A stretch of DNA of 64,000 nt from Clostridium sp. C105KSO13 (GTDB taxonomy: Bacteria > Bacillota > Clostridia > Lachnospirales > Lachnospiraceae), in assembly GCF_001517425.1 (NCBI RefSeq), contig NZ_FBWL01000171.1, positions 62,001-126,000 on the forward strand, read 5' to 3'. Positions 1 to 64,000 of this stretch are shown here, piece by piece (within the stretch, counting starts at the first letter, position 1; each line of letters opens with the position of its first letter). The notes beneath the pieces are model-generated. The model worked only from the letters and a program-made list of their open reading frames with translations. It was not told the DNA's origin and ran no database searches. The translations under genes and the position numbers were made by a program.

Positions 1-68
1 GTCAGGTGGGCAATGTGGAAATCCCACAGAAGGCCTTCATGAGCGTACTGAAGCTGGATGATGATTAA
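1..68 (+). CDS. lepA: LepA (elongation factor 4), C-terminal end only
   Basis: Only the last 21 codons and the stop are present, in the frame that begins at base 3. They read QVGNVEIPQKAFMSVLKLDD plus one more D, which is the typical C-terminus of the ribosomal back-translocation GTPase LepA/EF4. The stop overlaps the upstream start candidates of the next gene, as in the common clostridial lepA-hemW gene order. The short length limits certainty, but the family ending is characteristic. Confidence 0.85.
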   Translation, partial: QVGNVEIPQKAFMSVLKLDDD

Positions 69-72
69 AGAG

Positions 73-1257
73 ATGGAACTGTATCTGCACATTCCTTTTT
101 GTGTCAGAAAATGCGCATACTGCGATTTCCTTTCCTGGGCAGCGGACGAAAAGATACGGCAGAAATACGTGGATGCTCTGATAAAGGAAATAAAAGGGTA
201 TGGAAATATTTATCATGACAGGGTTAAAATATCCACGATTTTTGTGGGAGGGGGGACACCTTCCGTTTTAACGGGGGAACAGATACGGCATATATGCGGG
301 GCATTACGTCAAAGTTTTCAAATTTCGGAAGATGCAGAAATTACAATGGAAATCAATCCCGGAACAGTAACGGATGAGAAACTTTGCCTCTGGAGGCAGG
401 CGGGAATTAACCGGTTAAGCATTGGTCTTCAGTCTGTAAATAATGAAGAATTGAAAATGCTGGGACGAATTCACACCTACGAAGAATTTTTGGATACTTA
501 CGGTGCAGTGAGAAGGCAGGGATTTCAAAATGTCAATATTGATTTGATATCTGCCATACCGGGGCAGACCTTGGAAAGCTGGAAGGAAACACTTGCTAAG
601 GTGGCTGAACTAGAGCCTGAGCATATTTCCGCCTATAGTCTGATTGTGGAAGAAGGGACACCATTTTATCAGAGGTACAAAGGAAGTGGAAAGATTACGA
701 AAAAGACCGAGGACTCTTTACAATCCGGGGAAGGTACAGACAGGTATCTTCCCCTTCCTGATGAGGAGACGGAACGGTCTATTTATGAGTCAACAGGTGA
801 GCTGTTAAAACGATACGGCTACAGCCGGTACGAAATATCTAATTATGCAAAAGAAGGGTATGCATGCCGTCACAATTTGGGATACTGGGAGCGTAAGGAT
901 TATCTGGGAATCGGATTGGGAGCATCCTCTCTTGTAAATCATACCAGGTATCACAATACTGCAGACTATAAAAAATATATGAGAGGAATAAAAGAGCAGA
1001 AGGATATTCGTGAGGAGATAGAAGAACTGTCCAGGTCTGATGAAATAGAGGAGTTTATGTTTCTCGGTCTTAGAGAGACAAGAGGAGTCTCGGCAGCGGA
1101 ATTTGAAAAACAATTTGGAAAAACAATAACGGAGGTTTACGGAAAAGAATTAAAAAAGCTGGAATCAAGAAATCTGCTTGTGTGCGCAGGGGACAGAATT
1201 TACCTTACAAAACGGGGGGTCGATATCAGCAATACAGTTTTTGTTGAATTTTTGTAA
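73..1257 (+). CDS. hemW: HemW, radical SAM heme chaperone (coproporphyrinogen oxidase-like)
   Basis: About 394 aa. The N-terminus MELYLHIPFC runs into the radical SAM cluster motif CVRKCAYC, followed by the glycine-rich GGGTPS SAM-binding stretch and a C-terminal HemN-like domain. Members of this family in Gram-positive anaerobes are now called HemW: they bind heme and are thought to deliver it rather than oxidise coproporphyrinogen. In-frame ATGs at 58 and 61 lie inside the lepA end. I prefer ATG 73 because the family protein normally starts MELY and an AAAGAG stretch lies just before it, but the start is not certain. HemW and oxygen-independent HemN cannot be fully separated by eye. Confidence 0.88.
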   Translation: MELYLHIPFCVRKCAYCDFLSWAADEKIRQKYVDALIKEIKGYGNIYHDRVKISTIFVGGGTPSVLTGEQIRHICGALRQSFQISEDAEITMEINPGTVTDEKLCLWRQAGINRLSIGLQSVNNEELKMLGRIHTYEEFLDTYGAVRRQGFQNVNIDLISAIPGQTLESWKETLAKVAELEPEHISAYSLIVEEGTPFYQRYKGSGKITKKTEDSLQSGEGTDRYLPLPDEETERSIYESTGELLKRYGYSRYEISNYAKEGYACRHNLGYWERKDYLGIGLGASSLVNHTRYHNTADYKKYMRGIKEQKDIREEIEELSRSDEIEEFMFLGLRETRGVSAAEFEKQFGKTITEVYGKELKKLESRNLLVCAGDRIYLTKRGVDISNTVFVEFL

Positions 1258-1330
1258 CTATTTAGAAGGGCAAAAAATACATGAACGGTCTGAACTGCTA
1301 TATCTTTTAATAAAAAATGTATAAACAGTG

Positions 1331-1359
1331 TTGACAAAAAGAGATGCCGGTGATATCTT
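1331..1359 (+). promoter_or_regulatory. Sigma-A promoter of the hrcA heat-shock operon
   Basis: TTGACA at 1331-1336 and TATCTT at 1354-1359 are separated by 17 bases. The predicted start near 1366 lies immediately before the CIRCE operator, the usual arrangement for HrcA-repressed operons. Confidence 0.8.
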
Positions 1360-1374
1360 AATATACGTAAGGTA

Positions 1375-1401
1375 TTAGCACTCGAAACAAAAGAGTGCTA
1401 A
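1375..1401 (+). promoter_or_regulatory. CIRCE operator (HrcA binding site)
   Basis: Perfect inverted repeat TTAGCACTC, nine-base spacer, GAGTGCTAA. This is the canonical CIRCE element. It sits just after the predicted transcription start and 36 bases before hrcA, so HrcA should repress its own operon here when the GroE chaperonin is not titrated by unfolded protein. Confidence 0.97.
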
Positions 1402-1436
1402 TAAACATAAAAAGCTGACTTAGGGAGGAGGGTTCT

Positions 1437-2492
1437 ATGCCTGCAGATATAAGTGAAAGAAAATTGACAATACTCAAGGCCATTATTCAGAATTATCTGG
1501 AGACAGGGGAACCGGTAGGTTCCAGAACTCTTTCAAAATATACAGATCTTAACTTGAGTTCAGCGACCATCCGCAATGAGATGGCGGATTTGGAGGATTT
1601 GGGCTATATTTTCCAGCCTCATACTTCAGCAGGGCGGATTCCTTCAGATAAAGGATATCGGCTGTATGTGGATATGCTGATGGAGGACAAAGAGCAGGAA
1701 ATCACAGAACTGCGTAACACCATGCTGGAGAAGACCGATAAGGTGGATAAAGTATTAAAGCAGGCTGCTAAGGTGCTGGCTGCAAATACGAATTATGCGA
1801 CTATGGTGTCAGCCCCGGTCAATAACAGGAATACTCTGAAATTTATTCAGCTTTCCCAGGTGGATGCAGAACAAGTTGTGGCCGTGATTGTGTTGGGCGG
1901 CAATGTTATTAAGAACAAGATTATTCAAGTGGGAGAGACCATAAGTAATGAAAACTTACTGAAGTTGAACATGCTTCTAAATACAACTTTGAATAGCATG
2001 TCTATTGAGCAGATTAATCTGGGTCTGATAGCAAGGCTGAAAGAGCAGGCAGGAATTCACAGTGAAGTGATCGGTGAGGTTCTGGATGCAGTAGCTGATA
2101 TTATCCATGTAGATGAAGATATGGAGATTTATACAAGCGGTGCCACTAATATCTTCAAATATCCCGAGTTGAGTGATAACCAGAGTGCACAGGAGATTAT
2201 CAGTGCATTTGAAGAAAAGCAGCAGCTGGCGGATCTTGTTACTGAGACACTGGCCAGTGAAGACAGTCATGGAATTCAAGTATATATCGGTGATGAAACT
2301 CCGGTCAAGACCATGAAAGACTGCAGTGTTGTAACTGCAACATACGAACTGGGAGAAGGTATGAAAGGTACCATAGGCATTATCGGCCCTAAGCGCATGG
2401 ACTATGAACATGTTATGAGGACGCTGAAAACTCTGCAAAGTGAGTTGGACGCGATATATAATAGGGAATCAAAAGAACAGGAAGGTGAATAG
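1437..2492 (+). CDS. hrcA: HrcA, heat-inducible transcription repressor
   Basis: 351 aa, full family length. The N-terminal winged helix-turn-helix includes SSATIRNEMADLEDLGY and is followed by HTSAGRIPSDKGYR, both signatures of HrcA. It represses class I heat-shock genes through CIRCE. ATG 1437 follows a strong GGGAGGAGG site. It is the first gene of hrcA-grpE-dnaK-dnaJ, directly below a perfect CIRCE. A second CIRCE near 61.88 kb should add hsp20 to its regulon. Confidence 0.97.
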   Translation: MPADISERKLTILKAIIQNYLETGEPVGSRTLSKYTDLNLSSATIRNEMADLEDLGYIFQPHTSAGRIPSDKGYRLYVDMLMEDKEQEITELRNTMLEKTDKVDKVLKQAAKVLAANTNYATMVSAPVNNRNTLKFIQLSQVDAEQVVAVIVLGGNVIKNKIIQVGETISNENLLKLNMLLNTTLNSMSIEQINLGLIARLKEQAGIHSEVIGEVLDAVADIIHVDEDMEIYTSGATNIFKYPELSDNQSAQEIISAFEEKQQLADLVTETLASEDSHGIQVYIGDETPVKTMKDCSVVTATYELGEGMKGTIGIIGPKRMDYEHVMRTLKTLQSELDAIYNRESKEQEGE

Positions 2493-2507
2493 CTGGTGGG
2501 AGAAAAG

Positions 2508-3206
2508 ATGAGCAATGAAGATATGGTAAAGGAAGCAGTGGAAGAAGCAAAAGCTAAAGCAGCTGTGGAAACCGAAGAAGAGACAGCTAAAGACGAGGCT
2601 GCAAAGAATGCAGCAGACCGGCCGGCCCCCCCCGTGGAAGATGTTTCGGATGACACACCGGATACCCAACAGGAAGAAAATTCCGGTGCAACAGCAGAAG
2701 AGCAGCCAGAGCCCAAGGATGAGAAAGAACAGTCCGGCAGAAAAAAGTTTGGCAGAAAATCAAAGAAAGATGAAAAGGACGAGAAGATAGAGGAACTGAC
2801 AGACAGACTCACTCGTCAGATAGCAGAGTTTGATAACTTCCGCAAACGTACTGACAAGGAGAAATCCCAGATGTACGAAATAGGTGCGAGAGATATCATA
2901 GAAAAGATTCTTCCGGTGGTTGATAATTTTGAACGCGGCCTTGAGGCTGTGTCGGAGGGAGAAGAATCCAATCCCTTTGCAGAGGGCATGGAGAAAATTT
3001 ACAAACAGCTTATGGCTGCATTTGAAGAGATCGGCGTTAAGCCGATTGAAGCGCTCGGCGCTGAATTCAATCCGGATTTCCACAATGCGGTCATGCATGT
3101 GGAGGATGAAAATCTTGGTGAGAATATTGTAGCGGAAGAATTTCAGAAAGGCTACACTTACCGGGACAGCGTAGTGAGACATAGCATGGTAAAAGTAGCA
3201 AATTAA
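2508..3206 (+). CDS. grpE: GrpE, nucleotide exchange factor for DnaK
   Basis: About 232 aa. A long, acidic, low-complexity N-terminus (residues 1 to about 90, rich in E, A, D and K) precedes the conserved coiled coil and beta domain with FDNFRKRTDKEK, ILPVVDNFERGL and the closing DSVVRHSMVKVA. GrpE drives ADP release from DnaK. I chose ATG 2508, with GGGAG five bases upstream; a GTG at 2496 would add four residues. The hrcA stop at 2492 lies just before, so translation is probably coupled. Confidence 0.95.
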   Translation: MSNEDMVKEAVEEAKAKAAVETEEETAKDEAAKNAADRPAPPVEDVSDDTPDTQQEENSGATAEEQPEPKDEKEQSGRKKFGRKSKKDEKDEKIEELTDRLTRQIAEFDNFRKRTDKEKSQMYEIGARDIIEKILPVVDNFERGLEAVSEGEESNPFAEGMEKIYKQLMAAFEEIGVKPIEALGAEFNPDFHNAVMHVEDENLGENIVAEEFQKGYTYRDSVVRHSMVKVAN

Positions 3207-3219
3207 GTATTATCCGTAA

Positions 3220-5115
<1,896 letters not shown>

Positions 5116-5138
5116 GACCCTGCTTAAAAGGGATGTTT

Positions 5139-5175
5139 CTACGAAGCCGCACAAAACGGCTTCGTAGGACTTTTT
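5139..5175 (+). terminator. Hairpin with T-run between dnaK and dnaJ
   Basis: Eleven-base perfect stem (CTACGAAGCCG at 5139-5149 with its complement at 5157-5167, seven-base loop) followed by a run of five T at 5171-5175. It looks like an intrinsic terminator, probably partial, which would lower dnaJ relative to dnaK. Confidence 0.75.
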
Positions 5176-5208
5176 ATGTTATTATTTATAAATGAAAGGT
5201 AGAGTGTT

Positions 5209-6402
5209 ATGGCAGAGTCAAAAAGAGATTATTACGAGGTGCTTGGCGTAAGCCGGGATGCTGATGATGCGGCGCTAAAAAAAGCATATCGTGTGCTGGC
5301 CAAAAAGTACCATCCGGATATGAACCCGGGCGATGCTGAGGCTGAGAAGAGGTTCAAAGAGGCATCAGAAGCGTATGCAGTGCTCAGTGACCCTGAAAAA
5401 CGCCGCCAGTATGACCAGTTTGGACATGCAGCATTTGAAGGAGGCGCCGGCGGTGCAGGCGGCTTCGGAGGATTTGATTTTAACGGTGCTGATTTCAGCG
5501 ATATATTTGGCGATATATTTGGCGATTTATTCGGCGGGAGCAGCAGAAGAGGGGGCCGTGCAAGCAATGGACCTATGAAAGGCTCCAATATACGCAAAAG
5601 TATCAGAATCACATTTGAGGAGGCAATCTTCGGATGCGAGAAAGAGCTGGAGGTTGTGTTAAAGGATCCCTGTAAAACGTGTAATGGAACAGGAGCAAAG
5701 CCGGGCACATCTCCCGAGACCTGTCCGAAGTGCGGTGGTAAGGGACAGGTGGTTTATACATCCCAGTCCTTCTTTGGCACTGTGCAGAACGTCCAGACTT
5801 GTCCGAACTGCGGTGGTTCAGGAAAAGTTATTAAAGAAAAATGTCCATCCTGTTATGGAACGGGTTATGAGTCCAGCAAAAAGCGGATTAAGGTATCCAT
5901 TCCTGCCGGAATTGATAATGGACAGAGTGTCCGTATCCGTGAAAAGGGTGAGCCAGGTGTCAATGGCGGGCCGAGAGGAGATTTACTGGTAGAGGTGAAC
6001 GTCTCCAGGCACCCTATTTTCCAAAGACAGGATGTTCATATTTTCTCAACTGTTCCGATTTCATTTGCACAGGCAGCTCTGGGCGGCGATGTGAAAATTC
6101 CTACAGTGGACGGTGATGTGCTTTACACGGTAAAAGCGGGAACAAAGACCGACACAAAAGTTCGTCTGCGAGGAAAGGGTGTTCCTTCCCTGAGAAATTC
6201 ACAGGTGCGCGGTGACCACTACGTTACTTTGATCATACAGACACCGGAGAAGCTGAGTTCCGAGGCAAAGGATGCTCTTCGTGAATTTGACAGACTGACC
6301 GGAGGTTCACTAAATCCGGAATCCGGTTCAGAGAGCGGTGCTAGGTCAAAAGGAAAGAAAAAAGGTTTCATGGGGAAGGTAAAAGAAGCTTTTGATGAAT
6401 GA
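5209..6402 (+). CDS. dnaJ: DnaJ, Hsp40 co-chaperone
   Basis: 397 aa. It has an N-terminal J domain with the HPD tripeptide ([10 protein letters not shown]), a glycine/phenylalanine-rich linker at about residues 75-115, then four zinc-binding repeats ([32 protein letters not shown]), and the C-terminal substrate-binding domain. It stimulates DnaK ATPase and hands over clients. ATG 5209 has an AAAGGTAGAG site. It is the last gene of the heat-shock operon, closed by a terminator at 6425-6484. Confidence 0.98.
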
Positions 6403-6424
6403 ATTAATAGGAAGCATTAAATAG

Positions 6425-6484
6425 AAAACAGCAGCTTTTATGGCAGAAGAAAAATACCTGCTCCATAAAACTGCTGTTTTTTAT
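6425..6484. terminator. Bidirectional terminator between dnaJ and fprA
   Basis: Long stem: AAAACAGCAG then TTTTATGG (6425-6443, one bulged base) pairs with 6463-6480, with T-rich sequence on one side and A-rich on the other. It lies between two convergent genes and can serve both strands. Confidence 0.8.
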
Positions 6485-6495
6485 ATACAAGTTCA

Positions 6496-7683
6496 CTATC
6501 CAAGTACAGCCTTTACAAGTGCATTGGCTTTCTCAAAATCCCCGGCTTCGGGATTCCACAGCGATTTAATATTTTCATCGACCACATCGAATCCGGAGTC
6601 CTTTAATTGTTCTGCCAGAACCTTGTTTCCTTCGCCGCTCCATCCGTAACAGCCGAATACAGCCGCCTTTTTATTCCTGAATTTCAAAGATTTCAAGAAA
6701 TGAAGCAGCCCGGCCAAATTGGACAGTATATCATTGCCGACGGTTGGAGAGCCTACTGCGATTGCTCTGGATTTAAAAACCTCGGTCATAATTTCATTTT
6801 TATCTGATTTTGAACAATTAAACACTTTTACAACAGTATCCGGGCTTACGTTCTGAACTTCTTTTGCAATGCGGTGAGCAATCTTTTCCGTACCCTGCCA
6901 CATCGTATCATATATGATGGTAAACTGGTCCTCCTGATACGCCTTTGACCATGTGGCATATTTTTCCACAATCTGTAAGGGGTTATCTCTCCAGATAGCC
7001 CCGTGGCTTGGCGCAATCATGTCAATCGGAATATTTAATCCCACAATCTCATCAATCTTTTTAGAAACCAGAGGAGAAAATGGATTTAATATATTCGCAT
7101 AATACTTCATGGCTTCTTTGTTGAGCAGGCATTGGTCAGCTTTATCGTTGAACAACTCCTCCACGGCGTAGTGCTGTCCGAAAGCATCATTGGAGAATAA
7201 GACATTGTCACTTGTCAGATAAGTCGCCATACTGTCCGGCCAGTGCAGCATACGCATTTCCACAAAGATTAATTTTTTACCGTTGCCGATATCTAAGGAG
7301 TCTCCGGTTTTTACAACATGAAAGTCCCATCCGTGCTTACCAAATTGCCCTTCCAGGCTTTTGAGAGCGTTAGCGGTACAGTAGACAGGCGTATCGGGAA
7401 TTTCCTTCATCAATTCTACAAGGGCTCCGGAATGATCCACCTCTCCGTGATTAGCTATAATATAATCAATTTTATTTAAGTCGATTTCTTTCTTTAAATT
7501 CTCTATAAATTCAAATCTGTGAGGAGCCCATACAGTATCTATTAATACCGTTTTCTCTTCTTCTACCAGATATGCATTTTGACTTGAACCATTAAAAATG
7601 GAATAGTCGTCTCCATGAAAATGTTCCAGTTCCCAATCTATATAACCAATCCAGCTTACATTACCTTTTATTGTTCTTTTCAT
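6496..7683 (-). CDS. fprA: FprA, A-type flavodiiron protein (NO/O2 reductase)
   Basis: 395 aa. The N-terminal metallo-beta-lactamase-like domain carries the di-iron motif HGEVDHSG (H79, E81, D83, H84) and further ligand histidines (LHWPDSM, APSHGAIW). The C-terminal half is flavodoxin-like with FMN contacts (IYDTMWQGTEKI, GSPTVGNDIL, FGCYGWSG). No rubredoxin domain is fused. The family reduces O2 to water or NO to N2O in anaerobes. It starts 18 bases after the stop of the RIC gene, so the two form one operon under the FNR-like site. Confidence 0.95.
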   Translation of the reverse strand: MKRTIKGNVSWIGYIDWELEHFHGDDYSIFNGSSQNAYLVEEEKTVLIDTVWAPHRFEFIENLKKEIDLNKIDYIIANHGEVDHSGALVELMKEIPDTPVYCTANALKSLEGQFGKHGWDFHVVKTGDSLDIGNGKKLIFVEMRMLHWPDSMATYLTSDNVLFSNDAFGQHYAVEELFNDKADQCLLNKEAMKYYANILNPFSPLVSKKIDEIVGLNIPIDMIAPSHGAIWRDNPLQIVEKYATWSKAYQEDQFTIIYDTMWQGTEKIAHRIAKEVQNVSPDTVVKVFNCSKSDKNEIMTEVFKSRAIAVGSPTVGNDILSNLAGLLHFLKSLKFRNKKAAVFGCYGWSGEGNKVLAEQLKDSGFDVVDENIKSLWNPEAGDFEKANALVKAVLG

Positions 7684-7701
7684 TGTGTCATTCCTCCTGA
7701 T

Positions 7702-8343
7702 TTATTTTACAAATAATATACTGTTTTCTAAGAATATGTGATTGTGAATATCATCCTGTAAATCCTTCAACTGTTTGAAAGTAAACTGATAGGTTGCACA
7801 TCCATCCGCTGGAGCGGTATAGTTGTTGGTTTTCTCGGCAAGGCTTTTCAGCATATTGCCTACGTGCTCATGTTCCCTCTCCAGTTCAGAAAAATCCACA
7901 TCATTGCCTGCTGTAAAATCCGGAAATTCACGTTGTTCCTCTTTTGCAAAATGAGGAATTAAGTCCGCCTTTATTGATAAAAAAGTATCATAGACATCTG
8001 AAAGTTCTTTCCCGTGATTCTCATAGTGGACATTTATGAGTTTTTGCAGACTTTTATCCATTTCGTCTATCCATTTAAGTTCCGGTACATGATGTGTTTT
8101 CACGATATAAGCAATTAAATCTTTCTTGCTTAAATCCAAGGGGTTTTCTGTTACATTAACATTTTTCTTCTGGCGGTTCAGCAAATTAATAAAAGAATCT
8201 ACATCCAGTTTCTTTTCCTCGAGGGCTGTTGCCAGAGGTCTGTTTCCTCCACAGCAGTAATCGATGTTTTCATCGGACAGAATTTGAATAATCTCTGGAT
8301 TGTCCTGTATAGCCTTTGCTACAGTCATTTCTTTAGTAATCAT
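7702..8343 (-). CDS. RIC/ScdA-type di-iron protein for iron-sulfur cluster repair
   Basis: About 213 aa. The N-terminal ScdA_N (DUF542) domain has the family double cysteine in DENIDYCCGGNRPL; a hemerythrin-like domain follows with metal-ligand histidines and glutamates (THHVPELKW, VHYENHGKEL, PHFAKEEQREFP, EREHEHVG). Homologues (ScdA, YtfE, NorA, DnrN) repair iron-sulfur centres after nitric oxide or oxidative damage. I chose the start at 8343 because AGGAGGT lies seven bases upstream; an in-frame extension toward 8415 would run through the promoter. It is cotranscribed with fprA. Confidence 0.92.
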   Translation of the reverse strand: MITKEMTVAKAIQDNPEIIQILSDENIDYCCGGNRPLATALEEKKLDVDSFINLLNRQKKNVNVTENPLDLSKKDLIAYIVKTHHVPELKWIDEMDKSLQKLINVHYENHGKELSDVYDTFLSIKADLIPHFAKEEQREFPDFTAGNDVDFSELEREHEHVGNMLKSLAEKTNNYTAPADGCATYQFTFKQLKDLQDDIHNHIFLENSILFVK

Positions 8344-8386
8344 AAAAAACACCTCCTTTTCATTGGATAATTCTTTGTTTAAGTAG

Positions 8387-8428
8387 AGTATACCCAACAA
8401 AGGAAATAAAAACATTGATTTGAATCAA
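8387..8428 (-). promoter_or_regulatory. FNR/CRP-type palindrome and -10 box of the RIC-fprA operon
   Basis: TTGAT-N4-ATCAA, a perfect FNR-type palindrome, lies at 8415-8428. On the minus strand TATACT (8392-8387) serves as -10, with predicted +1 near 8380. The palindrome is then centred at -41.5, the classic class II activator position, and replaces a recognisable -35 box. Which Crp/Fnr-family protein binds cannot be told from this window. Confidence 0.75.
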
Positions 8429-8586
8429 GTTTTTCAATTTTTCGGAATTTATAAGCTTTATTTGTTTTGTCCCATATGCTTTATATAGTTGTGTCATGGA
8501 TTCGTTCACTGCGTTCCAAAATCAATCGTGCAAAGGAATTCATCTGTTTAAAATTTCAAGATTAGGTGTTTTTTTGGTGTCAGCTA

Positions 8587-8595
8587 TGTTATACT
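8587..8595 (+). promoter_or_regulatory. Extended -10 promoter of the S1-domain gene
   Basis: TGT followed by TATACT (8590-8595) forms an extended -10 box about 47 bases before the gene at 8643. No good -35 box is visible, as is common for extended -10 promoters. The rest of 8430-8585 shows no gene. Confidence 0.5.
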
Positions 8596-8642
8596 TAAAA
8601 CATGTGATTTATACGAATTATGAAAGAAAAAGTTGAGGTGCT

Positions 8643-9341
8643 ATGATGAGTGAAAAGATGAAATCAGAAGAGTTACAGACAAGGGAAGAGCGTGAAGAGA
8701 CAATGGCAGACTATGAAGAACATTTTGACGATGCCAACCCATGGAATCGAGTTCTTGATTATATGGAGAAGAAGACCATTTTACCGATTAAAGTAGAAGG
8801 CATTGTAAATGGCGGAGCTATAGCGATGGTGGAGGGACTGCGCGGATTCATCCCGGCATCAAAGCTTTCACTTTCCTATATCGAAGATCTGGAGACATAT
8901 TTGCTGAAAGACATGGAAGTACGAGTTATTGAAGTCGATCAGGCTAATAACCGCCTTGTATTGTCTGCCCGCGAAATATTAAAAGAGAAAGAAAAACAGG
9001 CACGAAAAGAACAGATTGAGAATATTAAGATTGGTACAGTCATGGAAGGTAAGGTAGATAGTCTGCAAAGCTATGGTGCATTTGTCAATCTGAAAGATCA
9101 TCTTTCCGGGCTCGTTCATATTTCACAGATTTCTAAAAAGCATATTAAGACTCCGGGAGAAGTACTTAAAGTAGGCGATTCTGTCAAAGTTAAAGTTATT
9201 GGAGTTAAGGATGGGAAAATCAGTCTGAGTATAAAGGCTCTTGAGGACTCCCAGGAAGAAGCAGCAGAAAAAGTAGAGCTTCCCAAGAGTGAACAAATCG
9301 GAACAAATTTAGGTGATTTATTTAAAAACTTAAAACTGTAG
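8643..9341 (+). CDS. S1 RNA-binding domain protein (short RpsA-like)
   Basis: 232 aa with two S1/OB repeats, at about residues 45-110 (PIKVEGIVNGGAIAMVEG, GFIPASKLS) and 125-200 (GTVMEGKVDSLQSYGAFVNL, GLVHISQIS). This is far shorter than the four- to six-repeat RpsA of proteobacteria and resembles the short S1 proteins of clostridia. A role in binding mRNA or the ribosome is inferred. Start codons at 8643 and 8646 are both possible after TTGAGGTG. It has its own promoter and a strong terminator. Confidence 0.85.
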   Translation: MMSEKMKSEELQTREEREETMADYEEHFDDANPWNRVLDYMEKKTILPIKVEGIVNGGAIAMVEGLRGFIPASKLSLSYIEDLETYLLKDMEVRVIEVDQANNRLVLSAREILKEKEKQARKEQIENIKIGTVMEGKVDSLQSYGAFVNLKDHLSGLVHISQISKKHIKTPGEVLKVGDSVKVKVIGVKDGKISLSIKALEDSQEEAAEKVELPKSEQIGTNLGDLFKNLKL

Positions 9342-9391
9342 CAATTATTCAAGAGCACAGGGCAAGGAAATTTGAGCTTTTGATAGAAAAT

Positions 9392-9449
9392 AACTTCTTT
9401 TTAACAAGAATAATGATATTAAGATTCTTGTTAAGAAGGAGTTTTTTTT
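9392..9449 (+). terminator. Terminator of the S1-domain gene
   Basis: A 20-base stem (9392-9411 with 9424-9443, two G-U pairs) with a 12-base loop, followed by eight T at 9442-9449. The gene upstream ends at 9341; the LysR gene is convergent at 9560. Confidence 0.88.
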
Positions 9450-9559
9450 GTGTCGAAATCAAAGACAAAATTGATATAAAAAATACCTATATCATGATAA
9501 CACTCTGGTATTAAACTAATAACGGCTTTTCCATATATTAATTATAAGAAGGACACAAC

Positions 9560-10447
9560 CTATGAGAACTGCCTTGATTCAGAACGGTTATGCATGAAAT
9601 TAATTAAATTTTTCATCCCACTTTTCTGCTTTCGATTTTTATTCCAAATCAGACGCGCCCTAATATTCGGGCAGTCAGAAAGAGAGATTGAAACGATGTT
9701 TTCGTTGGGGGACAAAGTACCGTCGTATAGGAAAGTAGATGCTGTATTATTATCCACCAGCTTTTGAATCGTGTGTAACTGGTCTGTATGAAAGAGAATA
9801 TTCGGCTGCAGGTTATACTGTCGAAAGTGCTGGACCACGAAGGAAGTGATGAAGCTGTCCTCATTTAGCAATACCAGAGGAATATTGCGAAGCTGTTCAA
9901 AATTAATCTCAGTCATACAGGCAATTGGGTTTTCGATGGATGTATAGAACAGGACATCCAGATTACATATATCGATGTAGTTAAGTGCTGAAGACAGCGG
10001 TCCGGTACTGGATATGATGGCTGCGTCGAGAGTTCCGTCTGTCACCATGGATTTATTAGTGAGGGAGCCGTGTTCGATAATAGAAAGCCGGGTGTTGGGA
10101 TAAGCCTCCTGCAGATTCGCCAGAATATCTGGAAAAACCAGGGATCCGACCATGGGCGGTAACCCAAGATTGACTGCTGGATTTGTATTTCCCATAGCGG
10201 TCATTTCTGATATAAGCGCATCTGCCTGTTCTAATATATCAGATGCCTTGTCCAGAAAAAGAGTTCCTTCTTTTGTAAGAATAAGTCCTTTGCTCAGCCG
10301 GTAAAACAAAGTAACACCGAATTCGTCTTCCAGATCTTTGATGACATTAGAAAGGCTGGGCTGAGAAACGTGCAATTCATTCGATGCACGGGTTATGTTG
10401 TTATATTTACAAATGGTTTTAAAATACCGGAGCTGCGAGAGTTTCAA
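9560..10447 (-). CDS. LysR-family regulator, divergent from the malonate/tartronate-like cluster
   Basis: 295 aa. The N-terminal winged helix-turn-helix reads LRYFKTICKYNNITRASNEL then HVSQPSLSNVIKDLEDEFG; the rest is a periplasmic-binding-protein-like effector domain. It starts at 10447, after an AGGAGGT site, and is divergent from the CoA-transferase gene with about 112 bases between. That layout suggests it activates the 10.56-17.08 kb cluster in response to the substrate or a pathway intermediate. The effector is unknown. Confidence 0.9.
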   Translation of the reverse strand: MKLSQLRYFKTICKYNNITRASNELHVSQPSLSNVIKDLEDEFGVTLFYRLSKGLILTKEGTLFLDKASDILEQADALISEMTAMGNTNPAVNLGLPPMVGSLVFPDILANLQEAYPNTRLSIIEHGSLTNKSMVTDGTLDAAIISSTGPLSSALNYIDICNLDVLFYTSIENPIACMTEINFEQLRNIPLVLLNEDSFITSFVVQHFRQYNLQPNILFHTDQLHTIQKLVDNNTASTFLYDGTLSPNENIVSISLSDCPNIRARLIWNKNRKQKSGMKNLINFMHNRSESRQFS

Positions 10448-10505
10448 TTCTTTACCTCCTAATAAATATTCTTTTTTGGGATTTTTACATTATATAGCGC
10501 AAAAA

Positions 10506-10527
10506 AATAAATATTCAATAATTTATT
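10506..10527. promoter_or_regulatory. Possible LysR operator (AT-rich inverted repeat)
   Basis: AATAAAT, eight bases, ATTTATT in the divergent region between the LysR gene and the CoA-transferase gene. Spacing and symmetry fit a LysR-type site, but the sequence is pure A/T and could arise by chance. Confidence 0.35.
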
Positions 10528-10559
10528 AAATGTAATGAAAAGTGAAAGGAGAAATGCAA

Positions 10560-12206
10560 ATGATCAGACATGAAGTAACGGAGTGGAATACTCAGCAAAA
10601 GAAGAAAAGGGGGAAAATAGAAACAATCTGCCGCTTTTCAGATGGAAAGGTAATAGGGGAGGATCAGATTGTGGACCTTTTAGAGACGGCAATCCTGCCT
10701 GGCGAGATTGTAGTTATTGAAGGAGATAACCAGAAACAGGCAGTTCAGTTGTCAAAAGGACTTGCTAAGGTAGACTCGAGGAAAGTACATGATTTACATA
10801 TTGTGATGTCTGCTCCGCAAATGGAGGAACATTTGGACATCTTTGAACTGGGAATTGCAAGAGAATTAGATTTTTCCTTTGCTGGGAATTCCGCAAAGAG
10901 ATTACCGATGATGATTAAGGCAGGAACAATTAAGATTGGAGCCATTCATACATATCTTGAACTGTTCAGCCGGCTGTTTACAGACTTAATTCCCAATGTA
11001 TGCCTTTGTGTTGCAGAGGAAGCAGATAAGAACGGTAACCTATATACCGGCAATAACACAGAAGAAACTCCGACGATTATTGAAGCAACTGCATTTAAGA
11101 GTGGCATCGTTATTGTACAGGTAAATAAACTGGTAGATAAGGTTACGAGGATTGATATTCCGGGGGAATGGGTTGATTTTGTAGTGCCCACCAAAGACCC
11201 GAGTATCATTGAACCTCTAATGACCCGTGACCCGCAGTATATCAAAGATGTACATGTGTTGCAGGGTATGATGGCCATAAAGGGAGTCTATGCAAAGCAT
11301 CTTGTAACGAGAATGAATCACGGTATTGGATTTAATACAGCGGCAATTGAGCTTCTGCTTCCGACCTATGGTGAGGAGCTGGGACTCAAAGGCAAAATAT
11401 GTACGAACTGGGTTTCTAATCCAATTCCAGCGATGATTCCGGCAATTGAGACTGGATGGATTAAGAGTGTGGTCGCATTTGGGAGCGAGGCTGGTATGGA
11501 GGATTATGTGGCAGCAAGACCGGATGTGTTTTTTACCGGTATTGACGGAAGTTTGAGGTCTAACCGCTGCTATGCACAGATGGCCGGGCTCTACGGTATG
11601 GATATGTTCACAGGTGCCACCTTACAGATGGATGGGATGGGTAATTCCTCTACTGTCACCAAAGGCAGGATTACAGGCTTTGGCGGAGCGCCGAATATGG
11701 GATCCAATCCTCATGGAAGAAGACATTCCTCATCAGCCTGGGACAGCATGATTCTTGATAGGAGCGACCCGATGGCCAAAGGACGGAAGCTGGTAACACA
11801 GATTGTCCGTACGCAGACTAAGGCCGGGCCAACCTTTGTGGAAGAGCTGGATGCAGTAAAGGTGGGAAAACAGGCAGGCTTCCCGGAGCCCCCTGTAATG
11901 ATTTATGGAGAGGATTTGACACACTTGATTACAGAAGTCGGACTTGGTTATGTATACATGGCTGAAAATGTTGAAGAGAGAAAAAAGATTATTGCGGCAG
12001 TGGCAGGAGACACACCGATTGGACACACGATTACAACTAAGGAGATAAATGAGCTTCGGGCAGCAGGCAAAGTGATGTTCCCTGAGGACTTGGGCATTGA
12101 TCCGTCCGAGGCAACCAGAGAGCGGCTGGCGGCAAAGAACATGAAGGAAATCACAGATTGGTCCGAAGGTCTTTACAAGGCACCGCCGAAATTTAGGAAC
12201 TGGTAA
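10560..12206 (+). CDS. MdcA-like acyl-CoA/ACP transferase (malonate decarboxylase alpha-type)
   Basis: About 548 aa, the usual MdcA length. Diagnostic stretches are FTGIDGSLRSNR, STVTKGRITGFGGAPNMG and PHGRRHSSSAW. In malonate decarboxylase the alpha subunit moves malonate onto the acyl carrier protein in exchange for acetate. None of the partner genes (mdcC carrier, mdcB/D/E/G/H) follows, so it probably works as a stand-alone CoA-transferase; related citrate-lyase alpha subunits can use CoA in place of the carrier. Start ATG 10560 with AAGGAGA seven bases upstream; ATG 10554 is too close. It is the first gene of a five-gene cluster with an acyl-CoA reductase next, so its product is probably a C3 dicarboxyl-CoA that is reduced, not decarboxylated. 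Confidence 0.85.
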   Translation: MIRHEVTEWNTQQKKKRGKIETICRFSDGKVIGEDQIVDLLETAILPGEIVVIEGDNQKQAVQLSKGLAKVDSRKVHDLHIVMSAPQMEEHLDIFELGIARELDFSFAGNSAKRLPMMIKAGTIKIGAIHTYLELFSRLFTDLIPNVCLCVAEEADKNGNLYTGNNTEETPTIIEATAFKSGIVIVQVNKLVDKVTRIDIPGEWVDFVVPTKDPSIIEPLMTRDPQYIKDVHVLQGMMAIKGVYAKHLVTRMNHGIGFNTAAIELLLPTYGEELGLKGKICTNWVSNPIPAMIPAIETGWIKSVVAFGSEAGMEDYVAARPDVFFTGIDGSLRSNRCYAQMAGLYGMDMFTGATLQMDGMGNSSTVTKGRITGFGGAPNMGSNPHGRRHSSSAWDSMILDRSDPMAKGRKLVTQIVRTQTKAGPTFVEELDAVKVGKQAGFPEPPVMIYGEDLTHLITEVGLGYVYMAENVEERKKIIAAVAGDTPIGHTITTKEINELRAAGKVMFPEDLGIDPSEATRERLAAKNMKEITDWSEGLYKAPPKFRNW

Positions 12207-12250
12207 GATACAAAAACATATATGAATAAAAAATGAGAGGAGAAACGAAG

Positions 12251-13690
12251 ATGGCAGAGCAGCAGGAATCAAATTATGAAGAGTATATGAAAGGTCTGGT
12301 GGCGAGAGCGAGCGCAGCGCAGAAGATTGCAGAGACTTATAATCAGGAGAGGGTTGACGAGTTATGTGAGGCGGTATCTTATGCTGCCTGTAATGAGGAT
12401 TTTAGAAAGAAAGCGGCCAGAATGCTGGTAGAAGAGTCTAAAATGGGCGTATATGAGGACAAATTTAACAAGATTCGCAATAAGGCTATGGGCGTATATC
12501 GTGACATGAAAGGTGAAAAATCTGTAGGCATCATTGAAACAGATTCTGATAAAAATCTGGTAACCTACATAAAACCTATGGGTGTAATTGGAGCTATCAC
12601 TCCAGTTACCAATGGTGAGGCAACCCCAATTGTAAAGACGCTGTGGATATTAAAGAGCAGAAATGCGCTGATCATCTCCCCCCACAGAAGCGGAAAGAAT
12701 ACTGCTGTGTATGTAGTGAATTACTTAAGAAATGTATTAAAACAGATGGGGGCACCAGAGGATCTGGTGATCTGTGTTGATCCGGAGTATGTGGGCCGCC
12801 CATGTGCTGCAGAGATGATGAAGCAGTGTGATTTTCTCGTAACAACTGGTGGATCGGGACTCGTGAAGACTGCGTATTCTTCTGGGACGCCAACGATCGG
12901 TGTCGGAGCCGGCAACGCGACTACTTACATCGATGACACGGCGGATGTTAAAGATGCAGCGGCAAAGATTTGTAAATCTCAGATATTTGATAATTCCTCC
13001 AGCTGTTCTTCAGAGAATAATATCATCGCCAACGAGGCTATATACGATAATTTTGTTGAAGCCTGCAGAAATGAGGGAGGATATCTAATTGAAAATGGTT
13101 CCCCGGAAAAAGAAGCGCTGGTTAAGACGATTTGGCCAGAGTGGCCGGCAAACCATAAGCTTAACCGCAAGATTGCAGCGAGAAGCCTTCAGACTATAGC
13201 AGAGCTTGCAGGGATTACACTTCCGTTCTCAACCAAGTTTCTATTGTTAGAAGAGTTGGATGGCGTTGGAAAGGAGTTTGTGACAACAGGTGAGAAACTG
13301 TGCCCGGTTGTAAGTCTAATCAAGGCAAAGGACTTTGAAGATGGCCTTGAGAAGATGGAGAGAATCCTGGATTATCAGGGAAACGGACATAGTTGCGGTA
13401 TACATACTAAGGATGATTTAAAGATAAATCAGATGGCGCTTCGGATTAAAGTGGCAAGAATTCTGGTAAACCAGCCACAGTCGCTTGGAAACTCGGGTGC
13501 GTACTTCAACGGACTACCGATTACTATGTCTCTTGGATGTGCCACATGGGGCGGAAACAGCACCTGCAGAAATGTGACGTGGAGAGACATCACTAACACG
13601 ACGACAGTCTCCAGACCGGTGGAGGAAATAATTCCGACGGAGGAAAGTCTATACTCAGAAAAAGTGAGAAACATGATATTCCAGCCATAG
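12251..13690 (+). CDS. CoA-acylating aldehyde dehydrogenase (acyl-CoA reductase)
   Basis: 479 aa. It has the acylating ALDH hallmarks: ITPVTNGEATPIVKT, ISPHRSGKN, TTGGSGLVKTAYSSG, GVGAGNATTYID and catalytic cysteine C252 in FDNSSSCSSENN. The usual motif in acetaldehyde enzymes is FDNGTICASEQ; this variant, as I recall, resembles the sulfoacetaldehyde branch, whose substrate sulfoacetyl-CoA is an anionic analogue of malonyl-CoA. The likely reaction is reduction of malonyl- or tartronyl-CoA to the semialdehyde. ATG 12251 follows GAGAGGAGA. It lies 44 bases after the CoA-transferase gene in the same operon. Substrate is inferred. Confidence 0.85.
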   Translation: MAEQQESNYEEYMKGLVARASAAQKIAETYNQERVDELCEAVSYAACNEDFRKKAARMLVEESKMGVYEDKFNKIRNKAMGVYRDMKGEKSVGIIETDSDKNLVTYIKPMGVIGAITPVTNGEATPIVKTLWILKSRNALIISPHRSGKNTAVYVVNYLRNVLKQMGAPEDLVICVDPEYVGRPCAAEMMKQCDFLVTTGGSGLVKTAYSSGTPTIGVGAGNATTYIDDTADVKDAAAKICKSQIFDNSSSCSSENNIIANEAIYDNFVEACRNEGGYLIENGSPEKEALVKTIWPEWPANHKLNRKIAARSLQTIAELAGITLPFSTKFLLLEELDGVGKEFVTTGEKLCPVVSLIKAKDFEDGLEKMERILDYQGNGHSCGIHTKDDLKINQMALRIKVARILVNQPQSLGNSGAYFNGLPITMSLGCATWGGNSTCRNVTWRDITNTTTVSRPVEEIIPTEESLYSEKVRNMIFQP

Positions 13691-13765
13691 ATAGTTTTTC
13701 CAAAAAGTTTGTAAATGTAACTTCTCAGATAGGTAACGAAAATTTAAGAGTAGGAGTGAAGGATC

Positions 13766-14665
13766 ATGACAGAATCAATTCATAAATATTTTCAGATTGG
13801 AACCATCCAGTGGATGAGCCATCCGCCAAACAGCTACGAACTTCTGGATTCTGTAAAGACTATAGCGTGTGATGAATTTTTTGATGCGCTGGAAATATCA
13901 AAAATAGCGGATGATGGGACAAGAGAAAAAGTAAAAAACATGTTGGAACAGGCTCACATGAGAGTTTGCTACGGTGCCCAGCCAAGACTCTTGGGACCAG
14001 GATTAAACCCCAATGACATTGCCGAAGAGGAGAGGAAGAAAGCGGAGACTACCTTGATAGAAGCTGTAGACGAGGCAGAGTATCTCGGTGCCAAAGGTAT
14101 AGCTTTCTTGGCTGGAAAATGGCAGGAAGAGACGAAAGATCAGGCATACATCCAGCTCATAAAGACAACAAGAAATGTATGTGACTATGCAGCGTCCAAA
14201 AGCATGATGGTGGAGCTCGAAATCTTCGATTTTGATATGGATAAAGCAGCTCTCATTGGTCCTGCACCTTATGCGGCACAATTTGCGGCAGATATGCGTA
14301 AGACAAATAACAACTTTGGGCTTTTAGTGGATTTATCTCACTTCCCGACGACCTATGAAACATCTAAATTTGTTATTCAAACTCTGCGTCCGTATATTAC
14401 ACATTTCCATATTGGAAACGCCGTGGTTAAGAAAGGATGCGAGGCGTATGGCGATCAGCATCCGAGATTTGGCTTCCAAAATAGTGCTAATGATATAAAG
14501 GAGCTAACGGACTTTTTTACAGTATTGAAGCAGGAGGGCTTCCTTTGTGCAGATAAACCATATGTACTGTCGTTTGAAGTGAAGCCGTGGGGTGAGGAAG
14601 ATTGTGATTTAATTCTTGCTAATACAAAACGAGTTATCAACAGAGCATGGGCACTGGCAGAGTAG
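13766..14665 (+). CDS. Xylose-isomerase-like TIM-barrel protein, hydroxypyruvate-isomerase-type candidate
   Basis: 299 aa. A sugar phosphate isomerase/epimerase (AP endonuclease 2) fold is indicated by metal ligands in order: a glutamate in VELEIFD (E150 or E152), D189 in LLVDLSHF, H215 in THFHIGN and E271 in SFEVKPWG. This is the ligand pattern of hydroxypyruvate isomerase and tagatose epimerase. In this context the best guess is tartronate semialdehyde to hydroxypyruvate, linking the reductase upstream to the dehydrogenase downstream. Other isomerase or epimerase activity is possible. ATG 13766 with AGGAGTGAAGG upstream. Confidence 0.75.
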   Translation: MTESIHKYFQIGTIQWMSHPPNSYELLDSVKTIACDEFFDALEISKIADDGTREKVKNMLEQAHMRVCYGAQPRLLGPGLNPNDIAEEERKKAETTLIEAVDEAEYLGAKGIAFLAGKWQEETKDQAYIQLIKTTRNVCDYAASKSMMVELEIFDFDMDKAALIGPAPYAAQFAADMRKTNNNFGLLVDLSHFPTTYETSKFVIQTLRPYITHFHIGNAVVKKGCEAYGDQHPRFGFQNSANDIKELTDFFTVLKQEGFLCADKPYVLSFEVKPWGEEDCDLILANTKRVINRAWALAE

Positions 14666-14681
14666 GAAGGAGGAGTATAGC

Positions 14682-15650
14682 ATGAAGATTGTTATTCTAG
14701 ATGGATATACAGAGAATCCCGGCGATCTCAGCTGGGAGGAAATGGAAGCACTGGGGGAACTTACGGTATATGACAGAACATCTCTCACAGATACCCAGGA
14801 GACGATTGACAGAGTTGGGGATGCAGAGGTTGTTATTACTAATAAGACCCCCATCCCGAAAGAGGTCTTTGAAAAATGTCTGCACATCAAATATGTAGGC
14901 GTGCTGGCAACCGGGTATAATGTGGTAGACGTTGACACTGCAAAAGCAAAGGGCATCCCGGTTACTAATATTCCCACCTATGGAACCGATGCCGTGGGAC
15001 AGTTTGCCATTGCACTGCTGCTGGAAATCTGCCACCACATAGGACATCACTCAGATGCTGTACATGGAGGCAGATGGAGCAGCAATGACGATTGGTGTTT
15101 CTGGGATTATCCGCTTATCGAACTGGCAGGAAAGACCATGGGTATCGTCGGGTTTGGGCGTATCGGGCAAACAACAGGCCGCATTGCTAAGGCTCTTGGA
15201 ATGAATGTTATTGCAAACGATGAATTTAAGAGCGAGTCCGGAAAAGCCATTGCTGCTTATGTGGACAGAGATACTCTTTTTGCTCAGTCAGATGTTATTG
15301 CACTGCATTGTCCACTATTCCCTGAAACGAAAGGAATGATTAACAGGGGAAATATAGCAAAGATGAAGGAGGGTGTCATCATCTTAAATAACTCTCGCGG
15401 TCCGCTTATCGTAGAACAAGATTTAAAGGACGCACTGGACTCAGGAAAAGTCTATGCAGCTGGCTTGGATGTTGTGTCCACAGAACCAATCAATGCGGAC
15501 AATGTTCTGCTTCACGCAAAGAATTGTTTTATTACACCTCATATTTCTTGGGCCCCAAAGGAAAGCAGACAGCGTTTGATGAATATTGCAGTCAATAATT
15601 TGAAGGCATTTGTGGAAGGTAAACCGGTTAATGTAGTGAATCAACAATAG
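14682..15650 (+). CDS. D-2-hydroxyacid dehydrogenase, hydroxypyruvate/glyoxylate reductase type
   Basis: 322 aa. It has the Rossmann motif GFGRIG (157-162) and the catalytic triad R239 (NNSRG), E268 (STEP) and H287 (TPHISWAPKESRQR). The histidine context HISWA is like that of glycerate dehydrogenases. The enzyme should reduce a 2-oxo acid with NAD(P)H; hydroxypyruvate to D-glycerate is the fit with its neighbours. ATG 14682 follows AAGGAGGAG, 16 bases after the TIM-barrel gene. Substrate assignment is inference. Confidence 0.88.
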   Translation: MKIVILDGYTENPGDLSWEEMEALGELTVYDRTSLTDTQETIDRVGDAEVVITNKTPIPKEVFEKCLHIKYVGVLATGYNVVDVDTAKAKGIPVTNIPTYGTDAVGQFAIALLLEICHHIGHHSDAVHGGRWSSNDDWCFWDYPLIELAGKTMGIVGFGRIGQTTGRIAKALGMNVIANDEFKSESGKAIAAYVDRDTLFAQSDVIALHCPLFPETKGMINRGNIAKMKEGVIILNNSRGPLIVEQDLKDALDSGKVYAAGLDVVSTEPINADNVLLHAKNCFITPHISWAPKESRQRLMNIAVNNLKAFVEGKPVNVVNQQ

Positions 15651-15817
15651 AAATAGATATACAAAAGATAAAGATTATGAAAGCTCATACAACAGAATAT
15701 AATCTAATAGAAAGCTTGTATAATATGCAGACAATTAAAATATAGGTGCCAAAAAATGTAAAACATACCGATCCGGGGAGGGACTTTTACAATTGTATGT
15801 GAAAGGAGTATTATAGT

Positions 15818-17083
15818 ATGGGTATAGCTGGTATATCTCTGTTACTGTTGGTATTGGCAATTTTAATAGGATTTTTCCGAAAGATTAACGTAGGGGTAAT
15901 CGCAATTTTGTTCGCGGTCATTCTTGGGTACGGTAGTGGGTTATTTACAGGAAAGGAAGTCATAGCCGGATTTAGTGGATCGCTGTTTCTGACGCTTGCA
16001 GGAGTGACGCTTCTATTCGCAATTGTACGGTCCAACGGTGCACTGGAACTTCTGATGAAGAAGGTGATCGCGAAGACGGGACGCGCGGTCGTACTGGTAC
16101 CAATCATTGTATTTGTTTTCTCGTGGCTGGTTTCTGCCAGCGGTCCCGGATTGATTCCAACGGCGGCTCTCATCGCGGTACTGGTTATTCCAATCGCTCA
16201 TGAGACGGGTTTTCATCCTGTCATGCTTGCTGCTATCGGCGTACATGCAGCAAACGCCGGACGTTTTACCATGCTGACCGTAGAGGGAAATCTGGTTACG
16301 TCTCTTTTAGCGGAACAGGGGTACACGGAGAATATCATGTTCCCATTGTGTTTAAGTGTAACTATTTTGGCAGTTATCCTCTCTGTGCTTGCATACATAT
16401 GGTATAAAGGTTACAAAGTAAAAGCATCCGACATCTATATTACGGGATTTGAGCAACATTTTACGAGGCAGCAGATTTTGTCTTTAGGTGGTATGCTGGT
16501 GATGGCAGTACTGATTCTCATATTCAAGTATGAGACGGGATTGGCGGCCTTAAGTGTATCTGCAGTACTGATTCTTCTGAAGGTCTGCGATGAAAGTGTT
16601 GCGATTAAAAATGTACCCTGGGGAACAATTATCCTGGTGACAGGAGTTGGCGTTTTGATGAATCTGGTTATTGCGTGCGGTGGTATCGATATACTGTCTG
16701 GTTTCCTTGGAAGTATCATGACACCAGCGACAGCCTCCGCCCTAAGTGGAGTTACTGCAGGTATCTTGTCTTGGTTTAGTTCCACGCTGGGGGTTGTAAT
16801 TCCCACACTGGTACCGACGGTAGGTAATATCATTGAACAGGTGGGAGGTAATGTAACTGTACTGGAAATCGTGGCGGCTATCGGCTTTACTTCCTCCAGC
16901 GCAGGTTTAAGCCCGGCTTCCACAGCAGGTGCTCTGATCATGGGGGCGATTGGCGGTGACTCGGAGTTCTCCCAAAAATATAAAGCAGATAAGCTGTTTG
17001 TGGAATTATTTGCATGGGCGGCAGTCAGTATTGTTTTTATAGCATTAATTGCACTTACAGGGTATTTTCGGTGGTTTGTATAG
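15818..17083 (+). CDS. MatC-like dicarboxylate carrier
   Basis: 421 aa, about 11-12 hydrophobic segments along the whole chain. The N-terminal part (INVGVIAILFAVILGY, EVIAGFSGSLFLTLAGVT, LFAIVRSNG) matches the MatC N-terminal type, known from the rhizobial malonate carrier, in the ion-transporter superfamily. Two re-entrant-like stretches (SASGPGLIPTAAL, SSSAGLSPASTAGAL) are typical of that fold. With an MdcA-like enzyme at the head of the cluster it probably imports a malonate-like dicarboxylate. It lies 167 bases after the dehydrogenase; that gap holds no gene, only a possible CATAC/GTATG hairpin before the AAAGGAG site. Confidence 0.8.
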   Translation: MGIAGISLLLLVLAILIGFFRKINVGVIAILFAVILGYGSGLFTGKEVIAGFSGSLFLTLAGVTLLFAIVRSNGALELLMKKVIAKTGRAVVLVPIIVFVFSWLVSASGPGLIPTAALIAVLVIPIAHETGFHPVMLAAIGVHAANAGRFTMLTVEGNLVTSLLAEQGYTENIMFPLCLSVTILAVILSVLAYIWYKGYKVKASDIYITGFEQHFTRQQILSLGGMLVMAVLILIFKYETGLAALSVSAVLILLKVCDESVAIKNVPWGTIILVTGVGVLMNLVIACGGIDILSGFLGSIMTPATASALSGVTAGILSWFSSTLGVVIPTLVPTVGNIIEQVGGNVTVLEIVAAIGFTSSSAGLSPASTAGALIMGAIGGDSEFSQKYKADKLFVELFAWAAVSIVFIALIALTGYFRWFV

Positions 17084-17190
17084 GAAAAAATATCAATCAG
17101 AAACTGCATCGGTCTGGCATATGACAGAGGAATCATCCAAACTCTTAATGTTATAGCATATTTGCGGATAGAAAATAATAGCACAAAAAT

Positions 17191-17232
17191 AAGAGCAGAT
17201 CAACAATGCAAAGGTCTGCTCTTAAGCTTTGT
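17191..17232. terminator. Hairpin between the carrier gene and mrp
   Basis: AAGAGCAGA (17191-17199) pairs perfectly with TCTGCTCTT (17215-17223), 15-base loop, then a T-containing stretch. It lies between convergent genes. Confidence 0.6.
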
Positions 17233-17301
17233 TTTATACTAATATACCCAAAAACTCTTTCGCCGGAGAAGAACAAAAAGGCTTAATTTAGAAGGTGTGG
17301 G

Positions 17302-18129
17302 TTAAAGCTCGGTATACTGCAGATACGGGTTTTCTGTCTCATAGAATTTCTCTTCTTCTACAGCCTCGGCAATTTTCGTATCTATTGGCATTTTCCCGAG
17401 TACCGGAATTTCTAATTCTGCGGCAATTTCCTCCAGGTGGCTCTCGCCGAATACGTTGATTTTCTTGCCACAGTCAGGACATTTTACATAGCTGTAATTT
17501 TCCACCACTCCCAGTACCGGAATATTCATCTGTTTTGCCATATTGTAAGCTTTCTTTACAATCATACGGACAAGATCCTGAGGGGAAGTCACAATTACAA
17601 CTCCGTCTACGGGAAGAGACTGAAATACGGTAAGTGGGACATCTCCGGTTCCCGGCGGCATATCTACAAACAGGTAATCCAAATCGCCCCACATAACATC
17701 TGTCCAGAATTGGGTTACAACTCCGGAAATAACAGGTCCTCTCCATATGACCGGAGCATCTTCATCTTCCATTAAAAGGTTTACAGACATTATCCTTGTT
17801 CCGTCTTTTGCGACACAGGGGAATATTCCATCTTCCGTTCCTTTGGCCATCTCGTGCACGCCATACATCTTGGGTATGGACGGCCCTGTAATATCGGCAT
17901 CCAGAATTCCTACTGTATATCCTTTCTCGCGCATCATTCTTGCAAGGGAGCCGGTAATCAGTGATTTACCGACACCGCCTTTTCCGCTGATGACACCTAT
18001 TACCCGCTTTACCTGTGAATGTGCATTTGCAGGTGCGCCAAAATCGGCTTTTTTACTTTGACATGTCCCGGCCTGGGCACATCCAGAACAAGATTCCTGG
18101 CTGCAGCCGCTGTTATATTCTTCTGCCAT
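17302..18129 (-). CDS. Mrp/NBP35-type P-loop ATPase, iron-sulfur carrier
   Basis: 275 aa. The N-terminus is cysteine-rich (CSQESC, CSGCAQAGTC), then the deviant Walker A GKGGVGKS, the DADITGPS switch region, VDMPPGTGD, and a C-terminal zinc/cluster pair CPDC. Mrp/ApbC proteins assemble or transfer 4Fe-4S clusters. The extra N-terminal cysteine motif is the clostridial NBP35-like form. Minus-strand start at 18129. It is divergent from the pyrophosphatase gene and alone in its unit. Confidence 0.92.
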   Translation of the reverse strand: MAEEYNSGCSQESCSGCAQAGTCQSKKADFGAPANAHSQVKRVIGVISGKGGVGKSLITGSLARMMREKGYTVGILDADITGPSIPKMYGVHEMAKGTEDGIFPCVAKDGTRIMSVNLLMEDEDAPVIWRGPVISGVVTQFWTDVMWGDLDYLFVDMPPGTGDVPLTVFQSLPVDGVVIVTSPQDLVRMIVKKAYNMAKQMNIPVLGVVENYSYVKCPDCGKKINVFGESHLEEIAAELEIPVLGKMPIDTKIAEAVEEEKFYETENPYLQYTEL

Positions 18130-18195
18130 ATTTATCTACCTACTCTTTCTTACTTTATATTAGTGTAATCGGCACAGCTAACTGTGTATTTGTTT

Positions 18196-18204
18196 ATTAT
18201 AGCA
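18196..18204 (-). promoter_or_regulatory. Extended -10 promoter of the mrp gene
   Basis: On the minus strand TGC is followed by TATAAT (18201-18196), a perfect extended -10 box 67 bases before the start codon. No clear -35. Confidence 0.5.
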
Positions 18205-18298
18205 TATTATTTTCAATTTTTGGTTGACGAATTCCATAAAAAATGGCAATCTTAGTATGTATTATGTAATGATAACAATGGTAAAAGGGGGATATGAG

Positions 18299-19951
18299 AT
18301 GAATAACATGGTAAATACAAAGAAAATATATGTAGTGGGCCATAAAAACCCTGATACTGATTCTATTTGTTCTGCGATAGCCTATGCTGATCTAAAGTCA
18401 AAACTGACAGGGGAAATATATACTCCCCGGAGGGCAGGGCAGCTTAATGAGGAGACGCAGTATGTACTGGAGCGGTTCAAAGTAAAGACTCCAAAACTTC
18501 TTTCTGACCTGCGTGTTCAGGTAAAGGATGTGGAATTAAGGAAAATTGAGGGGATAGGCGGCTGTGTCTCTATTAGGACAGCCTGGGCCCGGATGAAGGA
18601 ACTGAATATTAAGACATTGCCTGTCACCCGGGGAGGAAAGCTGGAAGGCCTGATTACAATCGGTGACATTGCAACCTCCTATATGGATGTGTATGACAGC
18701 TCTATTTTGTCTGAATCCAGAACACAGTACCGCAATATTGCCAGCACCATTGGCGGGAAAGTTGTTGTGGGGAATGACCATCGTTTTATGTCAAGGGGGA
18801 AGGTGGCAATTGCAGCTTCGGGCAGGGAGTTGATGGCTGACTTTGTAGAGAAGGACGATTTACTGATTCTGGGAAACAGACCAAATGTTCAGCAGGATGC
18901 TCTTGATTTGAATGTGAGCTGCATCGTTGTGTGTCAGAGTGCGGAGATTTCAGAAGATGTTATAGAGCAGGCAAGGAGAAAAGAGACTGTTATTATCAGT
19001 ACACCTCACGATACTTTTACGGTAGCAAGGCTAATCAATCAAAGCATTCCGGTAAATTGCTTTATGACAAAAGAAGGTCTTGTCACATTCGGCATGAAAG
19101 ATTACGTAGATGATGTGAAAGCAGTGATGGCGACAAAGAAGTTCCGAGACTTTCCTGTTCTGGATGAAAGTAGAAACTTTTTGGGGTTTATTTCAAGAAG
19201 AAGACTTTTGAACAGTAGAAGAAAACAGGTTATCCTGGTGGATCATAATGAAAAGAGCCAGGCCGTGGACGGAGTGGAAGAGGCAGAAGTGTTAGAGATT
19301 ATCGATCACCATAGGCTGAGCAGCATTCAGACTATCGGGCCTGTATTTTTCAGAAATCAGCCGGTAGGATGTACCGCTACGATTATTTACCAAATGTATC
19401 AGGAAGAAGGAGTAGAGATTGAGCCAGTTACAGCATCACTTTTATGTTCAGCGATTATATCGGACACGCTGATGTTCCGTTCGCCTACCTGTACCCCTCT
19501 GGATGAGACGGCAGCGCGGAAACTGGCAGAGATTGGGAAGATTAACATAGAGGAACTGGCACTGGAAATGTTCAATGCAGGCAGTAACCTCAAAGGAAAG
19601 AGTGCAGAAGAAATTATTTTCCTGGATTTCAAACAATTTACGGTGAATGAGACGGTTATAGGTGTGGGGCAGGTTAACTCTATGAGCACTGAAGAACTGG
19701 AAGGAATAAAAATAACGGTACTGCCTCATTTGGAAGAGGTTAGAAAGAAAAATAATCTGGATATGATATTCTTCATGTTGACGGATATTGTGACCGAATC
19801 TACGAAGCTTTTGTGCTGTGGTCCCGAGTCCCTGAGCAAGGTGCTTATGGCTTTTGACTTGAATGAAGATACGGAAGATATTGTATTAAAAGGTGTTGTA
19901 TCGAGGAAGAAGCAGCTTGTGCCTACGCTGGTAGGAGCATTGCAGCAGTAG
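18299..19951 (+). CDS. Family II manganese-dependent inorganic pyrophosphatase with CBS and DRTGG domains
   Basis: About 550 aa. The DHH phosphoesterase domain is split by an insert: VGHKNPDTDSICSAIAYA at the N-terminus, IDHHRLSS near residue 340, and the C-terminal SRKKQLVPTL substrate arm. Between lie two CBS motifs (about residues 75-125 and 250-300) flanking a DRTGG-like domain. In this subfamily the CBS pair binds adenine nucleotides and tunes hydrolysis of PPi. ATG 18299 follows AAAGGGGG; upstream ATG codons lack a site. A flavin reductase gene follows 26 bases later. Confidence 0.94.
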   Translation: MNNMVNTKKIYVVGHKNPDTDSICSAIAYADLKSKLTGEIYTPRRAGQLNEETQYVLERFKVKTPKLLSDLRVQVKDVELRKIEGIGGCVSIRTAWARMKELNIKTLPVTRGGKLEGLITIGDIATSYMDVYDSSILSESRTQYRNIASTIGGKVVVGNDHRFMSRGKVAIAASGRELMADFVEKDDLLILGNRPNVQQDALDLNVSCIVVCQSAEISEDVIEQARRKETVIISTPHDTFTVARLINQSIPVNCFMTKEGLVTFGMKDYVDDVKAVMATKKFRDFPVLDESRNFLGFISRRRLLNSRRKQVILVDHNEKSQAVDGVEEAEVLEIIDHHRLSSIQTIGPVFFRNQPVGCTATIIYQMYQEEGVEIEPVTASLLCSAIISDTLMFRSPTCTPLDETAARKLAEIGKINIEELALEMFNAGSNLKGKSAEEIIFLDFKQFTVNETVIGVGQVNSMSTEELEGIKITVLPHLEEVRKKNNLDMIFFMLTDIVTESTKLLCCGPESLSKVLMAFDLNEDTEDIVLKGVVSRKKQLVPTLVGALQQ

Positions 19952-19977
19952 TGGCAGAGAATAGAAAGGAAAAGAAA

Positions 19978-20577
19978 ATGAGCAGACAATTATGGAAACC
20001 GGGAAACATGCTGTACCCTCTGCCTGCCGTAATGGTGAGTACGGGAGACTTAAAGGGAAAACAGAACATTCTGACTGTTGCCTGGACGGGCACTATTTGC
20101 ACAAATCCGGCTATGGTCTACATTTCTGTAAGGCCGGAGAGGTATTCTTATCAAATGATAAAGAATACCGGAGAGTTCGTTATCAATCTTACAACAGAAA
20201 AACTGGTAAAGGTCACAGATTACTGTGGCGTACGGTCGGGAAAAGATGTGAATAAATGGAAAGAGACGGGACTTACTCCGGGAAAAGCTAAAAATCTGGA
20301 GTATGCCCCGATTATACAAGAGTGCCCTGTGAATATAGAATGCAGAGTAACAGAGGTAAAAGAGCTGGGCAGCCATCACATGTTTATTGCTGAGGTCAGG
20401 GGAGTTCAGGTGGATGATGTCTATATGAATAAGACAAATAAATTTGAACTCAATAAAACAGGCCTTCTGGCATATTCCCACGGTGAATATCTTTCTTTGG
20501 GAAACACCCTCGGAACATTTGGATATAGTGTGCGGAAAAGCACAAAAGGCAAAAAGAAATCTACAGGGAAGAAATAA
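19978..20577 (+). CDS. Flavin reductase-like (flavoredoxin-type) protein
   Basis: 199 aa. The FMN-binding split-barrel pattern is visible: PGNMLYPLPAVMVSTGD, ILTVAWTGTICTNPAMVYISVRP and GEFVINLTTE, with a conserved late DD and H. The tail is very basic (about 12 lysines or arginines in the last 16 residues). Such proteins reduce or carry FMN; the electron partner is unknown. ATG 19978 has GAAAGGA upstream. Its end overlaps the convergent galT end by 17 bases. Confidence 0.88.
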   Translation: MSRQLWKPGNMLYPLPAVMVSTGDLKGKQNILTVAWTGTICTNPAMVYISVRPERYSYQMIKNTGEFVINLTTEKLVKVTDYCGVRSGKDVNKWKETGLTPGKAKNLEYAPIIQECPVNIECRVTEVKELGSHHMFIAEVRGVQVDDVYMNKTNKFELNKTGLLAYSHGEYLSLGNTLGTFGYSVRKSTKGKKKSTGKK

Positions 20578-22051
20578 ATCTTTCGAAGGCTTGCAGTCCT
20601 TTTTCTGTATACTTGTACACACCGGCATCCTTCAGAACCTGACAGAATACCTTGCCGATTTCCTGCTTTAAGATGAAATCTATATTATTTTGATTCACCT
20701 GGCTGTAAGCCGGGAGAAATCCCTCCACCCAGTCTGCATGTTTTGCAAGTGTCTTATTGTTTCGGATATTTTCCCCTTCGAGAATATAATTTTTCAGCTG
20801 GTCCATCTCATCCTTAAGGCGGGAGGGCAGTACTGCCAGACCCATGACTTCAATCAGACCGATATTTTCTTTTTTTATATGGTGCAGATTATTATGAGGG
20901 TGATAGACTCCCAGTGGATATCTCTCGGTTGTTATATTATTGCGGAGTGTCAGATCCAGTTCATATTGATTGCCACGCATTCTTGCTATTGGAGTGATTG
21001 TGTTGTGAGGCGTTCCATCTGTCTGAGCAAAGATAAAAGAGTCTTCGTCTGTATAGCCTCTCCATGTACGAAGAATGTGGGCTGCAAGTTGTGCTACCCG
21101 CTTTTCGTCCTGTCCCTGTAACCGGATAACTGAAAGAGGCCATTTTATAATTCCGGTGGTGATATCCTCATAATTCTTCACTTCAAAGGTACGGATAACA
21201 GGAGCCTTTTCCATGGGAAAGGTATAATTTCCACCTTGAAAATGCTCATGGCTTAAAATGGAGCCCCCCACAATGGGAAGATCGGCGTTGGACCCTACAA
21301 AATAATGGGGGAACAGTTTTACAAACTCAAATAGTTTCTCGAATGTTTCTTTTTCTACCTTCATGGGAACGTGTTCTTTATTCAGTACTATACAGTGTTC
21401 ATTGTAATATACATAGGGAGAATATTGAAATCCCCAGGGCCTGTTCTGTATGGAAATGGGAATAATGCGGTGGTTTTCCCTGGCCGGATGATTGGACCTC
21501 CCGGCATATCCTTCATTTTCCATACAGAGAAGGCATTTGGGATAGGATAAAGCTTTTGCGTTTTTGGCAGCGGCGATTGCTTTCGGATCCTTCTCCGGTT
21601 TTGAAAGGTTGATGGTGACATCCAGTGTGCCGAATTCTGTATCTACCGTCCACTTTATATCCCTGTTGATACGGTATCTGCGTATATAATCACTATCCTG
21701 GCTCAATTTATAATAATAATCAGTAGCTGATCGGGGAGATTCTTTGTATTTTTCCCAGAACTGCGCCTGAACCTGGGCAGGGCGCGGCATTAAAGTGTTC
21801 ATCAGTTTCGTATCAAATAAATCCCTGTGTAAAATGCTGTCCTCTATGATTCCACGCCGACAGGCTTCATCCAGCAGTTCCTTTAATATATCCTCTAACA
21901 CAATATGTTCTAAATCACAGGGGGTGTCTTCATAGTTATCTTCTCCAAAAAGTTCCAAAAGAAGGTTGACTGTATATATACGTTCACACTCTGGAGTCAG
22001 TCCGGTTTGAATTCCATACTGTACTAATTTTTTGATTGCTTCATATAACAT
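20561..22051 (-). CDS. galT: GalT, galactose-1-phosphate uridylyltransferase (class II, Firmicute type)
   Basis: 496 aa, longer than the enterobacterial class I enzyme and typical of the Firmicute class. Motifs include CLLCMENEGYAGR, NHRIIPISIQNRPWGFQYSP and the nucleotidyl-transfer histidine region ILSHEHFQGG. It exchanges UDP between glucose-1-P and galactose-1-P in the Leloir pathway. It begins 14 bases after galK on the same strand. No galE is present in the window, so the epimerase must lie elsewhere. Confidence 0.96.
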   Translation of the reverse strand: MLYEAIKKLVQYGIQTGLTPECERIYTVNLLLELFGEDNYEDTPCDLEHIVLEDILKELLDEACRRGIIEDSILHRDLFDTKLMNTLMPRPAQVQAQFWEKYKESPRSATDYYYKLSQDSDYIRRYRINRDIKWTVDTEFGTLDVTINLSKPEKDPKAIAAAKNAKALSYPKCLLCMENEGYAGRSNHPARENHRIIPISIQNRPWGFQYSPYVYYNEHCIVLNKEHVPMKVEKETFEKLFEFVKLFPHYFVGSNADLPIVGGSILSHEHFQGGNYTFPMEKAPVIRTFEVKNYEDITTGIIKWPLSVIRLQGQDEKRVAQLAAHILRTWRGYTDEDSFIFAQTDGTPHNTITPIARMRGNQYELDLTLRNNITTERYPLGVYHPHNNLHHIKKENIGLIEVMGLAVLPSRLKDEMDQLKNYILEGENIRNNKTLAKHADWVEGFLPAYSQVNQNNIDFILKQEIGKVFCQVLKDAGVYKYTEKGLQAFERFISSL

Positions 22052-22065
22052 AGATACTGCCTCCG

Positions 22066-23271
22066 TTAATCTCTTTTAGTACTGCAAAACAGCAGTTGTG
22101 AAGCATCCAGTTTACGGGCTCCATCGCCAATGTCCACAGTATAAAAATCTGCATCGTGCCCTACCTTGCTTTTGTAGGTTCTTCCAACTGTTTCAATAAA
22201 TGCGTCTATACTGTCATTTTTTACAATGCTGACTGTACATCCTCCGAAACCGCCTCCCGTAATTCTGGAGCCGATTACGCCGGGAACAGACCAGGCAAGA
22301 TCTGTGAGAATGTCAATCTCTTCACAGGATACCTCGTAGTCATCCCGCAGAGAAATATGTGATTTATTCATGAGCACTCCGAACTGCGTGATATTGCCGC
22401 TTTTTAGTGCTTCCACCGCTTCAATGGTACGCTGGTTTTCGGAAACGGCATGCTTTGCCCGCTTTATCAGAACCGGGTCTTTGATGACTTCCTTGAATTT
22501 ATCAAAAGTGTCCATATCCAGATCTCCCAGAGAATCAATATCCAGCTCTTGCTGCAGTGCGGCCAGAGCTGCCCCACATTCCTGCCGGCGTTCATTATAT
22601 TTTGAATCTACCAGGCTGTGCTTTACTTTACTGTTTGTGATAATGATTTTCGCATCTTCCAGTTCAATGGGAGCATATTCATATTGCAGTGTGGCAGTAT
22701 CCAGGAAAATAGCATTGTACATTTTCCCCATAGCTACGGTAAACTGATCCATAATCCCACAGTTGCAGCCGTTAAAATTATTTTCGGAATATTGGCAGAT
22801 GAGTGCCAGGTCAGTCCTACTGAATTTATGAACGTCAAACAAATCCATCAGGATAATTCCGGTCAATACCTCAAGAGAAGCGGAAGACGAGAGGCCGGAA
22901 CCGTTTGGAATATTCCCCCATATTACCATATCAAAGCCGGTATTTAGAATGACTTTCCTTTGGGCAAAGGCCCATACAACACCCAGGGGGTAGTTGGCCC
23001 ATCCATAATCTTGTTTATTTGTCAGATCATCAATAGAAGCTTCGACTACACCGAAGCTGTCCAGGTTCATGGAATAAAAGTGCATTGTCCTGTCTGTGCG
23101 TTTACGTGCGATACCGTATGTTCCAAGGGTAAGTGCACAGGGAAAGACATGCCCTCCATTATAATCAGTATGTTCGCCAATTAGATTGACCCGGCCCGGG
23201 GAAAAATAAAAACTGGCGCCGTCTGCATTTCCGAATAGTTTTCCAAATATTGAAGCCAATTGTTCTTTCAT
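22066..23271 (-). CDS. galK: GalK, galactokinase
   Basis: 401 aa. The galactokinase signature GRVNLIGEHTDYNGG is near residue 30, the GHMP ATP-binding motif PNGSGLSSSAS near 130, and the C-terminal SRITGGGFGGC completes the family pattern. It phosphorylates galactose at C1. First gene of the galK-galT operon, divergent from an AraC-type regulator about 210 bases away that probably controls it. Confidence 0.97.
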   Translation of the reverse strand: MKEQLASIFGKLFGNADGASFYFSPGRVNLIGEHTDYNGGHVFPCALTLGTYGIARKRTDRTMHFYSMNLDSFGVVEASIDDLTNKQDYGWANYPLGVVWAFAQRKVILNTGFDMVIWGNIPNGSGLSSSASLEVLTGIILMDLFDVHKFSRTDLALICQYSENNFNGCNCGIMDQFTVAMGKMYNAIFLDTATLQYEYAPIELEDAKIIITNSKVKHSLVDSKYNERRQECGAALAALQQELDIDSLGDLDMDTFDKFKEVIKDPVLIKRAKHAVSENQRTIEAVEALKSGNITQFGVLMNKSHISLRDDYEVSCEEIDILTDLAWSVPGVIGSRITGGGFGGCTVSIVKNDSIDAFIETVGRTYKSKVGHDADFYTVDIGDGARKLDASQLLFCSTKRD

Positions 23272-23394
23272 ATAAAAACCTCACTTTCGTCAGATAAACA
23301 TGCTGCAAAAATTCAATTGCATTTACTTGACATTATTATAGAGGGAAGGGAAAGAAATGTATATAAAAAAACTGCTCAAAAATATGTAATTATG

Positions 23395-23424
23395 TTGCAT
23401 CAATGCAAAACGAAAGGGTATAAT
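23395..23424 (+). promoter_or_regulatory. Promoter of the AraC-type regulator gene
   Basis: TTGCAT at 23395-23400, 18-base spacer, TATAAT at 23419-23424. The start codon follows 60 bases later. Confidence 0.7.
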
Positions 23425-23484
23425 GAGAATTAGGGTTCGGTCATATGATGGCTTAGAATCTGGTCTACGGGAGGAGAAAAGAAC

Positions 23485-24336
23485 ATGGAAGATGTCTACA
23501 AGCATTCCTATAAAGCAGGAGAGAACCTCATGACATCGCTGTCGGTCTACAATGTAGGCCATCAGAAGTGCGAGCCTGGATATCAGTGGGGACCGGGAGT
23601 AAGGAATCATTATTGCATTCACCACATTATTTCGGGCAGAGGTTATTATATTGTGAATGGGAAAACATACCATCTTTTTGCCGGGGACACCTTTATACTT
23701 TACCCGGATACTGAGGTAAGATATTATGCTGATATACAGGATCCGTGGGAATATGCATGGGTGGGTTTCATGGGCGGAGATGCAGCATCAATCATTCATT
23801 CTACAGGTTTTGCGAGGGAACATCCCGTGATTTACAATGACGGCCCTCCGAAGGGGCTTTTATACAAACAGCTGACTCGAATATATGAGGTGAAAGGAAA
23901 CAGCTATGAAGCAGCGGCAGCAATGACGGGTGCCCTATATACTCTGCTTGCCACATTCATGCAGTATGCCGTCCAAGCAGAGCAGTTAAAGGATATTCGG
24001 TTCAGTTATGTGGAGAAAGCCAAGGCGTACATATCCACAGGTTATTCATATCCTATATCGATAGAGGAAGTGGCGGATTATGTGGGAATCAGCCGGAGCC
24101 ATCTCTACCGTGTTTTCAGGGAATGTCTGCACCTGTCTCCGAAAGAATACCTGAGCGACTTCCGCATTAAACAGGCCTCACGACTGCTGAAGGAAACCAC
24201 ACTGTCTATAGCAGCCATAGCATATTCTGTTGGATTTGAAAGTAACCTATACTTTTCAAAAGCTTTTAAAAAGCATACAGGTCAAAGCCCGTCAAAATAT
24301 CGGAGAAACTATCTCACGACTCTTTTAAAACATTAA
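23485..24336 (+). CDS. AraC-family regulator, probable galactose regulator
   Basis: 283 aa. An N-terminal cupin-like sensor (HHIISGRGYYIVNGKTYHLF, FILYPDTEVRYYAD) is followed by the double helix-turn-helix at about residues 190-280 (SIEEVADYVGISRSHLYRVF, AYSVGFESNLYFSKAFKKHT). ATG 23485 follows GGGAGGAG. Being divergent from galK-galT it probably senses galactose or a galactoside and activates that operon; the ligand is not shown by sequence. The 166 bases after it hold no gene and only weak hairpins. Confidence 0.9.
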   Translation: MEDVYKHSYKAGENLMTSLSVYNVGHQKCEPGYQWGPGVRNHYCIHHIISGRGYYIVNGKTYHLFAGDTFILYPDTEVRYYADIQDPWEYAWVGFMGGDAASIIHSTGFAREHPVIYNDGPPKGLLYKQLTRIYEVKGNSYEAAAAMTGALYTLLATFMQYAVQAEQLKDIRFSYVEKAKAYISTGYSYPISIEEVADYVGISRSHLYRVFRECLHLSPKEYLSDFRIKQASRLLKETTLSIAAIAYSVGFESNLYFSKAFKKHTGQSPSKYRRNYLTTLLKH

Positions 24337-24517
24337 TTTTTAATCGCATTTTCCTTTTGAATAGAAGTGAAAAGAGCGCGGCAGCAGCAATCTCTGCTAT
24401 GGGAATAGCCTTCCCATCTTATTTTCGATATCATATTATCTATAAAAGTTTGCAATAATGCATATATTTATAAAGAAGTACTTATAAAGGACTGTATGTT
24501 GTTTGCGTTTAAAAAAA

Positions 24518-25222
24518 ATGATGCAGGGAGTGGGACTTGTCTATGTGCTTTTATTGTTGGCACTGGTTTGCCCGACACCCTTTACAAAGAATCATACAAA
24601 AGAGAAGGCGCAGGAGGCCTCTGACCCAAATGACAATGTGCATGCAGCTGGCACAGAAGAAAAGCCTAAAATAGCGATTACATTTGATGATGGACCCAGT
24701 GCAGACTGTACTCCCACCCTTCTGGACGGACTCAAAGAAAGAGGCGTAAAAGCCACTTTTTTTCTGATTGGGCAGAATGTGGAGAAAGATCACAACTGTG
24801 AAATCGTGAAACGTATGTATGAAGAAGGGCATTTGATCGGAAACCATACATACCATCATGTAGAAATTACCAGAGTGAGTAATGAGACTGCCTATCAGGA
24901 GATTGTGATGGGCAATAATGCAATCAAGAATATAACAGGCCAGGAAGTAGAATATATGAGGCCTCCTTTTGGCCTGTGGCAGAAAAAGCTGGAACAGGAA
25001 GTTCACGTGCTGCCGGTTATGTGGACGATTGATCCACTGGATTGGGCAACGGCAAATACAGACGAAATTGTCAATAAGGTAGTGACGAAAGCGAGAGAAA
25101 ATGATATCATTTTATTACATGACTGCTATGACAGTTCCATAAAAGCGGCCCTTCGCATTATTGATTTGCTGGAAGCGGAAGGGTTTGAATTTGTGACAGT
25201 AGATAAATTGATGTTGAATTAG
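24518..25222 (+). CDS. Secreted or anchored polysaccharide deacetylase (NodB-type)
   Basis: About 234 aa. A hydrophobic N-terminal segment (VGLVYVLLLLALVC) acts as signal or anchor. The NodB domain carries ITFDDGPSADCT (catalytic aspartate and metal site), HTYHH metal-ligand histidines, MRPPFG, and the late LLHDCYDSS. These enzymes deacetylate peptidoglycan GlcNAc or similar glycans. The start is uncertain: ATG 24518, or TTG 24503 five codons earlier with AAAGGA 12 bases upstream. It ends close to the start of rarA. Confidence 0.88.
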   Translation: MMQGVGLVYVLLLLALVCPTPFTKNHTKEKAQEASDPNDNVHAAGTEEKPKIAITFDDGPSADCTPTLLDGLKERGVKATFFLIGQNVEKDHNCEIVKRMYEEGHLIGNHTYHHVEITRVSNETAYQEIVMGNNAIKNITGQEVEYMRPPFGLWQKKLEQEVHVLPVMWTIDPLDWATANTDEIVNKVVTKARENDIILLHDCYDSSIKAALRIIDLLEAEGFEFVTVDKLMLN

Positions 25223-25257
25223 TGTACTATAGAGTAAGAGAAAGCATGGTGAGAACA

Positions 25258-26574
25258 ATGGATTTGTTTGATTATATGAGAGAGACCAATAAGGAAAAGG
25301 AGGCACCCCTTGCCTCCAGGATGCGCCCAGGCACATTGGATGAAGTAGTGGGGCAGCAGCACATTATAGGGAGAGACAAACTGCTGTACAGGGCGATCAA
25401 AGCGGATAAGCTGAGTTCCCTGATTTTTTACGGACCTCCCGGTACAGGAAAGACAACACTTGCAAAGGTAATCGCCAACACCACCAGTGCACAGTTCAGG
25501 CAGATCAACGCTACGATTGCCGGAAAGAAAGACATGGAAGAAGTCATTAAAGAGGCAAAAGACCTGCTGGGTATGTACCAGAAAAAGACGATTCTGTTCA
25601 TCGATGAGATTCACAGGTTCAATAAAGGACAGCAGGATTATCTGCTTCCTTATGTGGAGGACGGTACTATAACACTTATAGGGGCCACAACGGAGAATCC
25701 TTACTTTGAAGTAAATAGTGCCCTGTTGTCAAGATCCAGCATATTTGAACTGAAGACGCTGAGCCGGGAAGAAATCAAAATCCTTCTAAAACGCGCAGTA
25801 TATGACAAAGATAAGGGAATGGGCAGTTTCAAGGCGGAAATTGATGATGATGCCCTGGAGTTTCTCGCCGATGTATCAGGGGGGGATGCCAGACAGGCTC
25901 TAAATGCAGTGGAACTGGGAGTGCTGACTACGCAGAGGAGCGAAGACGGACTCATTCATCTCAACTTGGAGGCAGCTTCCGAATGCATCCAGAAGAGGGT
26001 GGTACACTACGACAAAGCAGGCGACAACCACTATGATATAATATCAGCTTTTATAAAAAGCATGAGGGGTTCTGATCCTGATGCGGCAGTCTATTATCTG
26101 GCTAAAATGTTGTATGCCGGGGAAGATGTTAAGTTCATTGCCCGGCGGATAATGATTTGTGCTTCGGAGGATGTGGGAAATGCAGACCCGATGGCACTCA
26201 CAGTCGCGGTGTCGGCTGCCCAGGCGGTGGAGCGTATAGGAATGCCGGAATCACAGATTATCCTCTCCCAAGCTGTGACTTATGTGGCATGCGCTCCCAA
26301 AAGTAATTCTGCGGTAAATGCGATATTTGCGGCGAATGAAAGTGTAAAGGGGCAGAAGACAACTGTTCCTTCCCACTTACAGGACGCACATTATAAAGGC
26401 TCACAGAAAATGGGGCGCGGGACCGGCTACAAGTATGCCCACGATTATCCCGGACATTATGTAAAACAGCAGTATCTTCCCAATGAAATCAAAGACGCCA
26501 GATTCTATGAACCAGGCGCCCTGGGATATGAAAAGACAATCAGAGAATATTTAGAGAAGCTTAGACAGGAGTAA
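25258..26574 (+). CDS. rarA: RarA (MgsA), AAA+ replication-associated ATPase
   Basis: 438 aa. It opens MDLFDYMRETN, then SRMRPGTLDEVVGQQHIIG, Walker A GPPGTGKTT, Walker B with DEIHRFNKGQQD, sensor GATTENP, and the C-terminal tetramerisation region ending in YEKTIREYLEKLR. RarA acts at stalled replication forks. ATG 25258 is preferred by family N-terminus; ATG 25246 would add four residues. Its 3' end overlaps the convergent DUF4364 gene by 24 bases. Confidence 0.94.
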   Translation: MDLFDYMRETNKEKEAPLASRMRPGTLDEVVGQQHIIGRDKLLYRAIKADKLSSLIFYGPPGTGKTTLAKVIANTTSAQFRQINATIAGKKDMEEVIKEAKDLLGMYQKKTILFIDEIHRFNKGQQDYLLPYVEDGTITLIGATTENPYFEVNSALLSRSSIFELKTLSREEIKILLKRAVYDKDKGMGSFKAEIDDDALEFLADVSGGDARQALNAVELGVLTTQRSEDGLIHLNLEAASECIQKRVVHYDKAGDNHYDIISAFIKSMRGSDPDAAVYYLAKMLYAGEDVKFIARRIMICASEDVGNADPMALTVAVSAAQAVERIGMPESQIILSQAVTYVACAPKSNSAVNAIFAANESVKGQKTTVPSHLQDAHYKGSQKMGRGTGYKYAHDYPGHYVKQQYLPNEIKDARFYEPGALGYEKTIREYLEKLRQE

Positions 26575-27063
26575 CGCATAGATGGTCTGACTATTTCCGG
26601 CCCAGTTATTGGCGATGGTTTCAGCTTCTGCTTTCGTAGGGACAGCTATTTTTAAATCAATCAGGCTGAAACCGTTTTCCACAATCTGACAGCTGACCTC
26701 ATACTCGTGATTTGTGTTCAGGTAATAGTCTGATTTGACAGCGGATTCTTCCTTCAGATCATATTTTTTTTCTTTCAGGAATTCATTGATGTCTTTTTGG
26801 ATGCCGGGTGATACTTTATTCGCGAAAAAACGTATAGTCTCAGCCCCGTTTTCTGTCAGGTGATACAGTGTGCGGTTATGGGTTGCCTCTACTTTCAGCA
26901 GTCCGGAATCTACCATGTCCGACAGGGCTTCCTGCAGTTTAAAATAGGTTGTATAACCTTTATCCAATATGAATTCTGATATCTGGGAGGTAGTAAGCGG
27001 AAAGTCTACTTTCTCCAGCATGTACAATACAATCAGCTTATATAAGGTAAATGTTTCAGTCAT
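26551..27063 (-). CDS. DUF4364 family winged-helix protein
   Basis: 170 aa. The N-terminal half looks like a winged helix (LTTSQISEFILDKGYTTYFKLQEALSDMVDSGLLKVEA) and the C-terminal half is an alpha/beta domain ending in YALLLSKLL. This pattern is the DUF4364 family common in clostridia; function unknown, DNA binding likely. The start overlaps the end of the radical SAM gene by 8 bases, so translation is probably coupled. Confidence 0.85.
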   Translation of the reverse strand: MTETFTLYKLIVLYMLEKVDFPLTTSQISEFILDKGYTTYFKLQEALSDMVDSGLLKVEATHNRTLYHLTENGAETIRFFANKVSPGIQKDINEFLKEKKYDLKEESAVKSDYYLNTNHEYEVSCQIVENGFSLIDLKIAVPTKAEAETIANNWAGNSQTIYALLLSKLL

Positions 27064-27982
27064 AATATTCCTTTCCCTGCCATATATCCTGCTCCTTCAG
27101 GTAACGGTGCAGTGTGTTTAAAACAGTTCTCTTATTGCTGGTCCAGAGAGGGGCAATCAGCAGATCTTCGGGCCCGTCCCCTGTCAGACGGTGTATGGTA
27201 ATACGGGGATCCAGGCGGGCAATACAAATACCCAGAAGTTGGATATACTCCATCATATCGGGGATATAGAAGGGCTGCTTTATAAATTCGGCGGCAAGAG
27301 CCGTATCTTTTAAGACATGGAGAAGCTGTAATTTAATGCCCTGTATATTCATCTGGTTCAGATAATCCAGAGTCTCCAGCATGTCTTCGGAGGATTCTCC
27401 CGGAAGGCAGAGGATGGTATGAACGATTACTGTAATTCCCAAATCCCGCAAATTTCGAACTGCTTCATCAAAAACAGGAAGCTCATATCCTCTGCGGATG
27501 TATGATGCAGTTTTAGGATGAATCGTCTGAAGCCCCAGCTCTATCCATACAGGTTTTATCTGATTCATTCTTCCAAGAAGAGCAAGAACATCTTCACCCA
27601 GGCAGTCAGGCCTGGTTGCGATGGAAAGAATCTTGACCTGAGGGTCCCTGATGGCCTCCCGATATAACTTCTCCAGATACACAACGGGAGCATATGTATT
27701 AGTAAAAGCCTGAAAATACGCAATATATGAGTGTACCGGGCGCTTCTTTTCTAAAGCTTGTTTTCCCGCTGCAAGCTGTTCCGAAATGGTGGCGCCGGCG
27801 TCGTCTGCAAAGTCGCCAGAGCCCTTGCTGCTGCAGAAAATACAGCCATTTTGGCCAATGCTGCCGTCACGGTTTGGGCAGGTCATGCCGCCGTTTAATA
27901 CGATTTTATAAACCTTTTCTCCAAAGGTGTTTTTTAAATCATAATCCAGTGAATGGTAACGTTTTTCTGCCCAGCGGTTCAT
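27056..27982 (-). CDS. TIGR01212-type radical SAM protein (YhcC-like)
   Basis: 308 aa. The cluster cysteines lie in MTCPNRDGSIGQNGCIFCSS, a spacing typical of the TIGR01212/Elp3-like group, followed by QAFTNTYAPV, ELGLQTIHPKT and HTILCLPGE. The substrate of the family is unsettled, and no tRNA or enzyme partner is visible here. It starts at 27982 behind its own sigma-A promoter and overlaps the DUF4364 gene. Confidence 0.9.
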   Translation of the reverse strand: MNRWAEKRYHSLDYDLKNTFGEKVYKIVLNGGMTCPNRDGSIGQNGCIFCSSKGSGDFADDAGATISEQLAAGKQALEKKRPVHSYIAYFQAFTNTYAPVVYLEKLYREAIRDPQVKILSIATRPDCLGEDVLALLGRMNQIKPVWIELGLQTIHPKTASYIRRGYELPVFDEAVRNLRDLGITVIVHTILCLPGESSEDMLETLDYLNQMNIQGIKLQLLHVLKDTALAAEFIKQPFYIPDMMEYIQLLGICIARLDPRITIHRLTGDGPEDLLIAPLWTSNKRTVLNTLHRYLKEQDIWQGKEYYD

Positions 27983-28020
27983 CTGCGTCGCCCCTTAAAC
28001 TTTTTAATTATCTATCCATT

Positions 28021-28049
28021 ATCATAACACTCATAGAAATACAGTGCAA
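28021..28049 (-). promoter_or_regulatory. Promoter of the radical SAM/DUF4364 operon
   Basis: On the minus strand TTGCAC (28049-28044), 17-base spacer, TATGAT (28026-28021) with TGT just before it. The start codon is 38 bases beyond the -10. Confidence 0.65.
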
Positions 28050-28086
28050 GGAGGAACATGAGACAAAGAGATTGCACGAAAAAACT

Positions 28087-28114
28087 TTGCTTTTTTCAAA
28101 AGATGATGTATACT
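28087..28114 (+). promoter_or_regulatory. Promoter of rho
   Basis: TTGCTT at 28087-28092, 16-base spacer, TATACT at 28109-28114. This predicts a leader of about 145 bases before rho. Confidence 0.6.
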
Positions 28115-28120
28115 AATAGC

Positions 28121-28266
28121 AGATTCCATTGATGTTTTATGAAGCTTTAGGCTTTCACCTAAATTCGGACAAGTCACTTCAGGCTTAGGTTCCCGCGATA
28201 TTTAACATTATATTAAAACAGTTTTGAAAATTATATTATGGTTTCACAGGAAAGGAAATATATTGT
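28121..28266 (+). other. Long untranslated leader of rho
   Basis: About 145 bases between the predicted start and the rho ATG, with a small hairpin (TTTAGG/CCTAAA near 28148-28164) and an unusual C-containing patch at 28155-28200 in an otherwise A/T-rich stretch. No known riboswitch is recognised. Rho autoregulation through its leader is known in other bacteria. Confidence 0.4.
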
Positions 28267-29616
28267 ATGACAAGAGAAAAATATGAATCTCTGCCCCTTG
28301 CTACGTTGAAAGATTTAGCAAAAGCCCGGAAAATGAAGGGCGTATCTACCATGAAAAAAGGTGAATTGATAGATGCCATGCTGGCTCAGGACGAAAAAGA
28401 AAGTATGGAAGCAGCAAGAGCAGAAGCAAAAGAGGAAGTAAAAGAGGAATTGAAGGAGAAGAAGGAAGGCACTGATATTGAACAGCTGGACAGTGGCAAT
28501 GCTGCCAACGGGATACTGGAAGTGCTGCCAGATGGCTATGGCTTTATCCGCTGTGAAAATTATCTGCCGGGAGAGAACGATGTATATGTATCACCGTCCC
28601 AGATCCGCAGGTTCAACCTGAAGACAGGGGATATTATAGCTGGAAACACAAGAGTTAAGACACAGTCAGAAAAATTCAGTGCACTGCTGTATGTTTCTAC
28701 GATTAACGGTATGAGACCTGCAGAAGCAGCCAAAAGACACAACTTTGAAGATCTGACCCCTATTTTCCCCAATCAGCGCCTTCGTCTGGAGACACCGGGC
28801 TGCACTACAGCGATGCGAATCGTGGATCTACTTTCCCCCATAGGTAAAGGACAGCGAGGCATGATTGTATCTCCGCCAAAAGCAGGAAAGACAACCTTAT
28901 TAAAGGAGGTGGCCCTTTCCGCTCAGAAAAGGGAGCCTGATATGCATCTGCTGATTCTTTTGATTGATGAGCGCCCAGAAGAGGTGACAGACATCAAAGA
29001 AGCCATTGCAGGCCTCAACGTGGAAGTGATTTATTCTACCTTCGATGAGCTCCCGGAGCACCACAAAAGAGTATCTGAGATGGTAATCGAACGGGCAAAG
29101 CGTCTGGTCGAGCACGGAAAGGACGTTATGATTCTCTTAGACAGTATCACAAGGCTTGCACGCGCTTATAACCTGACTGTGCCGCCATCAGGAAGAACTC
29201 TCTCCGGAGGTCTTGATCCAGCTGCCCTGTATATGCCAAAACGATTCTTCGGAGCAGCCAGAAATATGCGGGAAGGCGGAAGCCTGACGGTTCTTGCAAC
29301 AGCACTTGTAGAGACAGGAAGCAAGATGGATGATGTAGTTTATGAGGAATTTAAAGGAACTGGCAATATGGAACTGGTGCTGGATCGGAAACTGCAGGAG
29401 AAGAGAGTGTTCCCAGCAATTGATATTCCAAAGTCAGGGACGAGAAGAGAAGACCTTCTGCTTAGCAGAGAAGAACAGGAAGCAGTCTATATCATCCGCA
29501 GAGCTATGAACGGCCTGAAAGCGGAGGAAGCGGTAGATAATCTGCTAAATATGTTTTCACAGACGAAAAATAATGGAGAACTGGTTCAGATGGTAAATAG
29601 AAAAAAGTTCATCTAA
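28267..29616 (+). CDS. rho: Transcription termination factor Rho
   Basis: 449 aa. A SAP-like Rho_N domain ([20 protein letters not shown]) is followed by a short E/K-rich insert (about residues 45-75), the cold-shock RNA-binding domain ([20 protein letters not shown]), the Walker A PPKAGKTT near residue 202, [12 protein letters not shown], and the Q/R-loop region [11 protein letters not shown]. It forms the hexameric RNA translocase that ends transcription. ATG 28267 has AAAGGAAATATATTGT upstream. Confidence 0.97.
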
Positions 29617-29649
29617 GCTGAACTGTTATCACAATATAATCGAAAAAAC

Positions 29650-29678
29650 TTGCAAAACAAAAAATCCTATGATATGAT
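29650..29678 (+). promoter_or_regulatory. Promoter of rpmE
   Basis: TTGCAA at 29650-29655, 17-base spacer, TATGAT at 29673-29678; start codon 53 bases later. Confidence 0.7.
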
Positions 29679-29731
29679 AATAGAGCTGTTTAAAGAGTGT
29701 AAGTAAATTTGAAAATAGAGAGGTGAAAATC

Positions 29732-29932
29732 ATGAAAGAAGGAATCCATCCAGAATACCATCAGGCAACAGTAACCTGCAACTGTGGAAATACATTTGTA
29801 ACAGGTTCAACAAATGAAAACATTCATGTGGAAATTTGTTCTAAATGTCATCCGTTCTATACTGGCCAGCAGAAATCTAACCAGGCTCGCGGACGTGTTG
29901 ATAAGTTCAACAAGAAATATGGCATGAAATAA
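29732..29932 (+). CDS. rpmE: Ribosomal protein bL31, zinc-binding form
   Basis: 66 aa: [20 protein letters not shown], then [14 protein letters not shown] and the basic tail. Four cysteines (CNC and CSKC) show the zinc-containing C+ form rather than the zinc-free paralogue. ATG 29732 with GAGAGGTG upstream; an in-frame start three codons earlier has no spacing for the site. It is followed at once by a terminator. Confidence 0.97.
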
Positions 29933-29946
29933 GAATGAGTGATGGC

Positions 29947-29978
29947 AGGCTGAGGTGAGATATCTCAGCCTCTTTTTC
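29947..29978 (+). terminator. Terminator of rpmE
   Basis: AGGCTGAG (29947-29954) pairs with CTCAGCCT (29964-29971), nine-base loop, then CTTTTTC. Confidence 0.8.
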
Positions 29979-30002
29979 TGCTATAGAAAGACAGGAGGAT
30001 GC

Positions 30003-30998
30003 ATGAAATCATCGAATATAGGCGGTCAGGCAGTGCTGGAAGGCATTATGATGAAAAATCAGGATCAGTACGCTGTGGCAGTCAGAAAACCTAACAAGGA
30101 AATTGAAATTAATGTGCAGGAATACCACAGTGTGATTCCCTGGAAGCCTCTGAGAAAAATACCTTTTATACGGGGCGTTTTTAATTTTGTTGATTCTCTG
30201 GTGCTGGGGATGAAGACACTCACATTTTCAGCCAGCTTTTTCGAAGACGAAGAAGAAGCTAAGGAGAAGTTGACAGAGGCGGATATTGCAAGGAAGGAAA
30301 AACAGGAAAAGAGAATTATGCACTTGACTGTTGCATTTTCAGTTGTTCTTGCGGTCGGTATTTTCATGATTCTTCCCTATTTTCTCAGTAATGTCCTAAG
30401 ACAGCATATTACCTCCAGGGGTATGATCACTGTTGTTGAGGGAATTCTTCGGGTTACAATTTTTCTGGGATATATCCTGCTGATATCAAGGATGGAAGAC
30501 ATCCAGAGGACGTTTATGTATCACGGCGCGGAGCATAAGTGCATTAATTGTATTGAACACGGACTTGACTTGAATGTGTACAATGTTCGTCAAAGTTCCA
30601 GACAGCATAAACGCTGTGGAACTAGTTTTTTGTTTTTTGTCATGATTGTAAGTATTCTATTCTGTTTTTTTATTACGGCCGATTCTCAAATTATGAGAGT
30701 TATTCTCAGAGTTGTCCTTCTGCCTTTGATTGCAGGAGTATCCTATGAGCTGATCAGGCTGGCGGGAAGCAGCGACAATTACTGGATTAATTTGCTAAGT
30801 AAGCCGGGTATGTGGATACAGAATATGACCACAAGTGAACCTGACGACAGCATGATTGAGGTGGCAATCTGTGCAGTGGAGGCTGTATTTGACTGGAAGA
30901 CATATCAGGCAGAAAATTTTGGGAGCCTGCAGGAAAAATCCGGGAGTGAAAACGCCGGCGCACCAATACCGGTTGAGGCGGATGCCGGAGGACAGTAG
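30003..30998 (+). CDS. DUF1385 (YqhQ-like) membrane protein
   Basis: 331 aa. The N-terminus SSNIGGQAVLEGIMMKNQ is the DUF1385 signature; about four membrane segments lie in the middle (for example VAFSVVLAVGIFMILPYFLS and FLFFVMIVSILFCFF), with HGAEHKCINCIEHGLDL and RQHKRCGTSF between. Function unknown. ATG 30003 follows CAGGAGGAT. It is followed with two bases spacing by prmC, and in many clostridia it sits beside prmC-prfA, as here. Confidence 0.88.
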   Translation: MKSSNIGGQAVLEGIMMKNQDQYAVAVRKPNKEIEINVQEYHSVIPWKPLRKIPFIRGVFNFVDSLVLGMKTLTFSASFFEDEEEAKEKLTEADIARKEKQEKRIMHLTVAFSVVLAVGIFMILPYFLSNVLRQHITSRGMITVVEGILRVTIFLGYILLISRMEDIQRTFMYHGAEHKCINCIEHGLDLNVYNVRQSSRQHKRCGTSFLFFVMIVSILFCFFITADSQIMRVILRVVLLPLIAGVSYELIRLAGSSDNYWINLLSKPGMWIQNMTTSEPDDSMIEVAICAVEAVFDWKTYQAENFGSLQEKSGSENAGAPIPVEADAGGQ

Positions 30999-31000
30999 AT

Positions 31001-31870
31001 ATGACGATTAAGGAAGCCAGGCAGCGGGGAAGCCGTATTCTTAAAGAGGCAGGCATTTCAGAAGCGGATTTGGACGCACAGCTTCTTTTGGAGTATATAA
31101 GTAAGATTGGTCTTGCCATGTATTATGCAATGCCGGAAAAGGCCCTGACTCCGGATGAGGAAGAAAAATATTTTGCCTGTATAAAGATAAGGGCACAGCA
31201 TATTCCTCTTCAGCATATCACAGGTATACAGGAATTTATGGGCCTTAATTTTCAGGTAAATGAAGATGTACTGATTCCAAGGCAGGACACGGAAGTGCTT
31301 GTGGAGGAAGCTCTGAAGCTTATTGAAACAACGGCGGCAAAAACAGGAGAAATGTTTCGGCTATTGGATATGTGTACCGGGTCAGGATGTATCTTGCTCA
31401 GTATCTTGCAGTATGTTGAAAAATCGACAAAGGTTCACATAGAAGGAATAGGGATAGATATTTCTGAAAAGGCTTTAGCGGTTGCCTCAAAAAATTCGGA
31501 AACACTTCATATTCCGGCAGAGTTTTGCCTTAGCGATTTGTTCCAACAGGTAACAGGTCATTATCAGATGATCGTTTCAAATCCACCATATGTTAGAACC
31601 AATGTTATAGAGACTCTGCAGGAAGAAGTAAAGTATCATGATCCTGTTCTGGCCCTTGACGGGAAAGAAGATGGTCTGTACTTCTATAGAAAAATCACAG
31701 AGGCATCCGGCAGATATCTCACCAAAGGCGGACATCTGCTGTTCGAGATTGGAGCCGATCAGGGAGAGGCGGTGCAGTCTTTGATGTCCCTTTGGGGATA
31801 TCGGGAGGTCACTGTAAAAAAGGATTTGTCAGGTCTTGACCGGGTTGTCATTGGCGTGTATGATAAATAA
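31001..31870 (+). CDS. prmC: PrmC, release factor glutamine methyltransferase
   Basis: 289 aa. The N-terminal helical domain is followed by QEFMGLNFQVNEDVLIPRQDTE, the SAM motif LLDMCTGSGCILLS and the catalytic NPPY (near residue 193). It methylates the glutamine of the GGQ motif in RF1 and RF2. It lies directly upstream of prfA, its substrate gene. Confidence 0.95.
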   Translation: MTIKEARQRGSRILKEAGISEADLDAQLLLEYISKIGLAMYYAMPEKALTPDEEEKYFACIKIRAQHIPLQHITGIQEFMGLNFQVNEDVLIPRQDTEVLVEEALKLIETTAAKTGEMFRLLDMCTGSGCILLSILQYVEKSTKVHIEGIGIDISEKALAVASKNSETLHIPAEFCLSDLFQQVTGHYQMIVSNPPYVRTNVIETLQEEVKYHDPVLALDGKEDGLYFYRKITEASGRYLTKGGHLLFEIGADQGEAVQSLMSLWGYREVTVKKDLSGLDRVVIGVYDK

Positions 31871-31903
31871 CGGTAACGTGAACGCAGGAAAGGATAGAGA
31901 AAG

Positions 31904-32980
31904 ATGTTTGATAAACTAGAGGATCTATTGATTCGCTACGAGGAGTTGATGGGAGAGCTGCAGGAGCCTGGTGTGGCTGATGATCCTGAACATTTCCGGA
32001 AGCTGATGAAAGAGCAGAGCGATTTAACTCCAATTGTGGAGGCATATAAAGAATATAAACAGAGCAAACAGGATATTGAGGATAGTCTTTCCATGCTGGA
32101 AGAAGAGTCCGATGAAGAGATGCGGGAGCTGGCTAAGGAAGAATTAAGTGCTTCCAAGAGCCATGCCCTGGAACTAGAACAAAAACTGAAGATTCTTCTC
32201 CTGCCAAAAGACCCTAACGATGATAAAAATGTTATTGTAGAAATCCGTGCAGGTGCTGGCGGAGATGAAGCTGCCCTGTTTGCGGCGGAAATTTACCGCA
32301 TGTATGTACATTATGCAGAGGGCCGCAGATGGAAAATTGAAATGATTTCTCTGAATGAAAATGGAATTGGCGGATTTAAAGAGTGTGTTTTCATGATTTC
32401 GGGCCACGGGGCCTATTCCCGTCTCAAGTATGAAAGTGGTGTTCATCGTGTGCAGCGGGTTCCGGAGACAGAAAGCGGCGGCAGGATTCACACCTCTACC
32501 GTTACGGTAGCAATCATGCCGGAGGCAGAAGAAGTGGACGTTGTGATTGATGATAAGGATATTCGCATCGACGTTATGCGTGCTTCAGGAAACGGAGGTC
32601 AGTGCGTCAATACAACGGACTCGGCAGTGCGTCTGACACACTATCCAACAGGAATTGTCATTTACAGCCAGACAGAAAAGTCGCAGCTTCAGAACAAGGA
32701 CAAAGCTTTCCGTCTGCTACGGTCTAAGCTGTATGATCTGGAAATGGAAAAGAAGCAGGCATCAGAGGCTGAGGCACGAAGAAGCCAGATTGGAACGGGA
32801 GACCGTTCCGAGAAAATCAGAACCTACAATTTCCCCCAGGGAAGAGTCACAGATCACCGCATCAAGCTGACACTACACAAACTGGATACAGTGCTCAACG
32901 GAGATCTTGATGAGATCATAGACAGTCTGATCGCTGCAGACCAAGCGAAGAAGTTAAGCAACATGGAAGATAACGCCTAG
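31904..32980 (+). CDS. prfA: Peptide chain release factor 1
   Basis: 358 aa. The GGQ motif is in [10 protein letters not shown] near residue 230, and the anticodon-like region precedes it ([28 protein letters not shown]). It reads UAA and UAG. ATG 31904 follows AGGAAAGGATAGAG. The last gene before the scar region, ending at a strong terminator. Confidence 0.97.
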
Positions 32981-33042
32981 AACCCTTGATTTTACTGGAT
33001 TCTTTGGAAAATAGTAAAATAATAAATTGAATAGAAATCGAT

Positions 33043-33080
33043 AAAAGACGAGCATTGATACCTTAACAGCTCGTCTTTTT
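33043..33080 (+). terminator. Terminator after prfA
   Basis: AAAAGACGAGC (33043-33053) pairs perfectly with 33069-33079, 15-base loop, T-run within and after the stem. It marks the end of the conserved operon and the left edge of the scar region. Confidence 0.85.
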
Positions 33081-33095
33081 GTTACCTATAAAGGA

Positions 33096-33368
33096 TTGCC
33101 ACACTGTCACCCCCTAAATTTGAAGCTTGACATACTTGCAGCTAGTGGTAATAAATGCGTAATTATTCAGCACATCCAAGCACCATACGCCTGCCCGTCC
33201 ACAGTTTTGGTAACAAATACGCGGTCAGCCAGTTTTGCTCAGAATATTAATTATGCCTTTGCAAGACTTGGCTTTGCCCTTAGTAATCACTTGAAGAACA
33301 ATGGGAAAAATATCCGGCAGGAAAAGTCAGACAGTGGAAAAAGAACAGGAGGGATTGAAATAATTTAG
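33096..33368 (+). other. Unassigned open frame in scar region (90 codons)
   Basis: An open frame between the prfA terminator and a second hairpin. I recognise no family, no strong ribosome site precedes it and it could be chance or the remnant of a lost gene. The basic tail (KNIRQEKSDSGKRTGG) and the terminator just downstream at 33388-33413 suggest the 3' end of something that was once transcribed. Confidence 0.2.
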
Positions 33369-33387
33369 ACGATATTTAGTTGATTGG

Positions 33388-33413
33388 AGAAGGTTAGAGA
33401 TAGCCTTCTTTTT
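33388..33413 (+). terminator. Terminator-like hairpin in scar region
   Basis: AGAAGGT (33388-33394) pairs with GCCTTCT (33403-33409, one G-U pair), followed by five T. Confidence 0.65.
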
Positions 33414-33460
33414 GTTTGCCAGAATAGGCTCAGAAAGAGACGATATTGGCAATATTGTTA

Positions 33461-33489
33461 TTGCGATTATTCCGATAACGGACTATAAT
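33461..33489 (+). promoter_or_regulatory. Promoter of the degraded defence locus
   Basis: TTGCGA at 33461-33466, 17-base spacer, perfect TATAAT at 33484-33489. Still intact although the genes behind it are broken. Confidence 0.65.
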
Positions 33490-33537
33490 AGAGAAACAGT
33501 ACTTGAAGTTGTGAGATTTGAATGAGAGGTATTAAGA

Positions 33538-33717
33538 ATGGAATATTCAACAACAACAGAAATTTCAAAGGAATGGAATATTTCTTCCAGAAGAATAGGC
33601 ACATTATGCACAGAGGGTCGCATTGAAGGAGCTATCAAGAAAGGCAAGATGTGGCTCATACCATCAGATGCAAAGAAACCTGAAGATGGAAGGCTTAAAA
33701 AGAAGAGCGAAAAATAA
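33538..33717 (+). CDS. Small helix-turn-helix protein at the head of the defence remnant
   Basis: 59 aa: MEYSTTTEISKEWNISSRRI then GTLCTEGRIEGAIKKGKMW and a basic tail. This is an excisionase/MerR-like HTH of the sort that often precedes helicase or restriction genes in defence loci. ATG 33538 has a GAGAGG site. The frame is intact, with the helicase remnant starting 20 bases after its stop. It probably regulated the locus; whether it still binds anything is unknown. Confidence 0.65.
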   Translation: MEYSTTTEISKEWNISSRRIGTLCTEGRIEGAIKKGKMWLIPSDAKKPEDGRLKKKSEK

Positions 33718-33737
33718 TACGAAGGAAGGTGCATTTC

Positions 33738-35605
33738 TTGGAACTGATAGACAATGTCTCTAAGACATTAAAGGATGATTTGTCAGAAGAAATTGAAAAA
33801 GGAAGCAAGGTATCTATTGCAGCCGCCTGCTTTTCTATCTATGCATTTCAGGAACTGAAGAAGCAACTTAAGAATGTGAAAGAACTGCGATTTATTTTCA
33901 CTGCGCCTACATTTGTTAAGGAAAAAGCGAAGAGAGAAAAAAGAGAGTTCTATATTCCACGCCAGACCAGAGAACGTAGTTTATATGGTTCTGAGTTTGA
34001 GGTAAAGCTAAGAAATGAAATGACACAGAAGGCAATCGCCAAAGAATGTGCTGAGTGGATTAAACAAAAAGCAGTATTTAAATCCAATATTACGAATGAG
34101 AATATGATGGGATTTATGAACGTTGATGATAAGAGTTATATGCCGCTAAATGGCTTTACCACTGTTGACCTCGGATGTGAGAGGGGTAATAATGCGTACT
34201 ATATGGTACAGAAGACAGATGTTTCAATGAGTCAGGCATACATCTCTTTATTTGAACAGATATGGTCGGATAAAGCAAAGCTACAAGAGGTCAGAGATGA
34301 GGTGATAGACAGCATTACCACAGTCTATAATGAGAATTCTTCTGACTACATATACTTTGTTACCCTTTACAATATCTTCAATGAATTCCTAGAAGATGTG
34401 TCAGAAGACGTTCTGCCAAATGAGGCTGCTGGTTTTAAAGATAGCAAGATTTGGAATATACTTTATAATTTCCAGAAGGATGCATCACTTGCAATCATAA
34501 ATAAACTTGAAAAGTATAATGGGTGTATTCTTGCTGATAGTGTAGGTTTAGGTAAGACTTTTACAGCATTGTCAGTGATGAAGTATTATGAGAACAGGAA
34601 TAAATCTGTACTGGTTCTGTGTCCTAAGAAACTGGCTAATAACTGGAATACATATAAAGATAATTATATGAATAATCCAATTGCCGCAGATAGAATGAGA
34701 TATGATGTATTGTTCCATACTGATTTGAGCAGGGAAGTGGTCAGTCAAATGGCTTGGATTTGGACAGATTGAACTGGGGTAATTATGACTTGGTCGTGAT
34801 TGATGAATCCCATAACTTCCGTAATGGAGGTAAGATTTCCAAAGATGGTGACAAAGAAAATCGTTACCTGAAACTGCTCAATAAAGTAATTAGAAAAGGT
34901 GTTAAAACGAAGGTTCTGATGCTGTCAGCAACACCAGTTAATAATAGATTCGTAGATTTAAAGAATCAGATTGCACTTGCCTATGAAGGCGAAAGCACTG
35001 TTATGGATGCAAAACTCAATACAAGCAGAAGTATGGAGGATATCTTTAAGCAGGCACAGACAGCTTTTAATACATGGAGCAAGTGGGAACCAGAGGACAG
35101 AACCACAAGCAAGTTTAACAGACTTAGATACCGTAATTAATTATAATGAAATCTTCGAGCAGTTGAGTCTACTGGAATTATGCATATACACACCTACATT
35201 ATACATACTGCCAAGTAAGATGGAAAAGTATATGGATTTATATGATTCTAAACACGTAAAGGGTGGACTTACACAATCAGGACGTGAGCAGGGAATCAGA
35301 AGACTTACTGCAATCAATCTTATGAAGCGTATGGAGAGTTCAGTGTATTCGTTCAGGCTTACACTCACTCGTATTAAGGATTTGATTGATGATACGATAA
35401 CGAGGATTAATAATTTTGAAAAGAGTGCTCAGAGGATAACTTTATCAATGAAAGACATATCAGATATCAGGGAATCAGATTTTGATGAAGACGACCAGAA
35501 TGATGATATCTTTGCAATTGGTAAAAAAGTCAAGATAGACCTTGCAGATATGGATTATAAGACATGGAGACATGAGCTGGAGAAAGATAAAGAAATCTTA
35601 GATCG
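33738..35605 (+). pseudogene. Broken SNF2-type helicase with N-terminal phospholipase-D-like domain
   Basis: Three overlapping frames carry one protein. Part one (33738-34772) has a PLD-like N-terminus and helicase motif I in ILADSVGLGKTFTA. A one-base loss near 34735 shifts the frame; restoring it joins SRE to SGQSNGLDLDRLNWGNYDLV. Part two (to 35140) has the DEAH-like box VVIDESHNFRNG and motif III LSATPVNNR. A further change of frame with probable internal deletion near 35115 leads to part three (to about 35600), after which the C-terminal helicase motifs V and VI are missing. It cannot make a working ATPase. TTG 33738 with AAGGAAGG eight bases upstream was probably the original start. Confidence 0.85.
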
Positions 35606-35842
35606 CCAGACTGGGCAATTGCATTTAATGAGGGAACTGTGAAACATATTTTCTTTGTAGCTGAGACAAAAGGTACAATGGAGACGCTTGAACTAAGACC
35701 TATAGAGAAAGCAAAAATTTCATGTGCAAGAAAATTATTTAATGAGATTTCAACTGACAATGTAGTTTACCACGATGTAGACAGCTACCAGAATCTTTTG
35801 AATGTGATGAATTCTATCAACAAGGAAGTGAAACATGGATAA
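35606..35842 (+). pseudogene. C-terminal fragment of a type III restriction enzyme (Res) subunit
   Basis: From 35606 the third frame reads PDWAIAFNEGTVKHIFFVAE and then TKGTMETLELRPIEKAKISC. PDWAIAF with FVAETKGT is the PD-(D/E)XK nuclease region of type III restriction subunits. About 79 codons to a stop at 35840-35842; all upstream helicase and recognition parts are absent. It is joined directly to the SNF2 fragment, so a deletion has fused the ends of two defence genes. No mod (methyltransferase) gene is present. Confidence 0.75.
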
Positions 35843-35972
35843 GATATTTGATTACGATGAAATTGAAAAAACAGCCTATATTAATTGGAGAACAAGAATA
35901 CATGACCCCCTGTTGATATTGCCGCAGGGGGTTTGCAATCAGGCTGAAATTGCGGTAATATGTTATCTATGA
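35835..35972 (+). pseudogene. Start of a truncated gene at the right edge of the scar
   Basis: ATG 35835 overlaps the stop of the Res fragment, as in a tight operon, and opens MDKIFDYDEIEKTAYINWRT. After about 25 codons the reading runs into a hairpin (CCCCCTG at 35906-35912 with its complement at 35925-35931) and then ordinary upstream sequence of the ABC gene, ending at 35972. The natural gene was cut here. Family not recognised. Confidence 0.45.
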
Positions 35973-36001
35973 CACAAACGACAGAAAAAAAGGAAATGGA
36001 T

Positions 36002-37738
36002 ATGGTAGAAAAATTAAAAAAATTATTTTCTTATTACAAGCCCTATAAGGGGCTGTTTTACAGTGATATGGTATTTGCCATACTGGGGGCAGCGGTGACA
36101 TTGGTGATTCCCATGATTGTCAGGTACATTACCAATGAAGTTGTTTATTTCGGAGCATCTCAGGCGAGACAGGCAGTTCTGTTGCTGGGAGCGGTTATGC
36201 TGGGGCTGGTAGCCCTGGAAATGTTCTGTAACTTTTATATTGCAAATTTTGGGCACATTATGGGGGCAAAGATGGAAGCAAATATGCGCCGGGATATTTT
36301 CGGACATTATCAGAAGCTTACCTTTGCTTTTTATGACAACCAGAAGGTCGGCCACTTGCTTTCCAGAATTACAAGTGATCTGTTTGACATTAGCGAACTA
36401 CTTCATCACGGGCCGGAAGATCTGGTGATATCTGTTATTAAAATGGTGGGTTCACTTGTTATCCTGCTGACCGTAAATGTCAAACTTACTCTTGTCGCAT
36501 TTATATTTATACCGCTTATGGTAATCTTTGCATCCTATACTAACAGAAAAATGAAGGTTGCTTTTAAAAGAAACAGGGAAAAGATTGGGGAAATCAACAG
36601 CCAGATTGAGGACAGCCTTTCTGGTATCCGGGTAGTAAAATCCTTCGCAAATGAAAACATAGAAATGAAAAAGTTCAAAATCGGGAACGATAATTTTGTA
36701 AAGGCGAAGAAAATGAGTTATAAATATATGGCTGTTTACAACTCCGGTCTTGGCGCCATGAGCACTATGATTACAGTTGTCGTATTAATTTCCGGGGTGG
36801 GAATGATGTTGTCTGGAAGACTTGCCGTGACAGATTTGATTACTTTCCTGCTATATATTAATAATCTTACAGATCCTGTAAAGAAACTTGTGGCCCTTAC
36901 AGAACAGTTCCAAAATGGTTACTCCGGCTTTGAAAGATTTTTGGAAGTTATGTCCATCGCACCGGATATTGCAGACGAGCCTGATGCAGTTTCGCTGTCT
37001 GAAGTAAAAGGGAATATCGAGTTTAAGAAAGTTTCCTTTTATTATGAGGATGAAAATAAGAAAGTGCTGGATAACTTGAATCTGAAAGTGAAAGCAGGAG
37101 ATTATATTGCTCTTGTAGGGCCATCCGGCGTGGGGAAAACTACGCTTTGCAGTTTGATTCCAAGATTTTATGAGGTGTCGGAAGGCGGAATTTATCTGGA
37201 CGGAACAAACATCCGCCATATTAAACTTGATGAATTGCGCAGCCATATCGGAATTGTACAGCAGGATGTTTACCTGTTTGCCGGCAGTATAATGGACAAT
37301 ATCAGGTATGGAAAACCGGGGGCTGCAGATGAGGAGGTAGTCAAGGCAGCCAGAAACGCAAATGCCCATGAGTTTATTATGGACTTTCCGGAAGGATATG
37401 ATACAGATGTGGGCCAAAGAGGTGTAAAGCTATCAGGCGGCCAAAAACAGAGACTGTCCATTGCCCGGGTATTCTTAAGAAATCCGGAGGTCCTTATTTT
37501 TGACGAGGCCACATCTGCACTGGATAATGAAAGCGAACATGTTGTTCAGCAGTCTATGGAAAGCCTGTCAAAAAATAGAACAACATTTGTCATTGCCCAC
37601 CGCCTCTCTACTATACGCAACGCCGGACGGATTCTTGTGCTGACCGAAAATGGAATCGCAGAGCAGGGAACCCATGAAGAATTGCTGGAAAAAAGAGGTA
37701 TCTATGCAGGGCTTTATGATGCAAATATTGTCAAATAA
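36002..37738 (+). CDS. ABC transporter, fused membrane-ATPase half-exporter
   Basis: 578 aa. Six membrane segments in residues 15-310 are followed by an ATPase domain with Walker A GPSGVGKTT, signature LSGGQKQRLS, Walker B LIFDEATSALD and the H-loop IAHRLST. It resembles MsbA/multidrug-type half transporters that work as homodimers; substrate unknown. I chose ATG 36002 because AAGGA lies seven bases upstream; in-frame ATGs at 35960 and 35996 lie too close to or before it. The scar lies directly upstream, so its original promoter may have changed. Confidence 0.92.
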   Translation: MVEKLKKLFSYYKPYKGLFYSDMVFAILGAAVTLVIPMIVRYITNEVVYFGASQARQAVLLLGAVMLGLVALEMFCNFYIANFGHIMGAKMEANMRRDIFGHYQKLTFAFYDNQKVGHLLSRITSDLFDISELLHHGPEDLVISVIKMVGSLVILLTVNVKLTLVAFIFIPLMVIFASYTNRKMKVAFKRNREKIGEINSQIEDSLSGIRVVKSFANENIEMKKFKIGNDNFVKAKKMSYKYMAVYNSGLGAMSTMITVVVLISGVGMMLSGRLAVTDLITFLLYINNLTDPVKKLVALTEQFQNGYSGFERFLEVMSIAPDIADEPDAVSLSEVKGNIEFKKVSFYYEDENKKVLDNLNLKVKAGDYIALVGPSGVGKTTLCSLIPRFYEVSEGGIYLDGTNIRHIKLDELRSHIGIVQQDVYLFAGSIMDNIRYGKPGAADEEVVKAARNANAHEFIMDFPEGYDTDVGQRGVKLSGGQKQRLSIARVFLRNPEVLIFDEATSALDNESEHVVQQSMESLSKNRTTFVIAHRLSTIRNAGRILVLTENGIAEQGTHEELLEKRGIYAGLYDANIVK

Positions 37739-37794
37739 ATGAAAAGTATGGTATACTAACAAAATCTAAGAAAGGAGACATAGAAAGGATAAGC

Positions 37795-38694
37795 ATGGAG
37801 GAAATAAATTTTAAAAGACCTGAATTGGAGGACAAAGATATTATCACAACCTATTTTAACAAAGCTCCCAGCAGAAGCTGTGAAAGAACCTTTAGCAATG
37901 TATTTCTCTGGTCCAGATTTTATAAAGTAAAGTATGCAATTATAGAGGACACCCTCGTGTTCCAGGATGAAGAGGCCGGACCGGCATTTACCTATCCGGC
38001 CGGAGAACCACAGTGTGTAAAAAGTGCACTGGAGTTCCTTATGAAATATAATGAAGAGCAGGGGTATCCTTTTAAGCTTTACCATGTAACTAAAGAGTTT
38101 TTCACACAGCTTGACGGGTGGTATCCGGGAAAATTCCGGGTAAAGTATGTTCGTGATGCGGCAGATTATGTTTATGATGCAGAGAAACTTTCTACATTAT
38201 CAGGAAAGAAACTGCACAGTAAAAGAAATCATCTCAATAAATTCAAAGCATTGTACTCTGATTGGAGCTATGAGCCTTTAAACGATACAAACCTGGAAGA
38301 GTGTTTTCAGATGGCTTTAAAGTGGCGGAATCTCAATGATGTCGATGACGACCCGGAAAAGAATGCAGAAATGAGTGTAACTCTCAATTCGCTCCGTTTG
38401 TATAAAGAATTGGGAGAAGTCGGAGGCATTCTGCGGATAAGCGGCGAGATTGTCGCATTTACAATCGGAGAAGCCATATGCGACGATACATTTGTCGTCC
38501 ATATCGAGAAGGCGTTTACTGATGCACAGGGAGCTTATGCCATGATTAACCAGCAGTTTGTGGAGCACGAATGCGTGGGCCGATATAAATATGTGAATCG
38601 TGAGGATGATACCGGAGCGGCGGGTCTGCGCAAAGCAAAACTTTCATATAAACCGATCTTTATGGTGGAAAAAGGAATTGTTACCAGAAAATAA
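37795..38694 (+). CDS. DUF2156 (phosphatidylglycerol lysyltransferase C-terminal-like) protein
   Basis: 299 aa. Two GNAT-like halves, with SRSCERTFSNVFLWSRFYKV at the N-terminus, the basic GKKLHSKRNHLNKFKALY in the middle and QGAYAMINQQFVEHECVGRYKYVNREDDTG near the end, are typical of DUF2156 acyl/aminoacyl-transferase-like proteins. It lacks the membrane domain of MprF, so lipid lysination is not implied; the acceptor is unknown. It is 14 bases upstream of an aminotransferase gene. Confidence 0.85.
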   Translation: MEEINFKRPELEDKDIITTYFNKAPSRSCERTFSNVFLWSRFYKVKYAIIEDTLVFQDEEAGPAFTYPAGEPQCVKSALEFLMKYNEEQGYPFKLYHVTKEFFTQLDGWYPGKFRVKYVRDAADYVYDAEKLSTLSGKKLHSKRNHLNKFKALYSDWSYEPLNDTNLEECFQMALKWRNLNDVDDDPEKNAEMSVTLNSLRLYKELGEVGGILRISGEIVAFTIGEAICDDTFVVHIEKAFTDAQGAYAMINQQFVEHECVGRYKYVNREDDTGAAGLRKAKLSYKPIFMVEKGIVTRK

Positions 38695-38707
38695 GGGAGG
38701 AAATGTA

Positions 38708-39895
38708 ATGATTTCAAAGAAAATGGAAAATATGGTCGCAAATAGTTCTGCAATCCGTGCTATGTTTGAAGAAGGCAACCGTCTGGCTGCAATTTACGGG
38801 GCAGATAAAGTCTATGATTTCAGTCTTGGAAACCCGAACGTGCCGGCACCTAAGGCAGTCCAAGATGCGGTCCGGCAGATATTTGATGAAGAAGATCCGG
38901 TTGTACTTCACGGCTATACAAATAGTAATGCGGGCTACCAGGATGTAAGGCAGTCTGTGGCAGAGTCTTTGAATGCCAGATTCCGGACGAATTTTGCGGC
39001 GAAAAATATTACCATGACAGTGGGAGCAGCAGGAGGCCTGAACGTAATCTTAAAATCCCTGTTGAACCCGGGTGACGAGGTTATTGCTTTCGCACCTTAT
39101 TTCGGCGAATACAGGAGTTATGCCGATAATTATGACGGTGTGCTTGTAGAGATATCTCCGGACACAGATAACTTTCAGCCAAAGCTTGATGAGTTTGAGA
39201 CAAAAATAACTTGCAAGACAAAAGCTGTTATTGTGAACACTCCAAATAATCCGACCGGAGTCGTATATTCTGAAGAAACCATCAAAAAGATGGCGGCAAT
39301 TCTGGAGAAAAAGCAGGAAGAGTACGGCACAGCAATTTATCTGATATCAGACGAACCGTACAGAGAACTGGCTTATGACGGTGTTGAAGTTCCTTACCTG
39401 ACGAAATACTATGCAAATACAGTGATAGGATATTCCTACAGCAAATCTTTGTCACTTCCGGGAGAGAGGATTGGCTATCTGGTTATACCGGATGAGGCAG
39501 CCGACAGTGACAAGCTTATGGATGCGGCGAACGTGGCAACCAGAATCCTTGGATTTGTCAATGCACCAACTCTGCAACAGAAGATTGTGAAGAAGTGTCT
39601 CAATGTAAAGACTGACATTTCTTATTACAACAGAAATCGTGAGACCCTATACAATGGATTAAAAGAACTGGGGTTTGGATGTATCAAACCTGAAGGAGCA
39701 TTTTACCTTTTTATGAAATCTCCTGTCGAGAATGAGAAGGAATTCTGCGCTGCAGCTAAAAAGTACAATATTCTTATTGTTCCGGGATCATCTTTTGCAT
39801 GTCCGGGGTATGTCCGTCTGGCTTATTGTGTATCTTATGAAACAATCGTAAATTCTCTGCCGAAATTTGCGGAGCTGGCAGCAGAGTATAAATAG
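38708..39895 (+). CDS. Class I/II PLP-dependent aminotransferase (aspartate-aminotransferase-like)
   Basis: 395 aa. The PLP lysine lies in GYSYSKSLSLPGERIGYL, with FSLGNPNVPAPKAVQ at the N-terminus, NTPNNPTGVVYS and ISDEPYREL. Specificity is not predictable from this; aromatic or aspartate substrates are possible. ATG 38708 follows GGGAGGAAATGTA. The histidinol-phosphate aminotransferase gene follows after 13 bases. Confidence 0.9.
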   Translation: MISKKMENMVANSSAIRAMFEEGNRLAAIYGADKVYDFSLGNPNVPAPKAVQDAVRQIFDEEDPVVLHGYTNSNAGYQDVRQSVAESLNARFRTNFAAKNITMTVGAAGGLNVILKSLLNPGDEVIAFAPYFGEYRSYADNYDGVLVEISPDTDNFQPKLDEFETKITCKTKAVIVNTPNNPTGVVYSEETIKKMAAILEKKQEEYGTAIYLISDEPYRELAYDGVEVPYLTKYYANTVIGYSYSKSLSLPGERIGYLVIPDEAADSDKLMDAANVATRILGFVNAPTLQQKIVKKCLNVKTDISYYNRNRETLYNGLKELGFGCIKPEGAFYLFMKSPVENEKEFCAAAKKYNILIVPGSSFACPGYVRLAYCVSYETIVNSLPKFAELAAEYK

Positions 39896-39908
39896 ATGGG
39901 AGCGGCAA

Positions 39909-40991
39909 ATGAAGTTAAATGTAGACCTTCTGAAAAATATCCGGCAAGTGGAGCCCTATGTACCCGGTGAGCAGCCGCAGAATAAGGTTGTTAAGCTAAA
40001 CACCAATGAAAATCCATATCCGCCTGCACCGGGAGTGCAAAAAGTGTTGCGGGAGCTGGCATATGACCGTCTCCGCCTGTACCCGGATCCGGCGGCAAAA
40101 GACCTGGTGGATGTACTGGCAGACTATTATCATGTAGGAAGCAATCAAGTGTTTGTGGGTGTGGGTTCCGATGATGTTCTGGCAATGTGTTTTCTGACGT
40201 TTTTTAACTCCGAAAGACCTATATTGTTCCCGGATATAACATATTCTTTTTACAAGGTATGGGCCAAACTCTATGGTATTTCGTATGAATGTCCAAAACT
40301 TGACAGAGAATTTCGCATACAAAGAGAGGATTATTACAGTGACAATGGGGGAATCATATTTCCAAACCCCAATGCGCCTACAGCTATATATGAGGATCTT
40401 GAGTTCATAGAGGACATTCTGGATCACAATCAGGACGTGGCCGTAATTGTGGACGAAGCCTACATAGATTTTGGGGGCAGGTCCGCACTGGAGCTTTTGC
40501 CGAAACATCAAAATCTCATAGTCGTGCAGACCTTCTCAAAAGCAAGATCCATGGCAGGTATGAGAGTAGGCTATGCAATCGGGAGTCCTGAATTGATTAA
40601 GTGCTTAAATGACGTAAAATATTCATTTAACTCTTATACTTTGAATCTGCCTTCTTTAGTTTCCGGAGTTGAGGCAGTAAAAGATGGAGAATATTTCGAA
40701 AAAACAACTGCGAAGATTATGGATACAAGAGAATGGGCAAAAGAAGAGTTGCATCATCTTGGTTTTCAGTTCCCTGATTCAAAGGCCAATTTTATATTTG
40801 CGGCACACCCGGATTACAGTGGGGAAGAACTGTTCCGGGCATTAAAGAGAGAAAATATTTATGTCAGACACTGGGACAGTGAAAGGATAGAACAGTATCT
40901 GCGGATTACGATGGGAACAAGAGAAGAGATGAAAATACTTTTTGAGTCTTTGAAGAGATATATAGGGAAACAGGGGGATTATAATCAATGA
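39909..40991 (+). CDS. hisC: Histidinol-phosphate aminotransferase (HisC-like)
   Basis: 360 aa. VVKLNTNENPYPPAPGV and LRLYPDP at the N-terminus and the PLP lysine in VQTFSKARSMAGMRVGY match HisC. It converts imidazole-acetol phosphate to histidinol phosphate. No other his gene is in the window, so a broader role (HisC-like enzymes also transaminate aromatic 2-oxo acids) is possible. Its stop overlaps the start of the next gene by four bases. Confidence 0.88.
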   Translation: MKLNVDLLKNIRQVEPYVPGEQPQNKVVKLNTNENPYPPAPGVQKVLRELAYDRLRLYPDPAAKDLVDVLADYYHVGSNQVFVGVGSDDVLAMCFLTFFNSERPILFPDITYSFYKVWAKLYGISYECPKLDREFRIQREDYYSDNGGIIFPNPNAPTAIYEDLEFIEDILDHNQDVAVIVDEAYIDFGGRSALELLPKHQNLIVVQTFSKARSMAGMRVGYAIGSPELIKCLNDVKYSFNSYTLNLPSLVSGVEAVKDGEYFEKTTAKIMDTREWAKEELHHLGFQFPDSKANFIFAAHPDYSGEELFRALKRENIYVRHWDSERIEQYLRITMGTREEMKILFESLKRYIGKQGDYNQ

Positions 40992-41497
40992 GTCATGCTT
41001 TAATGAATTGGTTTATCGTAAATTTGGGCGGCAAGGTAGGCAAAAAACTAATTGTTTTTATCATTTCTATGGTCCCCATTTTGGAACTTAGGGGAGGACT
41101 GCTTGCTGCCGGCCCGGCCTTTTTAGATGTGCAAAAATGGCAGGCGATACCCATTTGCGTTATTGGAAATCTGCTGCCGATTCCTTTTATATTACTGTTG
41201 ATCACAAAGGTTCTTGACTGGATGAAAGGTACAAAAAAGTTGAAGCCCATGGTGGAAAAACTTGAAAAAAAAGCCATGAGTAAAAGCGCTAACATTGAGA
41301 AATATGAGTTTTGGGGGCTCCTGATTTTTGTGGGAATTCCGCTTCCCGGTACGGGAGCTTGGACAGGGGCACTGATTGCTGCACTTTTGGGCATTCGATT
41401 CAAAAAAGCATTTTTCGCCATTGCGCTTGGAGTCCTTATGGCGGCGATTATTATGACCATCCTGTCTTATGGAATAATCGGAGGCATATTTGCATGA
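40988..41497 (+). CDS. Small multi-drug export protein (COG2426-type membrane protein)
   Basis: 169 aa with about four hydrophobic segments and the motifs MVPILELRGGLLAA and GIPLPGTGAWTGALIAALLG, characteristic of the small multi-drug export family. A transport role is a family name only; no substrate is known. ATG overlaps the hisC stop. Confidence 0.85.
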   Translation: MSHALMNWFIVNLGGKVGKKLIVFIISMVPILELRGGLLAAGPAFLDVQKWQAIPICVIGNLLPIPFILLLITKVLDWMKGTKKLKPMVEKLEKKAMSKSANIEKYEFWGLLIFVGIPLPGTGAWTGALIAALLGIRFKKAFFAIALGVLMAAIIMTILSYGIIGGIFA

Positions 41498-41554
41498 GTT
41501 TTTCCTTTCTTTATTTAGACTTTTTAAATATCCTTCACTGTAAATGCATATCCG

Positions 41555-41583
41555 TTGACACAGTGGGGGAAAGTTCGTATAAT
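41555..41583 (+). promoter_or_regulatory. Consensus sigma-A promoter of the orphan membrane protein gene
   Basis: TTGACA at 41555-41560, exactly 17 bases, TATAAT at 41578-41583: a perfect consensus, the strongest promoter in the window. The start codon is 28 bases after the -10. Confidence 0.85.
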
Positions 41584-41610
41584 AAGGAATTAAAGAAGGG
41601 AAGAAGATTC

Positions 41611-42069
41611 ATGAATGAAATAAATGGTGAGGAAAAAAGAAATCAGATCTGGAAAATAATAATGGCTGTTTCTACAGTGGTGATTATCTGCATAGCTGCG
41701 TTTTTCATAACGAAGTTTTTTATGGCCAATCCATTGGAAGGCAAATGGAGCAGCGAAGACACTGATTTGGTAATGACCATCCGGGGAGATGGCAAAGTGG
41801 AGCTCGAATGGCCGCAAGAGTATGAGGACGCAGAAGTGTCTGTGGTGACAAAATACAATCTTGACAAGGAGACAAAGACATTTACAATAAATGTTTCAGA
41901 AGAAGCACTAAGGGAGGCTGCAGAAGATTCAGACGACAGCGTAACCGCGGATACTTTAGAATCAGCGGCGAACCAGATGGAAGGCACCTTTGATTACAGT
42001 ATCGAGAACAAACAGTTAATTCTGACAGACAGGGAATACGGAGAAAAGATGGTCTTCGTTAAGAAGTAA
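41611..42069 (+). CDS. Membrane-anchored small protein of unknown function
   Basis: 152 aa. One N-terminal membrane segment (IWKIIMAVSTVVIICIAAFF) and an outside domain beginning NPLEGKWSSEDTDLVMTIRG, with repeated strand-like stretches and an acidic tract (EAAEDSDDS). The GKW...D...L pattern resembles lipocalin-like or DUF5640-type small domains of clostridia, but I cannot assign it. ATG 41611 follows AAGAAGGGAAG. It has its own consensus promoter and terminator, so it is a highly expressed single gene. Confidence 0.75.
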   Translation: MNEINGEEKRNQIWKIIMAVSTVVIICIAAFFITKFFMANPLEGKWSSEDTDLVMTIRGDGKVELEWPQEYEDAEVSVVTKYNLDKETKTFTINVSEEALREAAEDSDDSVTADTLESAANQMEGTFDYSIENKQLILTDREYGEKMVFVKK

Positions 42070-42074
42070 TGGGT

Positions 42075-42105
42075 AAACAGGGAAGACGTTCCCTGTTTAT
42101 TCTTT
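42075..42105 (+). terminator. Terminator of the orphan membrane protein gene
   Basis: AAACAGGGAA (42075-42084) and TTCCCTGTTT (42089-42098) with GACG loop, then ATTCTTT. Confidence 0.85.
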
Positions 42106-42142
42106 CATAAGGGGAAACATACCGGAGAAAGGAAGTGTGGCT

Positions 42143-43204
42143 ATGGGTCTTTTAAGGGAGAACACAAAGGAAATAAAAATAGGGAATGTGATAATCGGAG
42201 GAAACCATCCGGTTGCAGTCCAGTCTATGACGAACACAAAAACAGAGGATGTTAAGGCCACTGTGGCACAGATATTGAAGCTGGAGGCGGCAGGATGCGA
42301 GATTATACGCTGTGCAGTGCCTACAATGGATGCAGCACTGGCGTTGAAGGAGATTCGCAGGAAGATTCATATCCCACTGGTTGCAGATATTCATTTTGAC
42401 TACCGGCTTGCCATTGCCGCTATAGAAAATGGGGCTGATAAAATCCGGATTAATCCCGGTAATATCGGAAATGAAGAAAGATTGCGTGCAGTGGTGGAAA
42501 AGGCAAAAGAGTATAAGGTTCCCATTCGGGTGGGGGTCAACAGCGGCTCTCTGGAAAAGCATCTTGTCGAAAAATACGGCGGCGTCACTGCAGAGGGACT
42601 TACAGAAAGTGCTATGGATAAGGTGTCCATGATTGAAAAGATGGGATATGAAAATCTGGTCGTGAGCATCAAATCCTCAGATGTAATGATGTGTGTGAAG
42701 GCTCATGAATTGATTGCCGACAGATGTTCTTATCCTTTACACGTGGGTATTACGGAAGCAGGTACTGTATATTCGGGAAACATAAAGTCTTCCGTAGGAC
42801 TGGGTATTATTTTGTATGAAGGAATTGGCAATACAATCCGCGTTTCTCTCACAGGAGACCCCTTGGAGGAGATAAAGACTGCTAAGCTGATATTAAAGAA
42901 TCTTGGCCTTCGTAAAGGTGGAATTGAAGTGGTATCCTGTCCAACCTGTGGTAGGACAAAAATAGATTTGATACAGCTTGCAAATCAGGTAGAGAACATG
43001 GTAACGGACATACCACTTGATGTTAAGGTGGCTGTCATGGGCTGTGCAGTAAACGGACCTGGGGAGGCGAAGGAAGCAGATATCGGTATTGCAGGCGGAG
43101 ACGGCATGGGACTGCTGATTAAAAAGGGTGAGATTGTGAAACGGGTGAAAGAAGAAGAACTTCTTGATACTTTGCGACAGGAGCTGTTAAATTGGAAAAA
43201 CTAG
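42143..43204 (+). CDS. ispG: IspG (GcpE), HMBPP synthase of the MEP pathway
   Basis: 353 aa. TIM barrel followed by the 4Fe-4S domain with CPTCGRTKIDL and GCAVNGPGEAKEADIG. It reduces MEcPP to HMBPP in isoprenoid synthesis. ATG 42143 lies eight bases after AAGGAAG; a GTG at 42137 would be too close. Its end overlaps polC by 13 bases. The usual neighbours dxr and rseP are not upstream here. Confidence 0.96.
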   Translation: MGLLRENTKEIKIGNVIIGGNHPVAVQSMTNTKTEDVKATVAQILKLEAAGCEIIRCAVPTMDAALALKEIRRKIHIPLVADIHFDYRLAIAAIENGADKIRINPGNIGNEERLRAVVEKAKEYKVPIRVGVNSGSLEKHLVEKYGGVTAEGLTESAMDKVSMIEKMGYENLVVSIKSSDVMMCVKAHELIADRCSYPLHVGITEAGTVYSGNIKSSVGLGIILYEGIGNTIRVSLTGDPLEEIKTAKLILKNLGLRKGGIEVVSCPTCGRTKIDLIQLANQVENMVTDIPLDVKVAVMGCAVNGPGEAKEADIGIAGGDGMGLLIKKGEIVKRVKEEELLDTLRQELLNWKN

Positions 43205-46200
43205 GAAACGAGAAGATTTTTTTCAATGTCTTTCCCACATTAAAGGTGGAAGGTGACATACAAATGTTATTTCAGGATGTGGAGGTTCGGAAAATCTCCA
43301 CAAACTCACAACATGACTTTTTAAATGTACATATCCTCAGCAGACATCTGATACAAAAAAAGCATATATGGCAAATGGAGCAGAAGATTAAAGAGCAGCT
43401 CTTCGGAAACGTCAGAATTACTATCCGACTGGCCGAGCAGTATATCCTCTCTGAACAGTATACGCCCGGTACATTGATGATGGAATACCATGACAGTATT
43501 GTGCAGGAATTGAAGCAGCATAGTGTACTGGCTGGAAATATGTTTGAGCGGGCTAAAATACACATGGAGGGTACAGATATTTTATATCTGGAAATGAATG
43601 ATACCATAGTAGCCGAAGGCAAAAGAGAGTACATTGTTGATCTTCTCCATGAAATCTTTCGAACAAGATTTCATATGAAAATAGACATCCGTGTTTCCTG
43701 CCTGGAATGCCAGGATGATAAGGAACGCGAATATGATGAACAGAGAGTTCAGCAGGAAATTAATGCGATTTTTGAGCGCCGGGCAAGACAGAGGGGGGAA
43801 TTGCAGACAGAAAATGCAGATTCTTCTCAAAAGGATGAGAAGAAAAAGCAAAGCACTCAGGAGAAGAGAAATGTTTCTGCGAAAAAAGGCGGATTTAAGA
43901 GAAAAGAATTTTACAGACCATTAAAGCAGGGGGATGATCCAAGTCTTATTTTCGGAAAGAATTTTGAAGATGAGCCAATCAGTCTGGACCAGGTTGTCAG
44001 CGAAATGGGAGAAATTACAATACACGGTAAGATTATCAATTTTGATACCAGGGAGATCAGAAATGAAAAGACGATCCTCCTGTTTGCCGTCAGTGATTTT
44101 ACGGATACTATTACAGTGAAGATGTTTGCCCGCAACGAGCAGCTCCCGGAGCTTTTAGGAGAACTTAAGAAGGGGGTTTTTGTTAAGATAAAAGGAATTA
44201 CAACGATTGATAAATTTGACGGTGAACTGACCATAGGCTCAGTGACCGGCATCAGAAAAAGCAGTGACTTTACAGTATCCAGAGAGGATTTAAGTCCAAG
44301 AAAACGGGTAGAGCTCCACTGTCATACAAAGATGAGTGATATGGATGGTGTCTCCGAGGTGAAAGATATTGTAAAAAGAGCGCATGACTGGGGGCACCCT
44401 GCAATTGCAATCACAGACCACGGGGTGGTACAGTCTTTTCCTGATGCCAATCACTATATTGAGACACTGGATAAAGATGATCCTTTTAAAATTCTCTACG
44501 GTGTGGAGGGCTATATTGTTGATGATCTGACGAATATCGCAGTAAATGCCGGGGATGAGGACTTAAGTGGGACTTATATTGTATTCGATTTGGAGACCAC
44601 CGGTTTCAGTGCTATAAAGGATAAAATTATTGAAATAGGAGCGGTGAAGGTTGTAAACGGCAAGATTGTTGACCGATTTAGTACATTTGTAAATCCCAGA
44701 CGCCCGATACCCTTTGAAATTACAAAGCTTACAAGTATTACAGATGAGATGGTTATGGGATCCCCGGATATTGAGGTTGTTTTACCGGAGTTTCTCGAAT
44801 TTGTGGGGGACGGTGTTCTTGTGGCCCACAATGCTGGGTTTGATGTTGGTTTTATAGAGCAGAACTGCAGGTATCAGGATATCACGCCTCATTTTGTCTA
44901 TGTGGATACGGTGGCTCTTGCCAGAGTGCTGCTTCCCGCTTTGTCCAGATACAAACTGAATACAGTAGCAAAGGCTTTGGGTATTTCACTGGAAAATCAT
45001 CACAGAGCAGTGGATGACGCGGCGGCTACAGCAGAAATATTTATAAAGTTTGTGCAAATGCTTAAGGAACGGAATATTACAACATTAAGAGATATAAACC
45101 AGTTTGGAGATATGAATCCCAATGCAATCCGAAAAATGCCTACTCATCATGTGATTATTCTGATTCAGAATGATATTGGAAGATATAATTTATATCAGCT
45201 GGTATCTCAATCTCATATTACCTACTATAGCAGAAGACCGAGAATTCCCAAAAGTGCTTTGAATAAGCATCGGGAGGGACTGATTGTGGGCAGCGCCTGT
45301 GAGGCAGGAGAGCTGTATCAGTCCATTCTCGAAGGAAAGTCTCCGGAATTTATTGCCCGGCTTGCTGATTTTTACGATTACTATGAAATTCAGCCTCTTG
45401 GGAATAATAAATTTATGCTGGAAAGCACAAAACATCCAAGCATCAATTCTATGGAGGATCTCCAGGATATTAACCGGCAGATCGTGGAGCTGGGAGAGAA
45501 GTTTAAAAAACCTGTGGTGGGTACCTGCGATGTACATTTTCTTGACCCGGAGGATGAGGTGTACAGACGTATTATTATGGCAGGAAAAGGTTTTAATGAT
45601 GCGGACGAGCAGTCGCCTCTTTATCTGCGGACTACGGAGGAGATGCTAGAAGAGTTTGAGTATCTTGGAGCGGCTAAGGCAAGAGAGATTGTCATCGATA
45701 ATCCCAATAAAATCTGTAACATGATTGAGAAGATATCACCTATTAATCCAAATAAATGCCCCCCGGTCATTGAGAATTCAGAGCAGGATTTAAGAGACAT
45801 TTGTTATAACAGAGCTCATGAAATATATGGACCTGATTTGCCTGCGCCGGTGTCCGAACGACTGGAAAAAGAGCTGAACTCTATTATATCCAATGGATAT
45901 TCCGTGATGTATATCATTGCACAGAAGCTTGTGTGGAAATCAAATGAAGATGGATACCTGGTGGGATCCCGGGGTTCTGTAGGGTCCTCTTTTGTAGCCA
46001 CTATGGCAGGAATCACAGAAGTTAATCCTTTAAGTCCCCATTATTACTGTCCTAAATGCTACTATAATGATTTCTATTCTGACGAAGTTAAGGCATTTGC
46101 GGGGGGATGTGGTTTTGATATGCCTGACAAAGTATGTCCCGACTGCGGCGGGCAGCTTATAAAAGCCGGCTTTGATATTCCTTTTGAAACGTTCCTTGGG

Positions 46201-47691
46201 TTTAAGGGAGATAAGGAGCCGGACATTGATCTGAACTTCTCGGGGGACTATCAGGCAAAAGCGCATAAGTACACGGAAGTGATCTTCGGAGAAGGGCATA
46301 CGTTTAAGGCCGGAACAATCGGAACTCTGGCAGATAAAACTGCTTTCGGATATGTGAAAAATTATTATGAGGAGCGAGGACACAGAAAGCGTAAATGTGA
46401 GATTGACAGAATCACTCAGGGGTGCACAGGCATCAGAAGAAGTACCGGGCAGCACCCGGGAGGAATTGTGGTACTTCCCCACGGACATGATATTAACGAA
46501 TTTACACCGGTGCAGCATCCGGCCAATGATATGGAAACGGACATTGTTACAACACATTTTGATTACCACTCCATTGACCATAATTTACTGAAACTGGATA
46601 TTCTGGGGCATGATGATCCTACGATGATACGCACATTAGAGGAATATATTACATCGGATGCAATGGATAATGAGTACAATAAGGATAATCCTTTTATTGC
46701 AACGAATATTCCGCTGGACGATAAAGATGTTCTCTCTTTATTCCATGATACTAGTGCATTGAAGATTAAGCCGGAGGATATTGACGGATGTAAACTGGGC
46801 TGTCTCGGGATACCTGAGTTTGGTACTGATTTTGTTATTCAGATGGTTCAGGATGCGAAACCACAGACTCTTTCTGATCTGATTAGGATTTCCGGTCTGT
46901 CCCACGGCACCAACGTGTGGCTGGGCAACGCGCAGGAACTGGTAAAATCTGGAAAGGCTACGATTTCCACCTGCATCTGTACCCGTGATGATATCATGAG
47001 TTACCTGATTAATAAGGGGGTAGACAGTGCACTCTCCTTTACAATTATGGAAAGCGTCCGTAAAGGAAAAGGTTTGAAGCCTGAGTGGGAAACAGCTATG
47101 AAGGAGAAAGATGTCCCTGACTGGTACATCTGGTCCTGCAAGCAGATCAGCTACATGTTCCCCAAAGCACATGCGGCAGCCTATGTTATGATGGCTTATC
47201 GCATTGCCTACTGTAAAATAAATTATCCGCTGGCATATTACGGGGCGTATTTTGGAATCCGTGCCAATGCATTTTCCTATGAAATTATGTGTCAGGGAAA
47301 AGAAAAATTGAACTATTATATAAAAGATTATAAGAGAAGAGCAGATTCTCTCAGCAACAAGGAGCAGGATGTAATGAAAGATATGAAAATTGTTCAGGAA
47401 ATGTATGCCAGAGGTTTTGAATTCATTCCCCTGGATATTTACAAGGCAAAGGCAGCCAGATTTCAGATTATAGACGGTAAACTGATGCCGCCTTTGTCCA
47501 GCATTGAAGGAATGGGAGAGAAGGCGGCAGAGGCAGTGGAAGAAGCATCCAAGGACGGGCCCTATCTTTCACTGGACGATTTCCGTCAGCGCACAAAAGT
47601 CAGTAAGACAGTCATCGATTTTATGGCTGATCTGGGGCTGTTCGGCAATCTGCCTCAGAGCAACCAGTTATCCTTGTTTGATTTTGTGTAG
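43192..47691 (+). CDS. polC: PolC, Gram-positive DNA polymerase III alpha subunit
   Basis: 1499 aa. Order: N-terminal domain, charged linker (about residues 185-235), OB fold near 280-360, PHP domain with HCHTKMSDMDG near 376, inserted DnaQ-type proofreading exonuclease with FDLETTGFSA near 464, then the polymerase core with PDIDLNFSGDYQ near 1010 and zinc cysteines CPKC and CPDC before it. This is the low-GC Gram-positive replicase with fused exonuclease. TTG 43192 is the likely start, AGGAG seven bases upstream, inside the ispG end; the next ATG is 43264. Confidence 0.97.
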   Translation: MEKLGNEKIFFNVFPTLKVEGDIQMLFQDVEVRKISTNSQHDFLNVHILSRHLIQKKHIWQMEQKIKEQLFGNVRITIRLAEQYILSEQYTPGTLMMEYHDSIVQELKQHSVLAGNMFERAKIHMEGTDILYLEMNDTIVAEGKREYIVDLLHEIFRTRFHMKIDIRVSCLECQDDKEREYDEQRVQQEINAIFERRARQRGELQTENADSSQKDEKKKQSTQEKRNVSAKKGGFKRKEFYRPLKQGDDPSLIFGKNFEDEPISLDQVVSEMGEITIHGKIINFDTREIRNEKTILLFAVSDFTDTITVKMFARNEQLPELLGELKKGVFVKIKGITTIDKFDGELTIGSVTGIRKSSDFTVSREDLSPRKRVELHCHTKMSDMDGVSEVKDIVKRAHDWGHPAIAITDHGVVQSFPDANHYIETLDKDDPFKILYGVEGYIVDDLTNIAVNAGDEDLSGTYIVFDLETTGFSAIKDKIIEIGAVKVVNGKIVDRFSTFVNPRRPIPFEITKLTSITDEMVMGSPDIEVVLPEFLEFVGDGVLVAHNAGFDVGFIEQNCRYQDITPHFVYVDTVALARVLLPALSRYKLNTVAKALGISLENHHRAVDDAAATAEIFIKFVQMLKERNITTLRDINQFGDMNPNAIRKMPTHHVIILIQNDIGRYNLYQLVSQSHITYYSRRPRIPKSALNKHREGLIVGSACEAGELYQSILEGKSPEFIARLADFYDYYEIQPLGNNKFMLESTKHPSINSMEDLQDINRQIVELGEKFKKPVVGTCDVHFLDPEDEVYRRIIMAGKGFNDADEQSPLYLRTTEEMLEEFEYLGAAKAREIVIDNPNKICNMIEKISPINPNKCPPVIENSEQDLRDICYNRAHEIYGPDLPAPVSERLEKELNSIISNGYSVMYIIAQKLVWKSNEDGYLVGSRGSVGSSFVATMAGITEVNPLSPHYYCPKCYYNDFYSDEVKAFAGGCGFDMPDKVCPDCGGQLIKAGFDIPFETFLGFKGDKEPDIDLNFSGDYQAKAHKYTEVIFGEGHTFKAGTIGTLADKTAFGYVKNYYEERGHRKRKCEIDRITQGCTGIRRSTGQHPGGIVVLPHGHDINEFTPVQHPANDMETDIVTTHFDYHSIDHNLLKLDILGHDDPTMIRTLEEYITSDAMDNEYNKDNPFIATNIPLDDKDVLSLFHDTSALKIKPEDIDGCKLGCLGIPEFGTDFVIQMVQDAKPQTLSDLIRISGLSHGTNVWLGNAQELVKSGKATISTCICTRDDIMSYLINKGVDSALSFTIMESVRKGKGLKPEWETAMKEKDVPDWYIWSCKQISYMFPKAHAAAYVMMAYRIAYCKINYPLAYYGAYFGIRANAFSYEIMCQGKEKLNYYIKDYKRRADSLSNKEQDVMKDMKIVQEMYARGFEFIPLDIYKAKAARFQIIDGKLMPPLSSIEGMGEKAAEAVEEASKDGPYLSLDDFRQRTKVSKTVIDFMADLGLFGNLPQSNQLSLFDFV

Positions 47692-47699
47692 GGGTGTGA

Positions 47700-47705
47700 T
47701 ATAAT
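47700..47705 (+). promoter_or_regulatory. Possible glyA promoter
   Basis: Perfect TATAAT at 47700-47705 with a weak TTTGAT 17 bases upstream inside the polC end. The 79-base leader shows no recognisable riboswitch. Confidence 0.4.
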
Positions 47706-47784
47706 GCTCTTACTTGGCAAGGTGTTTTCGAGCTTAGTATTTATGGTGCAATGCTGACAATAGAATTCAGGGAGGAGAAGGATT

Positions 47785-49020
47785 ATGTACGATTTTGAGG
47801 AAATCAAAAACGAAGATGTTCAGATTGCGGATGCAATTCAGGCGGAGATGGAGAGACAGAATTCTCATATTGAGTTGATTGCGTCCGAGAACTGGGTGAG
47901 CAAAGCTGTTATGGCGGCCATGGGAAGTCCCCTGACCAATAAATATGCAGAAGGGTATCCGGGAAAGAGATATTACGGCGGATGCCAGTGTGTAGACGTA
48001 GTGGAGAATCTTGCAATTGAACGAGCAAAGGAATTATTCCACTGCGAATATGCTAATGTGCAGCCTCATTCCGGAGCCCAGGCAAATATGGCAGCCATGT
48101 TTGCAATGGTACAGCCGGGGGATAAGGTGATGGGTATGAATCTGGACCACGGCGGACATTTAACTCACGGATCACCAGTGAATATATCAGGAAAATACTT
48201 TGATTTTGCATCATACGGTGTGAACGAGAACGGTGTTATTGATTATGATAAAGTACTTAAAGTTGCAAAAGAGCACAGACCCAAGCTAATTATAGCCGGC
48301 GCCAGTGCCTATGCCAGGACCATTGACTTCAAAAGATTCCGTGAAATTGCGGATGAAGTAGGTGCTTACCTTATGGTTGATATGGCTCATATTGCCGGCC
48401 TAGTTGCAGTTGGGCTGCATCCAAGCCCGATTCCATACGCCCACGTTACAACTACAACGACTCATAAAACGCTGCGCGGCCCACGTGGCGGCATGATTCT
48501 TTCCAGCAAAGAGATGAATGAAAAGTTTCATTTCAATAAAGCCATCTTTCCAGGAACCCAGGGGGGACCTCTGATGCACGTGATCGCGGCCAAGGCTGTC
48601 TGCTTCAAAGAAGCTCTTTCTCCTGAATTTAAAGCCTATCAGGAGCAGGTACTTAGAAATGCAAAGGCACTGTGCCGGGGGTTACAGTCCCGGGGAATAA
48701 AAATTGTCTCCGGCGATACCGACAATCATCTGATGCTCGTAGATTTGACTGAAAATAGCATCAGCGGCAAGGAACTGGAAAAACGTCTTGACGATGCCCA
48801 TGTAACCTGTAACAAAAACACCATCCCCAACGATCCGCGCTCCCCCTTCGTGACAAGCGGAGTACGTCTCGGAACTCCCGCAGTAACTACCCGAGGCATG
48901 AAGGAATCAGACATGGACACCATAGCTGAAATTATAGCCATGGTTATGGCCGATGAGGCTAACGAGAAAAAGGCAAAAGAACAGGTGGCTGAGCTTACTA
49001 AAAAATACCCACTGATATAA
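47785..49020 (+). CDS. glyA: Serine hydroxymethyltransferase
   Basis: 411 aa. [19 protein letters not shown] at the N-terminus and the PLP lysine in [14 protein letters not shown]. It converts serine and tetrahydrofolate to glycine and methylene-THF. ATG 47785 follows GGGAGGAGAAGG. A palindrome of the REP-like family lies three bases after the stop. Confidence 0.98.
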
Positions 49021-49022
49021 TG

Positions 49023-49058
49023 GTCAAAGACCCTGCAGCTTGCTGCGGGGTCTTTGAC
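49023..49058. repeat. REP-like palindrome after glyA
   Basis: Two 17-base arms (49023-49039, 49042-49058) with a two-base loop; one mismatch. The right arm is the exact complement of the left arm of the palindrome at 52802. No T-run follows, so it is not a typical intrinsic terminator, although it can form a very stable hairpin. Confidence 0.75.
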
Positions 49059-49124
49059 TGCTGATTTGCAGTAATTTCTCTTTTGGATCGTGAATTTAAT
49101 GCTTTAAACCGACAAAGTATTGTG

Positions 49125-49131
49125 CTATACT
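49125..49131 (+). promoter_or_regulatory. Extended -10 promoter of the arylpyruvate cluster
   Basis: TGC followed by TATACT (49126-49131), about 37 bases before the start at 49169; the -35 is weak. Confidence 0.5.
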
Positions 49132-49168
49132 AATGTTTGACGATTGCTATGTCAAAGGGGGTTTTAGA

Positions 49169-50479
49169 ATGATTTGGGCAAAGGAAGAGACTCTGTCAAG
49201 AGCTGAGATCGAAGCAATTCAGCTGAAGCGTTTAAAGGATACGGCCGCTTATATATATGAGCGTGTGGAGCCTTACCGTAAAAAGATGGATGCGGCCGGG
49301 GTGAAGCCGGAAGATATTCTGACTTTACAGGATTTAAGAAAGCTGCCGTTTACATATAAAGCTGACTTTAGAGAAAACTATCCCGATGGCCTATTTGCGG
49401 TAGATAAAAAGGATATTGTGCGATATCATGCCAGTTCGGGTACTACAGGGAAGCCTACAGTCGTAGGATATACGGCCAATGACCTGGAGGTATGGCTGAA
49501 TAACGTGGCAAGAGTTGCCTGTATGGGAGGAGCCAATGCCGATGATGTGGCACAGATTTCCTTTGGATATGGCACATTTACGGGGGCTCTGGGGCTGCAC
49601 GGAGGTCTGGAAAAGATAGGGGCATCGGTGATCCCCATGTCTTCAGGAAACTCTGCCAAACAGATGATGTTTTTGCAGGATATGGGAGTAACCCTGCTGG
49701 TGGCAACACCGTCCTATGCACTGCATTTAGGGGAGTCTTTAAGAGAACGGGGGATTGACCCCTCTGTTGATTTAAAACTTAGAACAGGTCTCTTTGGGGG
49801 TGAAGGAATGACGGAACCTATGAGAGATGAGATGCACAAGGTGTGGGGGGAACAGTTTATCTGTACACAGAATTATGGGATGAGCGAGCTGTGTGGTCCC
49901 GGTGTTGCAGGGGAATGTACTCAGCTGTGTGGAATGCATATAAATGAGGACTGGTTTATTCCGGAGATTATTAATCCGGATACAGAGGAGGTGCTGCCCT
50001 ACAAAGCTACAGGGGAACTGGTGGTTACCTGCCTGAATAAGGAAGCTCTTCCTCTTGTCAGATACCGCACCGGTGATCTGACAAGACTCATGTATGAGCC
50101 CTGCAGATGTGGAAGAACAACGGTACGCATGGCAAATCTATCCGGCAGGGCGGATGATATGCTTGTCATACGTGGAGTAAATGTATTCCCAGGTCAGATT
50201 GAAGAGGTGCTGTTTAGAATAGAGGAGATAGGTCCTCACTATGAGATTCTGGTGGAGAGAAAGAACAGGCTGGATGTGATGACAATTACAGTAGAGTTGA
50301 CAGATGACAGGCTACTGGACAGTTATTCCAAACTGAGCAGTCTGGAACAGGGTATCAAGGCGGCTTTGAAGTCACAGCTTGGACTTGCAACTCAGATCAG
50401 ACTGGTTGCACCGAACTCACTTCAGCGGTTTGAGGGAAAAGCAAAGAGGGTTACAGATTTACGGAAGGATGGTTTATAA
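49169..50479 (+). CDS. paaK: Phenylacetate-CoA ligase-type enzyme, first copy
   Basis: 436 aa. ANL-superfamily AMP-forming ligase: phosphate loop SSGTTGKPTV, YGMSELCGPGVAGEC, YRTGDLTRL and the C-terminal MLVIRGVNVFPGQIEE with a late lysine. It interconverts arylacetate and arylacetyl-CoA. ATG 49169 follows AAAGGGGG. It lies immediately upstream of iorA. With an arylpyruvate oxidoreductase next door it may convert arylacetyl-CoA to free acid with ATP gain, or run the other way for amino acid salvage. Confidence 0.93.
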   Translation: MIWAKEETLSRAEIEAIQLKRLKDTAAYIYERVEPYRKKMDAAGVKPEDILTLQDLRKLPFTYKADFRENYPDGLFAVDKKDIVRYHASSGTTGKPTVVGYTANDLEVWLNNVARVACMGGANADDVAQISFGYGTFTGALGLHGGLEKIGASVIPMSSGNSAKQMMFLQDMGVTLLVATPSYALHLGESLRERGIDPSVDLKLRTGLFGGEGMTEPMRDEMHKVWGEQFICTQNYGMSELCGPGVAGECTQLCGMHINEDWFIPEIINPDTEEVLPYKATGELVVTCLNKEALPLVRYRTGDLTRLMYEPCRCGRTTVRMANLSGRADDMLVIRGVNVFPGQIEEVLFRIEEIGPHYEILVERKNRLDVMTITVELTDDRLLDSYSKLSSLEQGIKAALKSQLGLATQIRLVAPNSLQRFEGKAKRVTDLRKDGL

Positions 50480-50483
50480 AAAT

Positions 50484-52229
50484 ATGTCAGAAAAGGTAAT
50501 TATGCTGGGGAATGAGGCTATAGCCAGAGGGGCTTACGAGGCGGGAGTGAAGGTCTCTTCTGCATACCCGGGAACCCCCAGTACAGAGGTAAGTGAATAT
50601 CTGGTTCAGTATAGAGAGGATGTCTATGAGGAATGGGCACCCAATGAAAAAGTAGCTGCCGAAGTAGCGGTGGGTGCAAGCCTGGCAGGTGTGCGTTCTA
50701 TGGTCTGTATGAAGCATGTAGGATTGAATGTGGCTTCGGATCCTCTTTATTCTGTATCTTACATGGGCGTGAACGGTGGGCTTGTGTTTATGGTTGCAGA
50801 TGATCCGGGATTGTACAGTTCCCAGAATGAGCAGGACACAAGAATGGTAGCCAGAGCTGCCCAGGTTCCGGTTATAGAGCCTTCCGACAGCGCGGAAGCA
50901 AAAGATTTCTTTAAAATTGCCTTTGATTTAAGCGAGCAGTTCGACAGACCGTTCATATTTAGGACAACCACCCGTTTATCTCATTCCCAGGGTATTGTGG
51001 AACTTCACGATCGAAAAAACATTCCGGATAAGTCTTATGAGAAGAATATACGAAAAAATGTTATGATGCCGGGAAATGCAAAGTACCGTCATGTAGAGAT
51101 TGAAAAGCGTAATATGGAGCTGGCAGAGGCTGCCAATACCCTGTCAATCAACAAAGTTGAAATGAACGATAAGAAGATTGGTGTGATTACAAGCGGTATT
51201 CCATATCAATATGTGAAGGAAGCTCTTCCTGATGCCTCTGTTCTGAAACTTGGGATGGTAAATCCCCTTCCAAGAAAACTGATAAAGGATTTTGCATCCA
51301 AGGTTGATACTTTATATGTTGTAGAAGAACTGGATCCGGTAATCGAAGAACAGGTAAAATCCTGGGGAATTAAAGTGCTGGGGAAAGAAATTCTCACAGT
51401 ACAGGGGGAATACAGCGCCAATATGCTTAAGAAAGCTATTTTAAGAGAAGATCTTGAGACAGATCATCCGGCCGAGATTCCACAGCGCCCGCCGATTCTC
51501 TGCCCGGGATGTCCTCATCGGAGTGTATATCATGTGATGAATAAGTTAAAGCTCCATGCTGCCGGTGATATCGGCTGCTACACACTTGGTGCGGTTGCCC
51601 CATTAAGTGTTGTGGACACTACCATGTGTATGGGCTCCAGCATTTCCACCTTACATGGAATGGAAAAAGCAAAGGGAAAGGAATATATCAAGGACTGGGT
51701 TGCGGTAATCGGAGACTCCACATTTTTACATACAGGTGTAAACTCTCTAATGAACATGGTTTATAATAATGCCACTGGTACGGTTGTGATTCTTGACAAT
51801 TCGACGACCGGAATGACTGGGCACCAGGACCATGCCGCAACCGGGAAAACACTCCAGGGAAATCCCACATATATGATCAATATTCCCGCACTCTGCCGTG
51901 CCATAGGGGTAAAGAACGTAACGGAGATTAATGCGTTTGACATTGTCCAGCTGGAGAAGATTTTAAAGGAGGAAGTGGCAAAGGATGAGGTATCTGTGAT
52001 AATTACAAAGACGCCCTGTGTCCTTTTAGATAAATCCAGAAAGCCGGTTTATGTTTCTCACGAGAATAAATGTAAGAAATGTGGTATGTGCTTAAAGCCC
52101 GGCTGCCCTGCAGTCACAAAAAATCCAGACGGTACAGTGCAGATTGACGATACAATGTGTACAGGATGCGGCTTGTGTGAAACACTATGTAAATTTGGTG
52201 CAATAGAACTGGTAAAGGCGGGTGTGTAA
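50484..52229 (+). CDS. iorA: Indolepyruvate:ferredoxin oxidoreductase, alpha subunit
   Basis: 581 aa. Thiamine-diphosphate-dependent: pyrimidine-binding part with SAYPGTPSTEVSEYL, then CPGCPHRSVYH near residue 339 and DIGCYTLGAVAP, GDSTFLHTG and the ThDP/Mg motif region. The C-terminus (from about residue 528) holds two ferredoxin clusters (CKKCGMCLKPGCP, CTGCGLCETLC). It oxidises indolepyruvate and other aryl pyruvates to arylacetyl-CoA, giving reduced ferredoxin. ATG 50484, or ATG 50469 five codons earlier, follow GGAAGGA; neither spacing is ideal. iorB follows two bases after the stop. Confidence 0.96.
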   Translation: MSEKVIMLGNEAIARGAYEAGVKVSSAYPGTPSTEVSEYLVQYREDVYEEWAPNEKVAAEVAVGASLAGVRSMVCMKHVGLNVASDPLYSVSYMGVNGGLVFMVADDPGLYSSQNEQDTRMVARAAQVPVIEPSDSAEAKDFFKIAFDLSEQFDRPFIFRTTTRLSHSQGIVELHDRKNIPDKSYEKNIRKNVMMPGNAKYRHVEIEKRNMELAEAANTLSINKVEMNDKKIGVITSGIPYQYVKEALPDASVLKLGMVNPLPRKLIKDFASKVDTLYVVEELDPVIEEQVKSWGIKVLGKEILTVQGEYSANMLKKAILREDLETDHPAEIPQRPPILCPGCPHRSVYHVMNKLKLHAAGDIGCYTLGAVAPLSVVDTTMCMGSSISTLHGMEKAKGKEYIKDWVAVIGDSTFLHTGVNSLMNMVYNNATGTVVILDNSTTGMTGHQDHAATGKTLQGNPTYMINIPALCRAIGVKNVTEINAFDIVQLEKILKEEVAKDEVSVIITKTPCVLLDKSRKPVYVSHENKCKKCGMCLKPGCPAVTKNPDGTVQIDDTMCTGCGLCETLCKFGAIELVKAGV

Positions 52230-52231
52230 AA

Positions 52232-52801
52232 ATGGCAGTAACGAATATTATGATAGTAGGAGTAGGCGGGCAGGGGACGCTGCTCACCAGCAGAATATTG
52301 GGCAGTCTTGCAATAACAGGGGGCTACGATGTGAAACTTTCAGAGGTCCACGGCATGGCTCAGCGTGGAGGAAGTGTTGTTACCTTTGTCCGCTACGGCG
52401 AAAAGGTTGCAGAGCCTATCGTGGAAGAGGGGCAGGCAGATGTGCTGATTGCCTTTGAACGGCTGGAAGCCTTAAGATACGCCCATTTCCTGAAAAAAGA
52501 CGGCGTAATGATTGTTAACGACTGGCGGATAGACCCTATGCCGGTCGTAATCGGAGCAGCCGAGTATCCGAAGCGCATTCTGGAGAACTTGGGAAAAGAC
52601 CATAGAGTTTATAAAGTCAATGCAACTAAGGAGGCCGGGAAGCTGGGCAATTCCCGTGTGTTCAATCTAATCGTGCTTGGAATTGCAGCTCAGCATATGG
52701 ATTTTACCAAGAACCAGTGGTATGATGTGATTGAGAAGACCGTGCCGCCAAAAACAATCGAAATTAACAAGAAAGCATTTGATGCGGGCTATACCCTATA
52801 A
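52232..52801 (+). CDS. iorB: Indolepyruvate:ferredoxin oxidoreductase, beta subunit
   Basis: 189 aa. The gamma-type fold opens with NIMIVGVGGQGTLLTSRILG, followed by SEVHGMAQRGGSVVTFVRYG. This is the small subunit that completes IorAB. It starts two bases after iorA, so the two are translationally coupled. A palindromic repeat begins right after the stop codon. Confidence 0.96.
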   Translation: MAVTNIMIVGVGGQGTLLTSRILGSLAITGGYDVKLSEVHGMAQRGGSVVTFVRYGEKVAEPIVEEGQADVLIAFERLEALRYAHFLKKDGVMIVNDWRIDPMPVVIGAAEYPKRILENLGKDHRVYKVNATKEAGKLGNSRVFNLIVLGIAAQHMDFTKNQWYDVIEKTVPPKTIEINKKAFDAGYTL

Positions 52802-52869
52802 GTCAAAGACCCCGCAGCAAGCGGACGGGGCATCAAATTTGCAGCGCAGCAAGCTGCGAGGTATTTGAC
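52802..52869. repeat. REP-like palindromic element inside the arylpyruvate operon
   Basis: Outer arms 52802-52818 (GTCAAAGACCCCGCAGC) and 52853-52869 are complementary at 15 of 17 positions, with a further GCAGCGCAGCAAGCTGC-like inner palindrome. It begins one base after the iorB stop. The following 52870-52940 is G/C-rich non-coding sequence that may belong to the same element. Shares its arm with the glyA palindrome. Confidence 0.75.
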
Positions 52870-52947
52870 CCTCGCGGCAGTCGCCAAATGGAAATGCTTG
52901 CATTTTTGCTTGGCTCGTTGCTCGTGGGAATAAAGGCAGGTGATACA

Positions 52948-53367
52948 ATGATTAAGCAGCTATCGATATTTGTAGAAAACAGGCCCGGCAGCATTATGAG
53001 GGTGACTTCAGAGCTTAACTCGGCATGGGTTAATATCCGTGCCATAGCCTCTTTTGATACACCGGAATTTGCAATTCTGCGCCTGGTTGTAGATCAGACA
53101 GCCAAAGCCAAGGAGTATCTGACAGCCAAAGGCTTTGTCGTCAAAGTGCATGATGTAATCGGGGTAGAACTAAAAGACAAAAAAGGAAATCTAAACAATA
53201 TGCTGTCCGTACTCGCGGAAGGCGGAATCAATATTAACTATATCTACTCATTTGTAATCAGGGAGGGAAAAGCCCCGGTTATGGTGTTTAATACAGATAA
53301 TTATGAAAAGGCCTGGAGAGTCTTAAGAGCAGCCGGTATAAAACTGATTGAAGAATCAGAGCTATAA
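52948..53367 (+). CDS. Tandem ACT-domain protein, first copy
   Basis: 139 aa made of two ACT repeats: KQLSIFVENRPGSIMRVTSE and GVELKDKKGNLNNMLSVLAE, each followed by NI and a strand pattern. ACT domains bind amino acids. Sitting between iorB and a CoA ligase it probably senses aromatic amino acids, either as a regulatory partner of the enzymes or of an unseen regulator. ATG 52948 follows AGGCAGGTGATACA. Confidence 0.88.
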   Translation: MIKQLSIFVENRPGSIMRVTSELNSAWVNIRAIASFDTPEFAILRLVVDQTAKAKEYLTAKGFVVKVHDVIGVELKDKKGNLNNMLSVLAEGGININYIYSFVIREGKAPVMVFNTDNYEKAWRVLRAAGIKLIEESEL

Positions 53368-53408
53368 AGTCAGTAAATTACAAAGTAAAAGATAAAGGAG
53401 TCAAAAGG

Positions 53409-54740
53409 ATGGCGGCAGTGGCACTGGAGAATTGGGTGGAACGAATCAGAACCCCGGAAATTGAATGTATGAGCAGGGATGAAATGGCAGCCCTGCAGAG
53501 TAAACGTCTGGTAGATGTCGTAAATCGTGTCTATCACAACGTAGACTTTTATCATAGGAAGATGAAAGACCTGGGAGTAGAACCGGGAGATATTAAAGGA
53601 ATTGCCGATATCGATAAGCTTCCTTTTACAACAAAAGAAGATTTAAGAGACAATTATCCTTTCGGGCTTCTGGCAATACCTAAGAGAGATGTTGTACGTG
53701 TTCAGGGAACCTCCGGCACAACGGGCAAGCTGACACTGGCATCCTACTCTCAGAAGGACATTGATGTCTGGGGGGAATGTGTAGCAAGATGTCTGTCCAT
53801 GGCAGGCCTTAGCCAGGAGGATATTATCCATATCTGCTATGGCTATGGACTATTTACAGGAGGCATGGGAGTGGATTTCGGTGCAAGAGCACTGGGGGCA
53901 ACGGTCATCCCCATGTCTGCAGGCAACACCACACGTCAGATGATGTGCATGGAAGACTTTGGCGCGACTGCTATTGCATGCACCCCGTCTTATGCACTTC
54001 ATCTTGCAGAATCCCTGCAGGATGCCGGCCTTATAAACAGACTGCAGATAAAGACAGGGATCCACGGAGCAGAGCCCTGGACAGAGAAAATGCGCAGGAA
54101 GATCGAAGAAATTCTTCATATTAACTGTTTTGACATCTATGGACTATGTGAAATTACCGGACCAGGTGTGGCGCAGGATTGTATTCACCATGCAGGATTA
54201 CATATCAATGTAGATTACTTCTATCCGGAAATATTAAATCCGGCTACCCAGGAGATGTGTGCAGATGGAGAAACCGGAGAGCTGGTTTTTACCACTCTGG
54301 CGAAGGAAGCAATGCCTTTGCTGCGCTACCGGACAAAGGATTTAACCAGCATTGACCACAGCACCTGCAAGTGTGGAAGGACTACACCGAGAATTTCTCA
54401 GTTTACCGGACGTACGGATGATATGAAAGTAATCCGAGGGGTCAATGTATTTCCGACTCAGGTCGAAACAGCACTCCTGAGCATGGGTGGTGCAGTGGCA
54501 CCACATTATCTCATGATTGTAGAGCGGGAAAATAATATGGACATCCTTACGGTTATGGTAGAGGTAGATGAGAGCCTGTTCTCCGATGAAATCAGAAAAT
54601 TGGATGCGCTGAAAAATAAAATAGGTGCAGTGCTGAAACAGGCACTGGGGGTATCTGCCCGTGTGAAGCTGGTCGAGCCGAAGACCATACAAAGAAGCGA
54701 GGGAAAAGCAGTGCGCGTTATCGATAAACGTGGTCTGTAA
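53409..54740 (+). CDS. paaK: Phenylacetate-CoA ligase-type enzyme, second copy
   Basis: 443 aa. Same architecture as the gene at 49169: TSGTTGKLTL, YGLCEITGPGVAQDC, YRTKDLTSID and MKVIRGVNVFPTQVE. The two copies clearly diverge, so they are old paralogues rather than a recent duplication, and may differ in aryl specificity (phenyl, hydroxyphenyl, indolyl). ATG 53409 follows AAAGGAGTCAAAAGG. Confidence 0.93.
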   Translation: MAAVALENWVERIRTPEIECMSRDEMAALQSKRLVDVVNRVYHNVDFYHRKMKDLGVEPGDIKGIADIDKLPFTTKEDLRDNYPFGLLAIPKRDVVRVQGTSGTTGKLTLASYSQKDIDVWGECVARCLSMAGLSQEDIIHICYGYGLFTGGMGVDFGARALGATVIPMSAGNTTRQMMCMEDFGATAIACTPSYALHLAESLQDAGLINRLQIKTGIHGAEPWTEKMRRKIEEILHINCFDIYGLCEITGPGVAQDCIHHAGLHINVDYFYPEILNPATQEMCADGETGELVFTTLAKEAMPLLRYRTKDLTSIDHSTCKCGRTTPRISQFTGRTDDMKVIRGVNVFPTQVETALLSMGGAVAPHYLMIVERENNMDILTVMVEVDESLFSDEIRKLDALKNKIGAVLKQALGVSARVKLVEPKTIQRSEGKAVRVIDKRGL

Positions 54741-54762
54741 TAAGCAAAGGGGGTAGGCAAAA

Positions 54763-55206
54763 GTGGGAATCACAATTCAGCAATTATCAGTATTCCTTGA
54801 AAACAGGGAAGGACGTCTGGACGAAGTGCTTGCGGCATTGGCAAATAATGATGTGAATATCGTGGCACTGAGCCTGGCGGATACATCGGATTACGGAATG
54901 CTCCGAATGATTGTTTCGAATCCGAACAAAGGCAGGGCTGTATTAAAGGAGGGTGGGTTTACAGCAATGCTAACAGATGTGGTGGCGTTTCGTGTTCCTC
55001 ATGCTACAGGTTCTTTGAGCAAAGCAATGCACCAGATTGTAGAGGGAGATGTGAATATTGAATACATGTATGCCTTTGCAAACGGAGTGGATGCATCTGC
55101 TGTACTTAAGACAGATGATCCGGCGAGAGTGGCGGATATTTTGAGGGGCAGCGGATTTGACGTCTGGGAGGAAGCAGAAGCATATGTTTCCAACTTGGAT
55201 CTCTAG
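54763..55206 (+). CDS. Tandem ACT-domain protein, second copy
   Basis: 147 aa, two ACT repeats: IQQLSVFLENREGRLDEVLA and VAFRVPHATGSLSKAMHQIV. GTG start at 54763 preceded by AAAGGGGGTAGGCAAAA. It pairs with the second CoA ligase as the first ACT gene pairs with iorAB, ending the operon at a strong terminator. Confidence 0.88.
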   Translation: MGITIQQLSVFLENREGRLDEVLAALANNDVNIVALSLADTSDYGMLRMIVSNPNKGRAVLKEGGFTAMLTDVVAFRVPHATGSLSKAMHQIVEGDVNIEYMYAFANGVDASAVLKTDDPARVADILRGSGFDVWEEAEAYVSNLDL

Positions 55207-55246
55207 TACCCTGTTCGGCACATTAGCATAACAGGTTTTAAAGCTG

Positions 55247-55282
55247 AAAAAAGGTATCGGGGAAGTTCCCGATACCTTTTTT
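55247..55282 (+). terminator. Terminator of the arylpyruvate operon
   Basis: AAAAAA-GGTATCGGG pairs with CCCGATACC-TTTTTT (55268-55282), six-base loop. It can also stop the convergent cspA transcript. Confidence 0.92.
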
Positions 55283-55365
55283 AGGATTCTTAATCATATT
55301 TCGCTGTATTTCTTTTAAATATTTAATTTTAATTATATAATTAAAAGGTACATATAAAATTCTGA

Positions 55366-55563
55366 TTAAAGTTTTACTACATTAGTTGCCTGAGGTCCTT
55401 TAGCTCCTTCTGTTACGTCAAACTCAACAGCCTGACCTTCTTCTAAGGACTTGAATCCATCCATGTTTAATCCTGAGTAGTGTACGAATACATCATTTCC
55501 TTCTGAATCAGAGATGAATCCATAACCTTTTTGGTTGTTAAACCATTTTACTGTACCTGTCAT
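55366..55563 (-). CDS. Cold shock protein (CspA family)
   Basis: 65 aa: [20 protein letters not shown] then [10 protein letters not shown] and a C-terminal [12 protein letters not shown]1 (KGYGFI) and RNP2 (VFVHY) are intact. It is a single-stranded nucleic-acid chaperone. ATG on the minus strand at 55563 follows GGAGGG. A leader of about 75 bases is predicted, as in other csp genes. Confidence 0.97.
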
Positions 55564-55643
55564 TGTGTTGCCCTCCATAAAATAAAAAAATAAATAATAA
55601 AGTATTTGCATTGTCCACGAAACTCTATCAACAACGCTGTATT

Positions 55644-55672
55644 AGCGTAGCACATTTAACAATGAAAGTCAA
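55644..55672 (-). promoter_or_regulatory. Promoter of the cold shock gene
   Basis: On the minus strand TTGACT (55672-55667), 17-base spacer ending in TGC, TACGCT (55649-55644). Confidence 0.6.
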
Positions 55673-55772
55673 CGCATTTATGAAACATTCTGCAAAAATA
55701 TACAAATTGGTTAATATTTAACAGTTCAGATATCAGCTTAGTTCTTCTCCAGTTAATCTCTGTATCAGAATA

Positions 55773-55801
55773 TTGAAAATAGTTCTAAAAAGTAATATAG
55801 T
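55773..55801 (+). promoter_or_regulatory. Promoter of ptsI
   Basis: TTGAAA at 55773-55778, 17-base spacer, TATAGT at 55796-55801; start codon 46 bases later. Confidence 0.65.
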
Positions 55802-55846
55802 AATTATCAAAGAAAACCTATAATTCAGGAAAGTAAGGAAAATATT

Positions 55847-57475
55847 ATGATAACAATAACAGGTAAAAGTGTATTTGGAGGAGTTGCTATCGGAAAGCTT
55901 TCTTTTTATAAGCGAAATCGCAGAGTGACCAAGCGCATCCATATCGACGATGCTAAGGCGGAATGCATCCGTTTTCAGGGTGCTAAGACAGTCGCTGTCG
56001 AGCAGTTGAAAAAGCTTTATGAAAAGGCCCTGGGGAATGTAGGTGAAGCGAATGCAATGATTTTTGAGGTTCACCAGATGATGCTGGAGGATCTGGATTA
56101 TATAGAATCTGTTGAGAATATTATTCGCACCCAGAATGTAAATGCAGAGTTTGCGGTGGCGACAACGGCAGATAATTTTGCAGAAATGTTTTCTGCCATG
56201 GATGATGCGCATATGCAGGGACGGGCGGCAGATGTGCAGGATGTATCAGAACGTGTTTTGAATATTCTCTGCGGAGGCGGAGCAGATGAGAGGGGCAGGC
56301 AGAGCGGGAAGCCAAGTATTATTGCCGCTGACGATCTTGCCCCCAGCGAGACTGTGCAGCTGGATAAAAGCAAAATCCTCGGCTTTGCCACCATGTATGG
56401 ATCTGCCAATTCTCATACCGCAATCCTGGCAAGGTCGATGAACATTCCGTCCATTATCCAACTGGGTGAGAAATTGAGTGACAAGCTAGATGGAAAGATG
56501 GCGGTGATGGACGGCTTTACCGGCACCCTGTATGTAGATCCGGATGAGAAGACCCTTGCCCTGATGCAGGAAAAACGAGTGAAAGACCTGAAGGAGAGAG
56601 CTCTTCTTGAACAGCTAAAAGGCAAGGAAAATGTGACAAAGAGTGGGCAGAAGGTAAACATTTATGCGAATATAGGAAATGTCTCTGAAGTGGGAGCTGT
56701 TCTGAAGAACGATGCAGGTGGAATCGGGCTGTTTCGAAGTGAGTTCCTGTATATGGAGAACGACACATTCCCCAGCGAGGAGCAGCAGTTTGAGGTATAC
56801 AGGAAGGTTGCTGAGAATATGGCCGGCAGAAAAGTGATTATCCGTACAATGGATATCGGGGCAGATAAACAGGCGGACTATTTTGGACTGGATAAAGAAG
56901 AAAATCCGGCACTTGGATACAGGGCAATCCGCATCTGTCTGACAAAAACTGATATTTTTAAGACTCAGCTGCGAGCCCTTTACCGTGCGGCGGTGTTTGG
57001 AAATATTTCCATTATGTTCCCGATGATTATCTCCATGAAGGAGATTGCGAAGATTAAAGAGATGATTGCCGAAGTCATAAGTGAGCTGCAAGAAGATGGA
57101 ATTCCTTTTAGGAAGGATGTGGAGCTGGGCGTAATGATTGAGACTCCCGCATCTGTCATGATCAGCCGGGAGCTGGCCCGCGAGGTGGATTTTTTCAGTG
57201 TGGGGACCAATGACCTGACACAGTATACACTTGCCATAGACCGGCAGAATCCCAAACTTGACAGTTTCTATGACCCACACCATCCGGCAATACTTGCCAT
57301 GATCAGGATGGCGGCGGAAAATGCCCACGCAAAAGGCAGGCGGATCGGCATCTGCGGTGAACTGGGCGCTGATTTGGAACTCACGGAGACGTTCCTTAAG
57401 ATGGGAGTGGATGAACTTTCCGTGTCACCGGCCATGGTTCTGCCTTTGAGAAAAAAAGTCAGAGAGTGTGAGTAA
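55847..57475 (+). CDS. ptsI: PTS enzyme I (PEP-protein phosphotransferase)
   Basis: 542 aa, some 30 residues shorter than the usual enzyme I. The phospho-histidine is in GSANSHTAILARS near residue 189; the C-terminal PEP domain has GLFRSEFLYM, RTMDIGADKQ, SVGTNDLTQY and the cysteine in ICGELGAD near 502. It passes phosphate from PEP to HPr. No ptsH adjoins, unlike the common ptsH-ptsI pair, so HPr must be encoded elsewhere. Confidence 0.93.
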   Translation: MITITGKSVFGGVAIGKLSFYKRNRRVTKRIHIDDAKAECIRFQGAKTVAVEQLKKLYEKALGNVGEANAMIFEVHQMMLEDLDYIESVENIIRTQNVNAEFAVATTADNFAEMFSAMDDAHMQGRAADVQDVSERVLNILCGGGADERGRQSGKPSIIAADDLAPSETVQLDKSKILGFATMYGSANSHTAILARSMNIPSIIQLGEKLSDKLDGKMAVMDGFTGTLYVDPDEKTLALMQEKRVKDLKERALLEQLKGKENVTKSGQKVNIYANIGNVSEVGAVLKNDAGGIGLFRSEFLYMENDTFPSEEQQFEVYRKVAENMAGRKVIIRTMDIGADKQADYFGLDKEENPALGYRAIRICLTKTDIFKTQLRALYRAAVFGNISIMFPMIISMKEIAKIKEMIAEVISELQEDGIPFRKDVELGVMIETPASVMISRELAREVDFFSVGTNDLTQYTLAIDRQNPKLDSFYDPHHPAILAMIRMAAENAHAKGRRIGICGELGADLELTETFLKMGVDELSVSPAMVLPLRKKVRECE

Positions 57476-57605
57476 CAAAAAATACAACAAATCAATGCAT
57501 TCATGTAAAAAGTATTGTATAATAGAAGGGACCAGACTAACATATATTTATCATCAGGAAGAGTAAAGAAGCCAGATGATAGGAATAATATAAGAAGGGA
57601 GTAAT

Positions 57606-58049
57606 ATGGAGAGAGAAGCTTTTATATGGCTTGGACTGCTGATTGTTTTTTTGGCGGTTGAGATTGTTACAGTTGGGCTGACATCAATCTGGCTGGCAGG
57701 AGGATCTCTGGTGGCATTAATCCTGAACATTGCCGGCTTGAATCTATTATGGCAGGTGGCTGCATTTTTCGTTGTCTCTTTTTTACTATTGTTTTTTACC
57801 CGGCCTTTTGCGGTAAAGTACATAAATGGTCATCATGAGAAAACCAATTATGAAGGAGTGATCGGCAGGATAGTGCGGGTTACTAAAACTGTAGATAATC
57901 TGGCTCAAACCGGAACTGCAGTCGTGGGCGGCGAAGAATGGACAGCGAGAGCTGAGAAAGACGGAGATGTATTGGAGCCAGGAACTCTGGCAAAGGTGGT
58001 CAGCATATCCGGTGTGAAACTGATTCTAAAGAGATATGAGGAGGAATAA
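57606..58049 (+). CDS. NfeD-like membrane protein
   Basis: 147 aa. About three hydrophobic segments in residues 5-65, then a C-terminal OB fold with GRIVRVTKTVDNL and GGEEWTARAEKDGDVLEPGT, the short NfeD form without a protease domain. NfeD proteins partner SPFH proteins in membranes, and one follows two bases later. Start ATG 57606 after AGAAGGGAG. The 130 bases upstream hold only a possible TATAAT at about 57518. Confidence 0.9.
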   Translation: MEREAFIWLGLLIVFLAVEIVTVGLTSIWLAGGSLVALILNIAGLNLLWQVAAFFVVSFLLLFFTRPFAVKYINGHHEKTNYEGVIGRIVRVTKTVDNLAQTGTAVVGGEEWTARAEKDGDVLEPGTLAKVVSISGVKLILKRYEEE

Positions 58050-58051
58050 GT

Positions 58052-58987
58052 ATGAGTGCTTTTATTTTAATAGTAATACTGGTTATTGTCTTGCTTGTCT
58101 TAATGACAAGTATCAGGATTGTGCCTCAGGCGCATGCCTATGTACTGGAGCGTTTGGGAGGCTACAGGGCTACCTGGAGTGTGGGTCTTCATTTTAAGGT
58201 GCCGATTATTGAGAAAGTAGCCAGAAAAGTTTCTTTGAAAGAACAGGTGGTAGATTTTGAGCCGCAGGCGGTTATTACAAAGGATAATGTAACCATGCAG
58301 ATTGATACGATTGTATTTTTTGCGATTACAGATCCAAAGCTGTATGCATACGGTGTAGAAAATCCGATTACTGCTATTGAAAATCTGACAGCTACCACCT
58401 TGCGCAATATTATAGGTGATCTGGAACTGGATGAAACATTGACTTCGAGAGAGGCAATTAATTCCCAGATGCGTACTTCGCTTGATATTGCCACTGATCC
58501 GTGGGGAATTAAGGTAAAACGTGTGGAATTAAAGAATATTATGCCGCCCAAGGCTATCCAGGATGCAATGGAGAAGCAGATGAAGGCGGAGCGAGAACGA
58601 AGAGAAGCAATTCTGAGAGCAGAAGGAGAGAAGAAGTCTACTATCCTTGTGGCAGAAGGTCAAAAAGAATCCGTAATCCTGGAAGCGGAAGCTTCCAAGC
58701 AGGCAGCTATCCTGAAAGCAGAAGCTGAAAAGCAAAAGAGAATCCGTGAAGCAGAAGGTCAGGCTGAAGCTATCCGCAGTGTCCAGAAAGCAACCGCGGA
58801 TGGTATTGAATTTGTTAAATCAGCGGGAGCTGATGATGCAGTATTGACGCTTAAGAGTCTGGAGGCATTTGCCAGGGCTGCGGACGGTAAAGCAACGAAA
58901 ATTATTATTCCATCGGAATTGCAGGGAATAGCAGGCCTGACAAAAACAATCTCAGAAGTTGCACAGCATGAAAAACCTGAAGCATAG
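58052..58987 (+). CDS. SPFH/band 7 (stomatin/QmcA-like) membrane protein
   Basis: 311 aa. One N-terminal membrane anchor, the band 7 core (VPQAHAYVLERLGGY, LKEQVVDFEPQ, NIIGDLELDETLTSRE), then a long alanine/glutamate-rich coiled coil (about residues 175-245) with repeating AEG and AEA units. It likely forms large rings in membrane microdomains. With the NfeD gene it forms the standard two-gene unit. The next gene starts three bases after it. Confidence 0.93.
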   Translation: MSAFILIVILVIVLLVLMTSIRIVPQAHAYVLERLGGYRATWSVGLHFKVPIIEKVARKVSLKEQVVDFEPQAVITKDNVTMQIDTIVFFAITDPKLYAYGVENPITAIENLTATTLRNIIGDLELDETLTSREAINSQMRTSLDIATDPWGIKVKRVELKNIMPPKAIQDAMEKQMKAERERREAILRAEGEKKSTILVAEGQKESVILEAEASKQAAILKAEAEKQKRIREAEGQAEAIRSVQKATADGIEFVKSAGADDAVLTLKSLEAFARAADGKATKIIIPSELQGIAGLTKTISEVAQHEKPEA

Positions 58988-58990
58988 AGT

Positions 58991-61348
58991 ATGTGTGAAA
59001 ACGAAGTAATAAGAATATCTGTCCGTAATCTTGTAGAATTTATTCTGCGCGAGGGGGACATAGACAATAGAATACGCGGCAGCATGGATAAGGACATTAT
59101 GCAGCAGGGAAGCAGAATCCACCGCAAGATACAGCGGCAGATGGGCTCTAATTACCGTGCCGAGATTCCTTTAAAGCTTCAGATTCCCTGCGAAGAATTT
59201 CTTCTTCAGGTAGAAGGCAGGGCAGATGGGGTTGTAGAGGAAAAAGGTCATGTTACGATAGATGAGATTAAAGGAGTTCTGAAGGAATTAGTTCATATTG
59301 AAGCACCTATAAATGTGCATCTTGCACAGGCCAAGTGCTATGCTTATATCTATGCTGCGCAGAAAGATCTGAAAGAGATCGGCGTGCAGATGACGTATTG
59401 CCATTTAGAGACAGAAGAAGTAAAGCGGTTTTCCTATATCTATCCGTTTTCGGAACTGGAAAGCTGGTTCCAGTATCTGGTAAGACAATATGAAAAATGG
59501 GCCAGGTTTCAGATGGAATGGAGGTCAGTACGGCAGGAGTCTATAAAACCTGTAGAGTTTCCTTTTGATTACAGAGAAGGCCAACGTGATATTGCGGCTT
59601 CCGTTTACAGGACAATAAATAGAAAGAAAAAGTTGTTTATACAGGCTCCTACAGGTGTGGGGAAGACTATGGCGACCGTATTTCCGGCGGTAAAAGCGGT
59701 GGGGGAAAATCTGGGAGAAAAGATTTTTTATCTTACTGCGAAAACCATCACCAGAACGGTAGCGGAACAGGCTTTTTTTACATTAAAAGAGCAGGGATTG
59801 AGATTTAAAGTTATTACTCTCACTGCCAAGGAAAAGATTTGTTTTTGTGAGGAAACAGTTTGTAATCCCGATTACTGTCCTTATGCAAAGGGGCACTATG
59901 ACAGAGTGAATGATGCAGTATTTGATATGATTACTCATTCCGATGATATGAGCAGGGAGTCCCTGGAAGTTCAGGCAAGGAAATATAATGTCTGCCCCTT
60001 TGAGATGTCACTGGATGTATCGACATGGGCGGATGCTGTTATTTGTGATTACAATTACGTATTTGATCCCAATGCCCATTTGAAGCGTTTTTTTTCTGAC
60101 GGAAACAAAGGAGAATATCTTTTCCTAATTGACGAGGCACATAATCTTGTAGAGCGTGGCAGGGAAATGTACAGTGCGGTTTTGTATAAGGAAGATGTGC
60201 TTGAAATAAAGCGTCTGGTGAAGAAGGATGACCCCAAACTGGCCAAAAGACTGGATGAATGTAACAAACAGCTTCTGGCTCTGAAAAGAGCATGCGAAAA
60301 TTATGAAGTGTTAGAGAGCGTTTCCTATATTGCTGTGAAGCTGATGCATATTATGTCCGGAATAGAAGAGTACCTGGAAAAAGCACAGGATGAAGAAAAA
60401 AGAGAGCAGGTTTTGAATTTCTATTTTCAACTCAGGAATTTTATGCATATTCATGACAATCTGGATGAGAATTATATGCTTTACACAGAATTTGAACGTG
60501 ACGGGCGCTTTAAATTAAAATTACTTTGTGTGAATCCGGCGGTCAACCTCAAAACATATTTGGATCAGGGGTACAGTACTGTGTTTTTTTCGGCCACGCT
60601 GCTTCCCATGCATTATTATAAAAAACTTTTGAGTGAAGCTGATGACTATGCTATTTATGCCCCATCCTCTTTTCCCAGGGAAAACTGCCTGATTTTACTG
60701 GGAACAGATGTAAGCTCTAAATATACTATGCGGGGAAACGCTATGTATCAAAAGTTCTCCGACTATATTTTGAATATGGTTGAAGCAAAAATGGGGAATT
60801 ATATGGTTTTCTTTCCTTCTTACCAGTTTATGAAAGACGTCTATGAAGATTTTCAGAAAGAAATTGAGGAGAGGGAGGATATAGACTGTATTATCCAGTC
60901 TCAGCATATGGGAGAAGAGTCCCGGGAAATATTTCTGGAAAGTTTTGAGGAAGACAGAGAATGCAGCCTTGTGGGATTCTGTGTGATGGGAGGTATTTTT
61001 TCCGAAGGGATTGATCTTGCAAAAGACAGGCTGATAGGGGCGGCAATTGTAGGAACAGGCCTTCCCCAGGTGTGCAATGACAGAGAAATACTGAAGCAGT
61101 ATTTTGATAGAAGAGGCATGAAAGGGTTTGATTATGCTTATTTGTATCCTGGAATGAATAAGGTACTGCAGTCTGCGGGAAGGGTGATACGGACAGAAAC
61201 GGATAAAGGCATCATAGCTTTGTTGGATGACCGCTTTATGCAAAGAAAATACAGGGATATATTTCCAAGAGAATGGGAAAGATATCAGATATGCAGGTTG
61301 GAAAACTTTAGAGAAAATATAGAAAAATTCTGGGAGGAGAAAAAATAA
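58991..61348 (+). CDS. Cas4/RecB-like nuclease fused to XPD/DinG-type helicase
   Basis: 785 aa. The N-terminus (about residues 1-190) has the PD-(D/E)XK pattern VEGRADGV then TIDEIKG, as in Cas4/RecB nucleases. A superfamily 2 helicase follows: APTGVGKT near 218, a four-cysteine iron-sulfur region CFCEETVCNPDYCPY at about 283-297, LIDEAHN near 380, and late motifs (SEGIDLAKD, QSAGRVIRTETDKG). It probably unwinds and cuts damaged or flap DNA. It is cotranscribed with the NfeD/SPFH pair. Function inferred from domains only. Confidence 0.85.
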   Translation: MCENEVIRISVRNLVEFILREGDIDNRIRGSMDKDIMQQGSRIHRKIQRQMGSNYRAEIPLKLQIPCEEFLLQVEGRADGVVEEKGHVTIDEIKGVLKELVHIEAPINVHLAQAKCYAYIYAAQKDLKEIGVQMTYCHLETEEVKRFSYIYPFSELESWFQYLVRQYEKWARFQMEWRSVRQESIKPVEFPFDYREGQRDIAASVYRTINRKKKLFIQAPTGVGKTMATVFPAVKAVGENLGEKIFYLTAKTITRTVAEQAFFTLKEQGLRFKVITLTAKEKICFCEETVCNPDYCPYAKGHYDRVNDAVFDMITHSDDMSRESLEVQARKYNVCPFEMSLDVSTWADAVICDYNYVFDPNAHLKRFFSDGNKGEYLFLIDEAHNLVERGREMYSAVLYKEDVLEIKRLVKKDDPKLAKRLDECNKQLLALKRACENYEVLESVSYIAVKLMHIMSGIEEYLEKAQDEEKREQVLNFYFQLRNFMHIHDNLDENYMLYTEFERDGRFKLKLLCVNPAVNLKTYLDQGYSTVFFSATLLPMHYYKKLLSEADDYAIYAPSSFPRENCLILLGTDVSSKYTMRGNAMYQKFSDYILNMVEAKMGNYMVFFPSYQFMKDVYEDFQKEIEEREDIDCIIQSQHMGEESREIFLESFEEDRECSLVGFCVMGGIFSEGIDLAKDRLIGAAIVGTGLPQVCNDREILKQYFDRRGMKGFDYAYLYPGMNKVLQSAGRVIRTETDKGIIALLDDRFMQRKYRDIFPREWERYQICRLENFRENIEKFWEEKK

Positions 61349-61372
61349 ATTTTCTCCTCCCAGTACTTGTAA
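61330..61372 (-). terminator. Terminator of hsp20, overlapping the helicase 3' end
   Basis: Perfect 14-base arms (61330-61343 and 61350-61363) with a six-base loop. Read on the minus strand the hairpin is followed by AATTTTTC. The arm lies in the last codons and stop of the helicase gene. Confidence 0.75.
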
Positions 61373-61386
61373 ACTAAATAGTATCA

Positions 61387-61806
61387 TTATTCAATTGTTA
61401 TATATTTAGCCTGATCTTCAATTTCTTTAGGGGCATCCTTGGGGATGGACAAGTGCAAAACTCCGTCTTTGAAAGAAGCTTTGATGTCTTCCTGTGTCAG
61501 ATGATCACCGATATAAAAGCTGCGGTTGCAAGAACCTGTGTAGCGCTCTTTGCGGATACAGTTGCCCTTTTTATCCTTTTCCTCCTGATTCTCTTCGTGA
61601 GAAGCTGTGACGGTGAGATATCCATCTTTTAAATCCGCTTTAATATCTTCCTTATTATATCCCGGTAATTCAACTTCAACTAGATAGCTGTTGTCATTTT
61701 CATGTACATCAGTTCTCATTACCTGTGTTGCAGAACGTTCAATTGGACTCTCAAAAAATGGATCTTTAAAAAAATCATTGAAAAAATTTCTATTTGCTAA
61801 TAACAT
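61387..61806 (-). CDS. Small heat-shock protein (Hsp20/alpha-crystallin)
   Basis: 139 aa. The alpha-crystallin domain runs about residues 35-135 (ENDNSYLVEVELPGYNKEDI, KDGYLTVTASHEEN, FKDGVLHLSIPK). The N-terminus is short (LLANRNFFNDFFKDPFFESP). It holds unfolded proteins for DnaK. Start at 61806 after AGGAGGTAGG. A CIRCE operator and sigma-A promoter lie upstream, so it is in the HrcA regulon. Confidence 0.96.
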   Translation of the reverse strand: MLLANRNFFNDFFKDPFFESPIERSATQVMRTDVHENDNSYLVEVELPGYNKEDIKADLKDGYLTVTASHEENQEEKDKKGNCIRKERYTGSCNRSFYIGDHLTQEDIKASFKDGVLHLSIPKDAPKEIEDQAKYITIE

Positions 61807-61851
61807 AAATCCTACCTCCTTAACTAAATCCCTTACCTTTGTTCTAAATGT

Positions 61852-61894
61852 AATATAGCACACATTGTTAGCACTGTCAACAAGCGAGTGCTAA
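61852..61894 (-). promoter_or_regulatory. CIRCE operator and sigma-A promoter of hsp20
   Basis: CIRCE at 61868-61894: on the minus strand TTAGCACTC, nine bases, CAGTGCTAA, with one mismatch in the second arm. On the minus strand TTGACA (61880-61875) lies inside CIRCE and TATATT (61857-61852) follows after 17 bases, so HrcA binding would cover the -35 box. Confidence 0.92.
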
Positions 61895-61964
61895 AAATGC
61901 GTGAAAAGTGTGTGAAGCACTATAAATATTGGCTTCACAATTATTGTGCCACTATATCCGGTTA

Positions 61965-62882
61965 TTATTCTAAATTCTCTATTGCTTTTCTTTCAGTTTC
62001 GCTCTCGCCAAATAATTTTAAGAACTCCCGGGCTGCTCTGGTTAAAGGGATTTGATCGTTGTGTGCGATGACGATCTCCCTCTCGGGCAGATCTTCTTCT
62101 GTTTCGACAATAAACAAATCTTCAAGATTATCAGCGATGCAGTAATCCGGGATGAAAGCAATTCCCAATCCTATGCGGGCCAGATCCATAAGAAGATCAT
62201 TGCTGGTCAGCTCTATTTCAGGGACGAGGTCCAGCTGGTGCTGCTGGAACATCCTGTGGAGAAACTCATTTGTTGTGCTTTGCCTATCCAGCATTAAAAT
62301 AGGGTATTTGACAAGTTGTTCAAATGTAAGTTTCCTGTCTTTTAAATCGTGGAAGGACTGATTGGCTATGAAAACATCTCGGAAGGTTTTTATTTTTTTA
62401 AAAAAAGAAACATTGCTTAGATAGCTGTTGGGATAGTTTACTACAATCAGGTCCACCTGACCAAGTTCCAGAAGTTTTACACATTTAATGGAAGTCTGGT
62501 TGATGACTTTAATATGTGCATTTGGAAATGTCTTATGAAAATTTTCGAGATAGGGAATCAGAAAGTAGCGGCAGATGGTATCAGTGGCCCCAATACGGAT
62601 CTGTCCACCTGTGGAAAGTGCATCAAGGAGTTGTGCCTCTCCCCGCTGTATCAGATGCATGGCCGGTTCAATGTGGCGCATCAGAATCTCTCCCTCTGGA
62701 GTCAGAGAAACCCGCTTTGTGCTGCGAATGAACAGCGTCTGGTCAAGTTTATTTTCCAGAGTTTTTATAGACTGGCTCACCGCAGACTGGGAAATGAAAA
62801 GCTTTTTGGATGCTTCAGAAAAACTTAAAGCAGATGCCACATGATAAAATACTTTGTAAAGTTCATAATTTATATCCACCAT
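61965..62882 (-). CDS. LysR-family regulator, second copy
   Basis: 305 aa. HTH reads LYKVFYHVASALSFSEASKK then FISQSAVSQSIKTLENKLDQ, followed by the effector-binding domain (IRIGATDTICRYFLIPYLENF). It starts at 62882 after AGGAGGT; an extension upstream is not supported. It stands alone, divergent from the DUF1461-type gene and separated from it by a large palindrome. Target unknown. Confidence 0.9.
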   Translation of the reverse strand: MVDINYELYKVFYHVASALSFSEASKKLFISQSAVSQSIKTLENKLDQTLFIRSTKRVSLTPEGEILMRHIEPAMHLIQRGEAQLLDALSTGGQIRIGATDTICRYFLIPYLENFHKTFPNAHIKVINQTSIKCVKLLELGQVDLIVVNYPNSYLSNVSFFKKIKTFRDVFIANQSFHDLKDRKLTFEQLVKYPILMLDRQSTTNEFLHRMFQQHQLDLVPEIELTSNDLLMDLARIGLGIAFIPDYCIADNLEDLFIVETEEDLPEREIVIAHNDQIPLTRAAREFLKLFGESETERKAIENLE

Positions 62883-62962
62883 TAGACCTCCTAATAAATA
62901 CTCCTTGTAGTATAAGATGTATGGAAGTGAATTACAACCCCTGTTATGATAAAATGATACCA

Positions 62963-63017
62963 GGGTCAAAAGGTCATGCATTTCATGCTTGCATGAAAAA
63001 GCATGACTTTGGGACCC
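62963..63017. repeat. REP-like nested palindrome upstream of the DUF1461-type gene
   Basis: Outer arms GGGTCAAAAGGTCATGC (62963-62979) and 63001-63017 pair with a few mismatches around a perfect inner palindrome TTTCATGCTTGCATGAAA. The GGGTCAAA/TTTGGGACCC ends recall the palindromes at 49023 and 52802. Confidence 0.65.
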
Positions 63018-63053
63018 GAGAAACATGATAAAAACAGGACGGGAGATTTGAGA

Positions 63054-63752
63054 ATGAAAAAGGCGGGACACTGGGCACTGGGGATTATTTTATCGTTTGC
63101 TGTAATTATTATTCTTTTGATTTCGAGTTTTGAAGCAGCAATGTATACAGATTTCAGCTTTTATGAAAATGAATATAAAAAATATAATGTACTTCCTGAG
63201 CTGGATATGAAAATGAAAGACATGATGTACGTCACCCATGAAATGATGGAATACCTGAGAGGGGACAGGAAAAATCTTCAGGTGATTACAACGGTTGAAG
63301 GGAAAAAGCAGGACTTTTTTAATGACCAGGACAAGCTCCATATGAAAGACGTGCAGGGATTATTTATAGGAGGCCTGCGTTTGAGAGCAGGCAGTGCTGT
63401 TATTTTGTTCCTATGCCTTCTTCTTTTAATATTTACCAGGGGAGACTGGAAATATATTATTCCCCGCGCATTTCAGATTGCATTGGGGGTAACAGGAGCA
63501 ATCTCGGCAGTACTGGGATATGTGCTTTCCAGGGATTTTACATCTGCATTTATAAGGTTCCATGAGGTTTTTTTTACGAATGATCTGTGGGTGTTTGATC
63601 CGGCTGAAGACTTTATGATCCGGATGCTGCCGGAAGGACTGTTTTCTGATTTTGTTGTGAGAATAGGCAGTATATTTACGGCAGGTCTTGTTATCCTGCT
63701 GATTTGCAGTGTTATATGGAGAAGAAAGACAAAGATTAGAGAAACTAATTAA
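63054..63752 (+). CDS. TIGR01906/DUF1461-type integral membrane protein
   Basis: 232 aa. About four membrane segments (residues 10-30, 110-130, 138-158, 205-225) with an outside loop after the first that includes VTHEMMEYLRG, a conserved pattern of the TIGR01906 family. Function unknown. ATG 63054 follows GGGAGATTTGAGA; in-frame codons before it run through the palindrome. Confidence 0.85.
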   Translation: MKKAGHWALGIILSFAVIIILLISSFEAAMYTDFSFYENEYKKYNVLPELDMKMKDMMYVTHEMMEYLRGDRKNLQVITTVEGKKQDFFNDQDKLHMKDVQGLFIGGLRLRAGSAVILFLCLLLLIFTRGDWKYIIPRAFQIALGVTGAISAVLGYVLSRDFTSAFIRFHEVFFTNDLWVFDPAEDFMIRMLPEGLFSDFVVRIGSIFTAGLVILLICSVIWRRKTKIRETN

Positions 63753-63791
63753 TTAGTTTAATATTATTAATTATTCTTATCAGGTGCGTCA

Positions 63792-63800
63792 TGGTAGAAT
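63792..63800 (+). promoter_or_regulatory. Possible extended -10 promoter of purL
   Basis: TGG followed by TAGAAT (63795-63800), 40 bases before the start. -35 box weak. I see no purine riboswitch in the 88-base gap. Confidence 0.4.
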
Positions 63801-63840
63801 AATTAAGCAGGATACAGTGAAGATGCAAAGGAGACTGCTT

Positions 63841-64000
63841 ATGAGTGAGGTAAGACGCATATATGTAGAAAAAAAGGATGAATTTGATATTGCAGCAAAA
63901 GAATTAGGACATGAAATCAGATACTATCTTGGAATCGGGACAGTGACTGGCGTTCGTGTCCTTATTCGTTATGATGTGGCGAATATTTCTGACGGAAAAT
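63841..64000 (+). CDS. purL: Phosphoribosylformylglycinamidine synthase, N-terminal part
   Basis: The first 53 codons, cut by the window end: SEVRRIYVEKKDEFDIAAKE then LRH-like and YYLGIGTVTGVRVLIRYDV. This is the start of the large single-chain FGAM synthase of Lachnospiraceae, which makes FGAM from FGAR, glutamine and ATP in purine synthesis. ATG 63841 with AAAGGAG seven bases upstream. Confidence 0.8.
   Translation, partial: MSEVRRIYVEKKDEFDIAAKELGHEIRYYLGIGTVTGVRVLIRYDVANISDGK

Follow-up and report, generated by a model that had tools for sequence, protein, structure and literature searches.

A putative carrier-independent CoA-transferase of the MdcA type in a candidate tartronate-to-glycerate operon of Clostridia

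What does the α subunit of a malonate decarboxylase do in a genome in which the rest of the enzyme is not found? The question is raised by the window, i.e., the whole stretch of 64,000 nucleotides of DNA from the gut-type Clostridia bacterium Clostridium sp. C105KSO13 analysed here, which harbours an mdcA-type gene at positions 10560–12206 of the forward strand. Its reading frame opens with the ATG at 10560, preceded by AGGAG at normal distance, and stops at 12206. In a Pfam search PF16957 is matched over 546/546 positions (844 bits, E 4.5e-254), and the cut-off of the NCBIfam equivalog TIGR01110 (mdcA) is just passed (799.8 bits, cut-off 789.15). The nearest solved chains are the malonate decarboxylase α subunits 6mpr (E ~1e-209) and 5vit (~1e-206). 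From these matches, the active-site residues and a phylogenetic tree, the protein is proposed to be an acetyl-CoA:tartronate (malonate-type) CoA-transferase.

The mdcA gene is the first of five on the same strand, which are separated by 44, 75, 16 and 167 bases. It is followed by genes for a SauS/SucD-like CoA-acylating aldehyde dehydrogenase (12251–13690, +), a putative tartronyl-CoA reductase; a xylose-isomerase-like TIM barrel protein (13766–14665, +; PF01261), a candidate tartronate-semialdehyde/hydroxypyruvate isomerase; a D-2-hydroxyacid dehydrogenase (14682–15650, +; PF02826 and PF00389), the proposed hydroxypyruvate reductase; and a MatC/CitMHS-type dicarboxylate carrier (15818–17083, +; PF07158 and PF03600), which would take up the substrate. 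A LysR-type regulator (9560–10447, −; PF00126 and PF03466) diverges from the operon. The divergent promoter region in between (10448–10559, no strand assigned) was read directly and contains the AGGAG ribosome-binding site ahead of the ATG at 10560; a promoter and terminator scan did no better than with shuffled sequence. All five genes show a pN/pS of 0.12–0.30 against their counterparts at the related locus L092, with synonymous sites saturated. This indicates purifying selection, and therefore the operon is probably in use.

The host assembly (3.2 Mb, 171 contigs, 98.18% complete) was searched genome-wide for the decarboxylase complex with PF16957, PF06857, PF01874 and TIGR03133. PF16957 matches a single protein, the window MdcA itself, while neither an MdcC-type carrier protein (PF06857) nor CitG/MdcB-type prosthetic-group synthesis (PF01874) is matched anywhere in the host genome. 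The MdcD model TIGR03133 retrieves only two generic carboxyltransferases (83 and 62 bits, cut-off 278), and the Pfam domains of the operon genes include no MdcD or MdcE decarboxylase subunit. As a positive control, E. coli was matched by the PF16957, PF06857 and PF01874 searches. A gap in the assembly could hide one gene, but hardly all of mdcB, mdcC, mdcD, mdcE, mdcG and mdcH; moreover, the pair of MdcA and dehydrogenase genes recurs without mdc neighbours in relatives. The initial annotation, which had described a full-length MdcA without carrier protein or decarboxylase subunits beside an acyl-CoA reductase, is borne out by these searches: genes of the mdcC, mdcD or citG type do not appear above cut-off, and the four family searches revealed no mdc locus that lacks an mdcA of its own. 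Since the window MdcA scores above the curated threshold set for “malonate decarboxylase subunit alpha”, automated pipelines will credit such anaerobes with a malonate decarboxylation whose genes they lack.

Scanning a single genome of each species yielded 80 MdcA loci, and in five genomes, the window and four other Clostridia, the MdcA and dehydrogenase genes are adjacent. The MdcAs of L004, L005 and L006 are 78–83% identical to the window protein and have the same dehydrogenase adjoining, and that of L092 (genome G138, same family, nearly closed) is 86% identical. L092 carries all five operon genes plus the LysR gene in the order of the window, except for two genes inserted before the carrier; the insertion (L092:14236-16710) separates the MatC carrier from the 2-hydroxyacid dehydrogenase and codes for a histidine phosphatase as well as a dehydratase of the IlvD/EDD type. 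A LysR gene adjoins mdcA in 5/5 loci (41–60% identity), and orthologues of the MatC-type carrier are found at L092 and L005 (62–64%). The isomerase and the 2-hydroxyacid dehydrogenase directly follow the pair in three loci (window, L092 and L006). At L005 the LysR gene has a 2-hydroxyacid dehydrogenase as its neighbour, and a different contig of this genome carries the isomerase along with another 2-hydroxyacid dehydrogenase. The L004 genome yielded no isomerase; here the contig breaks off soon after the dehydrogenase gene, and parts of the assembly may be missing. In two genomes a 610-residue flavoprotein, GltD/NuoF-like by eye, adjoins the operon (L092:4093-7658 region; L005:12420-14252), and at L092:4093-7658 it is followed by a 579-residue iron-sulfur protein resembling hydrogenase. 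Possibly, these proteins supply redox equivalents for reductive steps.

The structure of Pseudomonas MdcA, for which malonate-binding and catalytic residues as well as the contacts to MdcC have been named (PMC5534430), allows a closer look at the transferase. In Pseudomonas numbering, Asn59, Tyr134, Asn258, Ile261, Asn292, Phe312, Arg341, Gln345, Gly381 and Arg228 are unchanged in 5/5 stand-alone MdcAs. Conversely, at the positions contacting MdcC the same proteins lack Phe424, have Val or Ile for Glu466 and carry Asp for Ile490, a loss of the carrier interface that is partly common to the sister clade described below; in Pseudomonas MdcA, replacing F424 by Ala breaks the hetero-tetramer (PMC5534430). 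Compared with family I CoA-transferases, which employ a covalent Glu, the protein is matched in Pfam by PF16957 only and agrees at its active-site positions with carrier-type MdcA, where an acidic catalyst is not present (PMC5534430).

With the malonate-binding residues all unchanged, malonate itself fits the site. This counts for a reading in which malonate is converted via malonyl-CoA and malonate semialdehyde to 3-hydroxypropionate, the last reduction being performed by the 2-hydroxyacid dehydrogenase or another enzyme, and the isomerase serving a separate purpose. We regard this reading as unlikely, if still worth serious attention. Speaking against it, among 140 positions that hardly vary in 80 other MdcAs, four carry a different, fixed residue in the stand-alone clade, and 3/4 of them (F226M, L257M and H294I) lie at most two residues from an active-site residue (hypergeometric p ~0.03, for five sequences that are related to each other). 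These three second-shell changes hint at an altered specificity.

A maximum-likelihood tree calculated from 53 MdcAs unites all five stand-alone proteins in a single long-stemmed clade (100/100), the sister group (100/98) of MdcAs encoded in biotin/Na+-pump decarboxylase clusters. In these clusters, MdcA is followed by carboxyltransferase, OAD-γ, biotin carrier and OAD-β genes (gene families checked in L024), and they would apparently produce a carrier-free, Na+-pumping malonyl-CoA decarboxylase. Such pump-type clusters are distributed among Lachnospiraceae and other anaerobes (L018, L022, L024, L025, L030, L031, L033, L034, L036, L037, L039, L041, L043, L086, L087 and L088). No carrier-protein gene was seen in the L024 cluster, and loss of the acyl carrier may therefore predate the stand-alone clade. 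The earlier description of the window protein as a stand-alone transferase is supported with respect to CoA transfer and reduction, with the qualification that the departure from the carrier is not unique to this locus.

The arrangement in the sister clade also suggests that the window MdcA might provide malonyl-CoA for a biotin/Na+-pump decarboxylase with genes elsewhere in the genome, the operon neighbours being unrelated, and the host genome indeed has one OAD-β pump. This pump is found with an OadA/PycB-like protein and is not adjacent to mdcA, and the carboxyltransferase of the host OAD complex shares only 41% identity with its L024 counterpart, whereas malonate-type ones are 69–96% identical to the L024 reference; by this measure the host complex is not of the malonate type. 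Moreover, synteny binds the stand-alone MdcA to a reductase in five genomes, and we consider a partnership with the pump highly improbable.

The nature of this reductase narrows the range of acyl groups. The best alignments of the protein encoded at 12251–13690 are those to Clostridium kluyveri SucD and to the aldehyde dehydrogenase domains of AdhE. In SucD, Lys70 and Ser243 hold the distal carboxylate (PMC10249356), and these residues, as well as the catalytic Cys242 and His364, are kept in the window dehydrogenase as Lys78, Ser253, Cys252 and His380. Their retention suggests an acyl group that ends in an anion; the Lys/Ser pair is also kept in SauS-like relatives, and hence malonyl, tartronyl and sulfoacetyl groups are not separated by it. 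Naming the substrate from close dehydrogenase relatives in other Clostridia (47–50% identity) was likewise abandoned, as these occur in unrelated contexts, one cluster looking like transketolase/transaldolase.

The best NCBIfam model for the dehydrogenase is SauS (NF047625), which raises the possibility that the acid is another malonate analogue such as sulfoacetate, the nearest relative being sulfoacetaldehyde dehydrogenase. The score of 467 bits falls below the SauS cut-off of 600, and sulfoacetaldehyde is not an expected substrate of either an aldose-ketose isomerase or a D-2-hydroxyacid dehydrogenase. The MdcA site, in addition, binds a carboxylate through Arg341 (PMC5534430). A sulfoacetate-type substrate is therefore very unlikely. 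The initial annotation had proposed a repurposed CoA-transferase whose product is reduced, and the lack of complex genes, the kept malonate site, the altered carrier docking and the carboxylate-binding reductase adjoining in five genomes all support this proposal. CoA transfer followed by reduction appears quite probable as the biochemical theme of the operon.

The two enzymes encoded downstream bear on the substrate. The predicted model of the isomerase (pLDDT 88) has the fold of sugar isomerases and epimerases (Z up to 26) and shows no preference among the many sugar isomerases and 3-epimerases that it resembles, and an assignment based on this fold was rejected as it did not separate substrates. 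No relative of solved structure was found with the single sequence, and a profile gave weak sugar epimerase matches. The protein belongs to the wider PF01261 superfamily and is not matched by the Hyi model TIGR03234 at E 0.001. Glu152, Asp189, His215 and Glu271 are invariant in its alignment and presumably form the metal site expected for the superfamily. The dehydrogenase at 14682–15650, the start codon of which was checked, carries both D-2-hydroxyacid dehydrogenase domains; its closest solved chain is 5tx7, followed by phosphoglycerate dehydrogenases and glyoxylate/hydroxypyruvate reductases.

An aldose-ketose isomerase requires a 2-hydroxy aldehyde, which is obtained from tartronate (hydroxymalonate), but not from malonate. 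Malonate semialdehyde has no 2-hydroxyl group, and a D-2-hydroxyacid dehydrogenase is not the enzyme expected to reduce it. Since isomerase and dehydrogenase fit a 2-hydroxy semialdehyde rather than malonate semialdehyde, tartronate is the likeliest substrate and ranks ahead of malonate; taken by itself, its assignment to the operon is tentative, at somewhat less than an even chance. The reductive fate of the transferase product had been anticipated by the initial annotation and is supported, but the downstream enzymes that point to tartronate instead of malonate had been overlooked. The malonate route draws further on the MatC-type carrier in the operon, on the L005 isomerase lying outside the cluster, and on malonyl-CoA being a good structural analogue of the sulfoacetyl-CoA used by SauS. 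Yet, it leaves without a role an isomerase that is in the operon in 3/4 loci whose contigs continue, and the operon encodes no recognisable 3-hydroxypropionate dehydrogenase.

Outside the operon, isomerase and dehydrogenase form a module of their own, the two genes following each other on the same strand less than 300 bp apart in 31/40 loci. Within 6 kb of the module, 5/40 loci encode a glycerate kinase, which belongs to PF02595 in L118, L119 and L124 and to the unrelated DUF4147/MOFRL family in L171 and, judged by similarity, in L173. An HpcH/HpaI aldolase with about equal scores for the HpaI and GarL models is encoded directly upstream in L170. These neighbours fit D-glycerate as the product of the module. 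Split transketolases within 6 kb of the isomerase (10/40 loci) and glycoside hydrolases among the neighbours do not obviously fit glycerate; the module may therefore serve more than one pathway, and the isomerase could act on another ketose. Loci harbouring the module are spread across Clostridia (L113-L130, L170-L186 and window 13766-15650), some beside sugar transport genes, and at L176:6160-8822 the genes directly upstream code for an amidohydrolase and for a member of the 3-hydroxyaspartate aldolase family that resembles BhcC. The isomerase is present in 24/397 genomes of the family and 24/391 of the class. With a stand-alone MdcA in only two of the 24 isomerase-bearing family genomes, it is far too widespread to mark the transferase by co-occurrence and was discarded for this purpose.

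From gene content, the missing complex, the residues, the carrier interface, the clade and the recurrence of the operon, all of which are read from sequence, we infer reactions, substrate and direction as follows. The MatC carrier would import a malonate-type dicarboxylate, most likely tartronate, and the MdcA-type transferase would convert tartronate and acetyl-CoA to tartronyl-CoA and acetate. The acylating dehydrogenase would then reduce tartronyl-CoA with NAD(P)H to tartronate semialdehyde, the TIM barrel protein would isomerize the semialdehyde to hydroxypyruvate, and the 2-hydroxyacid dehydrogenase would reduce the latter with NAD(P)H to D-glycerate. A glycerate kinase encoded elsewhere in the genome would finally deliver phosphoglycerate to lower glycolysis, regenerating acetyl-CoA. 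The host has one glycerate kinase, located at another locus (G000 C147, L142); its neighbours, identified by the starts of their sequences, resemble PdxA2, DUF1537 kinases and lactate racemases, and the locus appears to be of the threonate/erythronate type. Counted by oxidation states, tartronate would accept a net two electrons on its way to acetate and CO2, and its conversion would also represent a small fermentation electron sink. The series of reactions from a carrier-independent, MdcA-derived CoA-transferase to D-glycerate is the best overall explanation of the locus, with about even chances of being correct.

CoA-transferases and acylating dehydrogenases are reversible, and MatC-type carriers could also export. 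The same enzymes might therefore oxidise glycerate via hydroxypyruvate and tartronate semialdehyde to tartronyl-CoA, save the thioester as acetyl-CoA and release tartronate. Hydroxypyruvate reduction, however, strongly favours glycerate, the excretion of tartronate brings a fermenter little gain, and no result of the analysis favours this direction over uptake. We consider the reverse course quite improbable and retain the uptake and reduction of tartronate as the preferred reading.

The steps from tartronate semialdehyde via hydroxypyruvate and glycerate to the kinase have been described in an anaerobic dichloroacetate fermenter (PMC8092247), and in the synthetic TaCo pathway tartronyl-CoA is made by an engineered glycolyl-CoA carboxylase and reduced towards glycerate (PMC10729300). 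In the literature searched on tartronyl-CoA, tartronate catabolism and malonate CoA-transferase, with subscription journals mostly outside the search, no account of an operon of this kind was found, and tartronyl-CoA was met solely in the synthetic pathway. It is conceivable, though at less than even chances, that the operon constitutes a natural route of tartronate growth or disposal, composed of a carrier-free MdcA transferase, a reductase dedicated to tartronyl-CoA and a hydroxypyruvate isomerase outside the Hyi family. If so, tartronate would gain a fermentation route, and both a transferase forming tartronyl-CoA and a reductase acting on it would already exist in nature, functions for which synthetic CO2 fixation has had to rely on borrowed or engineered enzymes. 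MdcA would be seen leaving its carrier protein and entering a reductive pathway.

Compared with known systems, the window MdcA shares with the malonate decarboxylase subunit (PF16957, TIGR01110; 5vit) its full length, a mean identity of ~55% to carrier-type MdcAs and the malonate site, and differs in the altered carrier contacts, in forming a clade of its own and in adjoining an acyl-CoA reductase, with no MdcC, MdcD or CitG found. The sister-clade MdcAs (L018, L024, L030 and others) are likewise probable CoA-transferases, the L024 cluster being without a carrier gene; theirs precede decarboxylase and pump genes, whereas the stand-alone MdcA precedes a reductase. The dehydrogenase resembles SucD and SauS in its catalytic Cys and His and in the Lys70/Ser243 pair, and is set apart by missing the SauS cut-off and by a different genomic partner. 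The Hyi-Ghr-Gck leg of dichloroacetate and glyoxylate catabolism (PMC8092247) would run through the same intermediates from tartronate semialdehyde to phosphoglycerate, but obtains the semialdehyde from glyoxylate carboligase, and the window isomerase is not of the Hyi type. Finally, the TaCo pathway (PMC10729300) has in common with the proposed route the tartronyl-CoA intermediate and its reduction towards glycerate; TaCo carboxylates glycolyl-CoA, whereas here the transferase would load free tartronate.
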